From contig JAMDHS010000030.1 in the NCBI GenBank assembly GCA_029717555.1, positions 62,001 to 126,000 of the forward strand: DNA of 64,000 nt, in the 5' to 3' direction. The position numbers and the translations under genes were made by a program. The notes below the pieces were generated by a model. The model saw nothing but the letters and a program-made list of their open reading frames with translations, did no database searches and was not told where the DNA came from. Source of the stretch: Peribolospora baueri (Eukaryota > Basidiomycota > Peribolosporomycetes > Peribolosporales > Peribolosporaceae). Positions 1 to 64,000 of the stretch are shown here, one piece after another; within the stretch, counting starts at the first letter, position 1; the number at the start of each line of letters is the position of its first letter.

Positions 1-224
1 GCCCTGGCCAGACTCCGGACCCTCAACTCCATCTCACACACCCTCCTCTCCAGATCGCGCATCTCCCTCCTCAGCCACTCGTCCTCGGCGGTCAGCCGCC
101 TCTGCGCCTCGACCAGCGCGTCCAGTCGTTGTCGCTCGTCATCCGTCAGGGTGGACAGGGTTCGGGCAGAGAGGAAAGAGGTCGGCGAGGCGGGTTGGCG
201 AATGTAATAGACCGAGGTGGCCAT
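1..224 (-). CDS. Coiled-coil protein, N-terminal part (runs off the window)
   Basis: The frame opens with ATG at 224-222 (MATSVYYIRQPASPTSFLSA) and stays open to base 1, giving 74 residues, so the 3' end lies outside the window. From about residue 25 it is rich in charged residues and Leu with heptad-like spacing (ERQRLDALVEAQRRLTAEDE, then MRDLERRVCEMELRVRSLA), which indicates an alpha-helical coiled coil. Codons end mostly in C or G, as in the other genes here. No family was recognised from this fragment. Its promoter lies in the interval that also holds the 3' flank of the arrestin gene, on the same strand. Confidence 0.6.
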   Translation of the reverse strand, partial: MATSVYYIRQPASPTSFLSARTLSTLTDDERQRLDALVEAQRRLTAEDEWLRREMRDLERRVCEMELRVRSLAR

Positions 225-1509
225 CGTGAACGGCAGGGGTGGCGCCGTGGGGAGCCCAAGTGGCACGTAGATTGTAGCGGAAGACGGATTCGACGGCCGA
301 TGGAGGAAGGAGCGGAGAGTGATGCGAGGGAAGAGGCAAAGACAGAAGGAGAGACCAGAGGCGGGGTATTTTCAAATCGACGAAAAAAAACCGAGGAGTG
401 TGTGGTCCGGCACACGGCAATGACGGAGCCCCTCGGGAAGAAGACGGTGGCCGCAGGTATCCTTTCGCCGAAGCAAGTCCTGAAACCTGGTCGCCGTCCG
501 CGCTGGTACACAGAGAGAGGTTAAGCGTGCGTCGAGAAAAGCGTCGGCCTTGAGACAAAGAGAAGCTGATGATGGTATGGTCGTGGGGAGGCGGTCGACG
601 TCGCCGTCGTCCAAGAGAACCGGAAGGGGACGATACAGTGGTGCCAAGTAGGAGGGATATCCAAGAAGGAAACGTCGGGGTGTCCAGGAGGAAGAGCGAG
701 CGGAGAACAAGAGCGAGCGCGTGCGTTTTAGTGGAAGTGAGCGACTTGGCTTTGAAATTACATGCGGGTTCAGTCTGTCAGGAGGGAGAGAAGTAGTTAA
801 GGAAAAAGGAAAGGGATCAGGAAAGGCGGAGCGAGGCAAGCCGGCAATAGCAAGCGAGGATGGAGAATGAAGGAAGAACGGGGTAAGTGGCGAGGATGGA
901 GATGAGGAGACATGAGATTGGAGTGGAGATCGAGATCGAGATACAAAGACATCGACCGCAGCAGGCCCAGCCCAGGCCAAGTTCGCATGGCGATAGCAAC
1001 GACAGGGCGAAAGAAAGGCAGACAGGCGAGGTTCTTGAAGGATTAATGAAGCTGTCATCGGTGTGACTCCAGACTCTATTGATAGCTTTTGTGGATGGTC
1101 TAGGAGACGAATATCCCGAGCATGAGCAACTATGGTGAGTACAGGTAACTGCTGCAGGTGCCTATGGAGCGAGAGAGAAGACGAGAAGCTAAACGAGACG
1201 GCGAGTGAGGGATGGATGGTTGAAACGTCTAAGCCGGATCCGATGCTCAGGTCGAAAACGATGAATGGGAACTTATGGACGGAGCGCGCTGGGCCGGTGA
1301 AGCAGACATAGCGAGACGCGGGGAGAGCGGCGCCGAACGAGAATTACAATAGAAGGGAAGAAAAAAACGACAAAGAGAAAGCAAACCCGATTCCCGTGGA
1401 GAAGGCGAAAAGGTGCGCCTCAGCGACTGTACTTCGTCGCGAGCGCGCGAACCAAGGGCGTTCCGACCGACATTTTTTGGCGTCCGTGCATTGACATCCG
1501 ACCGTATCA
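225..1509. other. Intergenic: promoter of the coiled-coil gene and 3' flank of the arrestin gene
   Basis: This stretch separates two minus-strand genes. Several frames are open by chance, including a minus-strand one at 372-1058, but their products are Ser/Pro/Arg-rich with no domain, no sensible splice partners and no consistent codon bias. I see no RNA gene or repeat in it. Confidence 0.5.
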
Positions 1510-4500
1510 TCAACGAGTTCTCTCCTTTCCCTTTCCCTTCCCCTTGTTTGCGGTCCCGTCAACTCCTCCTCTGCCCCGAGCCGTGTCACCCGCGGCATCA
1601 TCCCCATGCGCATCATTACCATATGTGGGGTCGGCGGCAGCGGCAGCCGCGGAGGAGGCCGACGGGGACATAGGTGGAGCGGGAACGGGGGCGTAACTGA
1701 CCGAACGGATCGTCCTCGCGCTCTTCCCTGATGACAGCGGCGCTCGATGTGGATAGGGCGTGGTGGGAGACACCGGTTCGACACCGGCGCCGGCGGTGTT
1801 CGCCGAAACTGGTTCATGGTCTGTGGCGCGGGAGGGAGAAGAAGGACCGTTGGCAGTGGGGGAAGCGGGTGTGAAGTTGCCTCTAAGAGGACTCGATCGG
1901 AGTGGGAGCGGGCCCGAAGCCCCATTGACGGTCGCGCCTCCGATTCGACCGAGAGGAACGGAGAGCGTGGTGAAGTCGGCCGAAAGCCGCGCACGCTCCC
2001 GGTCTGGACCACCGCGATTGCTCTTCCGGTCCACGCGGCCTCCTCCTCCTCCGCCACCGCCGCCTCCTCCGCTGGGGACGGGACTCCGGCCGATCCTTGG
2101 GCCGACACCACCGTCACTGTCGGCGTCGCTGCCAACCGACGGCGACGAAGCGGAGCCAGGTGTGCTGACCGGCAGAATCCTACGGGAAGAGGAAGATCGC
2201 ATGGGCGGATGGACGCGCCCAGAGCCGCCTGGCCCTGTAACGTCGCCACCAACGGAACCGGCTCTATCATGACTTCGATCCCCTCCTTCCGGCTGTAACA
2301 GGTCGTCGTCTTCTTCCTCTTCTCCCAACGCCATAGGGTTCACCGCCGCGTCCAAGTCGTCTACCTCTACGAGGCCCTCTCTTCCCTGATCGTCTGCCAG
2401 CCTCTCTACTAGCGCCTCACCGTCCCGTATCCGAGCCGGGGGAGAAGGCGTGAAAGGACGTGCCCTGGCTTCCTCATCCTGGGACGAGTCGGAGGCGGCC
2501 TCTTCGCCCGACGAGGACCGACGGTTCCGGTGTACAGAGCCGTGCTCAGCTACGTCCGAGCCGCCGTGCTCGCTATTTTCGTCCTCGGCGCCTTTGATGC
2601 CGGACACCAGACGAGGACGGTACACCGGCAGGTCCTCGCCTTCGTCGGCCAGTCGCGTGCCGTCTTCGTTGAAGAGCTGCGTGTAAGCCGGAAGGGTGAG
2701 GAAAACGTTGTCGAACGATGGTCCAGTGGACAATGCCACGCCGGGAACGGTCAACGAGGTCGAGGGGGGGCTTTCTGCACCGTCCGCGTCGCCATCTCGC
2801 CTTCCCGTCCTACGCCGCCTCACGGCCAGTCTGGTCGGGTCGGCGGCAAATTCGTTGCCCAGGGAGGGAGAGAGGCCCCCTGAAGCAGATTGACGAAGAC
2901 CGGACGGAGGGGACTCGGAGAATCGAACGGGGACGACCATGGCAAGAATCTGTCGGATGGTGGGCTCGCCCTCTCGACCTAGGAGGTCGAACGAGAGCTT
3001 GACCTTGAGCCGGTGGCGGATGCGGAAGAAGGGGCTATCGTAGTCGGGCATGATGGCGAGCCGATCGGTGCCCGGCTGGGTTCGCTTGAGCGGCAGATTA
3101 ACGCTCATACGAACGCGCCCGCGGGAGAGATTGACACCCGTGCCATCCTCGCCGTGGAAGATGTAGCTCGCCCGAGGCTCGTCGTTGGGGTTCGATGCCG
3201 CGGCGATGAGCGTGGAGCTGACACGCGGGTCCGCGTTCGGCACTGCCGTCGTCTGTCCCGGTAGCGGCGATGTGGGCTGAGATTGCGGAGAGCTATTGCT
3301 GTGCGTTGAAGGCAATAAAGTGCGGAGGGCGCTGAACGGGGCTCGTCTCCTGGAGGTCGACGAAGACGGCTCCGACTGTTGCTGTGCCCCCTGCTGTTGC
3401 AGCGACTGTTCGGCGCCACTTGCGGCGACGGCGGCCTTGTCCTTATCCTTTTGTTTATGCTTCTGCTTGCTCTCCTTCTTCTTCTTGTTCCCCTGTTCTG
3501 GCTCTTCCTCCTCCTCGTCCGGCGGAGGGCCGATGACGGTCGTGCGCACGCGTTCGACGTGGTCAGTAGCCTGCGTGCCAAGGTTGACTATTCGGTCGCA
3601 AGCGCGAATCGCCTCGCGGTCGTACCCTCCCCTGCGCAGCGCCGATTGCTCGTCCGCCTGAGTGATAGACGGCGGCGTCGGCGGCAAGTTTGGCAGATCT
3701 CGCAGGTGCAGGGCTTCGGGAAGGATGGGAAAGTTGCTGTGATAAGCGGCGGAGCAGGCCGAGCTGGACGTCGAAGAGAGAACGCGGCACATGAGAACAA
3801 CGGTGTCGTCAGCGATCACACTCTCCCGCACAAGAAACGAGTGAAAGTCATTAGCAGGGGGCCGGGCGCTCACGAATGCTTCTCCGTCTGAGTGAGCAAG
3901 AGCTCCATATCTCTCAACCTCAGCCGAGGCATGGCCGGCTGCCTGATCTTCCTATTCTGATCCGGCTGCTTTCCTTCCTCGATCGTGATTCCGAACGCGA
4001 GGTGCTCGGCCGTCTCCACGGCCACATGAGCGGGCAAGGAGATGGAGATGTTGAGCAGCACCGCGCTGGGCGGTACGGGCGCGAGCTTGGATTTTGGTGG
4101 GGGGACGTGGGCAAAGCGGAGAAGGGGACGGTGGAGAAAGTGACGCGTCGGCAGGATCCGGCGACGGTTCCGAGCTGACATCCGACCACGACGGTTGACG
4201 GCTGGCTGCGACGTCGTCAGAGCGACCGCCTTGGGATCCCGAGGCGCCTCCTCCGGCCTCGGGCCGTCGCCGAGAGAGTCCGCCGCGGTCGGTCGTCCGC
4301 TGGCCAGTTGCGCTTCCTCCTCATCGTCCGAACCTTCGGACGACGTCCGATCACGATCTGCGCTCCCCACTTCGTCCGGCCGAGCAAGGCGAGACAACGG
4401 GACAGGGACGACCTCCCTCGACCTCTTCACGATGATCTCCACTCGATCGGTCACCACATCCGGCCCGTCCTTTTGCTTGCCCTTGCGTTTCCCTCCAGGG

Positions 4501-6797
4501 CTCTTAAGCGACGGCGATTCTCCGCCCTCGCCGCCGGCAGAGTGATCAGGAACTTCCCTCGATTCCCTCATCCGTCGCGAAGAAGACGCGGTCGGCGAAG
4601 GCGGCAGACCAAAGTCGTCGAGCCAGAACGCCGCCGTTCGTTGAAGAGGTGAGCCCGGCCGGTCGGCACCGCTGGTGCCGGCTTCGAAAGCCCTGCTCTT
4701 CTCCTTGAGCTTGGCGGCGCTGCGGGCGAGCCACGTCTTGTGCTCCTTCCGACCGCTCGCTTTAGCGTGTGCGGCCGCCGTCCCGGGTCCGGTGGCCACA
4801 CTGACGGTCGAGATGGTGGGGCCCCGGCCGGATGCCGACCTTCGGCTACGCTGAGAGCCATGAAATTGTTCAAAGGGCGCAGGGGACGGCGGAGGATTGC
4901 GCTGTCCATCGTACGATGTCTCTGTTCTTGCCTGGCGACCCGAGATGGACGGAGAGCCACGGTGGTGGACGCCGTGGTGGTCCATCATACTAGGCACGGC
5001 CTCGGCGGAGCGAGTGCGGACCAGTCCGCCCACAGGCGGCGTCAGCCTATCCGAACTTTGGCGGGCAATGTCAAAGCTCGAGGAAGGCCCCGCACTCGCA
5101 GAAGCGGGGATGCCGAGTGTCTGGCTATCGACGACCAACCATTCGTCCGGCTCGTCGCTTGACCTTGGCTCTCCGCGCACGGGATGGTGCTCAACTTTGG
5201 CAATGGCTTCAAGCGTGTAGAAGACGCCTCCGAAACGTGTGGTCACGCTCGGAGGCAACCAGCCGGGTAGAGAGAGGTCGAACATGATCTGCAGCCAACC
5301 AGCGGCAACGCAAGGTCAGCATGAACACATAAGGGAAGAAGGAGATGTATACACGCGATATCGTCCGCGATGTGGTCACGATCAGCGACAGTCAAAGACT
5401 AAACGGGCTCCCGCGCGCCAAAGAGATCATCGGGCGGCGCTCACGCTCACCTCATACTTTGTCTTCCACTTTCTCGCCCTCCCGAACCCAACGCCAATCT
5501 CTCCGTCGCTCGAGATGCTCGTCAGGTCGGCCAAAAGCTCCTTCTCAGCCGATGCGCCGTCGACCCCGGATGTAGGCTCTGGGAGGCTGCTACCGCCGTT
5601 GGGCAAAAGTTCCTGCTGGACGCGACAGAGACGGAGGGCTCCGAACCTGCCGGAGTGGTCGACATAGTGGGCGTACCCGGTGAAGATAACTAAGAGGGAG
5701 GAGATGTGAATGCTCTTCGCTGGCTCGGCCCGTCGCGTAGGCGAGGCCAACCTCGGGGAGGCTTGCAGCGGTGGCGGCCGACGTACGAGTTTACCATGCT
5801 CGTTGACAGTTGGACCGTGGCCGTGACCGAAGCGGAATGGGAAGGAAGAAGAAGTGGAGTGGCGAGGGTAAGAGGAGGAGTAATTCCCCTGGGCAGGCCG
5901 TTGTCCGGCGACGTCATCGCCCACCGCCTCGAGGTCCTCGTTCCCGGCGCCTGAGGCAGAGAAGGTTCCGGAGGGTGAGATTGGAATGGAATGTGACCTG
6001 GAGTGAGCGTTGGAGGCGATACCGGCCAAATGCGGAGGCCGCTGCGTTGGCGGGCGAGGGAAGGAGGGAGAAGACGTCGGATCGCCGCCGAGTTGGTCGA
6101 TTGCGCGAGTAAGCGAAGCGTTAGGTGGGGAGGAGGGGCGGTGGTGGGGTTGAAATGGGCGGGAGGAAGACAGGGGGAAAGGGTTGCAGGTGGGCACGGA
6201 GAGCACAACGAGACCAGATAGCGAATAGTTGGCGCTGCAGCGATGTGCGCGTCGAGACGCAGACGGGTCGTCTGGCCGCAAGGTCAGCGTATATGCGCTC
6301 GCGGGGGCATCGACGATGACGGAACATTTAAGGCGGGCGACTCACCTGGTGTACGACGAACCAAACATGTGAACCGAGTCGCTCAACGGCACGACCTTGA
6401 GCTCCACGCTTTCCTCCTTCTCCTTCTTGCCCTTTCCCTTGGCATCCTCCCTGGCGCGCTCCTTGCCCTTGTCTTTCGCGCTGGCGCCGAACTCTTCGTC
6501 TCCGCGAGCTTGTTCGCCATCGTCTCCGATCGCGAGGCCTAGGCCGCCTGGGGAGGAGCCTGAGCCGTTGGGATGGATGGATAGGGAGGGGGAGGAGTGA
6601 TGGTGATGAGACGCCGAGCGCGGATGGAAAAAGCCATGAGGGCCAACGGATGGAGAAGGTGCCGAAGAACCACCGGAGCCGTTCTGGTGGTGATGTTGTT
6701 GTTGGGCCCGACGACGGAGGGACTCGCGAACAAGGCGTTCCTGTTCGAGGCGATTCCACTCGAACTGGTCAGCCAGAGCAGGCGGCTCGGCCGTCAT
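1510..6797 (-). CDS. Large arrestin-fold (alpha-arrestin-like) protein
   Basis: Four exons were read by hand: 6346-6797, 5451-6234, 3874-5288 and 1510-3820, which join in frame to 1653 residues. All donors are GTGAGT or GTGAGC. The N-terminus is His/Ser/Gly- and Lys/Glu-rich and disordered. An arrestin-N-like beta stretch (SIHISSLLVIFTGYAHYVDH) starts near residue 320. It is followed by FDLSLPGWLPPSVTTRFGGV, the ligand-shell motif typical of fungal arrestins, and by YTLEAIAKVEHH. A C-terminal arrestin-like stretch appears in the last exon (NLPLKRTQPGTDRL, then FFRIRHRLKVKLSFDLLGRE). Long Ser/Gly/Asp-rich linkers make it larger than most family members. Alpha-arrestins usually adapt Rsp5-type ubiquitin ligases to membrane transporters; I did not find a clear PPxY cluster, so an adaptor role is inferred. 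Confidence 0.8.
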
Positions 6798-8280
6798 GGC
6801 TCGAGGTTGGGTGGTTCGCTCGCTCGCTTGTGTGCCCCGTGATTGTGCTTGGTGAACGAGGGGATGGATGGCTAGGTGGTTGGGCGGTCGCTAGTGGTGT
6901 GGAGAGTGGAGGGAAAGAGGCGGTGCTGCTCGCTATTCGTTGTATGGGTCAGGCGCGAGAAAATAGGAGCTGGAAAGCGGCGGCGTGGAGAGATGATGGC
7001 GCGATGCGATCGGACAGGGCCTACCAACTGGCCGCGACTGGCGTCGTCGGAGGGTTGAGGCTGGCTAGAGAGGGACGAGAAGGCGATGTCGTGAGAGCAG
7101 AGCGGCGAGGTGTTGGTGGAAGAGGTAGAGAAGCGGGTCGATAGGCGCACTGACGGCTCGTTACCGTTGCCCGGCGGTGGCGACTGGCGGAATTTGTGTT
7201 TTTGGTTGGTTGGCGTTGTGGACGACGCCGCTGACGTGAAGGTGTCGGGACAAAGGACGATGGCGAGGGTGTGTATGTGCTGTGGTGGTGGGGCGTGGAC
7301 TGATCGGCGGGTGCGGCCGCATATATCTGGCGGGCTAGGCGAACGGGCGTCGAGGCGTCCGCCGCTTGCTTGCTTGCTTGCCCGCCTGCTTGCTTCCTTC
7401 GTTCTTCCTTTGTTTTCCTTTGTCGGTCGTCGTCGACGGCGAGGCGGCGAGACGGACGATCGGGGTGGAATGAGGTGAGACAAAGCGAAACACGCGAGGC
7501 GAGGCGGCCCGAGTCGTAGTCGTCGTCGTCGTCGTCGTCGTCGTCGCCCCGTCCAACTGCCTACTGTAGCCTGGCTTGGCTCGAATGGGGCCGACGTACG
7601 TACGTGGCCGACGGAGGGGCAGTCAATAATGGAGACGAATTAGTGACGTGCAGGTGGAATTGATAATAATGGATGTAACCTCGACTCGACCACCACACAC
7701 CACGTCCACACCGATTGCGTCGTCCAATCAGCCGGCACACGCCGAATTCAATTTGAAGCCGCCGTGCCGCAGTAATTTCTGGCGCAGCGCAGTTCGCCCC
7801 GTCCATCCGACGCGACGACTCGCGACACGCCAGCCAGACAACCAAGACGGATGCGTCAGGAGAGGAGGGACCGGACCGAATGCGACCCGAGTCGAGTCTC
7901 GCACAGCACAAATAACCAAAGACGCGCTGCGTTGTCCGCCACGCAGGGATGGAAAAGGGCGGATATGAATTGTTCGGGATATGGAAGTAAAAATAAACAA
8001 AAGACATGCGCAGACAGACTAGACGACCAGTCACTACCAAGGGGCGCGTGGAGAATAGAAAGGAAAAAGACAGGCAAGACAGACAGACAGTTCCCTTCGC
8101 TCCTCCTTCCTTAACTTTAGGCAAACGCGCCACGATGATGACAAGAAAAGCCTCGATTACAGGAGATGGGTCCAAGCGGGCGAGGCCGACACCGGGGCCG
8201 ACGGCCGGCCGAAAGGGTTCGAACGCAGAGAAGGACGAAAACAAACCCGCCTGCGGGGGAACCTCAACCGAGGCGAGCGG
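6798..8280. other. Intergenic: arrestin gene promoter and RhoGDI 3' flank
   Basis: No gene is supported here. It contains a GTC/GAC microsatellite near 7515-7545, GCTT repeats at about 7363-7395 and a CGTACGTACGTAC stretch near 7592. The open frames on both strands are Arg/Ser/Thr-rich low-complexity shadows. Confidence 0.5.
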
Positions 8281-9890
8281 TCACCACTCCTTGCTGATCT
8301 GTAAGGGATACCGTGGAGCGTTCGCAGCGTTAGACATCCAGTCAAACGACATGCCACGGCGCCCTGTTCAGCCGGCGGCATGGGAACGATATGCTTACCT
8401 TGAAAGACCAGGTCCAGTCGGCGTAGATGTCTGCGGAAGGGAAAGGTAGCGGGCAAAGGTAAACACATCAGACATGGCAGCCTCGTACCCGGCCATCATT
8501 CAATTCGATTTACTCACGTCCATCATCGTCGACGACCCGGCTGCGGGCGACGTTGGTGCCAGAGCGAGCGAGAATGCCGGAAGGCGCCTCGCTGGAGGCA
8601 AAGTGCTTGGTGTATGGGTTGGGAGACGGGCCGTAAGAGCCGATCTGATAATCGTTCGCGTTGATCGACACGAAAAGACAGGGATCGTCAACCATGGCTT
8701 CCTCCCCGTCCGTTGTCAAACAGCAGTCCCTGTCGAAGCGATCGACCGGCGCAGCAAATGCTCGAGCTGTCGATCGGACTCACCATCTCCTCCATTCGGT
8801 CGACTGCTCGCCGGCAAGACCATCGACAGGGACGACGGAATGGCAAAGATCAGAGATGGCCCAGGCAGCACATGTGTCGATGAGCGCCAAAATGGACCAG
8901 CAGAAGGGGCTTACCGGTGACACCAGTGCTGTGCGGGGGAGAGAAAGAGCAGGAAACATTTTAGCATACCGCACAGACGGGGGGAGAAGAGATCATCTCG
9001 CTTGGCGGGACAAGGCGACACGGCTGCTCACCGCTTGACGACCTGGATGTACTTCAAGCCGGAGATGACGTCCGCGCCGACCCTGTGTGCACATGAGGAA
9101 GTGAAATACGTGAGCTGTCCTCTCCTCAGACAGAGAGAGCGAGATGGAGATATCTTCCACACCCCGCGCAACGCCGCACCACATCCTCTCCCGTATGTGC
9201 ACACCGACGAAGAGGAAGAACAGACGAGTCTCACTTGAAGTTAATAGCAACGTTGTACTCCACGCCCTCCTTGATGTTTACGGGGTTCTTCTTGAGCGAC
9301 TCGAGGTGCGCCGGGCCCTTGCTGAGGTCGATGGTGACACGACCGTTCGGAGCGGAGGCAGACTCAAGGGAGAGGCTAAGGAGAGTAAGCTGGCATAAAA
9401 AGGGGCGCGAGGAAGGTGAGTCTCAAGGGTGATGTTTACGGCCCCTCCGAAAGAGCCCGTCCCGTCCAGTCACGACTTGCCAAATGACTCGCCGAGGCAT
9501 GTCGTGCCGTGATCATTAGAGGCGCATAGATCACCACCTATCGCACTACCTACGACGGCACACACGTATCCACGCTGTACCGTGCACACACACAAGCTTC
9601 GCACGCTCACCTTGGGCGCATTAGGGTCGATGTTGGTAGATGCGCCGATGCCCAAGCTGGCCTTCCACCGCGCGAGAGACTCGTCTTCGGCATCAAGCTT
9701 GGCGTACTCGTCGACGCTGGTGTCAAACCGCACAACGGTCTCAGACGACCCCATACCCAAAGAAAAGCAAAAGTTCATGGAAAATGGAAAAGGGACGCTC
9801 TCACCTCTTCTTCTCGCCGATCCTGTAGCCCGGCGTCTGCGACGCAGCAAGCTCCGACTCGTCGACGGTGGCTTCCTTTCCGTGGGACAT
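8281..9890 (-). CDS. RDI1: Rho GDP-dissociation inhibitor (RhoGDI)
   Basis: Nine exons: 9805-9890, 9611-9716, 9235-9389, 9032-9082, 8915-8928, 8784-8803, 8518-8644, 8399-8430 and 8281-8298, giving 202 residues, the usual family size. Every junction closes in frame. Recognisable blocks are TPGYRIGEKKSVDEYAKLDA, DESLARWKASLGIG, VEYNVAINFKVGADVISGLK, YIQVVKRTGVTVDRMEEMIG, SYGPSPNPYTKHF, EAPSGILARSG and the terminal DDDGHIYADWTWSFKISKEW, which covers the immunoglobulin-like prenyl-binding fold and its C-terminal strands. RhoGDI extracts geranylgeranylated Rho/Cdc42 GTPases from membranes and holds them in the cytosol. Exons 5 and 6 are only 14 and 20 nt long. The gene is divergent from the TBC-domain gene across 431 bp. 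Confidence 0.96.
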
Positions 9891-10321
9891 GACGGGCTGG
9901 GAGAGAGCGATGCGGGCGAGAGAACAAGGCGCGACGGAGGATTGAAGGGGCTACGAGAGAAGGGCAACAGTGACGGAGGGAAGGCGGCTAATTGCTCGCC
10001 GTGGACGACCCTGGTATGCCGCAGCGCGATAGGGCGAGGCAGAGTCATTTTGGCGCCTCTTCGATGCATCTCCGCTTTTCTCCGACGTTTATCCCTGGTT
10101 TGGATGCAAGCGTCTGGGCGGAAAAGAGCGGCCGGAAGCGGGGAAAAGGCGAATCGCTCCCGATCACTTGGTCCTTACATGGAGGAACAAGTGCAGGATG
10201 GAAAGAGAGGCCAGCAGGCGGGTGAGGTCGTTCAGAGACGCGTCTCGATATCCCACCCTTCCCCTTCCAGCGCACTACGCCCCCCCTTGCTCTCTCTCCC
10301 GGCGGCTCCCCGTCGGCCAGC
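9891..10321. promoter_or_regulatory. Shared divergent promoter, RDI1 / TBC gene
   Basis: These 431 bp separate the start codons of RDI1 (minus) and the TBC gene (plus), so they must hold both promoters and both 5' UTRs. I see no clear TATA box. Both products act on small GTPases, which makes the shared promoter mildly suggestive of co-expression. Confidence 0.55.
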
Positions 10322-13280
10322 ATGAGCGCGACCGTCGAGGAGTATATCGAGGTGAGTGCGAGAGTGTAGGTGGAGGAAGGGAGGAGGAGGGGGCAAAGAG
10401 AGTTGCGAGCACCCACGCCATCGCGACCAGACGCCCGTCTTGCATCGAACTGAGGTGCGCTCGATTGCACAAAAGAAGTGAGCTGGGGTCTGGTCAGCTC
10501 GTCGAGCCTGACTTGGCACAGCTCACCCCAAATAGTCTCTGCGCCCGCTGATGGTGCTCAAGATCGAATATCGGCACATCCTCTCCCTTTGCGTCGTCGG
10601 CCCGTCCGCTCATCCGCCATCTTCACTTCATGTCCTCTCTACTTTTTCTGCCTGTCTTTCGTCTGTTTGCTAGGTCCTCAATGCCGAACAGTGTGTACAG
10701 CCACCTCTTCCCTCCAATGATCTCGAAAGCCCTCTCGCCGAGCCTGACCGAACCGCGTTCGCTGCCCCCTTTTTCGTTCTCGCCGTCCTTGACGCTGGCG
10801 CCGTTCGGCCAGACATGTGGACCTACAGAAGCTGCGCGACTACGCGAGGCATGGCGTTCCGCCAGAGGTCCGGGGAGAGGTGTGGCTGTATCTGCTCGGC
10901 GTGCTCTCCGCTGATAAGAGTGGGCATTCCTGGTTTGGCCTGCCCTCGCCAGAGGCCTTGGCGGAGGGCTGTGTCTGAGTGCTCCATTGGTATCCCTCAC
11001 CTCACCCTGTACGCCCCTTCTTTTTTTCCCCCAGGTGAAGAGATAACGGCGGTACGGGAAAAATACGCCGAGTACGACTCGTTGGACAAGACCGACGCCG
11101 AGGTGGAGAAACGGGTGCGCGGAGAAGCTTCGAGGTACTACCAAAGACGCTTGTTCTCCCATAACGGATGCGGCGGATCGGCAAAGTCGACGAGAGGCAT
11201 GACGAGAAGGCCGGGAGGTGCGACCGTCGTTTTGAAAGGTGCCGGAGGTGGGTCGTTGATTCGAGATGGCGACGGGCTTGCGTGAAGATGGACGAGGGAG
11301 ACACGCTGCGTCCTCTTCGTCCTCTTCGGAGGCCACAGAGGCGAGGGCGAGGACGAGCTCGGAAAGCCTACCAGACCCTCTCACCGCTCTCGACCTGTCC
11401 CCATCTCGCTCATCGTGCACCAGGCTACGCCCCCGGCCCGCAACGGTCGTATCCCGGTGTTCACCACGACAAAAACCCGTACCAGACGCCGGTTTTTTTC
11501 CCTCCGTCCTCCTCCACCGCCACCGCCACCGCCACCGCTGCGCCCGGCGCCTCGGCCGCCGTGCCCGGCTCGTCCGCTTCTTCGACCTCGTCCTCCTCCT
11601 CGACCGCGAGCTCGTCCGCAGGTCCACCGTACGTCGTCGGAGCTCCAGAAGCGCTGCATCTCACAACTTCACCTTCCATGTCTGCTTCGGAGCCCTTTTT
11701 CTCGAGCACGATACAACCGCCCATCCCGGCCTCTCAACACCCCATCCCGCTGTCGGCGCCCGATAGACCACCGAACAGAGTGAACGACGGCCGCTCGAGC
11801 TCATTCGTTCCGGTCGCTAACTCACACCTCGTACTTAATCCTCCCTCCCAATCTGGCGGCGGAGGCGGCCTCATTAGCCTTGGCGCAGCTGGAAAGGCGG
11901 TGGCAGACTCGATGGCGTCTTCGTCCACCGGTTCAGCAGGCATAGGCAGCTCTACCTCTACGGGTGGCGCGGCGCTCCTTCCGTCGTTGTCCTGCTACGC
12001 CGACTCGTACCGTGACCCTAGCGCGGAGGCTCTCGAAGCGAAACGGTTTGCCAAAGCGTGCGAGAACATCATCTGCGCTTGGCTCAATCGGAGGCGGGAT
12101 AGGACTCGGACTCGGACGCGATGGCGCGGGGTGGAGGGGCGCGAGAAGGACGCGGCGATGGAGACGGCGATGGGGAGGAACGCTTCGAGAGAGAACGCCG
12201 CGTTGTCTCCGTCGGTCGCCGACGCCGACGGCGAGGGTTTCCAGGGCGTTTCGTTCGACGGTTTGGTCGTGTCTCCCAAGAGCGGCACCGGCGGCACTGA
12301 CGACCCGGCTTTGCACGGCTGGTGGGGAGGCGGAGGTGGAGGCGGCGCGGTTGTTCGTTCGGCGTCGGGAGCCGTGGTTGGAAACGCGAGCAGGCCTGGC
12401 AACGGCGGGGGCGCGTGGGACACGGCGACGGAGGTGGAATACTCGCCGGAGCTCGTCCATCTGTGTGCGCCGTTCGTGCGCTCCGTTCGCGTCGAGGCGG
12501 GCATGTATTTTGCTTTCGAGGCGCTCATGGGCATGCTCGGTGAGATCGTCCGTTCGGCCGTTCGTCCTCGCTTTCTGACGGCTCACGTCTGTGTATGCCT
12601 GCCTGTCTTGGCATAGAGGACTATTACGCAGCACACCCGCTGGCGGAGCGAGTGGCGACGTTCATGTCCCTCTTCCGGACCTCGCTCCCGGACCTGCACG
12701 CATACTTTGAAGAGGAAGAGGTGGACATCAACGAGATCGTCACAGGCTGGCTCCGATTCCTGTTCGCTAGGGAGATGAGGGTGGAGAACCTAATGCGCTT
12801 GTGGGGTGAGCGGGAACGACGGGGGGCATCGATCATGTCGTCGTAAGATTGCTGACTTGAGCCTCTGTTTGTTTTGCCCCTCTGGTCTCCATCCAAAGAC
12901 ACGTACTTTGCCACTCCGGACCCTCTAGACCTGCACCTCTATGTCTGCGTCGCCATCCTGACGGATCGCAAGGACGCGCTGGAGGAGTTGGACCAATCGG
13001 AGAGCAGGAGCATGCTCCTGAGCCTGCCGGAACTGGATATCAATAGAGTGCGTCGGACGGACGGACGGACGTCGGTTTTGATTGAACACGGGGTCACCGC
13101 CGATCGACCGTGGCTGACGCAGCGGCGACCCATTTCTGCTTTCCTTGCCTCTCTTTCCCCTTTGCCCCGTTTGGTCACCTCACCCATCCACGCACGCAGA
13201 TCATCAACGAAGCGCTCAACATCCGCCTCTCTCACCGACTGTCCCAGGCCGCCGACGAGGTGGAGATGGTGGAGCGATGA
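10322..13280 (+). CDS. TBC (Rab-GAP-like) domain protein with a large insertion
   Basis: Exons read: 10322-10351, 10674-10690 (17 nt), 10813-10919, 11035 to about 11247, 11424-12539, 12617-12805, 12899-13047 and 13200-13280, about 633 residues. The donor of the intron ending at 11423 is uncertain: sites near 11217, 11239 and 11248 all keep frame. The TBC start is clear (LRDYARHGVPPEVRGEVWLY, with the R...W pair), followed by VREKYAEYDSLDK. A Ser/Pro/Gly-rich insertion of roughly 300 residues then precedes FAKACENIICAWLN, SPELVHLCAPFVRSVRVEAG, MYFAFEALMGMLEDYYA and LRFLFAREMRVENLMRLWDT. The family normally activates Rab GTPases using IxxDxxR and YxQ fingers; I see neither here (the second site reads EYSP), so GAP activity is doubtful. 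Confidence 0.85.
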
Positions 13281-15041
13281 CAGACTGTCGCCGTTCGTCC
13301 GGCCGGCCGTCCGAGCGTGCCGTTCGTTTCGTCTCTTTCTCGGACCGGCCGGCGATCCAACGTCATGTTCATGCGGGAGACGTCGGTCGGCCGTTCTCGC
13401 ATCCGATAGTCGACCCGGATCCCGTCGATTTCTTCCTTTCTTCCCTTGCCGCTGACCGGACCGGACGCCCCTTCGCACGCACGCATCCATGCCACCTCGT
13501 CCGTCGTCTCGTCTATCCTGCTCTATCTATCCTATTCCATCCTTAAGTCCGTTTACGTGGCCCAATACAAGTCATCGTTCGTTTCGATGGTGTGACGGTG
13601 CCCGTGTCGTCTGTTTTTGTTACCTGTGTCCCCCACGTACGCACGAGCTGCATGCATGTCTAGTCCGTCCATTCGACCCATTGCAGCCCTTCCCTGTGCT
13701 GTGCTGAAGCAAGCTCGCGGCGTCTTGGTCTTGTGCGAGCCCGGAGGAAGGAAGGCGTCGTGGGCAGTCTGGATCGTCCGTCGGATACGCACGCATGCAG
13801 GCGCACGCGCCCGCGCACGTGCAGGGTGCTCGTTTTGCTGGTTGTGCGCGCATGTCCGCCCGTTCGCTATCGCTGTCGCCGGCGCCGTCGCTGTGCTCTA
13901 GTGGAGTGGAGCGCGCAGGCGGACGCGGACGCGGGCGCGGGCGTCCCGTGGACAGCACCGCATCGCCGGCGGGTGTCCGTAATCGCATGCTTGTTATTAC
14001 GTGCTTGCTGTAGCTATTGAAAAGCCCTTCTATGGGCTTTTTTTTTTCCTTTTCTTTTCTTTTCTTTTTGTTCTTTTCTTTTCGTCCTTTTCCATTCCCT
14101 TCCTTCCCTTCCTTCCCTTCCTCTTCTTTACCGGTCCACCCGACCCGACCAGTCCGTGCCTTGCTCCCATCCTCTTGTATCCGAGCCAAGGGCCCCGTTT
14201 CGAGGTGGAATGCGACCGACGCCCGTTTCCCCTCTCCCGTCGTCCATTCCTGTTCCCTTCCGTCTGCGGGATGCTGCCGGCGTACGAGGGGTGAACGACG
14301 TGCCCCTTTTTCACATCCATCGGGCGCCCGCCGCCGCGCTCCATTTCATTGCCATGTATGTGCTAGGACAGGCGAGGAATTTGAAATGCCCACCCCGTCG
14401 TAATCGTAACGCGGCTTTGAATAGCCCGCATTATTATCTTTTTCTTCTTCATTTATTTCCTCTTCCCTCCCGCTTCGCCCGCACGCCACGCCTGCCGCAG
14501 TCGCTCTCGCTCTCGCCCACGCCAACCGCCAAGCGCGCCCTCGTTCCCTCGCGCCCTCGCCCGGCGCAGCCCGCCCAACGTCCAACGTCCATTGTCGACC
14601 ACTACCATCAGCACCATTACCACCATCACCACCACCATCACCACCTCCACCTCCACCACCGCTCCATCCCACCCCTTCCCTTCCCTTCCCTTCCCCTCCC
14701 CTTCTCCCTCTCTCTTCCCTCCCCTTCCCTCTTAGTCGGCGAGACCGTACCTTCTTTCATATCCACGACCTCCCGCCTGACCCTCAGTCTCTCCCTTCAA
14801 CCCACGCCCCTTGCCGGCACTCCTCCCCCGACCCTCCTTTCCCCTAATCGCGGCCAGCTCTCCCGAATCAGAAAAGAAGAAAGAAGAAAGAAAGAAAGGA
14901 GGGGAAGCAAAGACCCCTTCTACATCGACGAGCACCACGGCGGACCGTCCCTAGTCGCCCACGACCAACGTCTGTTCATCGAAAAAGGCACTTGGACCTC
15001 CCCCTGCCCCTTCGCCCCTCGTCCCCGTCCCCGTCCTCGTC
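13281..15041. other. Intergenic and pyrimidine-rich leader
   Basis: This 1.76-kb stretch separates the TBC gene from the membrane-protein gene, both on the plus strand. The right half (about 14040-15040) is strongly CT-rich on the plus strand, with TTTTC and CCCTTCC runs, plus a CAC/CCA-rich array at about 14603-14665. It looks like a long pyrimidine-rich promoter or 5' UTR. A hairpin followed by a T run lies at 14021-14047 and is listed separately. No coding gene is supported, although a short upstream exon of the next gene could hide here. Confidence 0.45.
14021..14047 (+). terminator. Hairpin plus T-run, terminator-like
   Basis: AAAGCCC (14021-14027), a 6-nt loop and GGGCTTT (14034-14040) form a perfect 7-bp stem running into a T tract to 14047. 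In a bacterium this would be called a rho-independent terminator. In a fungus it could be a Pol III terminator, a transcript 3'-end element or chance in a T-rich leader. No RNA gene was recognised directly upstream. Confidence 0.3.
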
Positions 15042-16301
15042 ATGGCACACCAGAACAACCCCGGCCTGGACATCAGGACCCGCCTCGAGCGTCACGTCCG
15101 CCGCGCCGCCCACCCACGCGGCCTCCTCGGTCTTGGCGGAAACAGCCCCCCCCCGCCCAACCAGGGCTTGGGCGGTGCCGACACCTCGACCAACCGTGCC
15201 GCCGCGCCCACCCCCAGCCCTGCCTGCGTCGGCTTCTCGCCCGACTCGTGTAACCACATCGGCGGCGGTGGCAGTAGCTCGGACACCACCGACCCTTTCC
15301 CCTTCACCATCCCCACGTCCACCCCCTCCACCGACGTCCTTCCTACCTCCAAGAGTGAGTACCGTGACCACCGCCACCCAGAAGGCCCAACCCCGAATCG
15401 TTGGAATGCAGGCCGATGGGACGGGCCCGGAGGGGAAGCAGGATGGGCACGTGTGAGCGTGCGCTGCTCATGGAGCGGGAACGAGGATGGAATGGACTGT
15501 TCGGCCTTTTCGCATCGTCCCGAGCGATAGCCTTAGCTCCCCAGCTGTGACATCCCACACTGACTTTGCCTCTCGCTCTCTTCCCTCCCCACAGCCCGCT
15601 CGACTTTGTCGTCGTCCACCACCTCGTCCACCTCTACCTCGTCCACCTCTTCCAGTGTCGTAACGACTACGAGCTCTACCTCTGCTCTCGCAACCACCTC
15701 GTCCAGCCTGCAAAGCACGTCGTTGCTCACCGTCACCACCGTTCCGACGAGCTCTATCGACACCTCCACGCCCTCCGCCACTCCCTCCGCTGACTCGTCC
15801 CAGTCCAGCAGCGGTCCCTCAGCCGGAACGGTGGTGGGCGCCGTCGCCGGTGGCCTCGCCGGTATCGTCCTCTTCTCCGCTCTCATCGGCTTCCTCTTCC
15901 GCAGGTACAAGAACCGCCCGGACCCGTACTTGGCCAACCCGTTCGACAGGGACGAGTTCCGCCGTCAGTCTCAGATGCTCCACGACGAGATGGAGAACGA
16001 CGCGGTGCCGGTGATGGGCGACCTCGGCGGCCCCGCCAGCCTGTCCCGCAACGGCACCTACATGTCCAGCCCCGGCGGCGCTCCCTACAACTACGAGGGC
16101 GGCCCTCGCCCTCCGACCATCTTCCAGTCCCACATGGACGCCCCCGCGGTCACCGCCGCTTTCATGGGCCCCGCAACGTACCTGGGCGCCGGCGAGGGCG
16201 GCGCTTACCCGGCCTTCCCTCCCTCTGCCGCCTTCAACCCGCGCAGTCTGAGTCCCGCGCCTCAACTGCCTCCTTTCGGTGCCTTCAGTGACGCCTCCCA
16301 C

Positions 16302-16333
<32 letters not shown>

Positions 16334-16964
16334 GGGGCCTTATGCCTATCTCGACCGCGCCCCCTCCAACGCTTCCCACGATTCCGCCGCCGGCTACGGC
16401 TACGCCGACCTGCAGCGTCAGGGCAGCGGCCACTCCAACACGGACACCCGGCCTCTGAGCGTCCTCCATGAGCAGGACGAAGCGGCAGCCCGCGACTCTT
16501 ACCCCAACCCCTTCGACGTCAACAAGCCACAGGACAGCGCGGGCGCGTATGGAGAGAACCAGACAGCCGGCCGTCCCGACTCGGGCGAAGTGGACCGCTC
16601 CGGCACGCCCGACCTGCCCAACGTGCAGCAGACCTTCTTCTCTGGCGACGGCGCCGCTGGCGACCCGCAGGTGCACGTGCGCTCGCCGAGTCCCATCATC
16701 GAGGCCCCCGCCTCTCCGCTCCCTGCCTCGCTCGTCGCTGGCGGGCACGGCGGGTGGGACGACCACAGCGAGGTCTTGACCACCGCCGACGCGGGCAAGG
16801 ACGCGAGTGGCGACGGCAGCCCTTCGAGGATGCTGAGCGTGCGCAACGTCGCTGGGGGTGATCGTAACGAGCAGCAGCAGCAGCAGCACCAGCAGAGGCC
16901 CATGAGCACGTTCACCACTGCCAGCGCTGCCGATCCGGACGACGCGTACGGAGGCGTGTACTGA
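15042..16964 (+). CDS. Ser/Thr-rich single-pass membrane protein with polyQ tracts
   Basis: Two exons, 15042-15354 and 15595-16964, give 560 residues. The first 180 residues are Pro/Gly- then Ser/Thr-rich (SSSTTSSTSTSSTSSS), typical of an O-mannosylated extracellular stalk. One transmembrane helix follows at about 182-205 (GTVVGAVAGGLAGIVLFSAL), then a basic stop-transfer FRRYKNR. The cytosolic tail is Pro/Ser/Gly-rich and disordered, with a Gln run near 16303-16330 and a shorter one near 16871. This layout matches fungal Mid2/Wsc-like wall sensors and mucin-like surface proteins, but there is no WSC domain and no signal peptide at the chosen ATG, so a 5' exon may be missing. Function is not assigned. 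Confidence 0.75.
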
Positions 16965-18576
16965 CCGCAGCCGCGTTGAGAATCGGGCGAGAGGCCGGAG
17001 GCGGATGGAGAAGCGCGCGGATCAGCAGGCGCGCCTTTGTCTAGGCCTCCACCCTCAAGAGACTTGTCACCCTGCCTCTCCTAGGGGCAGGCGCAGCTCG
17101 AACGAAGCAAAGAAATACCCGCGAACCCGTCCCATGTCGGCCTCCCTCTTTCCTTCCATCGACGAGGTTCCGCACGACCTTGCGCTTCTACCCGTTCATT
17201 TCACTTTCCCGGATCGCTTCCTCCTTTCTGGGTGAGATCTTCAGGAAAGATCTTCCTTCTGCCTTGCTTCTTGCACCCCTTCCTCCCGGCGGCGACTGTT
17301 TCCTCTTTATCTCGCACCTTCCGAACGCTCTCTCCTCGCGTCGGCTTGGTTTTTTTTTTTTCACATTCTGTTCGATTCGGTGGATGGCACTTCCTTTTCG
17401 CTCCGCTCTGCGAGCGTTACCGCATCTATCCCCTTTCTCCACTCTCGATTTCTTTGGCCCTCGTGCCCCCCGTTAGAGCTCCTTCTTTCTGCCTCGCTTT
17501 CCTTCCACACACACACACACAACCCCGATTTGCTTCTGCTTTCTTTCCACTCGATTTCGTCGAACCGTTTGCCTCTCTTCCTCATGGATCTGAGGCGGTT
17601 CTGATTGTAGCATGGGCGTTCGGTCAGCGTGGACATTTTGGATCGACGGACGGTCGCGGTCGTGGTCGACGGTCGGTCTCGTCTCGTCTCGTCGCATCGC
17701 GTAGCCGCTGGTCCTCCGATCTGGGCCGTGCAGCCGTGTGCATGTCCGTCCAGTCCAGTCCAGTCCGGCCTGCTCTCTTCCTGTCGTGTCCTCTCTGTCT
17801 GTCTGTCTGTCTGTTCTCGTCTCGTTTCCTCTCCGCCTTGATCGTCGGTCATGTTCTCGTGTTCTCGTCGCCGTCGCCGTTGTCGTCGTCGTCGTTGTCG
17901 GATGGAAAACGGCGGTGTATCGTCGTTGTTGTAATCGATAACGGCCGTCCATCCGGACGTCTTTTGAAATATCCATCTGTTGTTGGAAGCTTTTTTTTTT
18001 CTTTGCCCGCGAACGAACGAAGTGGCTGACCAACCGCCCGCCGGCGTTCGTACGGACATACGGGAAAGGCAACGAACGGAGTGCGGAGCCCCGCAGCGAT
18101 CGACCCGTCCTTCTTTGGTCCTTCGCCCTACCTGGCTTCTTTCTGTCTTCTGACTCCCCGATCGACACCAGATAGGAGGCTAGGCTAGGCTAGGAGGTCG
18201 TCGGCGATCTACGAACGACAGATAGGAGGCGGTTTAGACAAAGGCAAGTGCAAGTGCCAACGCGCGCTCCATTCGCTCAGAGACAGACGCACACGCTAGC
18301 TAGGCCAAGCACCACCGCTCGCGCTCTTTCCTCTCGACTGACGGTGACCGTCGGGTCTAGCTAGCGTTCGAGGAGCCCCTGTGTCTCCTTCCTCCTCTCT
18401 TGTCCTCATTTAATGCCGGCGCCCCAGCGATGAAAGAAAGCAAAGCATCGGTCGACGCAGCCCGCTCGTCCCCGTCGACCTCGCCCTTCCTCCCCTCCCA
18501 CCGCCTCTCCAGCGTCCACCGCTTCACTGCTTCTGCTTTTGCTCTTGCTTTTGGCCCGCTCTGCTTGCTTGCCGCC
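16965..18576. other. Intergenic between two plus-strand genes
   Basis: This holds the 3' flank of the membrane-protein gene and the chitinase promoter. It contains a CA repeat near 17507-17521, a GTCT repeat near 17797-17816, GTC/GTT runs near 17870-17900 and a GGCTAGGCTAGGCTAGG run near 18178-18195. No coding or RNA gene is supported. Confidence 0.45.
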
Positions 18577-20429
18577 ATGAACAAGGCTATGCTCACCCTT
18601 CCCTCCCTCCCTCTCCTCCTCCTCGTCGCCCTCCTCCAAGGCGGCGCCTCCGCCTCCCCCCTTCCTATCCCTATCCCTAGCTGGTGGACGACCACTAACT
18701 ACTTCGTACCCCTCCGCCTGCCCACCGTCTTCCAGATCCCCTTCGAGATCCCTTTTCTTTCTTCCAAGATCTCCTTCGTCCTTCCTTGGGCTGCCCGTCC
18801 GAAAGAGCCAGCGCCAGTGTCGAACGCCAACGCACCTTCCGGAGGCGATGGCTGGAAGCCCAAGCCCGTGTTCATGGCCTACGGCGACTACGGACAGAGC
18901 GATAACCAGCCGCCTCCTGTTCAGGACCTCGTCGGCTTTAACGTCTTTGCCCTTGCCTTTTGGTGGACACCGTGAGTCGATCGCGGCGTTCGTAGGGTGA
19001 CAGACAGAAGGGAAGAGAGAGAGGAGCATCGAATCGATCTCACCATTACTTCCCCCTCCCCGGCACCCAGGAACGCAGAAGACTATGCAGCCGAGTGGAC
19101 AAAGCTGACCGACGCCCAACGCTCGAGCATAAAAGCGCAGTACAACGCCCAGGGCATGAACCTCATCGTCTCTGCCTTTGGGGCTGCTCATTCGCCCACC
19201 TCGTCCGGCCTTGATCCGAATCAGACGGCGAAGGAGCTGGCGAGTTGGGTGCAGAAGTATAACTTGGTCAGTCCCGTCCCGTCCGTCCGTCCGTCCATCC
19301 AATCGTACGTGATCGGATGCTCACTCTCTTCTTTCGCTCCGATAGGACGGCGTAGATATCGATTACGAGGATTTCAAGGCCATGGGACAAGGCACCGCTG
19401 AAAGTTGGCTCGTCACCTTTTCCAAAGCCCTCCGCGCTGCTCTTCCCAAGGACGACTATATCATCTCCCACGCTCGTGAGTCCTTCTGCTTTCTCCCCCC
19501 ATTTCTTTTCCGCACTCACCCGCGGACGAGGCCCCGTTCGACGACGATAGCCGTCGCAAGTTGGTTCGCACCCAACTCGAGCAACCTGCCCGGCGGTGGC
19601 TACTTGACGTGAGTCCGAGCCGAACTTGCATCCATCTCATTTGTCAGTGTCGAAACACTCCTTCTCTCTCTTTTCCTTGACTCTTTCTTCTCATCAGGGT
19701 GGAAAAGCAAGCGGGCGACAGTATCGACTGGGTGAGCTTTCCTCCCATCCCCTCACACGACACGCCAATCCAAATCGCCTCGATCCGCGCGCGTACCGTC
19801 GAAGGCTCACTACCGTCGTCCGTCCGTCGGTCCTCGTTTTAGTACAACGTCCAGTTCTACAACGGCGGCCCGGGCGTCTGGGAGAACTGTACCGACCTGA
19901 TCCATAATGACTCCTCGTACGGCGTCTCGGTCCACCAGATCAACCAGGCTGGCATCCCTCTCGTCCGTCGCCCCTCTTCGTCGTCTATCTTTGTCTTTTC
20001 CCCTTCGCTCCACTCACCCGAGCTCTCTCCCTTTTTCGTACCCTCCCTCCTCCCTCTTTGACCCCCTATCGCATGACGAACCCGCGACGACAAGCAGGAC
20101 AAGATCGTAATCGGCAAGCCCCTCAACTCTGGCGACGAGGACCCGCCGGCGCCCGGAGACGGCGGAGGATACATGTCCCCGGGCACGCTGGCGTCCTGCG
20201 TCGGCGAGGCGCACGCCGACCTCGGTTGGAACGGAGGGTGAGCCTTTCGTCTCGTCTGTTCTGTTCTGTCTGGCCTGGCCTGGGCTAGGCCGTGTGAGCC
20301 GGCGAGAGATCAGCCTGCTGACCGTGTGTCCCCCCCGCCCACCCGCGCAGAGTCATGTTCTGGGAGATCCACGAAAACCAAAACGCCTCGTCGATCATAG
20401 AGACTGTCCGCGGCCGCACCTGGCCCTGA
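18577..20429 (+). CDS. Secreted glycoside hydrolase family 18 enzyme (chitinase-like)
   Basis: Eight exons: 18577-18971, 19071-19266, 19346-19475, 19551-19608, 19698-19731, 19843-19962, 20098-20237 and 20351-20429, giving 383 residues. I chose the ATG at 18577 (context GCCGCCATG) over an in-frame Met at 18400 because it puts a clean signal peptide at the N-terminus (MNKAMLTLPSLPLLLLVALL, cleavage near GASAS). The GH18 catalytic motif DGVDIDYED lies at residues 198-206, with Glu205 as the predicted acid/base. Other family blocks are FMAYGDYG, NVFALAFWWTP, YNVQFYNGGPGVWENC and VMFWEIHENQ. GH18 enzymes cut beta-1,4-GlcNAc polymers with retention of configuration. A role in wall remodelling or scavenging of chitin is inferred. 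I see no chitin-binding module or GPI signal. Confidence 0.92.
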
Positions 20430-21869
20430 ACTGAACTGAAAGCGATAGGGAAGGAAAGGACAAAGTCCGCTCTCGCGCGTCTTCCCGTCCGTACCCGTTG
20501 TCCGCTTTCCACCGTCCTCCGTACCCGAGTCGCTCGTGCCCCTTCCCTTTCTTTCTACGGCGACCGGCCCGGCCGGCGCTTCCTTGGCGCACATCTACAA
20601 TCTGCCCGTCACCCGGCCGGAGTCGTGCAGTTGCCGGCTCCCTCTCCTTTTTTTTTTTTTCCGGTCGCCTTGGGCACAAGTCGAGCCACATCGCTCTTTC
20701 CTTTCACTCCACTCCGTCTTACTCCTCCCTCGACGACTCGAGCGGCCCGAGTTCGCTCAAGACGACCGGCCGTCGGTGTCGTCCGTCCGACCGACAGGTG
20801 AAGGTGGAGCACAATACAGCGGTCACTCCCCTCTTCCGGCATCGATTTTTGCCCCCGTCGTCATCTGTGTCGGCAACGGCCCCACGACCCCACATCCGGC
20901 GGCCTCGCACTCGGGTCCCAAGTATGTAGCCGGTCAGAGTACAGTACTGGGACACCAAAGATAGACGAGAAAGAGAAAAAAAAATATAAAAAAAGGGTAC
21001 TCTGCCTGTGCCCCTCCGCCTTTCTGAGGAAGGGCTGCCGCGGCTGAGAATCCAGAGATTTTCAGCAATCTCTTTCCGAGCCTTGGCCGTGGAGAGCGCG
21101 GGTACCTTGAAGTACGGTGGGCGCGTCGGTCGGTGATGAAGACGGACCGGCGACTTTCCTTTCTTTTCGTGGCTCTCTGCTCGCTTGCCATCTCAAGAAT
21201 GCTCTCCGTGAGCTTGTGTGGGTATTTGGGGTGTATTCTCCATACCAACCTCTGGCAGAACCGCTCTTGCGATCACGCGTGCGGACCAAGGTGAGGGAAG
21301 GAGGGGAGTAGATTGCAATCAAGCCATAGATAGACGCCGGGGTGCTTGGCGCTGCGCTTTCCTGCCTGAAAAGGGATCGAGATGAGGAGGCGTGCATGGG
21401 GCATATCGATGACGAGGGAACCCAGGTGGAAATTGACCGGAAAAGGACGGTCAGAAAGGAGGGAACGATGAAGGGACGAACGATGAAGGGACGAACGATG
21501 AACGAGGCGAGGGAAAAGGCTGGATGTGAGGTTTGTTAAAAGTACAAAAATGAATACGTGGGGAGCCGGAATGGAAGGTATGCGAAATAAAAGGGGCGGT
21601 CAAGTTGAGGGATTGCTGAGAGCAAGACGGAAATGACTGGAGAGAGCGAAGGCCCGTCTAAACGAGGCGTTGGGGCCCGGGGGGAAGGCGATAATAGAGT
21701 GACATGGATCTGCAAGCGTCCAGACCGGAGCGGAGGGAGGGTGTGTCGATCCAAAGAATGGGAAAAAGGCAGAGTATCGATGTGGTATGCGAAGCGACGC
21801 ATCGGAGCAGAGGGAGGGCGAGGGGACCGGGACGTTTGCCGAGACGAGACGAGACGACCCTGGCGTCCG
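20430..21869. other. Intergenic, convergent 3' flanks of chitinase and MPS1
   Basis: No gene is supported. The chitinase side has a T run at about 20649-20661 and an A-rich patch near 20975-20996. A 15-bp direct repeat is listed separately. Open frames on both strands lack domains. Confidence 0.45.
21464..21502 (+). repeat. 15-bp tandem repeat, about 2.6 copies
   Basis: The unit AACGATGAAGGGACG occurs at 21464-21478 and 21479-21493, followed by a partial copy at 21494-21502. It lies in the noncoding 3' flank of MPS1. Confidence 0.85.
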
Positions 21870-24800
21870 TTACTGCACTCCAGTCGCGGGACGTCCTCTC
21901 ATCTCAGCCGTCGCCTTGGCCTTTCTTTTCTCTTGCTCCTGTCGTACTAGGACGTCCCAGAGTCTCTGTCAAAGACGATCGGAAAACAAGGTGGCAAGTT
22001 GAAGCGGGAGAGGTGAGTGGACGACCGAGCTCGACAGCAGGCCCTCTTCGCTGGAGATGACCCGTGTGGTACGAGGGGCCAGTTCAGCTCACCTCAGTCA
22101 ACTGGGCGTTGTCCTGCTGGTTCTCCATCCGTGCAGTCGCGATGATCCTGTGCAGGAGATTTCGGTTAACGCCGACTGTCAAGATTGAGAAAGTCAGCGG
22201 GCAAAAGCGGGGCGGGCGTCAGGGAGTCGACCCGAGCATGCAGAGGGGTACGGTACGACTAGACGAGACGTGCTCGCTCACCTTCAAAGTCAGCGTCAAC
22301 ATCCGCCTCCTCTGCCGGCGGCGGCGTCGGAACTCTTAGCCAATGGTCTTCGAGCAGCTCGTCGACCGTCGCCCTCTTGCTTGGGTCCCTCTCCAAACAT
22401 CTCTTCATCACGTCCAACATTTCGTCCTCGACCACCACCGTGAACTTTTCGCTCTCCCCGCCCTCCCCGACGGCGTCGCCCTCGAAGGCAAACTCCCTCG
22501 GAAACTCGATCGCATGATGAGGATTCACGATCGCTTGTTGCTTTTTGGAACCTTGGAGCATGGCGAAGGGCGTGCGACCATAGCGCATTTGGTAAAGGAT
22601 GCAGCCGAGCGACCAGACGTCGCTTGGCTCGCCACACTATGAGGAGACGAGCGGAGCGAGTCAGGACGAGAGATACCGTTACCAAGAGAGAGTGAAGCGA
22701 TGTGCTCACCTTGAAGACTCTCCGGTCTTCTTTCTGCTTGGCCACAAGAGCCTCAGGAGCCATGTAATTCGGCGTACCGATCTGATGGCGAAGCGCCACG
22801 GGATGGAGCAGGACGGTCAGCTTCGCCTTCAACGGCGCTTTGGGGTCTCAGGACGTTCCCAAGCCGACTCACAAGGGCCTCCCTAGAGATGTGCACGGTG
22901 TCCTTCGGGATAACCTGAGCGATGCCGAAATCGATCAATTTGACCTTTTTGTCGACGACCAAAAAGTTGGCCGGCTTGAGATCCGAGTGGATGACGCCTT
23001 GGGAGTGGATAAACTTTACGGCCTGGAGCATCTGTCTCCACTTTTCCTTGATCCATTCCGGCTTGAGCGGCGCGCCGGCGTGCTCTTTGAGCACTTTCGA
23101 TAGGTCTCGACCGCCCCATTCGAGGAGCTGCATGAGTGAGGTGCGGAGACGCACGACGAGCTCAGCAGACTGTCCTTTCAAGAAATCCTTCGCCTTCGCC
23201 GCTCGCCTCGCCCCCGCCAACTCACCATTTTCAAAAACTTTCCTGGCCGATGCTCAAAGTCATACAAGCGGATGACAAACTGCTCGTGCCCCTCGACATC
23301 AGCGAGCCGCTTAAGCAACTGGGCCTCGGCAACGAAGCCGCTCTCGCTCTCGGGCTCCATTCTTTCCAAGAGGACGAGTTTGAGCGCCCATATCCCCGGC
23401 TGAAGCTCGTCTCGAGGGTCGGGTGTGCCGACGGGCCCGAAGACTTGGTAGACCTTTGAGGAGCCGCCCGTGCCCGCTAGACGCTTGCGTTGGAATTTGT
23501 AGTGTTTGAACTGCGCGCGACGGCAAGCAAAGAGGCGTTGGAAAACATGAGTGTGCATGTGTGTGTGTTGTCAGGGATTTGGACTAATGTTTCAGGGCGG
23601 GAGGCAACATGGGAAGCGGGAAGGAGGAAATGGAGCAGAGGTCGACGCTCGAGGACTCACATCGACAAGTCTGATCTCCTTTTGAGGAGGCTTAGCACCT
23701 TTACTCTGCATGCCCAGTTGCGTCGCCAAAGCGGCCGCTTCCTGTTGCCGTTGCTGTTGCTGCTTCTGCTGAGCGGCGGCAGGCTGCTGCTGCATCTCGC
23801 CCAACGGGCTCCTTTTCGCCGCGACAGGAGGCGGCGGTGCGACCCGTGCATGCACGCGCGGACGCTCCTGCTCCATCCTAGGAACGGGAGCAGCTACTCC
23901 GGGCGGCTTTTCGTGCGAAACCCGCTCGTTCGGTCGGTAGTTCTCCTTGTTGAGCATGTCGAGCGCCTCTTGCGCCTGAGCTTTTGCGCGCTCCACCTCC
24001 AGGCTGACCTGTCCCTGTCTGGCGGCGGCGGGTGCGTCCAAGTCCCTGTTCTCCTCCGGCGAAGCGCTCCTCTTCCTTCTTTCCGTCGCCGTCGCCGTCA
24101 TAGTGGCAACAGCCACCGAAGAAGAGACGGCCGCAGACGCGGACAAGAGATCCGGCGTCGGGCCCCTAGCCAGACCGGGGGAGCCAGATCCAGAGCCTGA
24201 AGCGGGCGACCCGCGATCGCGACTGTGGTGACTGGGCGCATGGTCGTCGGCATCGCCTTCCACATCGTCCCCGCCGTCGTCCTCAAAGTCCGCGTCCGTC
24301 CACCTCCTCGCCCTCCTCGCACCGCCGCCGACGCCGTGGGAGAACAGATGGCCGCGGGTCAAGAGCCTTTTCCCGCCGGTGAGAGGCGGCTGTGGTGCTT
24401 GTCCCGGCGCACCAGAAGAAGCACCCAGGGAGGCAGTCGTGGAGGCGCGCAACGTGCGCTGCGTGACCGCGGAGCCGACTGGACCGCCGTAGTGAATGCC
24501 GGAATTGGTACCGTGGGCAATGGAGCGGGAGGAGAGGTGACGGGAAGAAAGTTGAGGCGTGACAAGCGCGGCATTGTGAGGAGCGTGACGGTGAGCGAAG
24601 CCGCTGTCGCGAGGGAGGCTCGAAGGTGAATGATCTCCGTCTGCGTCCGTGTCTGTGTCTGCACACGCATACCCTTCTGCCTCGCTTTCGGACGGCTCCT
24701 CGAGGATAGCCGAGTTGGGGCGGGGGGAGTGAGAACGAAAGCGGGGCGGCCTATCGCCCTCCTTGTCATAGTCGTCCACTTCACCCGCCAGGCCCGCCTC

Positions 24801-25736
24801 GCCGACGAACTTGGCCTCATCGCCAAACGTCTCCTTCGCTGTTCGCCTCTCCGAGCTCCAGCTGCCCGTTCCCCTCTCGAGTCTCCTTCGCGCCAACGCG
24901 TCCGTCCTGCTCTTGCGCTCCGTGCTCGAATTTGAAGACGGCCCGGATCCAGGAGCAGAGCCTGAGGAACCGTCGGAAACGGAGCGGTGCATGATCCGAG
25001 AAGCGGGCGTCTCGTGCAGAACGGCTGCTCGTGTCGAGGACGATGCTCCGCCTGCTAGAGCACGTTTGATATGGGAAAGAGCGCGCGAAGGGGGAGAGTC
25101 GCCGTGGTTGTCGAGGAAGGCCGGGCGGTCGCGATCACGTTGATCGCACGAGCCGTCCGCGATCCGGGCGGACGAGAGGGAGTAGGTGTGGCCGGGTGTG
25201 CGAGGGTCGCGTGTAGTCCGAGCAGAGAACGACGAGGACGAGGCGGCCTTGTGAAGCGAGCCCGAGCCTGCCAGCCGGTGCGCGCCAGCGCTCGGTCGGT
25301 GCAGTTCGGAAGAAGCGACGAGGGTCGAGCCTCCGTATTCGAGGCCGAGGCCATTCACGCCATTCTCGCGCTCCCAAGCCTCTTGAGCGGCCGCACTCTC
25401 GAATTGCGGCGGCGGCTCCATCTCCACCGAGTCGTCCAAATCGAACGACAGGCCGAGGTCGCGCGCGTTGTGGATCTTGGGCGTCCGAGATGACGTCGAA
25501 CGGAGCTCGGGGCTCTCGGCGATGGCGGTCGCCGAGGCGGAGGCGGAAACGGCCATGTCGAGGCGGCGGTCGCGACGAGAAAGGCCGTAGTCGTACTTGA
25601 TGGGGTTCGTGGAGTGGGCCTGAGAGAAGGAGGGCGAGGGCGGCGAGGCGGACCGATATCGCCCGGGAAGAGAGGCGAAAGCGGGGGAAGATTGTGAAAG
25701 ATGAAAACGCGACGTGGGCGGCTCGAGCGCAGGCAT
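21870..25736 (-). CDS. MPS1: Mps1/TTK-type dual-specificity spindle checkpoint kinase
   Basis: Seven exons: 23661-25736, 23226-23510, 22873-23127, 22710-22781, 22282-22636, 22093-22175 and 21870-21965, giving 1073 residues with all phases matching. A disordered N-terminal region of 692 residues is one exon and ends just before the kinase domain. Kinase landmarks are the glycine loop [14 protein letters not shown], the lysine strand [12 protein letters not shown], the Mps1-characteristic catalytic loop [18 protein letters not shown] in [12 protein letters not shown], activation loop and APE in [12 protein letters not shown], and [20 protein letters not shown]. The C-terminus [15 protein letters not shown] is also typical. 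Mps1 recruits Bub/Mad proteins to unattached kinetochores and acts in spindle-pole duplication. The last intron is inferred: reading through it would stop four bases on, whereas splicing adds [18 protein letters not shown]. Confidence 0.93.
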
Positions 25737-26858
25737 CGCCGTTGGCGAGGGGTTGGGGGATGGGTGAGAGGGGTGGGTGAAAGTTGTGCTGTAGATGGCG
25801 GCGGGCTGGCTGGCTGGCTGGCTGACTGATTTCGTGGCAGTCGAATGTGGAGTCTATGTCGACCTTGACGATGGGCGCTGAAAGGGAGCGAGAGAAGGGT
25901 GAGTGAGATGGGGGATGAAACCAAAGCCAGCCAAGGCCGAGGCAAGACGATGCTAGATCTACGATGGGAGGTAACCAGGCGTGATCAGAGCCGACGATGG
26001 GACGGCGGACGATGGCGATGGCGATGGCGATGGCGATTGCGACGTTGGCGAACGTTGCGACGTCGCGCCGGCGAAAGCAGACGGCGCCGCGAGGCACGCT
26101 CTGACGCGTCAGTCACGTGATCAGATCTCGCGCGCATCGAGCTGCCGCTCTGTCGAGGCCGAGCCAAACCCAACGTCCCTCCGGAGGCTCCTCGAATTGC
26201 ATCTCGACTTCAATTCTTATCTGACTAAGCGCGTCGAGCGATAAGTTTATATATAGAGGCGACGTCCGAGAGCGAGAGGGGGAGGGAGAAACACTGGGCC
26301 CGGGCCCGGGACCGCGGGCCGCCGGGGCGCACAGCGAAGGGCGTCGGAGAGGGCGCCGGCGGATGATCCAACTATGTACGAGGGCGAGCGAAAGGGGCTC
26401 GGAAGGGGACGGGACGGGCGACGTGCACCAGGCTGGGCGTCGCAAGTAACGGTGGGGTAGGGGGTATAAGAGGTACACGGATGGGACGGGAGGGAGGAAC
26501 AAAACAATAGAGAACGAAAAGAACGTGACGCACTCGACCCACACAAGGCGACGCAGGCGAGGCAAGACGGGGGAACGGAGCTAAGCACGAAAGACGAAGG
26601 ACGGAAACGCGGCGAGGAATAGGGCCGTCGGTATGAGAACAACAAACGCGTCTGAAAAGGGGGTGGGGAGTTGGAGGGGGGGAGGATATGTACGAATAAA
26701 TGGTAGGCAAGCATGCAAGATGGACATCGAAATCGAACGAAGGCCGGCCGCGGACACGAGCCGAAAAAACCGTCCGAAGAAAAAAGTCGGGGCCCGAAGA
26801 CGAAAAAGGGAAGGTAGAACGGTGGATCGGGAGAGACAGACGTGCGGCGAGGAGGGTC
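25737..26858. other. Intergenic: MPS1 promoter and HSF gene 3' flank
   Basis: Both flanking genes are on the minus strand. A GGCT run lies near 25803-25826 and a GATGGC repeat near 26008-26037. A TATA-like stretch (minus strand CTCTATATATAAAC) is near 26244-26257, about 510 bp upstream of the MPS1 start. No gene is supported. Confidence 0.45.
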
Positions 26859-29558
26859 TCATGACGCGGGCTTGCGTTTCGTGCCGCACGAACTACCTGG
26901 TGAGGTGTTGGCAGAAGACCCACGGGCGGAGGAGGTAGACGAGGGAGACTTCTTGGAGGAGTTGGACTTTCTCTTCTTCTCCACCGGTGTCGACACGCTC
27001 GACGTCGAGCTGGGGACGAGGTTCATCTCCTCGTCGCCCCCAACCTGACCGGCCGTCCCCGCTTCGACGCCGGAAGCGTTCTGACCGACTAGCCCTGAAC
27101 CTGAACCGACGCCGGAGGATGGGTCGGAGGCATTGATGAGCGACTGAAAAGTCGCAGCCTGCCCCTCGGGCTTGATGAGCACAGGCGAGGGTGGAAGAGG
27201 GGTATTGACGCCGGCCACAAATTGCTGCTGGACGCGCTGCGGCTGACCGGCGTATGCGACACTGACGCTCATGCCCATATTGGGATGCAGTCCCTGCGCA
27301 GACTGGGGCGATAGCTGGTGCTGACCGCCAGCGGCGGGTACGTTCGTGTCTAGCGGCCCAGGTCCAAAGCCGTTCACATGGTGGGCGCCCGACCGCGACT
27401 GGACCTGCTGCGCCACTGGTCGCTGTTGCATCATGATCCCGCCCGAAGCGTCGGACTCAGACTTGACTTCGAAATGTCGCGCGTAGGCCTGCTGCATCTG
27501 CGCCCCTTGGGGAACAAACGAGGCGCCGTTCATCTGAGGCGGCGCGTTACCCACGACTGCGAAGCCGTCCGTGGTCATGTGCATCCCCGAATCTCGCCGA
27601 ACGACGCCCGCCTGGGCCGGATAGCCAAACTGATCGAGCACAAACATTTCGCCTTCCTGACGTGGTGCCTGGTTGACGCCAGGATGACCGGGCACCTGAG
27701 ACGCACCGGCATCCGAGTCGGTCACAAAGATGGGTGGGCCATCGGCTTGCCATGGCGGCACGCCAGAAGTCGCCGGGCTTAGTGGGAGCAACTGGGCATC
27801 GAAAGGGACTACAAAGAGGGGCGCGAGACGGAAAGATAAGCTCGATGGCGAAGGAAGAGGCGAGGACGGCCTGTCTTGCGCGCGCGTAGACAACTCACGG
27901 TGCCCCCCGTTGGCTCCCTTCAAAAACTCGCACAAGTTGCCGAGCACGCTTCTGAGTTGGACGACCGAAGTCCTGAGAACAGCGTTCTGCTCCGTCAGCT
28001 CGTCTACCCGGAACTGCATCTCCTCCACCTGCTGTCGGAGCTGCATCTGCGTGACGGCGACGCTGTACTGCAGATCCCGGGCTTCCACCCTTGCATGCTC
28101 CGAATCGAGGGCCTTGCGCCGAATATCGTCGAGCAGATCGGGCCGACCGCGCAAAAACTTTGAGTGTGAAAACTCCCAAATTTGCGAGTCGACCGTGTTG
28201 CGGTGCCCGCGCGGCGTTTTGTTGACTTTGTAAAACCCGTACCTGAGAACGGCCGAAAGGGTGGCCAGCGACGGACGGCCACATGTCAGCGAACCGAAGT
28301 GAGGGCTAACCGATTCAACTCCGAAAGTCACCGACGCGGCTCCGCCCTACCGCCGCACTCACATGTTCAGCTGGCGGATGAAACTGGAGAAATTGCTATG
28401 CTTGAAGTGCTTGCCCAGGACGTCCCTCGAGAACTCGTCAAAGTTGCAGACAATGACGGACGTTCCAGACGGGTTCCACGAGATGAGATGCTGGCATTCG
28501 GTGTCGCTGACCATTCTGAGAATGTGGAAAAGCCGCGATGGGGAGCGAAGAGAGTCAACATCCGAAAAAGGCTGAGCGGGGAACGCGGGGCTGACACGGA
28601 AGCAGAAAGGAGGCACCCACTTGTAGAGCTTGAAGACAAATTTGCTCGAGTGCTTCTTATCGTTCGGGTTGACGCCTCCAACCTCGGTGAGGGTATTGTC
28701 GCCGTCCTTGACGGTCTCCAGGCCGGCGTCCTGTCCCCGGGTAGCAGGAAGCGTCGGCGTGTCCAGTCTGTCCAAATTCATCCCACTCGGTCCGGCCTCG
28801 GCGGACATGTGACTCATGGAGGAAGAGGCGGAAGGCGGCCCCAGGTCGAGCATGGACGCGTCGAAGACCGTAGAAATGCCCGACGACGGCGCCCCCATTC
28901 CAGCCTCACTCTTGACCTGCACTGGAGACACTTCTGAAGCAGCGGAAGCTGCCGAGGCGTCAGACGATCGACGATCCATGTCGTCGTTCGCGACCGCAGG
29001 GGCCGTCGGGGCGGGAAAAGCTGAGAAGGTGGACGGGTGATGGGCCTCGTCCGAGCTGGCCGAAGACAAGCTCGATCCTGTTCCGGCCTGGCTCCCGGCC
29101 GCATAAGACGTGCTGGAGGAGCCGGAGAGGGAGCGATCGCGGATGTGCAGATGGCTGTTCTGCGAGTTGGGGTCGAGAGAGCCGGTGAAGGCGGGTTGTT
29201 GCTGCATGAAGGGAGACTGGCCGGTGACGGGAGAGATAGGACTACTGCCGGTGCCGCCGGCATCGACGTTAAGGCCGGACATGCTCAAACTGAGCGCGGG
29301 CGTGGGCGGGGGTATGGCAGCGATGGACTCGCGCTTCTGAGCGTCCTGCGAGGCATCGAAGTTGGTCTGGATAGCGAGGGGACTGAATCCCGTGGTGGTC
29401 GACCCTGAATTCGAGGGCCGCTGAGCGGTGTCGCTCGGCGTTTGAAGGGCCTGGGCTTGGTGGGGGGACAGGTAAGCGGAAAAGTTGGAGTCGCCGCCGA
29501 GGTACGCGCTTGGATCGTCAAAGGCACCGGACGAGGGAAAGGAGGCGAATGAGTCCAT
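26859..29558 (-). CDS. HSF-type transcription factor
   Basis: Four exons: 28621-29558, 28363-28515, 27899-28242 and 26859-27808, giving 794 residues. The HSF DNA-binding domain begins near residue 300 (SSKFVFKLYKMVSDTECQHL) and continues through ISWNPSGTSVIVCNFDEFSR, the recognition helix region KHSNFSSFIRQLNMYGFYKV and DSQIWEFSHSKFLRG. It is split by two introns. A predicted coiled-coil oligomerisation region follows (MQLRQQVEEMQFRVDELTEQ then AVLRTSVVQLRSVLGNL). The N- and C-terminal arms are Ser/Pro/Gln-rich, as in activation regions. HSF proteins bind nGAAn arrays as trimers; whether this is Hsf1 itself or an Sfl1-like paralogue cannot be decided from the window. The C-terminus ends in a Lys/Ser-rich stretch that may be a nuclear localisation signal. 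Confidence 0.92.
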
Positions 29559-31381
29559 CTTTCATGGAACCCGGCGGCTACGGAAACAGGGCGGGCGAGG
29601 CGGTGTCGTGGGGTCGTTTTCCCTTTCGACCCTGGGACGTCGGCGTCGTCGATGGAGGATAAGAGGAAAAGAAGAAGGGAAAGGGCACAGAAAGGAGCGT
29701 GGAGGTGGCGGTGTCCGGAAAGAGGAGAAGAAGAGAGGCCGCGACCGTTTGTGAGGTCATCCACTTGACCGCTGTGGACGACGATCTTTCGCGGACTGGG
29801 GGGACGAGATGGAGATATCCCCTGAAGGGCGAGCGCGGAGTCAGACTCGACCTTGGCCGCCGCTGAGCAGCAAGGCCGGGGAAAACGACGGCGAGCGGTA
29901 GGAGCCAGCCAGCCAGCCAGCCAAAGCAAAGAGGTGGGTAGCAGACTGGGACCGAGAGGGGGGAGGCAAGAAGAGGGGAAGGAGGGAGGCGAGAAGATGG
30001 AAGGTAGAAAGGAGGATGGATGTCGTCGTCGTTGAAACCGAGCGGGACGGGATTCGAATGGGCACTGACCGACGCGGCACCAGTCGGCCGCAGCTGCTGC
30101 GGCAAGCACGGGCTGGCGGGGCAATCCATTCCATTCCTTCCGTCTCTCGTCCCTCACCGGCGCTCTGCTGACAGCTTCCTGTAACGTCAAGTCCTCGCAG
30201 GGCTGAAACACTCGAGGACCGTCGATGGGATGGGCTTGCGAATGAGGGCCGGCGCCAGGCAGCAACCCAGCCAACTTCGCCCATTCATGCGCACAAGGCG
30301 TCGTCGTTACGTTGCTCTGATGACATGACCTTGGAGAGACGCACTTCCAACACGAACGCGACGGGAGGAGTTTGTGGCTCTCGAAACGGAAAGGAGGGAA
30401 GGCCGTTCAGCTCAAGGGGGACTTGCGTTTTGCTCGCTCGTCGTTGTCTTACTTTGTCCCATGCCCGAGGGTCACACTAGACCTAGATGGAGGACACTCG
30501 TTCCGCTGCAAGGTATGGATACGTCCTGTTTCATTTGACCGTTTCCAAAACGGATATGAGTGCGTGCGTGCGAACATGGAACATCGACCTCGTCTGTCAC
30601 TCGAGTACCGTACATACTGGCACTTGCGCAGGGCTGTGGGCTAGCAGGTGGTAGATTCGTCGGTCCCTTTATCGAGCAACTTTTTAGCCGCTCGGATGGG
30701 GTCGCGGGCGTACCTAAGAGACAACTTACATAAGGCCGTTACGGGACCGCGTTCGAGGTTTTTTCCGACCCAATGCGCCGGATGGATGGATGGCGACGCC
30801 ATGGCTCCGGGCGGCGCCGACAGGCGAGCGCTCGCAGTTCGCAGGGAAGGAGAGCGGAGGCGGGCCCCCTCTTTGTCTACACAGCCTACAGTACTTATCG
30901 ATGAAGCCTGGGCGGATGATGATCAGGCGCAGGACGGATGTTCTTCTTTCCGCCACGCGGGCGTCGATGAGGCTGTCTGACCACTGACCCGGGCGTTGAC
31001 ATTCTGCGTGTACGTCACATGCGCCGACGCCGAACGCAAGTGTGCTGCACGCAAGACGACGGATGGATCACAAAAAGGGTGGTCGTCAACGGACCGCGTT
31101 CTTTACCCATTACATGTACATGTGCACCGTCTGCTGTACTGCACTACTAAATAAAACTACCCCGAAGGGCGCAGAAGACGAGGCCAAGTGAAACAAGTGG
31201 GTGTTTAAGGACTTGTCGCGTAATTGCGCTGCGGAACTATGCCTTCTAACGGCGGCACTTGGCTTTGCTTTGCGGCAAACACGTGCGAAGACAAGAGCGA
31301 CGATCGGGATCGGCCGTGAATACCATGAACGCGGAAGAAGGACGAAGAAAAAAAAGGTCGGGCGTCACCGGAATTACCCGT
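29559..31381. other. Intergenic: HSF gene promoter and transporter 3' flank
   Basis: This is a 1.8-kb interval between two minus-strand genes. The left part has a GCCA repeat near 29902-29922. The right part (30300-31380) is less GC-rich and holds no frame with fungal-like codon bias. A TACATGTACATGTGCA near-palindrome lies near 31111-31126. I saw no convincing heat-shock element array and no RNA gene. Confidence 0.45.
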
Positions 31382-33417
31382 CTAGGGGCGAGGTGATCCT
31401 TCCGGAGACTCGCCGTCCCCGCCCTTCTCGTCCAACTGGCGGATCTGGGGCGCGCTCTTGGCCGTGTCGGGCCCGCTGAACGGTCCGGAAAGGTACTTTT
31501 CGTCAAACGCAGGGGCGGGCGCCTTGGACCCAAACAGTCGCTTGATGCCATGACCGAGGCAGGCGAACTGGTGCAAGGCAAACTTGCTCAGGGGCACGTT
31601 GAAGACCGCGTCCAGCTCCTCCAACTCGAGGCCCTTGGTCTCCGGGCAGAAGAAGAAGACGAGGAAGAAGCCGACGAAGCACCACCCGCCATACCAGCAG
31701 AACACGCCCAGACTCGTAAACGCGGTGACCTGGGCGGGCAGGATGAGGGCGAGGACAAAAGAGAAGAACCAGCAGAGCGAGGTCGCAAACGACATGCCAA
31801 GCTCACGGGCCGAGTTGGGGAACGCCTCGGCAGAGTACGTGAAAGGCACGGGGCCCATGCCAGGCGAATAGAGAGCCATGTAGAGGTAAATGCCCGAGGC
31901 GATGATGCCGAGCCTGACCTTTTGGCTAGCTGCGAGGAAGCCACAGCCGGTGTAGATGAGCGTCGCTCCCATGGCTGGGAAGGTGGTGAGGAGCAGAGGC
32001 CGACGGCCCCAGCGGTCGATCACGACGAGCGCGGGGAAGGCGAAGACAAAGTTGATGATGCCCGCGACGAGAGAAAAGACGATGGCAGTGTTGACGCTGA
32101 TACCCGCTTGGACGAAGATGAGCGAGCTGTAGTACATGATGATGTTGACACCGCAGAACTTTCATGTGCCAGCGCGCGAAACGACGTCAGCTCGAGTCCA
32201 TCGTCGAGGGCTTCCTCCTCTTCAGATCGTCTCGACTCACCTGCTGCATGAACATGCAAATGCCAGCACCAACGCATGCGTTGCGGCCTCGGCGAGTGCC
32301 GATGAGCGTCTGGACCGCGCTTTCGCCAGTCGCCTCCATGCGCTTCCGGTCCTCCTCGCCGCTCACATCGTAGACAAACAAGTCGCGAGCAGCCTGGAGC
32401 TCCGAGTTGCGAAGGCGCTTGAGAGACCGGTAAGCGGCCGCGTACTTTTGTTTCTTCATGAGGTAACGGGGTGACTCGGGCGAGAAGATGACCAAGAAGG
32501 CGACAAATGCGCCGGGAACAAAGGTCGAACCGAGCATGAGACGCCAGTCGAGGTTCTTGCCAATGTCGCGGAAGGCGAGGTCGATGATGTAGCCCATCAT
32601 GATACCAAAGGCGGTGAATAGCTGCCAGAGCATCGTCAGAGCGCCGCGAATGCTGACGGGGGCGCACTCGCTGCTGTACACCGGGACGATAGCGGAGACG
32701 GAGCCGATGGAGACACCGAGGATAAGACGGCCGACGAGGAGAACGTGCCACGACGGGGCAACGGCCTCGATGATGGAGCCGACGACGCCGATCAACGCGC
32801 CGATGAAGATGCCGCCCTTGCGACCGCCGATGAGGGAAAGAGGTACAGACAGCCAGCAGCCGATGAAGGCGCAAGCCAGGAAAGGCGAGCCGTTAACAAG
32901 ACCAAGGAGCCAGCTGTTCGTAATGCCGAAGTGCTCCTGTGGAAGGCGAGAGGCGAGAACCAAAGTGAGCATGTCTGTGCACACGCAGAGGGCAGGCTAA
33001 ATGGAGAGCGAGACCTACCTGGTAGAGAAGCTGAGCACCGTTGACGACAGTCTCATCCATACCCTGGACGGCAGCAGCGAGAGCGCCGACAGTAGCGACA
33101 AAGAAGAGGGACCACGGCTGCTTCCAGCGGTGGGACTTTTCTTTCTCGAGCAGGGTCTTCTGCTCGGCCGTGAGGTCGAGGTACTGGTAGGAGGCCGGCT
33201 CGTTGGCGACCTGGGCAGCGAGACGCATCAGATGCTTGTCTACGTGCGCGGCGTCCGCAAGCCTGTCAGCGATGGCAAACAAAGCCGTGTCGTCGAGTTT
33301 GATGCCGAGGCCGACCTCCTCGTCGACCTTGACAGCGCTCGGAGAGTGTGTAGCGGGCGTGTCCATGTCAGACATGTTGTCCGCGCCGGGACCTTGGACG
33401 TCTTTTTGAGAGGACAT
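31382..33417 (-). CDS. MFS sugar transporter (sugar porter family)
   Basis: Three exons, 33019-33417, 32241-32936 and 31382-32158, give 623 residues, typical once the long tails are included. A cytosolic N-tail of about 110 residues precedes TM1 (WSLFFVATVGALAAAVQGMD). Signature motifs are RKGGIFIGALIGVVGS, GRLILGVSIG, the sugar-porter motif SPESPRYLMKK, DRWGRRPLLLTTFP between the later helices, FPNSARELGMS and PETKGLELEELDAVF at the end of TM12. These support a 12-TM plasma-membrane hexose or polyol porter; the substrate cannot be told from the sequence. The gene is divergent from pyridoxal kinase across 1 kb that holds a TATA box and a CATGGGG repeat cluster. Confidence 0.94.
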
Positions 33418-34417
33418 GGCTGTTGAGGTGCGAAAGAAGTAGAGTGTGGAAGAGGGAGGGCGGGCGAGAGCCCAGGAAGAGGCAGGGTGCGGGTTAGAGG
33501 CGAGAGGGGGGGACGGGCGAATGGGAGGTAAGTGCGGGAACTGCGAGAGGGGGAGTTGGGGAGGGTGGGATTATATAGGCGTCAAGCGGGTCAACATCTG
33601 GTAGCTAGTTTGACGTAGAGTCGAAACCGAGACTGAGGGGCGGGCAGGGCGCGACGAAAGCGGACCTGAGCGTCGCCAGCCTGGGCGTTCCAGCGAGTCG
33701 CCCCCGTATTCTGCCCCGCGCTTTGCGACTGGAAACGGCCAGCCCCCCCATGGGGCCATGGGGCCTCCCATGGGGCTTCCCATGGGGTCTCCCTCCAGAG
33801 GGAGCAGAAGGAGCCCCAACAAGACGTTCGACCCGAATCTCTTTCGTGCTGGCGAAGACAGGAGAAGGCCGGAAGCAGACGAGAAAATGACCAGATCAGC
33901 TTCCTCGACCGACCAACGCTGCCGCCGCCGCCGGCACTACGGATGAGTGAAGGAGGCAGAGTGTCAGGGTGGGTCGTGCGGGCGGCATCGATACGATATC
34001 GACTCCACTTACTCGTTATTAGTGGCGGCACCGATGGCGGATCTTGGCCTCTGCTCCCTCCGGCCGCCATAGGCTCGCTACGCCCAATCCACATACCCCC
34101 CTCCACTCGACCGTTCGTACTTCACACCTTGTTGCGCGCACGACGTCACCGGTGGCGCCCGGCCGCCCGGCCTAGACCTAGACTCAGAACTATATATTAC
34201 TGTAGACCTCAGTGAGACGGTGGTGTTCTGGTTCCAGCTCGCCTCCTCTTGACGGATTCGGAAGGCGGAAGGGCCAATGTTGCCGCAGTCGGCCGCCGCC
34301 CGCGTGGCTTGGCCGTGACGGTTGGACCGAGGGCCGAGGTTGGGCTCCACTCCGTCCGGACTCGTTTCTTCCAGACGACTCCAACCCCCACCAGCCAATC
34401 CTGATAGGTTGGCGTCG
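33418..34417. promoter_or_regulatory. Divergent promoter, sugar transporter / pyridoxal kinase
   Basis: This 1-kb interval separates the two start codons. On the minus strand CCTATATAA (33571-33579) lies about 155 nt upstream of the transporter start. On the plus strand TATATATT (34191-34198) lies about 220 nt upstream of the kinase start. Four CATGGGG copies lie between them. Confidence 0.6.
33749..33787 (+). repeat. Four CATGGGG elements in the transporter promoter
   Basis: CATGGGG starts at 33749, 33757, 33769 and 33781, so the spacings are 8, 12 and 12 bp. Each is part of a near-palindromic CCCATGGGG context. They lie about 330-370 bp upstream of the sugar transporter start codon. The repeated phasing suggests a binding-site cluster, though simple repeat expansion would look the same. 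Confidence 0.55.
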
Positions 34418-35966
34418 ATGGCAAACCGTCCCGAGGCGCATCGTCTGCTCTCCGTCCAGAGCCACGTCGCCGCTGGCTACGTAGGTGCGTCCATTCTAAC
34501 TTAGTTGTGGGCGGGCGGGCGGGCGTCTAGCTGCGAGCGCCAACGATGCGCGACTCCGTGCGCTCCACCGGCAGGCAATCGGGCAGCCACCTTCCCTCTC
34601 CAGCTGTTGGGATGGGACGTGGACGTGGTGAACACGGTACAGGTGAGCGAGCGGAAGCCCCCCTCGTGTCGAGAAGGGGACGGCGCGTTGACTTCTTCCT
34701 TCCTATTCCCTAGTTCTCCAACCACACAGGTACGCCGCCGCGACACCCCGGAAAGGATGTACGCTGGTGACACTTGCCTCTGATCCCAACTTCTTTTCCC
34801 GTCTTTGCGGTGGGCAGGGTACGGACGATGGGGGGGCGCGCGCTTTGACGCAGACCACCTTGAGAGTGTTTTCGATGGCCTCGACAGGAATGGCCTTTTG
34901 AGGTATTCCCGCTTGCTCACGGGTGTGTGGACAACAAAGTTCTTTTCATTTATCTCCTACTCAGGGACACCGTCGTTCGAATGACCTCACGTTTGCCGCG
35001 CGTCGCCTCCTCTCCCCCTTTGCTTAGGTTACGTTCCCAATGCCGCCTCCCTGCGAGCCATCTCGTCGCTAGTCGACAAATTGCGCTCCTACAACCCGGA
35101 CCTCATTTATGCCCTGGATCCCGTTATGGGAGACAAAGACAAAGGGCTCTACGTATCGGCGGACGTGGTGCCAGTGTACAAGGAACTGCTCAGCAAGGCT
35201 TCTATCATCACTCCGAATCAGTTCGAGGTCGAGTGAGTCGTCCTTCTCGAACCCAGACACATAGCCTGTCCTCACTGGATTCACACGTCACGCCGACACA
35301 CCCTCTGTCGTCGCTCTCTCCCGCAGGATTTTGGTCGACCAGGAGATCACCTCTCTCTCATCCCTATACTCCGTCCTTTGCATCCTACACACCAAGTTCG
35401 GTGTTCCGCACGTCATCATCTCGTCTGTTTCCCTTCCCGATTCTGATCTGGCATCCTTGGACGTCAACCACACCTTACCCCAGACGAATGGAGCAGCGGG
35501 CGGCGTGGGGAGTAGTCAGCATACCACCATGACCCTCATAGGGTCGTCTTTCGTTTCTGGCAAGGACGACCAGCTGCGTCCGTTTGCCATCGCCTTTCCG
35601 GAAATCAAAGGCTACTTCTCAGGCGTGGGCGACCTCTTTTCCGCCATGGTGGCGGCGCGCTTCCAGCCGGATAAAGACGCAGCGAAAACGCACGCAGTGA
35701 ACGAGAACGGCGCTCGTTGCACAACTCCTCTGGCACGAGCCTCTGAGCAGGCCATCGCGACATTGCAGGGCGTCCTCCGACGGACGAACATCGAGTCCTC
35801 CCACACGTTCTCGCAACGGCCCGCCTCCTCGAAGGAGGATCCCAAAGAAGAGAAAGTGCGACGGATGCGCTCGCGCGAGCTGAGGATCGTGCAGAGTCTC
35901 GAGGACATCGTCCGGCCTGAGATCGTTTATGAGGCCCGGACGGTTTCTGGACCCGTTGGGATTTGA
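34418..35966 (+). CDS. BUD16: Pyridoxal kinase
   Basis: Six exons: 34418-34484, 34575-34642, 34714-34729 (16 nt), 34818-34922, 35028-35232 and 35327-35966, giving 366 residues. The start MANRPEAHRLLSVQSHVAAG matches the family N-terminus (SVQSHV..GYVGN). Further blocks are ATFPLQLLGWDVDVVNTVQF, SNHTGYGRWGGARFDADHL, LIYALDPVMGDKDKGLYV, SIITPNQFEVE and, near the C-terminus, IKGYFSGVGDLFSAMVAARF, which carries the G-GD catalytic loop of the ribokinase-like fold. It phosphorylates pyridoxal, pyridoxine and pyridoxamine with ATP in vitamin B6 salvage. The symbol is that of the budding-yeast homologue. A Ser/Lys-rich insertion near RPASSKEDPKEEK lengthens it beyond the usual roughly 310 residues. 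Confidence 0.94.
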
Positions 35967-36208
35967 TGATCGCCTGTATATTAGATCTAGAATCGGTAGA
36001 GTCCGTTACTATAGGATCGTATACTTTTGAGGTCGTACAGGCCGGTGCAAGTCCTCCGAAAGGGCTCGGCCGCTGCCTGGTTCAGGCATGCACATCTTTC
36101 GCTCTCTTCCAACTTTTGGACACGTCCCCGACGGACCTGAAAACCTCCAGACGACCCCACAGCCGGCGGACTGAAGAAGTGCATTTATATACCGCCCATC
36201 CTACATGT

Positions 36209-36983
36209 TCACACAGACGGCTCCCCTCCGAACTTAATCTCGCCAATGCGGATGCGAGTGTAAGTCTGCTTGTGCTGCACCGTCTTCCTGTACCCCTTTC
36301 TCCTCTTCTTCTTCACGATCCGCTCCAGCTCTCCTTTCGTGTGCTCCACCACTACCGCATGAACGCTCACCGTACCAGGCGAGAAGAAGGTCTGTGTCCG
36401 CAATACCGGAGTCTGACCGGGCAGCTTGGCCTTTCTTGCCGCTGCGGCGGGGTTGGAGGGAGAAGAAGGCGGTGGTGGTCGGAGGGTGTAATCTCGGGAG
36501 CCAACCTCGGCGATGGCAGAGAGCTCCAGGACGTCCCCGACCTTGACGTCTCGAAGGCGAGGCACCGTCAGAACGTCCCTCGGCGTCAAGAGGTAGTTGC
36601 GCCCGACGAGGTGGGCGAGGACGTAGTGGGAAGGCTGCGAGCGGAGGAGGGAGAGCGCCGAAGAGGTGTTTGTGATCGGAGCGCGAGAGGCGGACGGAAG
36701 CGGGGCCGTGGGTTCGGCGAAGGAGGTGCCGGGAGATGCCGTCATAGTAGACATTGTTCGGACGATCACTTGCAAAGAGGACGAAAGCTTGCTCGCGTGC
36801 CCAGCCGCGGCCACTGTCCAGGTCGCGACAGAAAAGAGCAAAGGGAATAGAATGGTCAGACGGCGCACAGCAGAGCCAAAAAGGAGGCCACCAAAACTCA
36901 CGGTCGCCCATCGTGTTCACGACGGCCTTCCCGTTGAGGGCCGAGGAGAACACGCCGGAGCACGCTCTGCACAGGGAAGCCAT
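36209..36983 (-). CDS. Mitochondrial large-subunit ribosomal protein bL21m
   Basis: Two exons, 36902-36983 and 36209-36768, give 213 residues. The N-terminus (MASLCRACSGVFSSALNGKA) is basic and Ser/Ala-rich without acidic residues, as expected of a mitochondrial presequence. The bL21 core is visible: SHYVLAHLVGRNYLLTPRDV, DVKVGDVLELSAIAEVGSRD, VSVHAVVVEHTKGELERIV and the family hallmark KKKRRKGYRKTVQHKQTYTR. It should bind 23S-type rRNA in the mitoribosome. It is divergent from the ATP synthase alpha gene across 312 bp, so two mitochondrial functions share one promoter region. Confidence 0.9.
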
Positions 36984-37295
36984 ATATCCTCGCGAGTACT
37001 GGTCGGTGGAAGTCTGTCTCCAGATGGGAGCGATGGTTGGACTCTTGAGAAGGTGCTGCGGCGACCGGCTCTGCGTGCCGAGCGACGCGGTGCGTGTGCG
37101 AACGTGCCCTTGGATGGCCGTGGGAATCAATAACCCTAACCCACCCGTCTTCCTCTGCCCACCGCCCTTCGCTCGCTCCGGCCAGCTCCGCCTTGCCTCA
37201 TCGCCTTCTCTCTCCCTTTCCTTCTCCCTCTCTCTTCCTTCGCCTCCCCTGTCTCTTTCCCACTTCTCCTCTCTTTCTTAGAGCACCCTTCCGCC
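36984..37295. promoter_or_regulatory. Bidirectional promoter, bL21m / ATP1, with an AACCCTAA motif
   Basis: These 312 bp lie between the two start codons. TAACCCTAACCC at 37131-37142 is a tandem TTAGGG-type motif like those bound by Tbf1/TRF-family factors at some fungal ribosomal-protein promoters. The ATP1 side is a strong pyrimidine-rich tract (about 37190-37280), which is common just upstream of highly expressed fungal genes. Confidence 0.6.
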
Positions 37296-39993
37296 ATGCA
37301 CTCGGCTCTCAGGACCGCCGTCAGGCCTGCCGTCGCCAGGGGGCTTGCCCTCCCTTCGGTGAGTCGTCGACGGCCACCCCTCCTGGTCGCCCGAAGATTG
37401 CTCGTCCACCGATCTTCGCGCCCGCTGCCCCGATCCCAGCCTGTCGTGTTAAGGCCTGACGCGGCATAGCTGACCTTCTTCCTTCGTCTTCTTCCTTCGC
37501 ACATCTACGCTTGTCTTTCAGGTCTCTCGCCAGATCCCCGCTGTTGCGACCGCCGTTCGCTCTTACGCGACCGCTAAGCCGGGTGCGTGTTGTCTCTCTC
37601 GTCACTCCTAAGGTGGACTAGGGATGGATCCAGTGTGCCGATCGATGGCCTCCAATCAATCTGACCTCTGCCTTTTCTCGATCCTCTTACTTACAGCCGC
37701 CTCCGAGGTGTCTTCCATCCTTGAGTCCCGCATCGCCGGCGCTGGTGTCGGCGGTGATGTTCAGGAGACCGGCCGTGTCCTCAGTGAGCATCGATCGCCC
37801 CCTTGCCTCTACTCGTCCTTTTCTGAGAGTCGTGCTCCTTGGTGGAGAAGGGCTTTGGATGGAAGAGAGGGTTGGAAGGATTCTACACTAGTACACGAGA
37901 GCAGAGTTCTACATCATGGAGTAGAACGCCTTCGGTCCGTCAAACATATACTGACTCTACCGCTCCCATCATCGTTTAGCCATTGGTGACGGTATCGCTC
38001 GTGTCTACGGTCTTCGCAACGTTCAGGCCGGTGAGTGTCACTTGTCGAGCTCTCTGCCGCACGCATAACCCCTGAGCCTGTGAACTGACGATCACATCGC
38101 GTCCGCTCATCTACAGAGGAAATGGTTGAATTCTCCTCTGGCGTTCGTGGCATGGCCCTTAACCTCGAGGCCGACAACGTCGGTGTCTCCATCTTCGGTA
38201 ACGACCGTCTGATCAAGGAGGGTGACACCGTCAAGAGGACGGGTGAAATCGTCGACGTTCCCGTCGGCCCTGGTCTCCTCGGCCGTGTCGTCGACGCCCT
38301 CGGCAACCCCATCGACGGTAAGGGCCCGATCGAGGCCGCCGAGCGCCGCCGCTCTTCCGTCAAGGCTCCCGGTATCCTTCCCCGCCGCTCCGTGAACCAG
38401 CCCATGCAGACTGGTCTCAAGCCCATCGACGCCATGGTTCCCATCGGTCGTGGCCAGCGTGAGCTTATCATTGGTGACCGTCAGACAGGTAAGACCGCGG
38501 TCGCCATCGACACCATCCTCAACCAGAAGAGGTGGAACGACGGCAACGACGAGACCAAGAAGCTTTACTGTGTTTACGTCGCCGTCGGCCAGAAGCGTTC
38601 CACCGTCGCTCAGCTCGTCAAGACCCTTGAGGAGAACGACGCCATGAAGTACTCGATCATTGTTGCGGCTACCGCTTCGGAGGCTGCCCCTCTTCAGTAC
38701 CTCGCTCCCTTCTCCGGCTGCGCCATGGGCGAGTGGTTCCGTGACAACGGCAAGCACGCCCTCATCGTCTTCGACGACCTCTCCAAGCAGGCCGTTGCCT
38801 ACCGTCAGATGTCCCTTCTGCTCAGGCGTCCTCCCGGTCGTGAGGCCTACCCCGGTGACGTGAGTGCCGGGGACGCACAATTGCTTTTTGTATCGTTTGA
38901 CGCAGGTGCTGACTGTCCTCATCTTTTTTCGTGCAACAGGTCTTCTACCTTCACTCTCGTCTCCTCGAGCGTGCCGCGAAGATGAACGAAAAGCTTGGCG
39001 GTGGTTCCCTCACTGCCCTTCCCGTCATCGAGACCCAGGGTGGTGACGTGTCTGCCTAGTGAGTTACCTACACCGGCGGTCTTACCAAGTTTTATCCATA
39101 CTTAAAATTGCTGACCTCGTCGTTTGCGTTCTGCAGCATCCCCACCAACGTCATTTCCATCACGGACGGCCAGATCTTCCTTGAGGCTGAGCTCTTCTTC
39201 AAGGGTGTTCGTCCCGCCATCAACGTCGGTCTCTCCGTGTCCCGTGTCGGTTCCGCCGCTCAGACCAAGATCATGAAGCAGGTCGCCGGTTCGGTGAGTC
39301 AAATATCGCTGCCATCTGCTCAGCCTTAGGCTCGTTGAAACTGATGAACTCGCGTTCTTTCCTTCGATCCACAGCTCAAGCTCTACCTCGCCCAGTACCG
39401 TGAAGTCGCTGCCTTCGCCCAGTTCGGTTCTGACCTTGACGCCTCCACCCGCTTCCTCCTCGCCCGTGGTGCCCGTCTTACTGAGTGAGTACAGTCCTTT
39501 TCTCCATCTGGCTTGGCGTAAAGTCAGATCGCTTACGTACTTGCTCGTCTTTCTACAGGCTCCTCAAGCAGGGCCAGTACCAGCCGCTCTCCACCGAGAT
39601 GCAGGTTCCTCTCCTGTACGCCGGTGTCAACGGTCTGATCGACAAGGTCCCGACGGACAAGGTTGTCGACTGGGAGGCCAGCGTAAGTAGAGCTTACCAT
39701 TCACGATTGCACGTGTGGTATACCCGCTGAAACGCTTCTGTATCCGATCTCGGGCGGTTACAGTTCAGGGAGGAGCTCAAGACTTCGTACTCTGACCTCC
39801 TCTCGGAGATTGCTAACGCCAAGTCGCTCACCCCTGAGATTGAGGCGAAGATGAAGAAGGTGCGTCGAGTTTGAAATGAGATGCGGGCGGTCAGTCGATG
39901 CCTATTTCATCCTTACTGATCTCTCCGAATTTTGACCATCATCAGACCATCGATGACCACGTCAAGGCGTTCATCGAGACCCTCAACGCCTAA
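37296..39993 (+). CDS. ATP1: Mitochondrial F1F0 ATP synthase subunit alpha
   Basis: Eleven exons: 37296-37358, 37522-37582, 37697-37783, 37981-38031, 38117-38859, 38940-39058, 39137-39293, 39375-39484, 39559-39682, 39764-39859 and 39946-39993, giving 552 residues (yeast Atp1 is 545). The presequence [20 protein letters not shown] ends near RSYATAKP. Key blocks are [19 protein letters not shown], the P-loop [33 protein letters not shown], the Walker B-like strand [54 protein letters not shown] and [20 protein letters not shown] (conserved Ser-Arg at the catalytic interface). It forms the non-catalytic nucleotide sites of the matrix F1 hexamer. Codon use is very biased toward C, fitting high expression. 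Confidence 0.98.
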
Positions 39994-41075
39994 ACAGCCT
40001 GAGGTAGCCTCGATCTCTCCTTTCGTCCTCTCTCGTCATGTCGAGCGACATGTCCCACGCACACTCTCTCGCTCTCCGCTCTCCTTCCCTGTGCCACGCA
40101 CCAGCCCATCCTCCTTCAGCTCCGTCATCTTGACCCATCTCCCCATCACCTCGCCTTCCTCTGCCAAAGATAGTATTTTGCGGAAGAAAATAAAGAGCTC
40201 CGTTGTCCAAGTTTACTATGCCATGCCGTTTCATCCTTTGAAGCGTGTACTTGAGTCTGACCACAATCTGCGATGCGATGTCTTCATGACAAGAGGGAAA
40301 TTTGTGTTTCGTAGAGCACGTTCGCAGGCCCCACAGTCCACGGAACCAGTTGGGGTCGCTCACAATAACACGGAATAGCGACGCGACGCGACGTGACACA
40401 CCTCGAGAAAGACAACTTTGAATCGATTCTTCTTTCACCATCGCTTCCTCATCAACATGATGTAGCGAGACGAGTCCCGACTTACTGCAGCGCTGCTCCT
40501 TATCCCATGTCCTTCCTCGTTCTCTTTGCTCGTCGCAATGATCGAGGTCGTCGTTAAATGCCTCTTCGGCGTTCTTCGGGCTCTCTTTGACCGGGGCCTT
40601 GTCGGTGACTCCTGGAGCAAACTCGCTTCGAGCTGATCTCGCACGGGAACCAGGTCCTCCATGTTGCTTGGAAATCAAGGCAGCGGCGGACGGGACACCG
40701 CTCTGGATAGCTTTCGCGTGCTTCCTTCCAAGGAGGTGAGGAGAGGAAGGGGTTGTATTGGGTTTACGGGGCCGCGGGGACAAGTACATCTTGTGTGATG
40801 TGACAAAATCTCAAGCTGCCTTGTCGACGGAATGCTTCACGATCAGGCCCCTGGCTTGGACAGACATGGGTAGGTAAATGCCATTCCATCCCTTCCCTCA
40901 AAGGCCTCTACGCACATGGACCGCACTGTTACATTCTGTAGATAGCGATGGTGGGGTCGTTGATGGTCTGTGTGGGGAACGATGGAATGTCCGTCGACGT
41001 TACCGACACGAGCGGGAATTTCAAGGAATGTAGTGCAAAAAAACCTTCCTCCCGGTGGACGCCGAGCCTGTGCGG
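39994..41075. other. Intergenic, convergent ATP1 / PDI, with one possible orphan frame
   Basis: This is the meeting point of two 3' ends. On the minus strand a frame opens at 40789 (MYLSPRPRKPNTTPSSPHLL) and runs with acceptable codons to a good GTAAGT donor near 40486. It has no domain, no clear second exon and no upstream promoter feature, so I do not call it a gene. Confidence 0.35.
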
Positions 41076-42494
41076 TTACAGCTCATCTTTGACGCGCGAT
41101 GCTTTCGCCTTAGAAGCGAATGGTTTCAAGAAATCCGCAAGCGGCTGGTATTTTAGTCCGCCTGGTGAAAGGACAAGTCAAGTATAGGAGCGCTCACATC
41201 AATAAAGTACTGTCAAGGAGCCCAAGACGGGATCATCCCGTCCATGCCGGTCCACGTCGGCCACGTGCACTCACCCTTGTATCTCTTCGCGCGCTTCTCC
41301 GGAGCGCCCTCGCCAGGCTCGATGACAAACAAAATCGGCATCGCTTCACCCTTGACACCGAAGCGCTCCATGACTTCTGGCTCCTTGTCGCCACGAACCA
41401 GGCCAAAGGACATGTCGAGCCTAAAATCGAGGCTGAGAGCCTTGTAGAGGCCTGAGGCCGTGGGCTTGGTGGTGAAGAGAAGGACGTGACTGAGATTGGG
41501 TGACTGCAAAGCAAATGAAAAAAACGTGGCATTAAAAAACGTGGCATTAAAAAAAAGGTTAGTCCGTCGACTCATGGCCTCGGAAGAACAGTTGACGGAC
41601 TCCTTACCTTGTCTAGCCACTCGTCCACATCTGCCGCCTTGACCTTCTTGACAAAGCTTGGGATATTGTCGAGGGCGTACTCAGCGATCGCCTTTGCAGT
41701 GCGTGGGCCTTGATAGTCTACAAAAGGAGGCGGTAGTGGGCATGTGAGCAAGAAGACACATCAAAGGCTGGTGACCACGCAAGTGATGGTCGTTCTTCTT
41801 ACCCTTCGGCAGTCTTCGCTTGGTCGCGGGAAACAATTTTACTGTGGGGAAGCCTTTGACAAAAGCCAATAGCAGGGCACAAATCAGGACGGGTTTGCCT
41901 GGCGCATGCGCGCTTCATGTGCTACTAGCGACGAACAAGCTGATAACTCACCTTGGATGCCATATTTCCCGCACACAGGCTTGTTCTCATCAGCATCGCA
42001 GTCGATCGCTGAGATCTTCACGAGCCCTTCCAGACTCTTCGCCGCCTTTTCGTACTCAGGGACCAATCGTTGGCAGTGCTGTATTTGTCCGAAGTAGAGG
42101 AAAGGAAGATGTGGTCCAGGTGCTTAGTTTCCTCCGTATGTCTGCCTGCCGTTCCCGCTTCATAAGCTCTAACCTAGTCAACTCACCCCGCACCAGGGAG
42201 CGGTGAAGGCAACGAGCGCCGGTTTCTGATCATGCGTGCACAACGAGAAGAAACAATCTCAACACGCAGATCGCTCTGAAGAAAGTTAGGCGGTGGGGCT
42301 CGCAAAGGTTCACCCTAGCGTACCTCGATCTCGATAATCTCCTTGTCGAAGTTTCGGTGGTCCACGACCTTCACCGGACCATTAGGGTTGAAGAGACCTG
42401 CCTGAGCACCAGGGGCAAGAGCCACAAGGGATGCCAGGCTGAGGAGGAGGGCGATGAGGAGAGGTCGAAGTGCTGAAGAGGTAGACGACGCCAT
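41076..42494 (-). CDS. ER protein disulfide isomerase with one thioredoxin domain
   Basis: Seven exons: 42324-42494, 42187-42225, 42078 down to 41952, 41803-41853, 41608-41717, 41275-41503 and 41076-41161, giving 270 residues. A signal peptide opens the protein (MASSTSSALRPLLIALLLSL, cleavage near GAQA-GLF). The thioredoxin domain carries the redox motif at residues 69-72 in APWCGHCQRLVPEYEKAA, then KISAIDCDADENKPVC and the cis-Pro stretch QGFPTVKLFPATKRRLPKG. A second, cysteine-poor thioredoxin-like region follows (SPNLSHVLLFTTKPTASGLY). The last four residues are KDEL, an ER-retrieval signal. Architecture and size resemble yeast Mpd1 rather than the two-CGHC Pdi1. It should form and rearrange disulfides in secretory proteins. 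Confidence 0.93.
41518..41548 (+). repeat. 15-bp tandem duplication inside a PDI intron
   Basis: AAAAAACGTGGCATT is present twice in tandem, bounded by A runs, within the intron between PDI exons 5 and 6 (41504-41607). Confidence 0.8.
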
Positions 42495-42732
42495 GACATG
42501 CCTTGGGAGCAGCTCAAGAAGAAGCCTCGCACGACCCGAGTGCCACGTCTATTCACCCCAACGGGACAGCCGCAGCACACGCCACGTGCAAATGACATCA
42601 GCATCGTTCGGCGCGAAGCCAGCAACTGCCAACGAGGGAGCGGAACAACTAGAAGCCACTTGAGCCATCCTCGTCTCATACATCCTTTCATCCTTTCACC
42701 TTGCTCCACATTCTTACGGCACTCCGCAACCG
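42495..42732. promoter_or_regulatory. Divergent promoter, PDI / small Cys protein, with a CACGTG box
   Basis: These 238 bp separate the two start codons. A palindromic CACGTG (42583-42588, context GCCACGTGCAAATGACATCA) lies 89 nt upstream of the PDI start. bZIP and bHLH factors, including Hac1/XBP1-type unfolded-protein regulators, can bind CACGTG-core sites; a role here is inferred. Confidence 0.5.
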
Positions 42733-43465
42733 ATGTCATCCACCGAGGCGAAAGAAAAGGTCAAATCCTTCGTCAAGGTGAGCGCCGAGAAGAGGGCGAG
42801 GGAGACCTTCGACAACCTGCGCCTTGCCGGAGGGGCAGAGGGGGGGGGGACGGACAGGTCGAGGCGAGCTTGGGTTCTGACGCGCTGCGCCCCTTTTTTG
42901 ATTTGCATCTTCGTAGGAAGGTTTGGAGGCTGGAGTGACACGGGACTTTTATTTCGACAGGTGAGCGCGTCCCTGCCCCATCCATGGGACGCCCAGGCTG
43001 TTGCTCGCCTTGGGATGATGAGGCGAGCTTGGCGAGACTCCTATTAATCTCTCTCTTCGCTTTTCTCGTTGATGAATCTTCCATCCCCTCAGCGACCGAG
43101 GGTCTAGCGTCGCGGACCTGTGTCGACCATTGCCGGGAGGAGGACAGGCGTGTATCAAGGTTGGTGGGCTTTCCAATGCCGATGCCGAACCGGCGATCGA
43201 CCGCTGAAATTCATTCGTATCTTGGACGTTTTCTCTCCGCAATATGCTATTCGCCGTTTGTAGGTCGCCATGGAATGTGGGTACAACCTCTGTTACACTT
43301 TCTGTATGATTGTCTGTGTTTTGTGTCTCATGAGCGCCTCCGGGGTCCGTTGACCCTTCCCTAGCCAAGGCCCTCTTCGCGTACATGCAGCAACTCGGTT
43401 TCTTCTGCCAACTGCCCCAAGACCCGACGAAGACGCACATCAACTGCGAGAAGATCCCCTCATGA
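42733..43465 (+). CDS. Small 86-residue protein with four cysteines, unrecognised
   Basis: Four exons were joined: 42733-42777, 42917-42960, 43093-43163 and 43365-43465. The product starts MSSTEAKEKVKSFVKEGLEA and ends FFCQLPQDPTKTHINCEKIPS without its first F. Cys residues fall at 40, 50, 68 and 81, so the pairs are spaced CX9C and CX12C. The third donor was set at GTGGGC (43164) because the nearer GTTGGT shifts the frame. There is no signal peptide or transmembrane segment. The CX9C spacing recalls intermembrane-space twin-Cys proteins, but the intervening PLPGGGQ is not helical, so I do not assign that fold. I do not recognise the family. It is divergent from the PDI gene. Confidence 0.65.
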
Positions 43466-43695
43466 CGTCGTTTCTCGCAATGTGTCCGCGTTTTCTTCAT
43501 CCCGTACTCGGTTCTAAAGACGTCTGCAGAGAATAGGTCAACTAGCCAGTGTTGCGATACAAGCGAAATGGCACTGGCAGTCCACCTCGATTTCAAACGT
43601 GCGCGCGATAGAAGTAGGACCGGTTGACGCCCTGGTCCGGCAGTCACAGAACGGTACAGTCACGAAACGGTACAAGAGGCGGACGTGACAGAGGG

Positions 43696-44989
43696 CTAAG
43701 ATGCCGCTTGCGCCTCCCACCCCTTCGCCTCAGCCAGCATCTGTGCCTCCTTGACCATGCGATCGAGGCTGCGTTGTGTGCTGGCCGAGCGTTCGCTTAC
43801 GAAGTGAAGATCCATGGACGCGCTTTCCAGTTCTGCTCGTGCCGCTCGCAGCGCTCCAGAAAGGTTGGCATCATAGTCACGTTGCATGGAGAGGCGGTGA
43901 TTGCGATTGCGTTCGATCTAAAAAAAAAAAAAAAAAAAAAAAAACAAGGGTTGAAGGTGAGCCAGCCGAAAGAAACAAAGAAAAAGAACACGAGAAGAAG
44001 CCACGAGGCTCAAGACTGCAAAACGCCTGAATGCGGAAACAAGCTCGTGTGCGGGCGTCTCCGTCGACATGACCGCCGTCACTTGCGCGCACTGGCACGC
44101 CAACTCACCTCCGCATCCAGGTCAGGAGTCAAGCTGGCCCTCTTCTCTGCAACGACGATCAGGGCTGATCTTCCACCAGCCCTACCAGCGCCAGGTGAGA
44201 GCAATACTCCCCCGGAATGACCCCATCCTCCCGCTTTCGAGCCGCCGAGGCCGCTGCCGAACCCTGGACCTGGGTACCTCCCCGCAGACGGACCTGTCGG
44301 AACACCGGCTCGCGGGCCCGTCGGCGTCCCAGGAGAAATGCTAGCGGAAGAGGAAGGGCGAGAAGGTCTTGCACCGGTGAGGGAAGGCGAAGAGATCGGG
44401 GATGGACCGGTATATGTGCCCGGAGGACCGTATGAAGGGCGCGGAGGGATGGTGATCCCGGCTGGAGGCGCAGCGGAAGCTCGATTCGGCATCGGGCTTG
44501 AGTGGTTGCCTGCTGAGGAAGAGGGGCTTGGATCGGCTCCAGGTCCCGCAGGTGGGACCCGGGATGAGTAGGCTGGGCTCGGGGAGCTGAAAGAGGGACG
44601 ACTGCCGGGTGGAACTGGAGGTGGGCCCGGGGGTCGCGGAGGAAGAGGACCTCGCGGCGACGGTTGTGGCGGCGGTGAGCGGCGACGGTCTGAGAGTTGG
44701 AACGCAGGGACGCAAGTCAGAGCCGAGCCAAGCAAGAGACAAAAGGAGAAGACGGTTCGTCGTCGCTCGTCAGTCACCGTCAAGAGACCTGGGTGGCGGA
44801 AAGAAGCTTTTCGTTCTCACCACCGTACCACCGCCTACCGCCATCGTGCGGACTCCTTCTGCCGTCAGCGCCATCCGGGGTCATTGACCTTCGCCTCGCA
44901 TCTCGATCTCGATCTCGATCTCGTTCTCGGTTCCTGTCGTCGTCGTACCTCCTCCTCGAGTAGCTCTCGTCTCTCGGCCAATAACTCAT
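43696..44989 (-). CDS. RS-like, proline-rich protein with a C-terminal coiled coil, unrecognised
   Basis: Three exons, 44821-44989, 44109-44689 and 43696-43917, give 323 residues. The N-terminus alternates charged residues (RNRERDRDRDRDARRRS), like RS/RD domains of RNA-processing proteins. The centre is a long Pro/Ser/Gly-rich stretch (SPRGPLPPRPPGPPPVPPGS). The C-terminal 90 residues turn helical and acidic/basic (DANLSGALRAARAELESASM, then STQRSLDRMVKEAQMLAEAK), probably a coiled coil. The second intron carries a 25-base homopolymeric T tract (A on the plus strand, 43920-43944) directly before its acceptor. A nuclear RNA-binding or scaffold role is only a guess from composition. Confidence 0.7.
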
Positions 44990-46801
44990 TTGCGCGGTGT
45001 GATCGATGGCGAGAAGACGGGGATGGGCGCGTCGGTCGATTTATCAAATCGTGCTGCGGCGGCCAACAGTGGGCCAGATTAATTTACACGACCGCCTCCT
45101 TCTCGTCCTCCTCCGACCCCCGTGAGCGCCTTTGAGCGCGGGCGGATGGACGGGAGGACTATCTCGTAAAGGGTGGCCATGCCTGACCCGGTGTCTTTGT
45201 CGACACCTGAGCTGGACGGCCACTGATGTCCACGTTGGAGGGAGGGAGCCAGCCATGACCGTGGCGTTTTCTTATGACGCTCATTCGTGGCGCTAGGAGA
45301 AGGAGCGAGGCAAATCCAACTCGCACACAGACTTTGCTCGGTAGCTGGATCCTTATAGCCCCATAGGCGACCACATGAACGTGGTGGCATATGCTGAATG
45401 GCAGCATACCCCGCTTTCTCTCGCCGGCTTCCAGAGCGCGCCTGTCGTGGGCCTTTCAGTGGGTCAGTCACGTCGACACCTTTATATACCGCTCGACACC
45501 TTCATATACCGCGCTCTCCACAGCAAAGATCACCTCTCGCCTGTCAACCAGCCAGGCCTCGGGCCAAAGCAAAGCGTCGTGGGCCGCCGTCCCTCCCTTG
45601 CATGTCTGAAACGGAGGGCAGTTTCAGAACCCGCCCTTCCCGCACTCGCACTCGTCCTCGATGACCGCGGCCGTTGCGCTGACAGGCCCTATCCTTGTGA
45701 TTGGTTGGAGGCCCATCTCCAGAGTCGATAAGCGCCTATAGCGTAGCACCACGCCGAATAAAAAGGCCGGCTCCTCACGCTTGTAAAGTGACCTTACAAA
45801 CCCGACGTCTTTCCACAACCGCGCCTCGTTCGAAGGGGCGCCGCGAGCAGCTCCCGAGAACATGCCTCCCTTCTCGTTCTCTGATAGCCTCAAGCCGTGC
45901 GTGCCGGAACCCGTGTCGAGCTCTCGTAGAGCCGATTTACACTTGATGGAACAAGTCTTGTTGATCGTCATCGCTCTTTCCCATCCCCCACCCCGCCTTC
46001 AACTAGGCATGGTCGCGCTTTTTCTGGTGATGTCAGATTCGCGCACTCTTTCCCGCAGCGAGCGGCGGAGTCAAAGTCATCGGCCGAAAGCTTTCTGAAC
46101 GGCGGCGGAAGAGGTTGTAGGAGACTGCCTGCCTGTCTCATCTCCCGAGTGCCTCCCATATCCAGCGGGAGAGGAAGTAGACAATGCGGTTTCGACCTCG
46201 TCCACGACGGGACAGGGCGGGCGACCGGAGAGGCCACACTGGTATGCGCGGGAGGCAGCCGTCTCCTTTTAGGGTTTACTTCATCGTTCACTCTTGTCGG
46301 GTTCAAAGCGGAACGAGTGTCCTCGAGTCGCCGGACGAGCTCGGCGTGGAGAGGAGAGGGCCGTCCAACAGCCTGAGCTTACCATCTCGACTAGTAAGGC
46401 CCATCGGGCGGCCACAGCCTTAAACAAGCGAGTCGTGCCTCGTGCGTTCTCATCCAAGCGCACCCCGGCCTTGCTCATATCTCTTTCTGCCACTCCATCA
46501 CCGGCCCTCGTAGAGCAGAGACGCCGCTTTGTCGAAGGCCTGCTCATTCCTGCTGAGCCCGCGCGTGCAGGGGTGGATTGTCAGCAGCAACCTGTAGCAC
46601 CTTCCGAAACTGGCCTCCCATCCCCCGCTCTCTCTTCCTTCTCGCTCCTGTCCGGCTGTCCGGCTCCTCCTCCTGTGAAGAAGAGCAGATCCCTGGGGTT
46701 GAGAGAGATGAGTCGCATATCGAATACCCATAGCCTTCACCTTGCAGCGCGCATATGATGTACAAAGGGGAAAGACCATAGACCAGTAAGGGACGAGCCG
46801 C
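44990..46801. other. Intergenic: promoter of the RS-like gene and eS7 3' flank
   Basis: This 1.8-kb interval has several open frames of 70-150 codons on both strands, none with a domain, consistent codon bias or convincing splice sites. A single TTTTAGGGTTT element lies at 46267-46277. I see no RNA gene in it. A fast-evolving small gene cannot be excluded. Confidence 0.4.
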
Positions 46802-47652
46802 TTAGTAGTTGCCCTCCACGGTCTGGAAGAAGAACTTGACCTCTTTGCCGGTCAAGCGGCGGTACACGGAGGAGAAGGAGTCGAGCTTGTACTCGAGCGA
46901 GGTGGCGTCCTTGGCGTCGAGGTAACTAATGGTGTAGGGCAGAGTGAAAAAAAGAAAAGGACATTCAATCAGTGAAACTGGGCGAATTGCGACGCCGTTC
47001 GCTCGTTCGCTCGCCGGGTCCGTTGCGGACGATACTCACACCTTGAGCAACTTGTGGCCATCGGTGTTGACGCGGGTGCGCTTGCCGGTGATGTCCGAAG
47101 GGTAGACGAGATCCTCGAGGATGGCATCGTGAACGGCGGTGAGGGTGCGCGAGCGCGGCCTCTGCTGCTTGACGCGGGAGTGACGGCCGGGCTTGCCAAG
47201 GATGCGGCGCTGGGCGACGAAGACGACGTGGCGGTCCGAGAACTTCTTCTCGAGCTCGCGGGTCAGCCTACAAAAAAGAGCGAAATGACGGGGAAAAAAA
47301 GGCGAGCGTTGAGTGTTGATGCTAACAATGCCGACCACTGCCTGCACACGACCGACCGGTCGACCGGTCGCCCGTCCTGGATCGCACCCCAGCGCCGCGT
47401 GCACACACACCTCTGCTGAATTTTGTGGAAAGCCTTGATCTGCGGGACGGGGACAAAGATGACGATCGCCTTCTTGCCACCCTTGACGTCGACTTCGCGA
47501 GCGGCAGAGATTTGGAGGGGTCGGAGCTCAGCCTTGAGCTCAGGGACGTTGTTCTCGAGGTCGACGAGAGCCTGGGCGACGGTCTGCTCGGTCTCCGAGG
47601 GAGCCGTCTTGGGCGCGTTGGCGCTCCGGTAAATCTTGTGCGAGGCAGACAT
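46802..47652 (-). CDS. RPS7: 40S ribosomal protein eS7
   Basis: Three exons, 47411-47652, 47040-47267 and 46802-46925, give 197 residues, the normal eS7 length. The start is [20 protein letters not shown]. Conserved blocks are [100 protein letters not shown] and the end VEFNY-like element [14 protein letters not shown]. It sits in the small-subunit body and takes part in 18S rRNA maturation. It is divergent from the U5 snRNA gene across about 315 bp carrying two TTAGGG-type motifs. Confidence 0.97.
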
Positions 47653-47792
47653 GACGGGGGATGAGAAGGACAAGCGCGAGGGCCTGAAGGAAAGGTTGAC
47701 GTCGAGCTTGAGGACGGGTGAGAGACGGCGAACTCCAGACTTTCGCTTCGCAGCGACGAAGTGAACGAACGCACAAGCAGCGGAAGGTCTGG

Positions 47793-47803
47793 CTAACCCT
47801 AAC
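47793..47803 (+). promoter_or_regulatory. CTAACCCTAAC element, eS7/U5 promoter
   Basis: A telomere-repeat-like element about 140 bp upstream of the eS7 start codon. It is in the opposite orientation to the copy at 47846-47861. Tbf1/TRF-type Myb factors bind TTAGGG motifs at ribosomal-protein promoters in several fungi; use here is inferred. Confidence 0.6.
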
Positions 47804-47845
47804 AAGAGCGGATCTTCGCACGCATCGACTGCGGTGATCAGGCAA

Positions 47846-47861
47846 CTAGGGTTAGGGTTGG
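47846..47861 (+). promoter_or_regulatory. CTAGGGTTAGGGTTGG element, eS7/U5 promoter
   Basis: Two overlapping TTAGGG-type units lie between the eS7 start and the U5 gene, about 120 bp upstream of the predicted U5 start. With the reverse copy at 47793 it makes an inverted pair. Confidence 0.6.
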
Positions 47862-47937
47862 TAGAGATCCTGCACAGTACGGCAGTTCGGCGTTTCGGGG
47901 TTTTGCGTTGTCGCCGATGGCGAGACACGGATGCGTC

Positions 47938-47943
47938 TATAAG
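47938..47943 (+). promoter_or_regulatory. TATA box of the U5 snRNA gene
   Basis: TATAAG lies about 30 bp upstream of the predicted 5' end of U5, the usual spacing for a TATA-directed Pol II start. Confidence 0.6.
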
Positions 47944-47968
47944 AAGGCCTTCGCCTGGCCGACCCGAA

Positions 47969-48107
47969 AAACTCTTTCCTCATCACCCTCGAGCAGGTCG
48001 ACCCTCACAGCATGTCTCAAACGCCTTTTACTTTTGAGACCCAGGGCGGTCGGCCTACCAATGCTCGAGTGCTCCAATTTTTTGCCCCCTTCCTCTCCGA
48101 GGAACTG
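47969..48107 (+). ncRNA. U5: U5 spliceosomal snRNA
   Basis: The invariant U5 loop I sequence GCCTTTTAC (48023-48031) sits in a loop closed by a perfect 8-bp stem, GTCTCAAA (48014-48021) with TTTGAGAC (48033-48040). A second, outer stem pairs CTCGAGCA (47988-47995) with TGCTCGAG (48062-48069), again perfectly, and CCCT with AGGG fits between them. An Sm site AATTTTTTG follows at 48076-48084, and a short 3' stem-loop TTCCTC/GAGGAA at 48090-48104. This order of variable stem, loop I, stem closing, Sm site and 3' hairpin is the U5 architecture. U5 loop I aligns the exon ends during both steps of splicing. The ends are estimates: the 5' end from the TATA box and the 3' end from the hairpin. Confidence 0.92.
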
Positions 48108-48112
48108 TTTTG

Positions 48113-48145
48113 AGCCCGTCGCCCATCAGGGCGGCGGGCTTTTTT
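48113..48145 (+). terminator. GC-rich hairpin plus T6 just downstream of U5
   Basis: AGCCCG-T-CGCCC (48113-48124), loop ATCA, GGGCG-G-CGGGCT (48129-48140): two perfect blocks of 6 and 5 bp separated by a single T/G pair, ending in a run of six T (48140-48145). It lies 9 nt after the U5 3' stem-loop. It could be the 3'-end formation or processing signal of the U5 precursor. Confidence 0.5.
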
Positions 48146-48707
48146 GCGTTCGGTGCATCTCTGCACTCGGTTTGCCTCGGTCGTGTGTCGCGACTCTCGC
48201 TTACCTGTATGACCTCTTCTCTGATGAATGATGAATGCGTTGAACATGTCGATGGCGGTCTTCGCGTAGCGAGGACCGCAGGTGATGCTTGCTGTCAGCG
48301 TCTCGCTCGTCACTAGTAACCGTCGTGCTTGCCGTTGTACCTCGTCGTAAAGCTCGTCGGATAGACACTGGCACGGCCATGATCGCCTTATCAACGGCCA
48401 GTGTTGGGGGACGGTGGCAACGACGACACGTTCTCTTCCAACACATCTAGACTTCCCCATTTATGCACTTATCCTCAAGGATGGGTACGCCGTCGCGTCA
48501 CCTAGCGTTGGCACGGCCGTCCTCTCTGGCAACTCCGTCCACCATCATTCCATTGTCTTCCGCTCATTAAGGGACAGCGAGCGCACGACCAGAGCGAAGT
48601 AGACGTAGCGTTGTTCGACGGTTAGGATGTCGGCAATGCAGTGGAAATGAAGTTGGGATGGTAGGGATTGAAATAAAAAGCATCGCAAAAATTATTCAAA
48701 AAGCAAC
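48146..48707. other. Intergenic between U5 and tRNA-Thr
   Basis: No gene is supported. A minus-strand frame at 48017-48460 overlaps U5 antisense and has no domain. The AT-rich part near 48650-48707 holds the tRNA 3' flank, including TTTTT on the minus strand (48696-48700 on the plus as AAAAA), a Pol III terminator. Confidence 0.45.
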
Positions 48708-48800
48708 TGCCCTCGACAGGACTCGAACCTGTGACCTCTCGCTTACTGGTGTTGAAGAACACCTACTAGGCGAGCGCTATAACCACTAGGCGACGGGGGC
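48708..48800 (-). tRNA. tRNA-Thr (anticodon AGT) with a 20-nt intron
   Basis: Read on the minus strand, the T arm is perfect (ACAGG, loop TTCGAGT, CCTGT), the anticodon stem is CTCGC/GCGAG, and the loop reads CT-AGT-A followed by an intron after position 37 and a closing A. Removing the 20-nt intron leaves 73 nt. The intron folds on itself (GGTGTT, CTTC, AACACC). The acceptor stem GCCCCCG/CGAGGGC has one C-A mismatch at pair 5-68 and the D stem is weak (two pairs). The discriminator is A and G1-C72, C2-G71 fit threonine identity. A and B boxes are intact and a T run follows. Probably functional; the mismatch leaves some doubt. Confidence 0.82.
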
Positions 48801-49669
48801 GGAGCTGTTTATCCAGTTTCCCATTGAAACCAAATCCAAAACTACCAAATTAATACTTCAAGCTATTGCTCGTTGTGGCTCGCTTCGATGATTGTTCTCT
48901 GGTTGGCTACCGTTTTCTGTCATTATTTCTTCCCATCGTCCCCCTCTATTCTTTCTGCCAATCGGTTGTCTCGCGCTCCTCCGAAAAAGGTAAAAAAAAT
49001 CCAATTTTCTCCGCTTGTTCCACCTAGTCACTTCGACGAATCAGGTATCGTCGTCGTCCTCCTTAATTCGTCTGCCTTCGCCCTATCAGGAGTGAACGCA
49101 CAAGCCCTGAGGCTTATCGTGTCCCAAGTCTACTCTTCTTTTGTTACAACGGCCGTTCCGGGACGTCTATCGTGAGGGAGCCGGTCCTAGGTGGACCCCC
49201 CTCTACGACACAGACCCCGTCTTGTCGCTGCAACCTTCACACGCTGGATCGAGAAGTCTCAGAACTAGCTCACGCTCACTTACTTCGAGACTTGTCTTGT
49301 CTTTGCACTCTTCACCCTGTAGTGCTGGAAGTTTTGGAGGCGAAGGGCGTGCACGATGATTTTGCCCTTCGAGTACAAGCATCTTGATAGCTTAGTCTAT
49401 AGTGAGTTGCGAGGCGTAGCGTGACCCAATGGCCGCCCGCGTCTTTCCCTTCATCGTCTCGAGCATCTCGAGTGGTCGTCCCGAGGCCTCAACTACGTAT
49501 GTCTACAGTCCCGCGACAGCGTCGGACGAACATCCTACCCATTCACTTAATCTTACACGAACATACGGACTCGCCGCAAGCCGAAAACAGCGCAAACGTA
49601 ATAAGGGCCAGAGTAACTCCAAGGACGGACTGGCGACGAGGCTACCAACGATGACAGGCAAGAACAAAG
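48801..49669. other. Intergenic between tRNA-Thr and the Nto1-like gene
   Basis: The left third (48810-49100) is notably AT-richer than the rest of the window. No frame on either strand looks coding, and no snRNA or snoRNA signature was recognised. Confidence 0.4.
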
Positions 49670-52600
49670 CTAGACCTCCATGACCGCCTTGGCCTTCCCG
49701 TAGGCGGAACGAATGCTGGAACGCATGTGGGGCGTGCGCACCTCCTTGTTCTTGAGCATCTTCTGGTCCAATTCGTCGTTCTCCAGCATGAACCGCAGGC
49801 GCTGGGGTGGCAGCCAGGCCCTAGGTCAGTCGAGCGAGAGTGGTGGCGTGGCGCGGGGAAAGGGGTGGATGGATGAAAGATGCGATCAGCGATGGTCCGA
49901 TAAAGAATGAGTTGGGTTTGCTAGCCCCGCGGCAACTCACCAAGTCCGACTGGTGTCGAAGAACCTCACAAGCACCACAGACGTCTCAGTGCCCCACTCG
50001 TGCTCGTCGCGCTGGTCTAAGACATCATCTGGGACGTCGTTGTTGCTGTCCGTGTCGTCCCACACTTCGGCCGGGAAGTAAGGATAGCCTGAGCAATAGA
50101 TGAGAGACAAGGACGGGTCGCGAGATAGGCCACGCCCGATCAGCACAAACAAACAAAGAATCGTCTCATCGAGACACGCAACCAGGCAGGGTCAGGTCCA
50201 CAACGTACCCGTCATGCGCGCCCATATAAGTGTTCCAGGCTCGAAATCATCGACGGTCAGCTCCTCCTCCGCATCCTGCGTCACCGTCGTCTGGGTCGTC
50301 GACGGGCGAGGAGTCGATATTTGCCCTTGTCGGTCCCTCTCGAGAGGAGCGTGGCCATGGGCAGACGCGCCAGAGGCCGAGCGACTCTTATCCCGGGCGC
50401 TCCTCCGCGCGCTAGACGCGGGGTCAGCGACGGGAGCGGAGCGCTTGGGTTTCTTCGAGGGAGACGCATCGCGCGACGAGTCACCGCTGCCGTTCGTCAT
50501 TAGACTGGCTCCGGTGAGATTGAACGGACCTTCGAACTTGCGCTTGGTGCTCCTCTCAGGACCTCGCCTGCTCGACAGGAGGGAGGATGATGGCGAAGGC
50601 GTGGGCCCCGCCAGCTCCGTTTCCGCCTTGGATCGCAGTCTCGTTCGACGCTCGCTCGTCCCCTGCTCTGGTTCTACAGACCGGCCCGCCGGAGGCGCTG
50701 GGGATTCGGGCGCTAGGCTTCTCTCGCGGCTGACCGGCCTTCTCCGTCTCCTGTCCTCTTCTTTCTCCTTCTTGCCCATTTCCTTGTCTTCTAACTCCCT
50801 CGCCAGCTTTTCCCGTTCCAACTTTCTCTTAGCCCTCTCCTCCCTCCTCTCCTGAGCCTTCTGTAGCCTTTCCTCCCTCTTCCGCCGCTCCTCCGCCCTC
50901 TTCAACTTTCGCAATCGGTTCCGCTCGTCGTCCTTGGCTTTTTGGGCAGCCGCACGCTCCGCGCGCTTTTCGGGCGTGGCGGGCAAAAAGCGACCGCTCG
51001 AGTCCCGAGGAAACTTGGACGGCGAGCCGGAGGCGCTCCGAGAAGGAGTCGAGGGCGGAGACGAGATGTCTGACGTAGACTCTGCACCGTCGCGCTCCGG
51101 CAAGGACGTAGGCTCAGTTCGGGCTGGCGAATGACCGCGCCGGCAACCCAGCAGTTCGACTTCTTCCTCCTTCGCCGGTCGGCCATCAACTTCCTCCGTC
51201 GACGCAGTGACGTCTTTCCCGTGCTTGTCCCCTTCCATCACCTCCTGAGTAGCTGTTTGTGCCGGCGGCGGCGTAGGCGGCGAAACATCCTCGGCGACGT
51301 CCTGAACATCCTCGGCGACGTCCTCTGCTGCCGACGCCTGAGTAGCCGCATTTGAAGATTTGCGAACACCTGCACAGAGCCAAAGATTCGACGTCAACGA
51401 ACAGCACCTACCAAGGCTTGGGCTCAAAGGTTTCTTGGCCGCGCGCAATTCTAACTCACGCTTAGGTGGCGGCGGCGGCGGCGGAGGTCTTCCACCCCTC
51501 TTCAAGCCTCTAGGAAGCACCCAACCTTCATTGAAGCGCAAGAACTCGTCCTTGCTGTCCAGCTGATCCACTTCGAGTATCCCTGGTGCGGGTGTCTCCG
51601 CCTCAGGCTTGACGGCGACGGTAGACGACGATTTCTTGTCTTTGTCGCGCCTCATGGTGGATGCACGCGGCGACTTTGCGCTCTCCGACTCGGCAGCCGC
51701 CGCCCCAGTACCTGCCGTTGCTCCCGTTGCACGCGTTTGCGTGGAGGCGCGGAAGCCCGGACCGTGGTCGATAGGATCGACGACGGGGGCAGCGTCGCCT
51801 CGCAAGCGACGACTCACCCTGCGCTCCTCCTTCGCCACGGCGGCAGCCGCAGCCTCGTCACCTTCCAGGGCTCGCTTACGCTTGCGCGCCACCACCGGCG
51901 GCTTTGGGACCTTCTGGACGGGCTTAGGCGTAGGAGTGACGGCATAGTGCTGACGGAGCAGGTCATCCACAGCATCTCGGGGTTCAGGATCAAGTTCCGG
52001 GTCTTGCGGTGTTCCGTGAGCTGACTCCTCTTTCGGTGCAGACGAATACTCTCCAAGGAGGTCGAGAAGCCGTTGTTCCGGCTCCAGACCGAGCTCCTCT
52101 CGGAGATTGTCATCCTCCTGCGCGCCATCGTCGCCGAGTGCAGAAGACGTTTGTTTGGTCTGGGCCTCGAGCTCAGCGAGGATCGGCTCTGTGGCTTTCC
52201 TCATACGCTGGGCAGCTCGGTAGAAGGTGGTGTCGGGCTTGTTGTAGAGGATGGCGTTGTCGAAGATGAGATTGACATCAGACTACAATGTCGGCGAACC
52301 GAAGAAGAAAACGGCAATCAATCAGTCAGCTCATGCAGCACACAGGTGGTGACCGGAAGAAGAGACGATGCAGCACACAGGTGCTGAAGAAGAGACGACC
52401 AACCTTAAACTCTTCAACCGAGAAATACTCAAAGTCATCGAGCTTGTCTTGGATCGCCACCCAATCCATCGGCTTCTTGACAATGTCATAGTAGTCTGGC
52501 ACCTCTGCCCGGTTGACTGGGTCCCGAAAGAGACCGATACGGTCGAAGCTAAAAAAAAAAAAAAGGGACGGAGCGCGGGAACGAGCTCCCGGAGGGTCAG

Positions 52601-55112
52601 CGACGTCGAAAGAGCCGTCAACCTGTTCTGTTCACATGACGGGAAGGTGGACAGCTCACCTCTGAATCTTATCCAGCGCTCGAACGAGGGCGCTCCGATG
52701 TGGGAACAAGAAAGTGTCGATGAGCGCCGAACGGTAGATAGTGCATTGTCTCAGCTTTTCCTTCTCGCGCTTGCGAACTAGCTCCGCCAGCATGCGGATT
52801 TTCTCGAGGTCTTCGCGGAGACGGAGGAGGAACTGTGGAAGCGAGGAGGGGAATCAGCGGCACTCGCGTTAGAGAAGAACTTGGCTACGGAACTTGTCCG
52901 TCGGTCGAAGCACGCGGAGCGTCACGTTCAGACGTACTTGCAGCTTTTGCGCTTTCTCAGCATCCGTCTGTTCCTTGCTGCTAGCGCTCGCAGTCCAAGG
53001 CTACAGGCGACAGTTAAAACCCCCAAACGAAGCCGATCAAGGGAGGCGGTCAATAGATGCAAACTACCTTTACCGCCTTCACCAGCGCGTAAAACCGGAA
53101 ACAGGCCACTCACCTCAAGGTGCAAGCTCTTCAAAAGGGGCGCGCCCCTCCTGGCCTCCCTCTTCAAGCTCCAAAACCTGCAAACGAGCGCGACGAGCTG
53201 CTGCTTCTTCCTGAGGCTGACTTTGGCGATGTACTCCAGCACTCTCGTCACGATGTACCTCGGCACCAAGGGCGGACCGGCAGTATAGAGTCTGCCGTAG
53301 GCGCGCGCTGACTTGGAGTTTTTCGAGGAAGATTCCCCTCGGCCTCCCGAAGCCCGAAGCTTGATCTTTGGGATCGTGCCGGGTGTCATGAGGGCGCGTT
53401 GGCCACCCTTGGAGCGCGCGGGACTGGCCCCGCCGGATTCGATGACATCAAGATCTTCGATCTTGACCTGGTCCCGCTGCGTTCAATCATGCACGATGTC
53501 AGAGGCAGCTTGAGCATATCGGTCGAGAAGCCTGCTCTGAGGCCAAGCGCCGGAACTTGCCGTTCGTTATGCAAACACACACCATGGAAGGGAGCACATG
53601 CCGATGACAAAACGCCTTGAGCGTCTCCGCGCTCCCTTCGTCGTCGTCCTCGTCGTCGTCCCCATGACCGTGCTCAGCTCGTTGCCGCGGCGCATGGAGG
53701 AGCAAGCCGGCCTGCCTGGCGCAAGTGACGTGAAAGGCGGTGAAACAAGAGCGGTTGTCACATTGGATGCAAGCGCCATGCTTCACTCTGCAGAGGTAGC
53801 AAACCTGGAAGGCACAACCGAGCGGGGAAAGGCGTGAGCAGCTGGACTTGAACGACTAGGAGCGATCGATCGGAAAACTCACCAGCCTCCATCGGCTCTT
53901 CGGTATCCTCTCGACGTTATCGACTGGCTCCATGTAAACCGGGTTGCTCACTCCCACCTCGGGGATCCACATGGCGCAGAGCAGGTGGGCCCATTTGGAG
54001 GCTGTCGTTTGCTTAAACGCGCCCCCTTCGTGTGGACAGAGAATGCAGGTCTGGCCGAGCGGGTTTGAATGTCAGGAAGAGCGTTCGAAAAGACCGACGA
54101 CGCATCCACGCAGGAGGAGCCAGGGGGCGGGGTCTAGCTGGCGGTGGACTCACAACTGCGCGTTCGGGAGAGACGGTGCATTTGCGGCAGAGCCATTGAC
54201 CTTCGGGAATGTAAGGCACGCCGTAGCAGTCTTTGCAAAAGGGGCGGCGAGGGCACCGAGCTTGAGTCAGCAACCAGTTTCGGTCTCCCCTCGCCTCGTC
54301 GGGCCGCTCACCCTGATGGACGGCCAAATTGCAGCCATCGCAAAACACGATCGCGTTCGAGTTCTCGCACTCGCCGTCGTCGCAAATGGCGCATGTGCTG
54401 TCCTCTGAGGGGCCCTCGTCGGCGTCGGCGCCACCGCTGGAAAAACCTCTTCGGACGGGGACGCGTTTCATCTGCGACGCCCGATGGAAGAGAAGTAGCC
54501 GACATGGTAAAGCAGAAAGGCAAGTCGAGTCAGTTGCTGGAGAAAAGGCGACAACGCCTTTGTCAGGTCCACGAGAGACTCACGAGGTCGAACCACTCCT
54601 TCTCCAGGCGGTCCATAATGATCTCGAACACCTCGTAAGACACGGCATCCATCTGCTCCTTCCGTCGCTCCACGTTCAGCGCGTCCAACCATTCTTGGTC
54701 TGGAGGAGTGGCGGCGACGGGGATGTAGACGAGCAAGAAAGTGATGAGAAAGCTCTGAAGGGTCTGGCGCACCGGCCGTTTCATGCGCTCTTGGCCGGAA
54801 GCAAGGACGGGCGAAGAGCGGCAGAGCGGGGGACTCACCTTGCTCGTCCATGTCGTACTCGACCTGCTTCCTGAGCTCGGTCTCGATCGGCTCTACCCGA
54901 ATATAGTGCTCTGGCCGGACGAAGTCGGAGCCGTCGTTGAAGCCGTAGCTCTGGTTCTGCTGGTCAGGCACGCCGGCCTGGGTGGATATTTGGGAGAGCT
55001 CCCAGTCGGGGATTCTGCGGAAGGAAGCTTTGGGCAGCGAGGCGGGCAGCGCCGGAGGTGGGTGGCTGCCTGGGCCCGTGCCGTTTGGGGAAGGGCGGAC
55101 GGGAGAGACCAT
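49670..55112 (-). CDS. NTO1: Nto1/BRPF-type chromatin protein (EPL-PHD-zinc knuckle-PHD-bromo-PWWP)
   Basis: Fourteen exons: 54839-55112, 54584-54699, 54312-54471, 54154-54230, 53883-54050, 53583-53804, 53114-53476, 52938-53000, 52660-52832, 52404-52548, 51460-52282, 50209-51369, 49941-50088 and 49670-49820, about 1347 residues. The ATG at 55112 (CCGCCATGG context) was preferred to an in-frame one at 55256. Domains in order: EPL-like start ([16 protein letters not shown]), PHD1 ([20 protein letters not shown]), extended PHD ([20 protein letters not shown] to AFCHRH), helical [20 protein letters not shown], bromodomain ([40 protein letters not shown]), a 400-residue charged linker and a C-terminal PWWP ([10 protein letters not shown]). 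The family scaffolds NuA3/MOZ-type H3 acetyltransferases. The exon 6 donor could also be at 53597. Confidence 0.93.
51370..51459 (-). other. In-frame 90-nt intron without stop codons in the Nto1-like gene
   Basis: GTGAGT at 51459 and TGTGCAG at 51370 bracket 90 nt that are open in the coding frame. Removing it joins PPPKR to VRKSSNAA; keeping it adds 30 residues rich in Cys/Leu that look unlike the surrounding linker. Confidence 0.65.
52334..52398 (+). repeat. Tandem duplication of about 30-35 bp in an Nto1-like intron
   Basis: TGCAGCACACAGGTG...GAAGAAGAGACGA occurs at 52334-52368 (35 bp) and again at 52369-52398 (30 bp); the copies differ by a 5-bp indel and one base. It fills much of the intron between the two bromodomain exons. 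Confidence 0.85.
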
Positions 55113-56006
55113 GGCGGTGAAGGCTGCTGGGAAGGAGGTGTAGCAGAGCTGCAGCCTGAGCGCGGGTCTTTTGCTTCGTCCGATCGCTCGATCACCGTGT
55201 CTTGGTCGGTTGTCTGTCTTCCTTTCCTTCTTGCGCGACCGGGGCTGGAGCGGCAAGGATGAATGCGCAGCTTTCGCGCGTGGCCTAGGGATACGACGCT
55301 ACTGTCTGCTCCGAGCGGCCGGCTAGGAGGCGGTGGGGGGGCATCCCAGAGAGGCGCGGGCGATGGTCGGTCGAGCTGGCGGTGGAGATAGATAGATGAT
55401 CTGAAATCATTGACGCGGTCGTGTCGTGTCGGTCGTCAGCCGGCCGGTGGAGGTGGTCGCTCGACACGTGGGCGACGGGAGTAGGGTTACGGCCGGATTA
55501 GGGGCGAGTTCTATTGCGGCCCGCGTTTGGCTTTGACTTGACTTTAATTTTCTTTGAAATGGACGGCCGGATGATGAAAGCGGGCGCGGTGGGTCGCCAA
55601 CGAGGTCGACTGGACTGATCGAGGCCGGCAGTCGAGCCAAAAGAAAGCCAAAACGGAGCGAAACGAAAAGCCAGCCAACCCCGCCAAGAAGACGACAACG
55701 AGACGAGCAGTGAACACGAAAGCGGCCGAGTCTCAACTCAGCACCTCCTCACCCGGCTCTTCGCCTCCCAACCTCCGTCACACCTTCCTTCCTCCACAGC
55801 ACTCCCTTCGAGCAAGGCGAGGCAAGGCGAGGCAAGGCAAGGCAAGTCTGGCTTAATCAAGGCGAGCAAGGCAACACAATCAATCAAGGCGCCGTCGCAC
55901 GCGCATTCATCGTCGCCTCGCCCGCAACCACACCACACAAATTACTCTCCCACAGGTCTCGCCGCCGACCCAACGAGCTCGGCAACGGTTGGGAGCGAGC
56001 GATGCC
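55113..56006. promoter_or_regulatory. Divergent promoter, Nto1-like / deubiquitinase
   Basis: This 894-bp interval separates the two start codons. Near the deubiquitinase it has an AAGGCGAGGC/AAGGCAAGGC repeat (about 55813-55848) and a CACA-rich leader. No TATA box stands out. Confidence 0.5.
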
Positions 56007-59000
56007 ATGTCCCCTTCCCCCCTCGCCTCGCCTACTTCGCCCACCTCGCCTGCTTTCCCAACCGGCACGCACACCGTCTCCTCCTCCGCCATCAAGAACG
56101 GCACCGCCGCCGCCGCCTCTGCCGCATCGTCACCCGAGTCGTCTGCTTCCTCTTCGGCGGCCACCGTAGGCGCCCCGAGCGCAGGCGCCGCTTCCCAGGC
56201 GGCCACGGCGGGCGTCTCGCAAATCGTATCCGTGAGCGCCCTGAAACGCATCGCAAAGGTCGATCTCGACGCACAGTTCAGCATCAAGTCGTACATAGGC
56301 GCCTCTCAGAAACTCCTCGAGACCGCCGACACAGCAGACAGGGCGGGCGACCTCGAAACGGCCTTTGTCAACTACCTCAAAGCCGCCCAGTGAGCCACCG
56401 TCCAGGCATCATGCCTTTGCTTCGCTCGCTCTCTCCCACTCGCGCGCCGCTCACCATCTGTCCATGTCTTCGTCGTCGCTCGCTTCCCAGGATTATCGGG
56501 TTCATCTCCAAGCACAATGACTATGCCACCTTCGTCTCTCAGAAACATTCGTACTACTACCGCTACACAGATCTCAAGCAGAGGCTCCCGGGCGTCTTGG
56601 AGCGCGCCAAAGCGAACGAGGCGGAGCTGAAGAGGAAGGAGGAGAGGGAGTCAACGGCCCAGTCGTCGTCGATCAAGAACAGCGGGAGCAGCTCTGCGGC
56701 GCCGGAGCGAGGGGCCGGCGGTGGCGGTGGCAGTGGCAGTGGCGGCGCCGTGAACGGAGGGTCACGGAGAGACCGTTCGGATTCGGCCTCCTCTACGGCT
56801 TCGCAGTCTCGACGGGGCTCGGTGAACATGGGCGGAGGGTCGCTTCAGGAGCGTCTCGCGGCGTTGCGCGGCGCAGGCATGGCCACCGGCGTCGTCAATC
56901 CCAAGCGACTATCCAAGGACACAGCTGCACTGTCGCGGGTCGTGTCGCCGCCGCCATCCGTCGCTCCGGACATGGCACCGTCGTCAAGCTTGCCGCCTGC
57001 CACGCCCTCTCCACGGCCTCAGCCGAGCGGATCACGCCAGCCGATGGACGCCGGTTTCGGCCCGCCTTCCGGGTCCGCCATGCTTGGAGATCCGTCAGAG
57101 CTGGACGACCACAGGCCCACGAGCGCACCCGCTTCCGGAAATCGAGCTTCGGTGGCGCCCATGCTGGATGACTACGATGGCTTCAGAGGCGTCGACACCC
57201 CGTCGAATGCCGTCGGCATGCACGTCGATGCGAAGGACGTCCAAACAGCACCTCTGCCTCCAGAGGCGCCGAGCGTACCGTCCTCTTCGTCCCTGGACGG
57301 ACATTCACCGTCGTATTCTGACTTTGAAAACGCGTTTCCTCCGCTCGTCGACCTCGACAGGGACGATGACGCGTACAGCTTCCCTTCCGTACCCTCCTCC
57401 CCACCGGGTTCATCGAGCGCAGCAAAGTCTACGAGAAGGCAACTCCTCCCGGCACCTCTACCGCCAACGGACCTCACTTTCAGCAGGGCCGAGGTGCCGA
57501 AGCCGTTCCCGTACTATCCTCTACAGTCTCCGTCTCCCCCGTCCATCGGAGCCCGCTCCTCGCCACCACCTTTGCCACCTTCCTCTTCCCCCCCGGTCTC
57601 TCGCCCGTTGCCTTCCTCCACCGTCGCTCGTCCACTACCTTCGCCCACCTTGCCCTCTAACTTTGCCTCCCCTATCTCCCTGCCCAAGCCCGAGCTGCCA
57701 CTGAGCAGCCACGTGGGCCCGGACAACCTGTGGAGCTACCTCGGTTCATACTCCGTACTCTTGCTCGACGTCAGGCCGAGGGATGCATATGAGCGAGGGA
57801 GGATCAAGAGCCGGTGTAGCGTCTGCATCGAGCCGATGTTATTGAAGGAGAAGTGAGTCCTTTCCGTCCTTCCTTTCGCTTTAGCATGCCACTTTCACTC
57901 ACGCGATCCCGTCTCCTCGCCTCTTGCCATCTGCAGCATGTCCTCTTCCCAACTGGAGGATCGCCTGTGTGTTTCCCCTGCAGAAGAGCTCACCTCTTTC
58001 GTCCAGCGAGCGATGTTCGACCTCGTCGTCCTCTACGACCGTTGCTCCACCTCCCTCTCTCCACCCACCACCTCCTCCGTCTCCTCCAAGGCCGCCCCTC
58101 CCCGCACGGCGGAGAGCGACGAGCGCCATCGGCGGCTTCAAGTGCTTATGAATGCAGTGTACGAGCTCGAGTACCGCAAGCCTCTACGACGCATGCCCAT
58201 GTTGTTGATCGGCGGCTTCGAGGCTTGGGAGCGCGTCATCGGGGAGGAAGGCATCGTGCGGGGCGTCGATGTCGATAGAGCGGGCGCGGGCGCAGTCAAT
58301 GGCCCCAGTGCGAACGGGAGCGGCTCGGAAGAGGCGAGGACTGCACGGCCAAGGGTGCCGATGACGGAGGCTGTTCGGACAAGCAGGAGTGGCAGTCCCG
58401 CCATGGGCCGAAGAGAGCCTGGCATGGCGGTGACGGACGCGACGTCGACGACGACGATGACGACGACGCAGATGGCGCGAAGAGCGAGCGAGGACCCGCA
58501 TACAACCATGCTCAAGAGGATACATAGGCAGGCTTCTCTCATACCTGGCGTGACGGGTTTGTCGGCACAGCCCATCTCGAGGAGCATCGCGGATAACGTG
58601 AGTGGTCATCGTCGTCTTCCTTGGTCGCACTTTTGGGCTTTCTTGAATGACCTTTTCGACCCTTTCGGCCGCTTATCTCTGACTTTGGCGTCTCCCGACA
58701 CAGCTACAACATTCTCAAGTCCCGCAATCCATGATTTCCACGGCGCCTGCCAACGTTCCCCCAGGGTTCTATCCCTCCGTCCGACAAGGACAGGACCCAT
58801 ACACAAAAGCCGTCTCCCCTCCTGCAGCGCCGCGAATGCCCGCGCCGATATACCAGTCCCCCGCGTCCTCCGCCAACAGCGGCTCGCTTCGCACTCGGCA
58901 GCACGACTTTCACGACTCACAAGCCGCCACGGGCTCCGTCCCGCGACCGAGCCTCGCCGGCGCGATGCCTCGCGCGAGCTTCGATCGGTCTTCCCAGCTC

Positions 59001-60868
59001 CCTCAACACTTCCAGGACGCCGTGTCCCCGCAGCCTCCCCCGCTCGCGGCTTCGCCGGGCGCCGGATCACGACCGTCGCACGTGCATTCCAACAGCCTGC
59101 AAAGCCTGAGCGCCTATTCGGGTGTCTCGCCGCCGCCGCCGCCGCAACAGCAGCCGTGGCGATACCAGAGCATGACGCCCTACGACCCGTCCGCATCCAT
59201 GCCGCACGCGCCGGGCGGGAGTGCGGGAATGGAGGACGTGAGGATCGGCTTGACCGGACTCAAGAACTTGGGCAACTCTTGCTATATGAACTCGACGTTG
59301 CAATGCCTCAGCGCCACGCTGCCTTTGGCGAGGTACTTGTTGCGTGAGTCGGGTCGATTTGGTGCGCTCGCTGCATTGTATCCGCTCGCCCGTTCGCTGA
59401 CCCACACTTTCGCTGCAATTCGCCTTTTTCTCCGCGTCCGACGCATAGTCGGCAATTTCCGCAAAGATATCAACCGGTTCAACGCGCTGGGGACCAAGGG
59501 AGAGCTCGCCGAGGCGTTCGCCCATCTCGTTCGGGTCATGTGGAAAGAGCAATATTCCTTCGTATCTCCCGTCACCTTCCGAGTGCGCATATCTATCTGC
59601 TCGTCTTCCTTGGTTCCGTGTGTGGAGTCAGATTCGTACTCCGGTCCTCCGCTGACGATTTGTCCACCATCTTCCATGCTCCGCAGGACGCTATCACGCG
59701 CTTCGCGGAGCAATTCAGCGGTTCAAACCAACACGACTCTCAAGAGTTCCTCGCCTTCCTCCTCGACGGCCTGCACGAGGACCTGAACAGGGTGGTACAC
59801 AAGCCGCCACCGGTGAAGGTGACGCCGGAGATGGAGGCACACCTGGAGCGGCTGCCCCCGCAGGTGGCCAGCGCCAAGGAGTGGAAGACGTATCGGATGA
59901 CGAACAATAGCTTCCTCGTGGACTGGTTTCAGGGACAGTTCAGGAACAAGATGACTTGTATGGTTTGCGGTAAGGTGGGTCTTCGCTCGAGGACCGTGCC
60001 GACGACGTCGGTCTTGCCTTGGGAGCTCATCCATGCCTTTCCGTTCCTTTCACCGCGCATGGGCAGACTTCGACGACGTATCAAGCCTTCACGTATCTCT
60101 CCCTCCCCATTCCCGCGACGAAGCGCAATGAGGTGACGCTTGCCAGCTGCCTGGACGCGTTTGTGGCCAACGAGACGCTCGAAGGGTCCAACGCATGGTA
60201 TTGTCCCCGATGCGAGACGCATCGGAGGGCAAACAAGCGACTCACGCTGGCGAGACTGCCGCCGATTTTGCTCATCCATCTCAAGAGGTTCATCAACAAA
60301 GGGCCCTTCACGGACAAGATCGACGCCGTGGTCCGCTTCCCCACTGAGGGCCTCGACCTGACCAACTACATGCCCCCGCCGCTCCCTCCGGGCGTCGCTG
60401 CGGCCACGGCCGGTGGAGGAGCGGGAGTGGATGCGAGCCTGGTGTCGAAGGATACGCAGCCGCCATTCTTGTACGATCTGTACGCCACCACGCACCACTT
60501 CGGAAGCCTGAGCAGCGGGCACTGTGAGTCGCCGACGTGTTTTCGTTTCTCCCTCCCGCTTTCCTTCCTTCCGTCGCTGAACCCCACCCCCCCACCTCGC
60601 GCTGGATCGAATTCGACAGACACGGCGACTATCAGGAACCACGGCGAATGGTTCTACTGTGACGACAGCAAGGTGATGAAGTCAGACGACAGTAGGCTCA
60701 GGGTGGGTGTTCCGGCCGCTTGACCTTCCGAGTTCGGGTTCGGGTTCGGATTGAGCGTCTTACTGACGGGCTGGGCCGCGACGGGCCGCATTCCTTCTTT
60801 CTCGCTCAACCTCGTCCTACCAGTCCAACTCGCCGTACATGCTCTTCTACCGACGACAGCACTTTTGA
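56007..60868 (+). CDS. DOA4: Ubiquitin-specific protease, Doa4/USP8 type, with rhodanese domain
   Basis: Nine exons: 56007-56389, 56491-57852, 57937-58597, 58704-59343, 59449-59582, 59687-59974, 60067-60523, 60620-60702 and 60824-60868, giving 1350 residues. The N-terminus holds a MIT/USP8-dimer-like helical region (FSIKSYIGASQKLLETADTA, AFVNYLKAAQIIGFISKHND). A rhodanese-like domain follows (SYSVLLLDVRPRDAYERGRI to PMLLIGGFEAWERVI). The USP catalytic core has the Cys box GLKNLGNSCYMNSTLQCL (Cys995), DSQEFLAFLLDGLHEDLN, two CxxC pairs (MVCG, CPRCETH) and the His box YATTHHFGSLSSGHYTATIR (His1308) with WFYCDDSKV. The C-terminus SNSPYMLFYRRQHF comes from a short last exon. Doa4-type enzymes recycle ubiquitin from cargo at ESCRT-III on endosomes. 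The symbol is by similarity; Ubp4/Ubp5-type paralogues are possible. Confidence 0.93.
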
Positions 60869-62568
60869 GTGAAGGCGGGGGAGAGGGAGGGTCTATCTAT
60901 CTTCCTACCGCCCTCTATCGTCGCTTTCGTCTCCTTTTTTGGTTTTGTTTTCGGCTTTTGTTTTGCTCTCGCAGCGCGCTCGTCCCTGACGCTCTTGTTG
61001 TCTGCTCCCTGTTCTACCCTGCGTTTCGCGCGGCAATTGACATTTTCGTAAAACGAGACAGAGGCTGATGGGTGATCGTAAGATGGATGAAAGCTTCCGT
61101 TACCGAAACATTTTTTTCTTCCACGTTATAATCGGGCCGTCGGGCGCCCATGATATATCCCGTGGATAGAGGACCGACGACGTCGCTTTCGAGGCCGTCC
61201 TTCTGTCGTTGGAGCCCCGGGTCAAGGAGACGAACGAGTGCGTGGGGGAGAGACGCAAAAGAAGGGTTGGATGAAGGACCGCAGAGACAGTAGGATCGTC
61301 CGTCCCTTCCGTCCCGTCCCCCCATCCCCTCCCCTCCCCTCGCTCGCCCTGCCTCGTTCGTCCCGCTCTTTTTCTTTCTCCACGATCCCCACCCCATCCA
61401 TCCCTGCCGCTTACTCGTTCCTCCGGGATGCTCGCTTGCACCTCCACGGGACGGCTACCTCTCGAAGGATGACAACGAGAAGGGAGGAAAGAGAAAGACG
61501 GGAGGGAAAGCGAAAGGAAGGATGGGATCGGACAGGCATCGTCGGAGGGAAGGGACCGGACCGGCTACCGATGAAGTGCGGGTGACTGACGAGCGAAAAC
61601 GGACCGGCGATGCGATCGTGGCGGTGTGGTGGTGGTTTTTTTTTTCTTCCTCTTTTTTCTTTTCTTTTCTTCCACGACCGACGGTGGTTTCTTACGTGCA
61701 GCGGAGGAGGGAGCAGGCGAGGAGGACCGGGGATCGGACGGGCCGGTGGACGCCGTGGAACGGCGTATGGGGCGTCGTCTCCCGTGCTGTACCTACATGG
61801 GCGCCGCCGGCGGAAGACACCGAAGGGACTGTCCAACCTGGGCCGGCGGTCACGGTCCATGCGAGGTGGAGCTCCTGCGATGCGATCTCGGTGACTTGGT
61901 TTCACCTTCGGCTACGACTGTCACCAAGTGAGAGAGAGCGTGGTCCGGGAGGGCAGACGATGTGAATCGGATCCGAAGGCCGGGCACTAGGCCTTGTATC
62001 GCATACGCTCGTGCAGCGGAGCTGGCGTCGTAATGTGGTCGATGGGCGAGGAAGCTGTAGCGACGTAAGGTTGACGTGTGGCGGCATGTCCTCTGCTTTC
62101 TTGCATGAATGATTCTTGCGTTGCGATGTGATCTTGCTTGTGCGAGGATGTGACGACAACAAACGACGAACGACAATCGGCAAATGGCAAACGGCAAACG
62201 AAAACCGGCGATCGCCGATCCACCCCGAAAAGGCGATGCTCGGCAATAGGCCTTGCTGTCGCGTAGAAGCGGCCAGCGCCCAACCTCGACGGCCTCGCCT
62301 TCTTTGCCTCCGTCCGACCTTGGCCGCTTTTCCGGGGTCGCCCAATCAAATTCCACCCTCGGCGTCTTCCCCTTCCCCAGTCGAACCTCGGAGAAGAGTC
62401 TCGGCCTCGCCTGGCCCGGCCGAAACTGAAAGTAAAAAGAGCGTCGAACTCGAACTCGTCGCCCTCCTCCTCGCTCTTCCCCCATCCCGCCCCTCCCCGC
62501 GCCACCACCCCACCTTCTCCCCTTCTCTCGTCCCTCTTCGCACCACCCCGCCACCAACACCGTTCAAC
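60869..62568. other. Intergenic between the deubiquitinase and the last gene
   Basis: No gene is supported. Open frames on both strands (for example 61987-63030 minus and the upstream part of 62116-63810 plus) are Arg/Gly/Ser-rich shadows. There is a T/TC-rich run near 61636-61670. The CCT/CTC-rich stretch just before 62569 looks like the leader of the next gene. Confidence 0.45.
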
Positions 62569-63810
62569 ATGGGTCGACCGTTGTGCGGCGAACGCTCCAT
62601 CGCTCGTGCCGCACGCTCGCCAAGCCGGTCTCAGCATGTCGCAGCCAAGGAGCCCGCGGCGACGATGACAAGCGACACCGCTTCCAACGTCCCCGCCGCC
62701 TTTCGTGCCATGCAGAGCGCGTCTTATGGCACCTTCAACGCCCTCCTCGCTGGCTCCTCCTCTCTCCCCGCATCCGTCCGAAGTGCGCCGCCCCGCGTCA
62801 ACATTGTCAGTCCAGACGCGCCCTCGATGTCCATAGCCGGCTCGGTGGTGCACGTGGAAGAAGCGAAGGACGAGGAGAACGACGACGACGGCGGAGTGCC
62901 ACAGCAGCCACAGACGCACTATCTCTATCACTACTGGTCCACCCGACCGTTCGCCATCGATGGTGACCCGAGCGACGGCCAGATCATCCGTGGCACCCCG
63001 TTCTCCATCCCCGCCACCACCCTGCCCCACACCACCAACGACGTCGCCGTAGCCGGCGCCGGGTCGCTTTCACGCAGGAGGCAGCAAGAGCATGCCCAGG
63101 GCTCGGTGACAAGGCTGAGAGCGTTGGCCCTCCCTCCGTCGCCTCCGACGCTCGCCGATCCCACATCCGTCGGCGCGGAACTCCTCTCCCCCTTCTCCGA
63201 CGGCGCCAGCTCGTCTTCCTCTGCCGCGTCCCTCTTCTCTGACGCCACTAGCCCCTTCGGCGAGAGGACGGGCGTCGCAGCCGACGGTGGCGACTACTTC
63301 GGCTCCCCATCTGTCCCAGTCCGCCCGCAAGTACATACCAACTCGCGCACCAGCGCTGGCCACCCCTCTTTGTTTGCTCAAGCCGAGGCTAGGTCGACAG
63401 CCGTGGACGAGCAGGTGAGGGAGCGAGCGAGGACGGTCGTCGGTTACTGGGCTAGTCAGTCGAGGGCCGCCCGAGCGCAGCGCGGCCCTGCTGTCGTTCC
63501 CGTCCACCACCACGAGGACGATGCCGACGTCGTTGGCGTGAAGATGGCACACGAAGACGACGCGGACGACGCGGACCTCGACCACTTTTCGTCTCCTCAT
63601 CCCCAGCCCGCGCAAACCGCAATGCGCGCCCGCTCGCCTTCCCCAACTCCCTCTGCGGCCTACCGCGTGCCGACAGCCGAGGACACCGTGTCCATTTTGG
63701 GCGCCGTCCCAGGCGAGTCCGACGAGGACAGGCGCAGGAGGGCTACCGAGGCCGTGAGGAGGTTGGCGGAGGAGAGCAGGGCCAGCAGGGCTAGGGTGGA
63801 GGCGCACTAG
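62569..63810 (+). CDS. Unrecognised, mostly disordered 413-residue protein
   Basis: A single uninterrupted exon begins at ATG 62569 (CAACATGGG); the frame stays open upstream, but that part lacks coding character. A second in-frame Met at 62665 (MTSDTASNVPAAFRAMQSAS) is also a reasonable start. The most ordered-looking part is QTHYLYHYWSTRPFAIDGD near residue 122. The rest is Ser/Pro/Ala-rich with acidic patches, and the C-terminus is a charged helix (ESDEDRRRRATEAVRRLAEE). There is no signal peptide, membrane segment or known motif. GC-ending codons support expression as protein. I do not assign a function. Confidence 0.65.
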   Translation: MGRPLCGERSIARAARSPSRSQHVAAKEPAATMTSDTASNVPAAFRAMQSASYGTFNALLAGSSSLPASVRSAPPRVNIVSPDAPSMSIAGSVVHVEEAKDEENDDDGGVPQQPQTHYLYHYWSTRPFAIDGDPSDGQIIRGTPFSIPATTLPHTTNDVAVAGAGSLSRRRQQEHAQGSVTRLRALALPPSPPTLADPTSVGAELLSPFSDGASSSSSAASLFSDATSPFGERTGVAADGGDYFGSPSVPVRPQVHTNSRTSAGHPSLFAQAEARSTAVDEQVRERARTVVGYWASQSRAARAQRGPAVVPVHHHEDDADVVGVKMAHEDDADDADLDHFSSPHPQPAQTAMRARSPSPTPSAAYRVPTAEDTVSILGAVPGESDEDRRRRATEAVRRLAEESRASRARVEAH

Positions 63811-64000
63811 ATGGTTTCCCTCTGTCCTTTTTAATTTGGTTTGTTCCGCCTCGTCAGTTTTGGGTTTTTCCTTTTGCGCTTGGACGTTTTCGCCCCTCCC
63901 GGTTCTTTCGGGCCTCTTGCATCTAGCTCTCTTTATCTTCCTTCCCGCTTTTACATGGACACACGCATCTTTTCCTCTCTGTTCTGTCTCCTGTTCTTGG
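63811..64000 (+). other. 3' flank of the last gene
   Basis: T-rich sequence following the stop codon at 63808-63810, consistent with a 3' UTR; nothing else is visible before the window ends. Confidence 0.4.

Follow-up and report, generated by a model that had tools for sequence, protein, structure and literature searches.

Introduction

Loop 1 of the U5 small nuclear RNA (snRNA) aligns exon ends in splicing, and in the basidiomycete yeast Rhodotorula hasegawae snRNA genes carry introns. As for the 3' ends of fungal snRNAs, the closest described system is that of the fission yeast S. pombe, where the RNase III Pac1 is present at U1, U2, U4 and U5 and not at U6, where the mature U1, U2, U4 and U5 are followed at once by stable hairpins whose loops measure 3-5 nt, and where exclusion of Pac1 from the nucleus causes Pol II to accumulate downstream (PMC8421224, accessible sections). 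In a study of 15 selected fungal species, no 3'-extended pre-snRNA structure common to them was found (PMC10584915, accessible sections).

Here we describe a U5 gene in a stretch of 64,000 nucleotides from the basidiomycete Peribolospora baueri (contig JAMDHS010000030.1, positions 62,001 to 126,000; hereafter the window), together with searches of the genome (22.1 Mb in 178 contigs, GC about 60%). The U5 gene is ordinary in itself; the interest lies in a 3' element that it shares with the U1 and U2 genes. For the joint claim that the locus is U5 and that it ends in this shared element we estimate a probability of roughly 0.93, a figure that leaves out any RNase III step.

A U5 snRNA gene in the window

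An earlier note had called a U5 snRNA at 47969-48107, beside a gene for the ribosomal protein eS7, from the loop, its enclosing stems, an Sm site and a 3' hairpin in that order, and had proposed a covariance search with the Rfam U5 model (RF00020) as a check. When all 4227 Rfam families were run over the whole window with permissive filters, this model matched the locus over its full length with 45.1 bits against a cut-off of 40 (E 4.2e-4), a margin of only 5 bits, and every one of the parts named was present at the place given for it (Table 1). The loop is closed by an 8-bp stem (48014-48021/48033-48040), followed outwards by a stem of 8 bp with 3 bp more inside (47996-48003/48048-48055) and by a basal stem of 8 bp (47988-47995/48062-48069). 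The computed fold of 47982-48107 has a z of -4.28, and 0 of 200 shuffles were equally stable. The assertion that the combination lies far beyond chance is thus upheld by the covariance match and the fold, but does not extend to the nine-nucleotide loop by itself: 0.27 such loops are expected per window on average and 21 of 100 window shuffles contain one, so that the loop alone is weak evidence.

Like U5 spliceosomal RNA of RF00020, the locus combines a score above the gathering cut-off with loop 1 on a closed stem, the same loop sequence and stem order, and an Sm site with a 3' hairpin after it; it differs in the six T of its Sm site, and nothing else unusual was noticed. Judged by its sequence, the locus at 47988-48107 is therefore a U5 snRNA gene, a further member of a known family and an already-known kind of RNA. 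Under Rfam default filters, U5 was not reported at 47988-48107 in the window, which may be why automatic annotation would overlook it; the gene thus fills an annotation gap, since it passes the cut-off and is yet missed under those filters.

Table 1. Coordinates of the U5 gene and its surroundings in the window
Feature	Position	Strand	Remarks
eS7 ribosomal protein gene	46802..47652	-	three exons; start codon 47652-47650, stop 46802
telomere-repeat-like boxes	47795..47859	.	AACCCTA at 47795; TAGGGTT at 47847 and 47853; between eS7 and U5
TATA box of U5, TATAAG	47938..47943	+	44 nt upstream of inferred 5' end
U5 snRNA gene, inferred extent	47982..48111	+	mature 3' end within about 48105-48111; both ends inferred
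U5 covariance match, RF00020	47988..48107	+	full length, 45.1 bits
U5 loop 1, GCCUUUUAC (DNA GCCTTTTAC)	48023..48031	+	covariance match and sequence inspection
predicted Sm-protein binding site, AAUUUUUUG (DNA AATTTTTTG)	48076..48084	+	upstream of 3' hairpin
U5 3' terminal hairpin, 6 bp	48090..48104	+	downstream of Sm site
hairpin directly 3' of U5, 13 bp (11 bp without T-tract bases), loop AUCA	48112..48141	+	
CTTTTTTGCGTTCGG box abutting U5 hairpin	48139..48153	+	CTTTTTTGCGTT common with U2, all 15 bases with U1

Searching the genome with the U5 stretch as DNA returned one match, the stretch itself, and the pattern GCCTTTTAC-N25..55-ATTTTTTG likewise occurred once in the 22.1 Mb (reversed control, 0). 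The genome-wide Rfam search for U5 gave no match, the known locus in the window included; it is therefore insensitive, and a second, diverged copy could still be present. The idea that no better U5 lies elsewhere hence agrees with the DNA and pattern searches and gains nothing from the Rfam search. In viral_contigs the U5 pattern picked out 10 stretches, none of which was U5 at the gathering cut-off; in this search mode the U5 of the window is missed as well.

We place the 5' end of U5 at 47982, probably 13 nt inside the start of 47969 first given for it, because of the spacing of the TATA box and of the sequence TTTCCTC/AT, which spans the start in both U1 and U5. With U5 starting at 47982, TATAA begins at -44 in U1, -41 in U2 and -44 in U5, and the first bases of U2, U4 and U5 are all AUC; the covariance match starts 6 nt further in, at 47988. 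In the 110 nt examined upstream of U4 and of U6 there is no TATA. The extent proposed earlier is thus likely to be wrong at its 5' end and plausible at its 3' limit of 48107, though it leaves out the element at 48112-48150 that we describe below. The TATA box that it had put 30 bp upstream does exist, 31 nt from 47969 and 44 nt from 47982. Two 7-mers are common to the upstream 200 nt of U1, U2 and U5 (TTCGGCG at -119, -122 and -96; ACTGCGG at -183, -92 and -154), against a mean of 0.12 in mononucleotide shuffles. The former, at 47886-47892 in the window, is a possible upstream snRNA promoter word.

A hairpin-T6 element common to U1, U2 and U5

Five bases past the end of the covariance match, a further hairpin begins, the stem of which abuts a run of six T (T6) and GCGTTCGG. 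This U5 3' element (48112-48150), a 13-bp hairpin abutting TTTTTTGCGTT, has a shape like that of a bacterial terminator. The U2 gene ends in an element of the same build (TTGAGCCC-stem-GGGCTTTTTTGCGTT), and so does the U1 gene. Across U1, U2 and U5 the stems measure 13, 16 and 13 bp (26-32 paired nt) and the loops read UUCG, UUA and AUCA, T6 abuts the stem without a gap, and GCGTT follows, invariant.

What distinguishes this element is the hairpin and the box jointly, and neither the 11-mer CTTTTTTGCGT nor a generic terminator alone. The bare 11-mer occurs at 13 genome sites, compared with 12 for its reversed control, and is thus not enriched. A perfect stem of at least 11 bp abuts three of these 13 sites, namely U5, U2 and a third locus, which is U1; a fourth site (L041) has a weak stem of 9 bp made partly of the T-run. 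Among background positions, taken every 7 bases from the extracted loci (some overlapping) and the window and so not only beside T-runs, 26 of 57596 (0.045%) have an abutting perfect stem of this length. The looser pattern GAGC-N12..42-GCTTTTTTG gave 35 genome matches (19 for the reversed control); in the 30 examined, an abutting stem of at least 8 bp was found twice, at U5 and U2 only. A generic terminator scan near U5 returned 5 sites compared with 2.9 in shuffles, the U5 hairpin having the longest stem.

The stems of the three genes differ in a manner that keeps them paired. When their outer ten pairs were aligned (inner pairs and loops removed by hand, the T-run serving as anchor), 30 of 30 cells paired, and 5 of the 10 pairs had changed on both sides, that is, in a compensatory fashion. 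For four of five covariation measures, a single one of 500 shuffles came up to the observed value, and for the fifth, further pair types, 20 of 500 did; these counts are not probabilities, as the tool itself warns, and three sequences amount to a strong hint at most.

The element is absent from U4 and U6, which have downstream T-runs of at least 5 but no abutting stem of at least 4 bp. Downstream of U4 (L005:1684-1760), two similar short hairpins (ACTCTC...GAGAGGGGTT) stand in its place. In the literature searched, with most subscription papers outside reach, we found nothing that describes an snRNA 3' box of this sort, and the shared module seems to be a new form of the known snRNA 3' hairpins.

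The module also serves as a handle for diverged snRNA genes, and it led to U1 here. With the Rfam covariance models, U2 (L004:1501-1690) scored 140.6 bits, U6 75.6 bits and U4 64.2 bits; U5, U2, U4 and U6 match their models end to end and are intronless, unlike the snRNA genes with introns of Rhodotorula hasegawae. A genome-wide Rfam search for U1 found nothing. Two 5'-end patterns were tried and their matches rejected: CTTACCT-N-ATCANGAAG had one genome match, which by eye resembles coding sequence, and ATACTTACCTG had three, none with a U1 covariance match at E 0.05. Both failed because U1 here starts ATACTTACCTT. U1 was found at last through the 3' motif CTTTTTTGCGT, at L051:1324-1501, where the U1 model, with a cut-off of 69.5, scores only 22.1 bits (E 0.0086); going by its bases, this locus is U1, because of its AUACUUACCU 5' end, its loop AUUGCAC, its Sm-like AAUAUUU and the shared flanks. 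Its 5' end reads AUACUUACCUUGUG, the Sm-like site lies at L051:1459-1465 and the hairpin-T6 begins at 1472, with 6 nt between them. Upstream of U6 we noticed a sub-threshold match to the C/D snoRNA sR55 (L003:1763-1822, minus strand; 30.6 compared with 35 bits), probably due to chance.

Possible routes of 3'-end formation

The hairpin has a probable role in 3'-end formation, either through cleavage by an RNase III or through hairpin/T-tract termination. The shared module offers a testable case of snRNA 3'-end formation in a fungus. By analogy with fission yeast, we give cleavage approximately even odds. In such a scheme Pol II, the polymerase that we infer for these genes, would start from the TATA box that lies some 44 nt before 47982. 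The transcript would adopt the U5 fold, with loop 1 tethering exons and Sm proteins binding at 48076-48084, and its 3' end would be set by the downstream hairpin and T6-GCGTT element that the U1, U2 and U5 genes have in common. A Pac1/Rnt1-like RNase III would cleave the hairpin in the nascent RNA, after which exonucleases would trim back the snRNA and displace the polymerase.

Compared with the hairpins of Pac1 in fission yeast, those described here are alike in being stable, small-looped and directly 3' of U1, U2 and U5; unlike there, none is found at U4, an invariant T6-GCGTT lies against the stem, and the enzyme is only a candidate. Sites of Rnt1 in budding yeast carry an AGNN tetraloop, and none of the three loops here is AGNN. 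The stems of 13, 16 and 13 bp compare with a helix of at least 20 nt, or 23-32 'nucleotides', in the accessible sections of PMC8421224, a unit that is ambiguous and would make our stems short if it stands for base pairs. RNase III alone leaves the invariant T6-GCGTT unexplained. Moreover, the U1 hairpin lies 6 nt past the Sm-like site, and cleavage would therefore leave U1 without a 3' stem-loop. Stems that may be short, T6-GCGTT, U1 geometry and a U4 without the element thus speak against RNase III, and the first three of these fit a terminator better. Also on that side of the balance are the candidate enzyme described below, in which no dsRNA-binding domain was found, and the 15 fungi mentioned above, among which no pre-snRNA structure was common.

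The same U5 gene might instead end in an intrinsic-type Pol II terminator, a proposal that rivals only the RNase III step and leaves the identity of U5 unaffected. The GC-rich hairpin would form inside the exit channel as the polymerase pauses on T6, and the RNA would be released without an endonuclease, its mature end arising by trimming in U5 and U2 and directly in U1. T6 directly against the stem in U1, U2 and U5, followed by the invariant GCGTT, speaks for such a terminator. In U1, no stem-loop other than the hairpin seems to follow the Sm-like site, and with only 6 nt between the two, a terminator-like hairpin may therefore double as the last stem-loop. The T6 within the Sm site of U5 has no abutting hairpin and would presumably be read through. 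The present elements share with a bacterial intrinsic terminator a perfect, GC-rich stem, a loop of 3-4 nt and a T6 that follows at once; they differ in belonging to nuclear genes of a eukaryote and in having conserved bases past the T-run, and their action on Pol II is only proposed here. We know of no natural hairpin-dependent Pol II terminator, which counts against this route. Pol II does release RNA at T-tracts in vitro, and others cited in the same source observed that lambda or Pol III T-tracts caused no release without an upstream hairpin, but at the site tested the hairpin was dispensable and a 5-nt T-tract terminated little (PMC7615648, accessible sections). The fission-yeast precedent, too, is an endonuclease (PMC8421224, accessible sections). 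On balance we regard terminator-like release as the less likely of the two routes, and the fuller proposition, that the co-varying hairpin-T6-GCGTT at the end of the U1, U2 and U5 genes is a dedicated module, terminating Pol II as a bacterial intrinsic terminator does, as more doubtful still. What these two routes leave over falls to mixed or other ones.

More distant explanations fare far worse. In animal U6 genes, Pol III transcribes from a TATA box to a T-run terminator. Such transcription here would suit the TATA at a near-fixed distance and the T6 at the end; it is very improbable because the Sm site of U5 itself contains a T6 (48078-48083), at which Pol III should stop. In addition, U6 here has neither a TATA in the 110 nt examined nor the hairpin, and Sm-class snRNAs are Pol II products in fungi. 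Slightly less probable again is that the hairpin-T6 is a small dispersed repeat without snRNA function that stands after three snRNA genes by chance. The bases past the stem, nearly identical across the three copies, would suit a repeat, but the stems differ through paired changes, and no further copy with such a hairpin turned up among the 13 sites of CTTTTTTGCGT or the 30 sites examined, of 35, of the looser pattern. Least credible of all is a U5 pseudogene or chance fold. The margin above the Rfam cut-off is modest, and the locus was missing from the results of the genome-wide family search; that search is insensitive, however, and neither the DNA nor the pattern search found a second U5. 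The locus has its loop, Sm site, hairpin, TATA and 3' element intact, and it shares the last two with U1 and U2.

With regard to cleavage by RNase III, an exon-by-exon search of the genome found three loci with the RNase III domain PF00636. One (L053) matches mL44 of the mitochondrial ribosome, and another (L054), a split RNase III gene, we infer to be Dicer-like. The third (L055:1222-2091) encodes a stand-alone RNase III domain, with 32.7 bits for PF00636 on the spliced protein against a cut-off of 27. Its nearest solved chains by phmmer are Ribonuclease 3/DROSHA entries, with an E of 2e-6 summed over two weak stretches, and a domain search of the spliced protein found no dsRNA-binding domain. 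The acidic positions of the RNase III active site are, by eye, in place. L055 may thus be considered a candidate enzyme for cleavage of the hairpin. Of note, a non-Dicer RNase III of Cryptococcus, Rde3, has been studied in RNAi (PMC6643885, accessible sections).

The neighbourhood of the gene

The eS7 gene, rightly named as the neighbour in the earlier note, was identified by matches of PF01251 in three minus-strand ORFs; it is divergent to U5 and lies 330 bp away from the inferred start of U5. Its spliced protein matched 53 eS7 chains, with yeast-named entries among the best, whereas phmmer with the first exon alone gave no match. Among 40 candidate stretches for eS7 relatives in genome_contigs, none was confirmed. 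The telomere-repeat-like boxes between the two genes, which occur in both directions, are probably promoter elements of eS7. On the other side, 0.6 kb downstream of U5, lies a tRNA-Thr gene (AGT; 48708-48800, minus strand) that carries an insert at the position of the intron.
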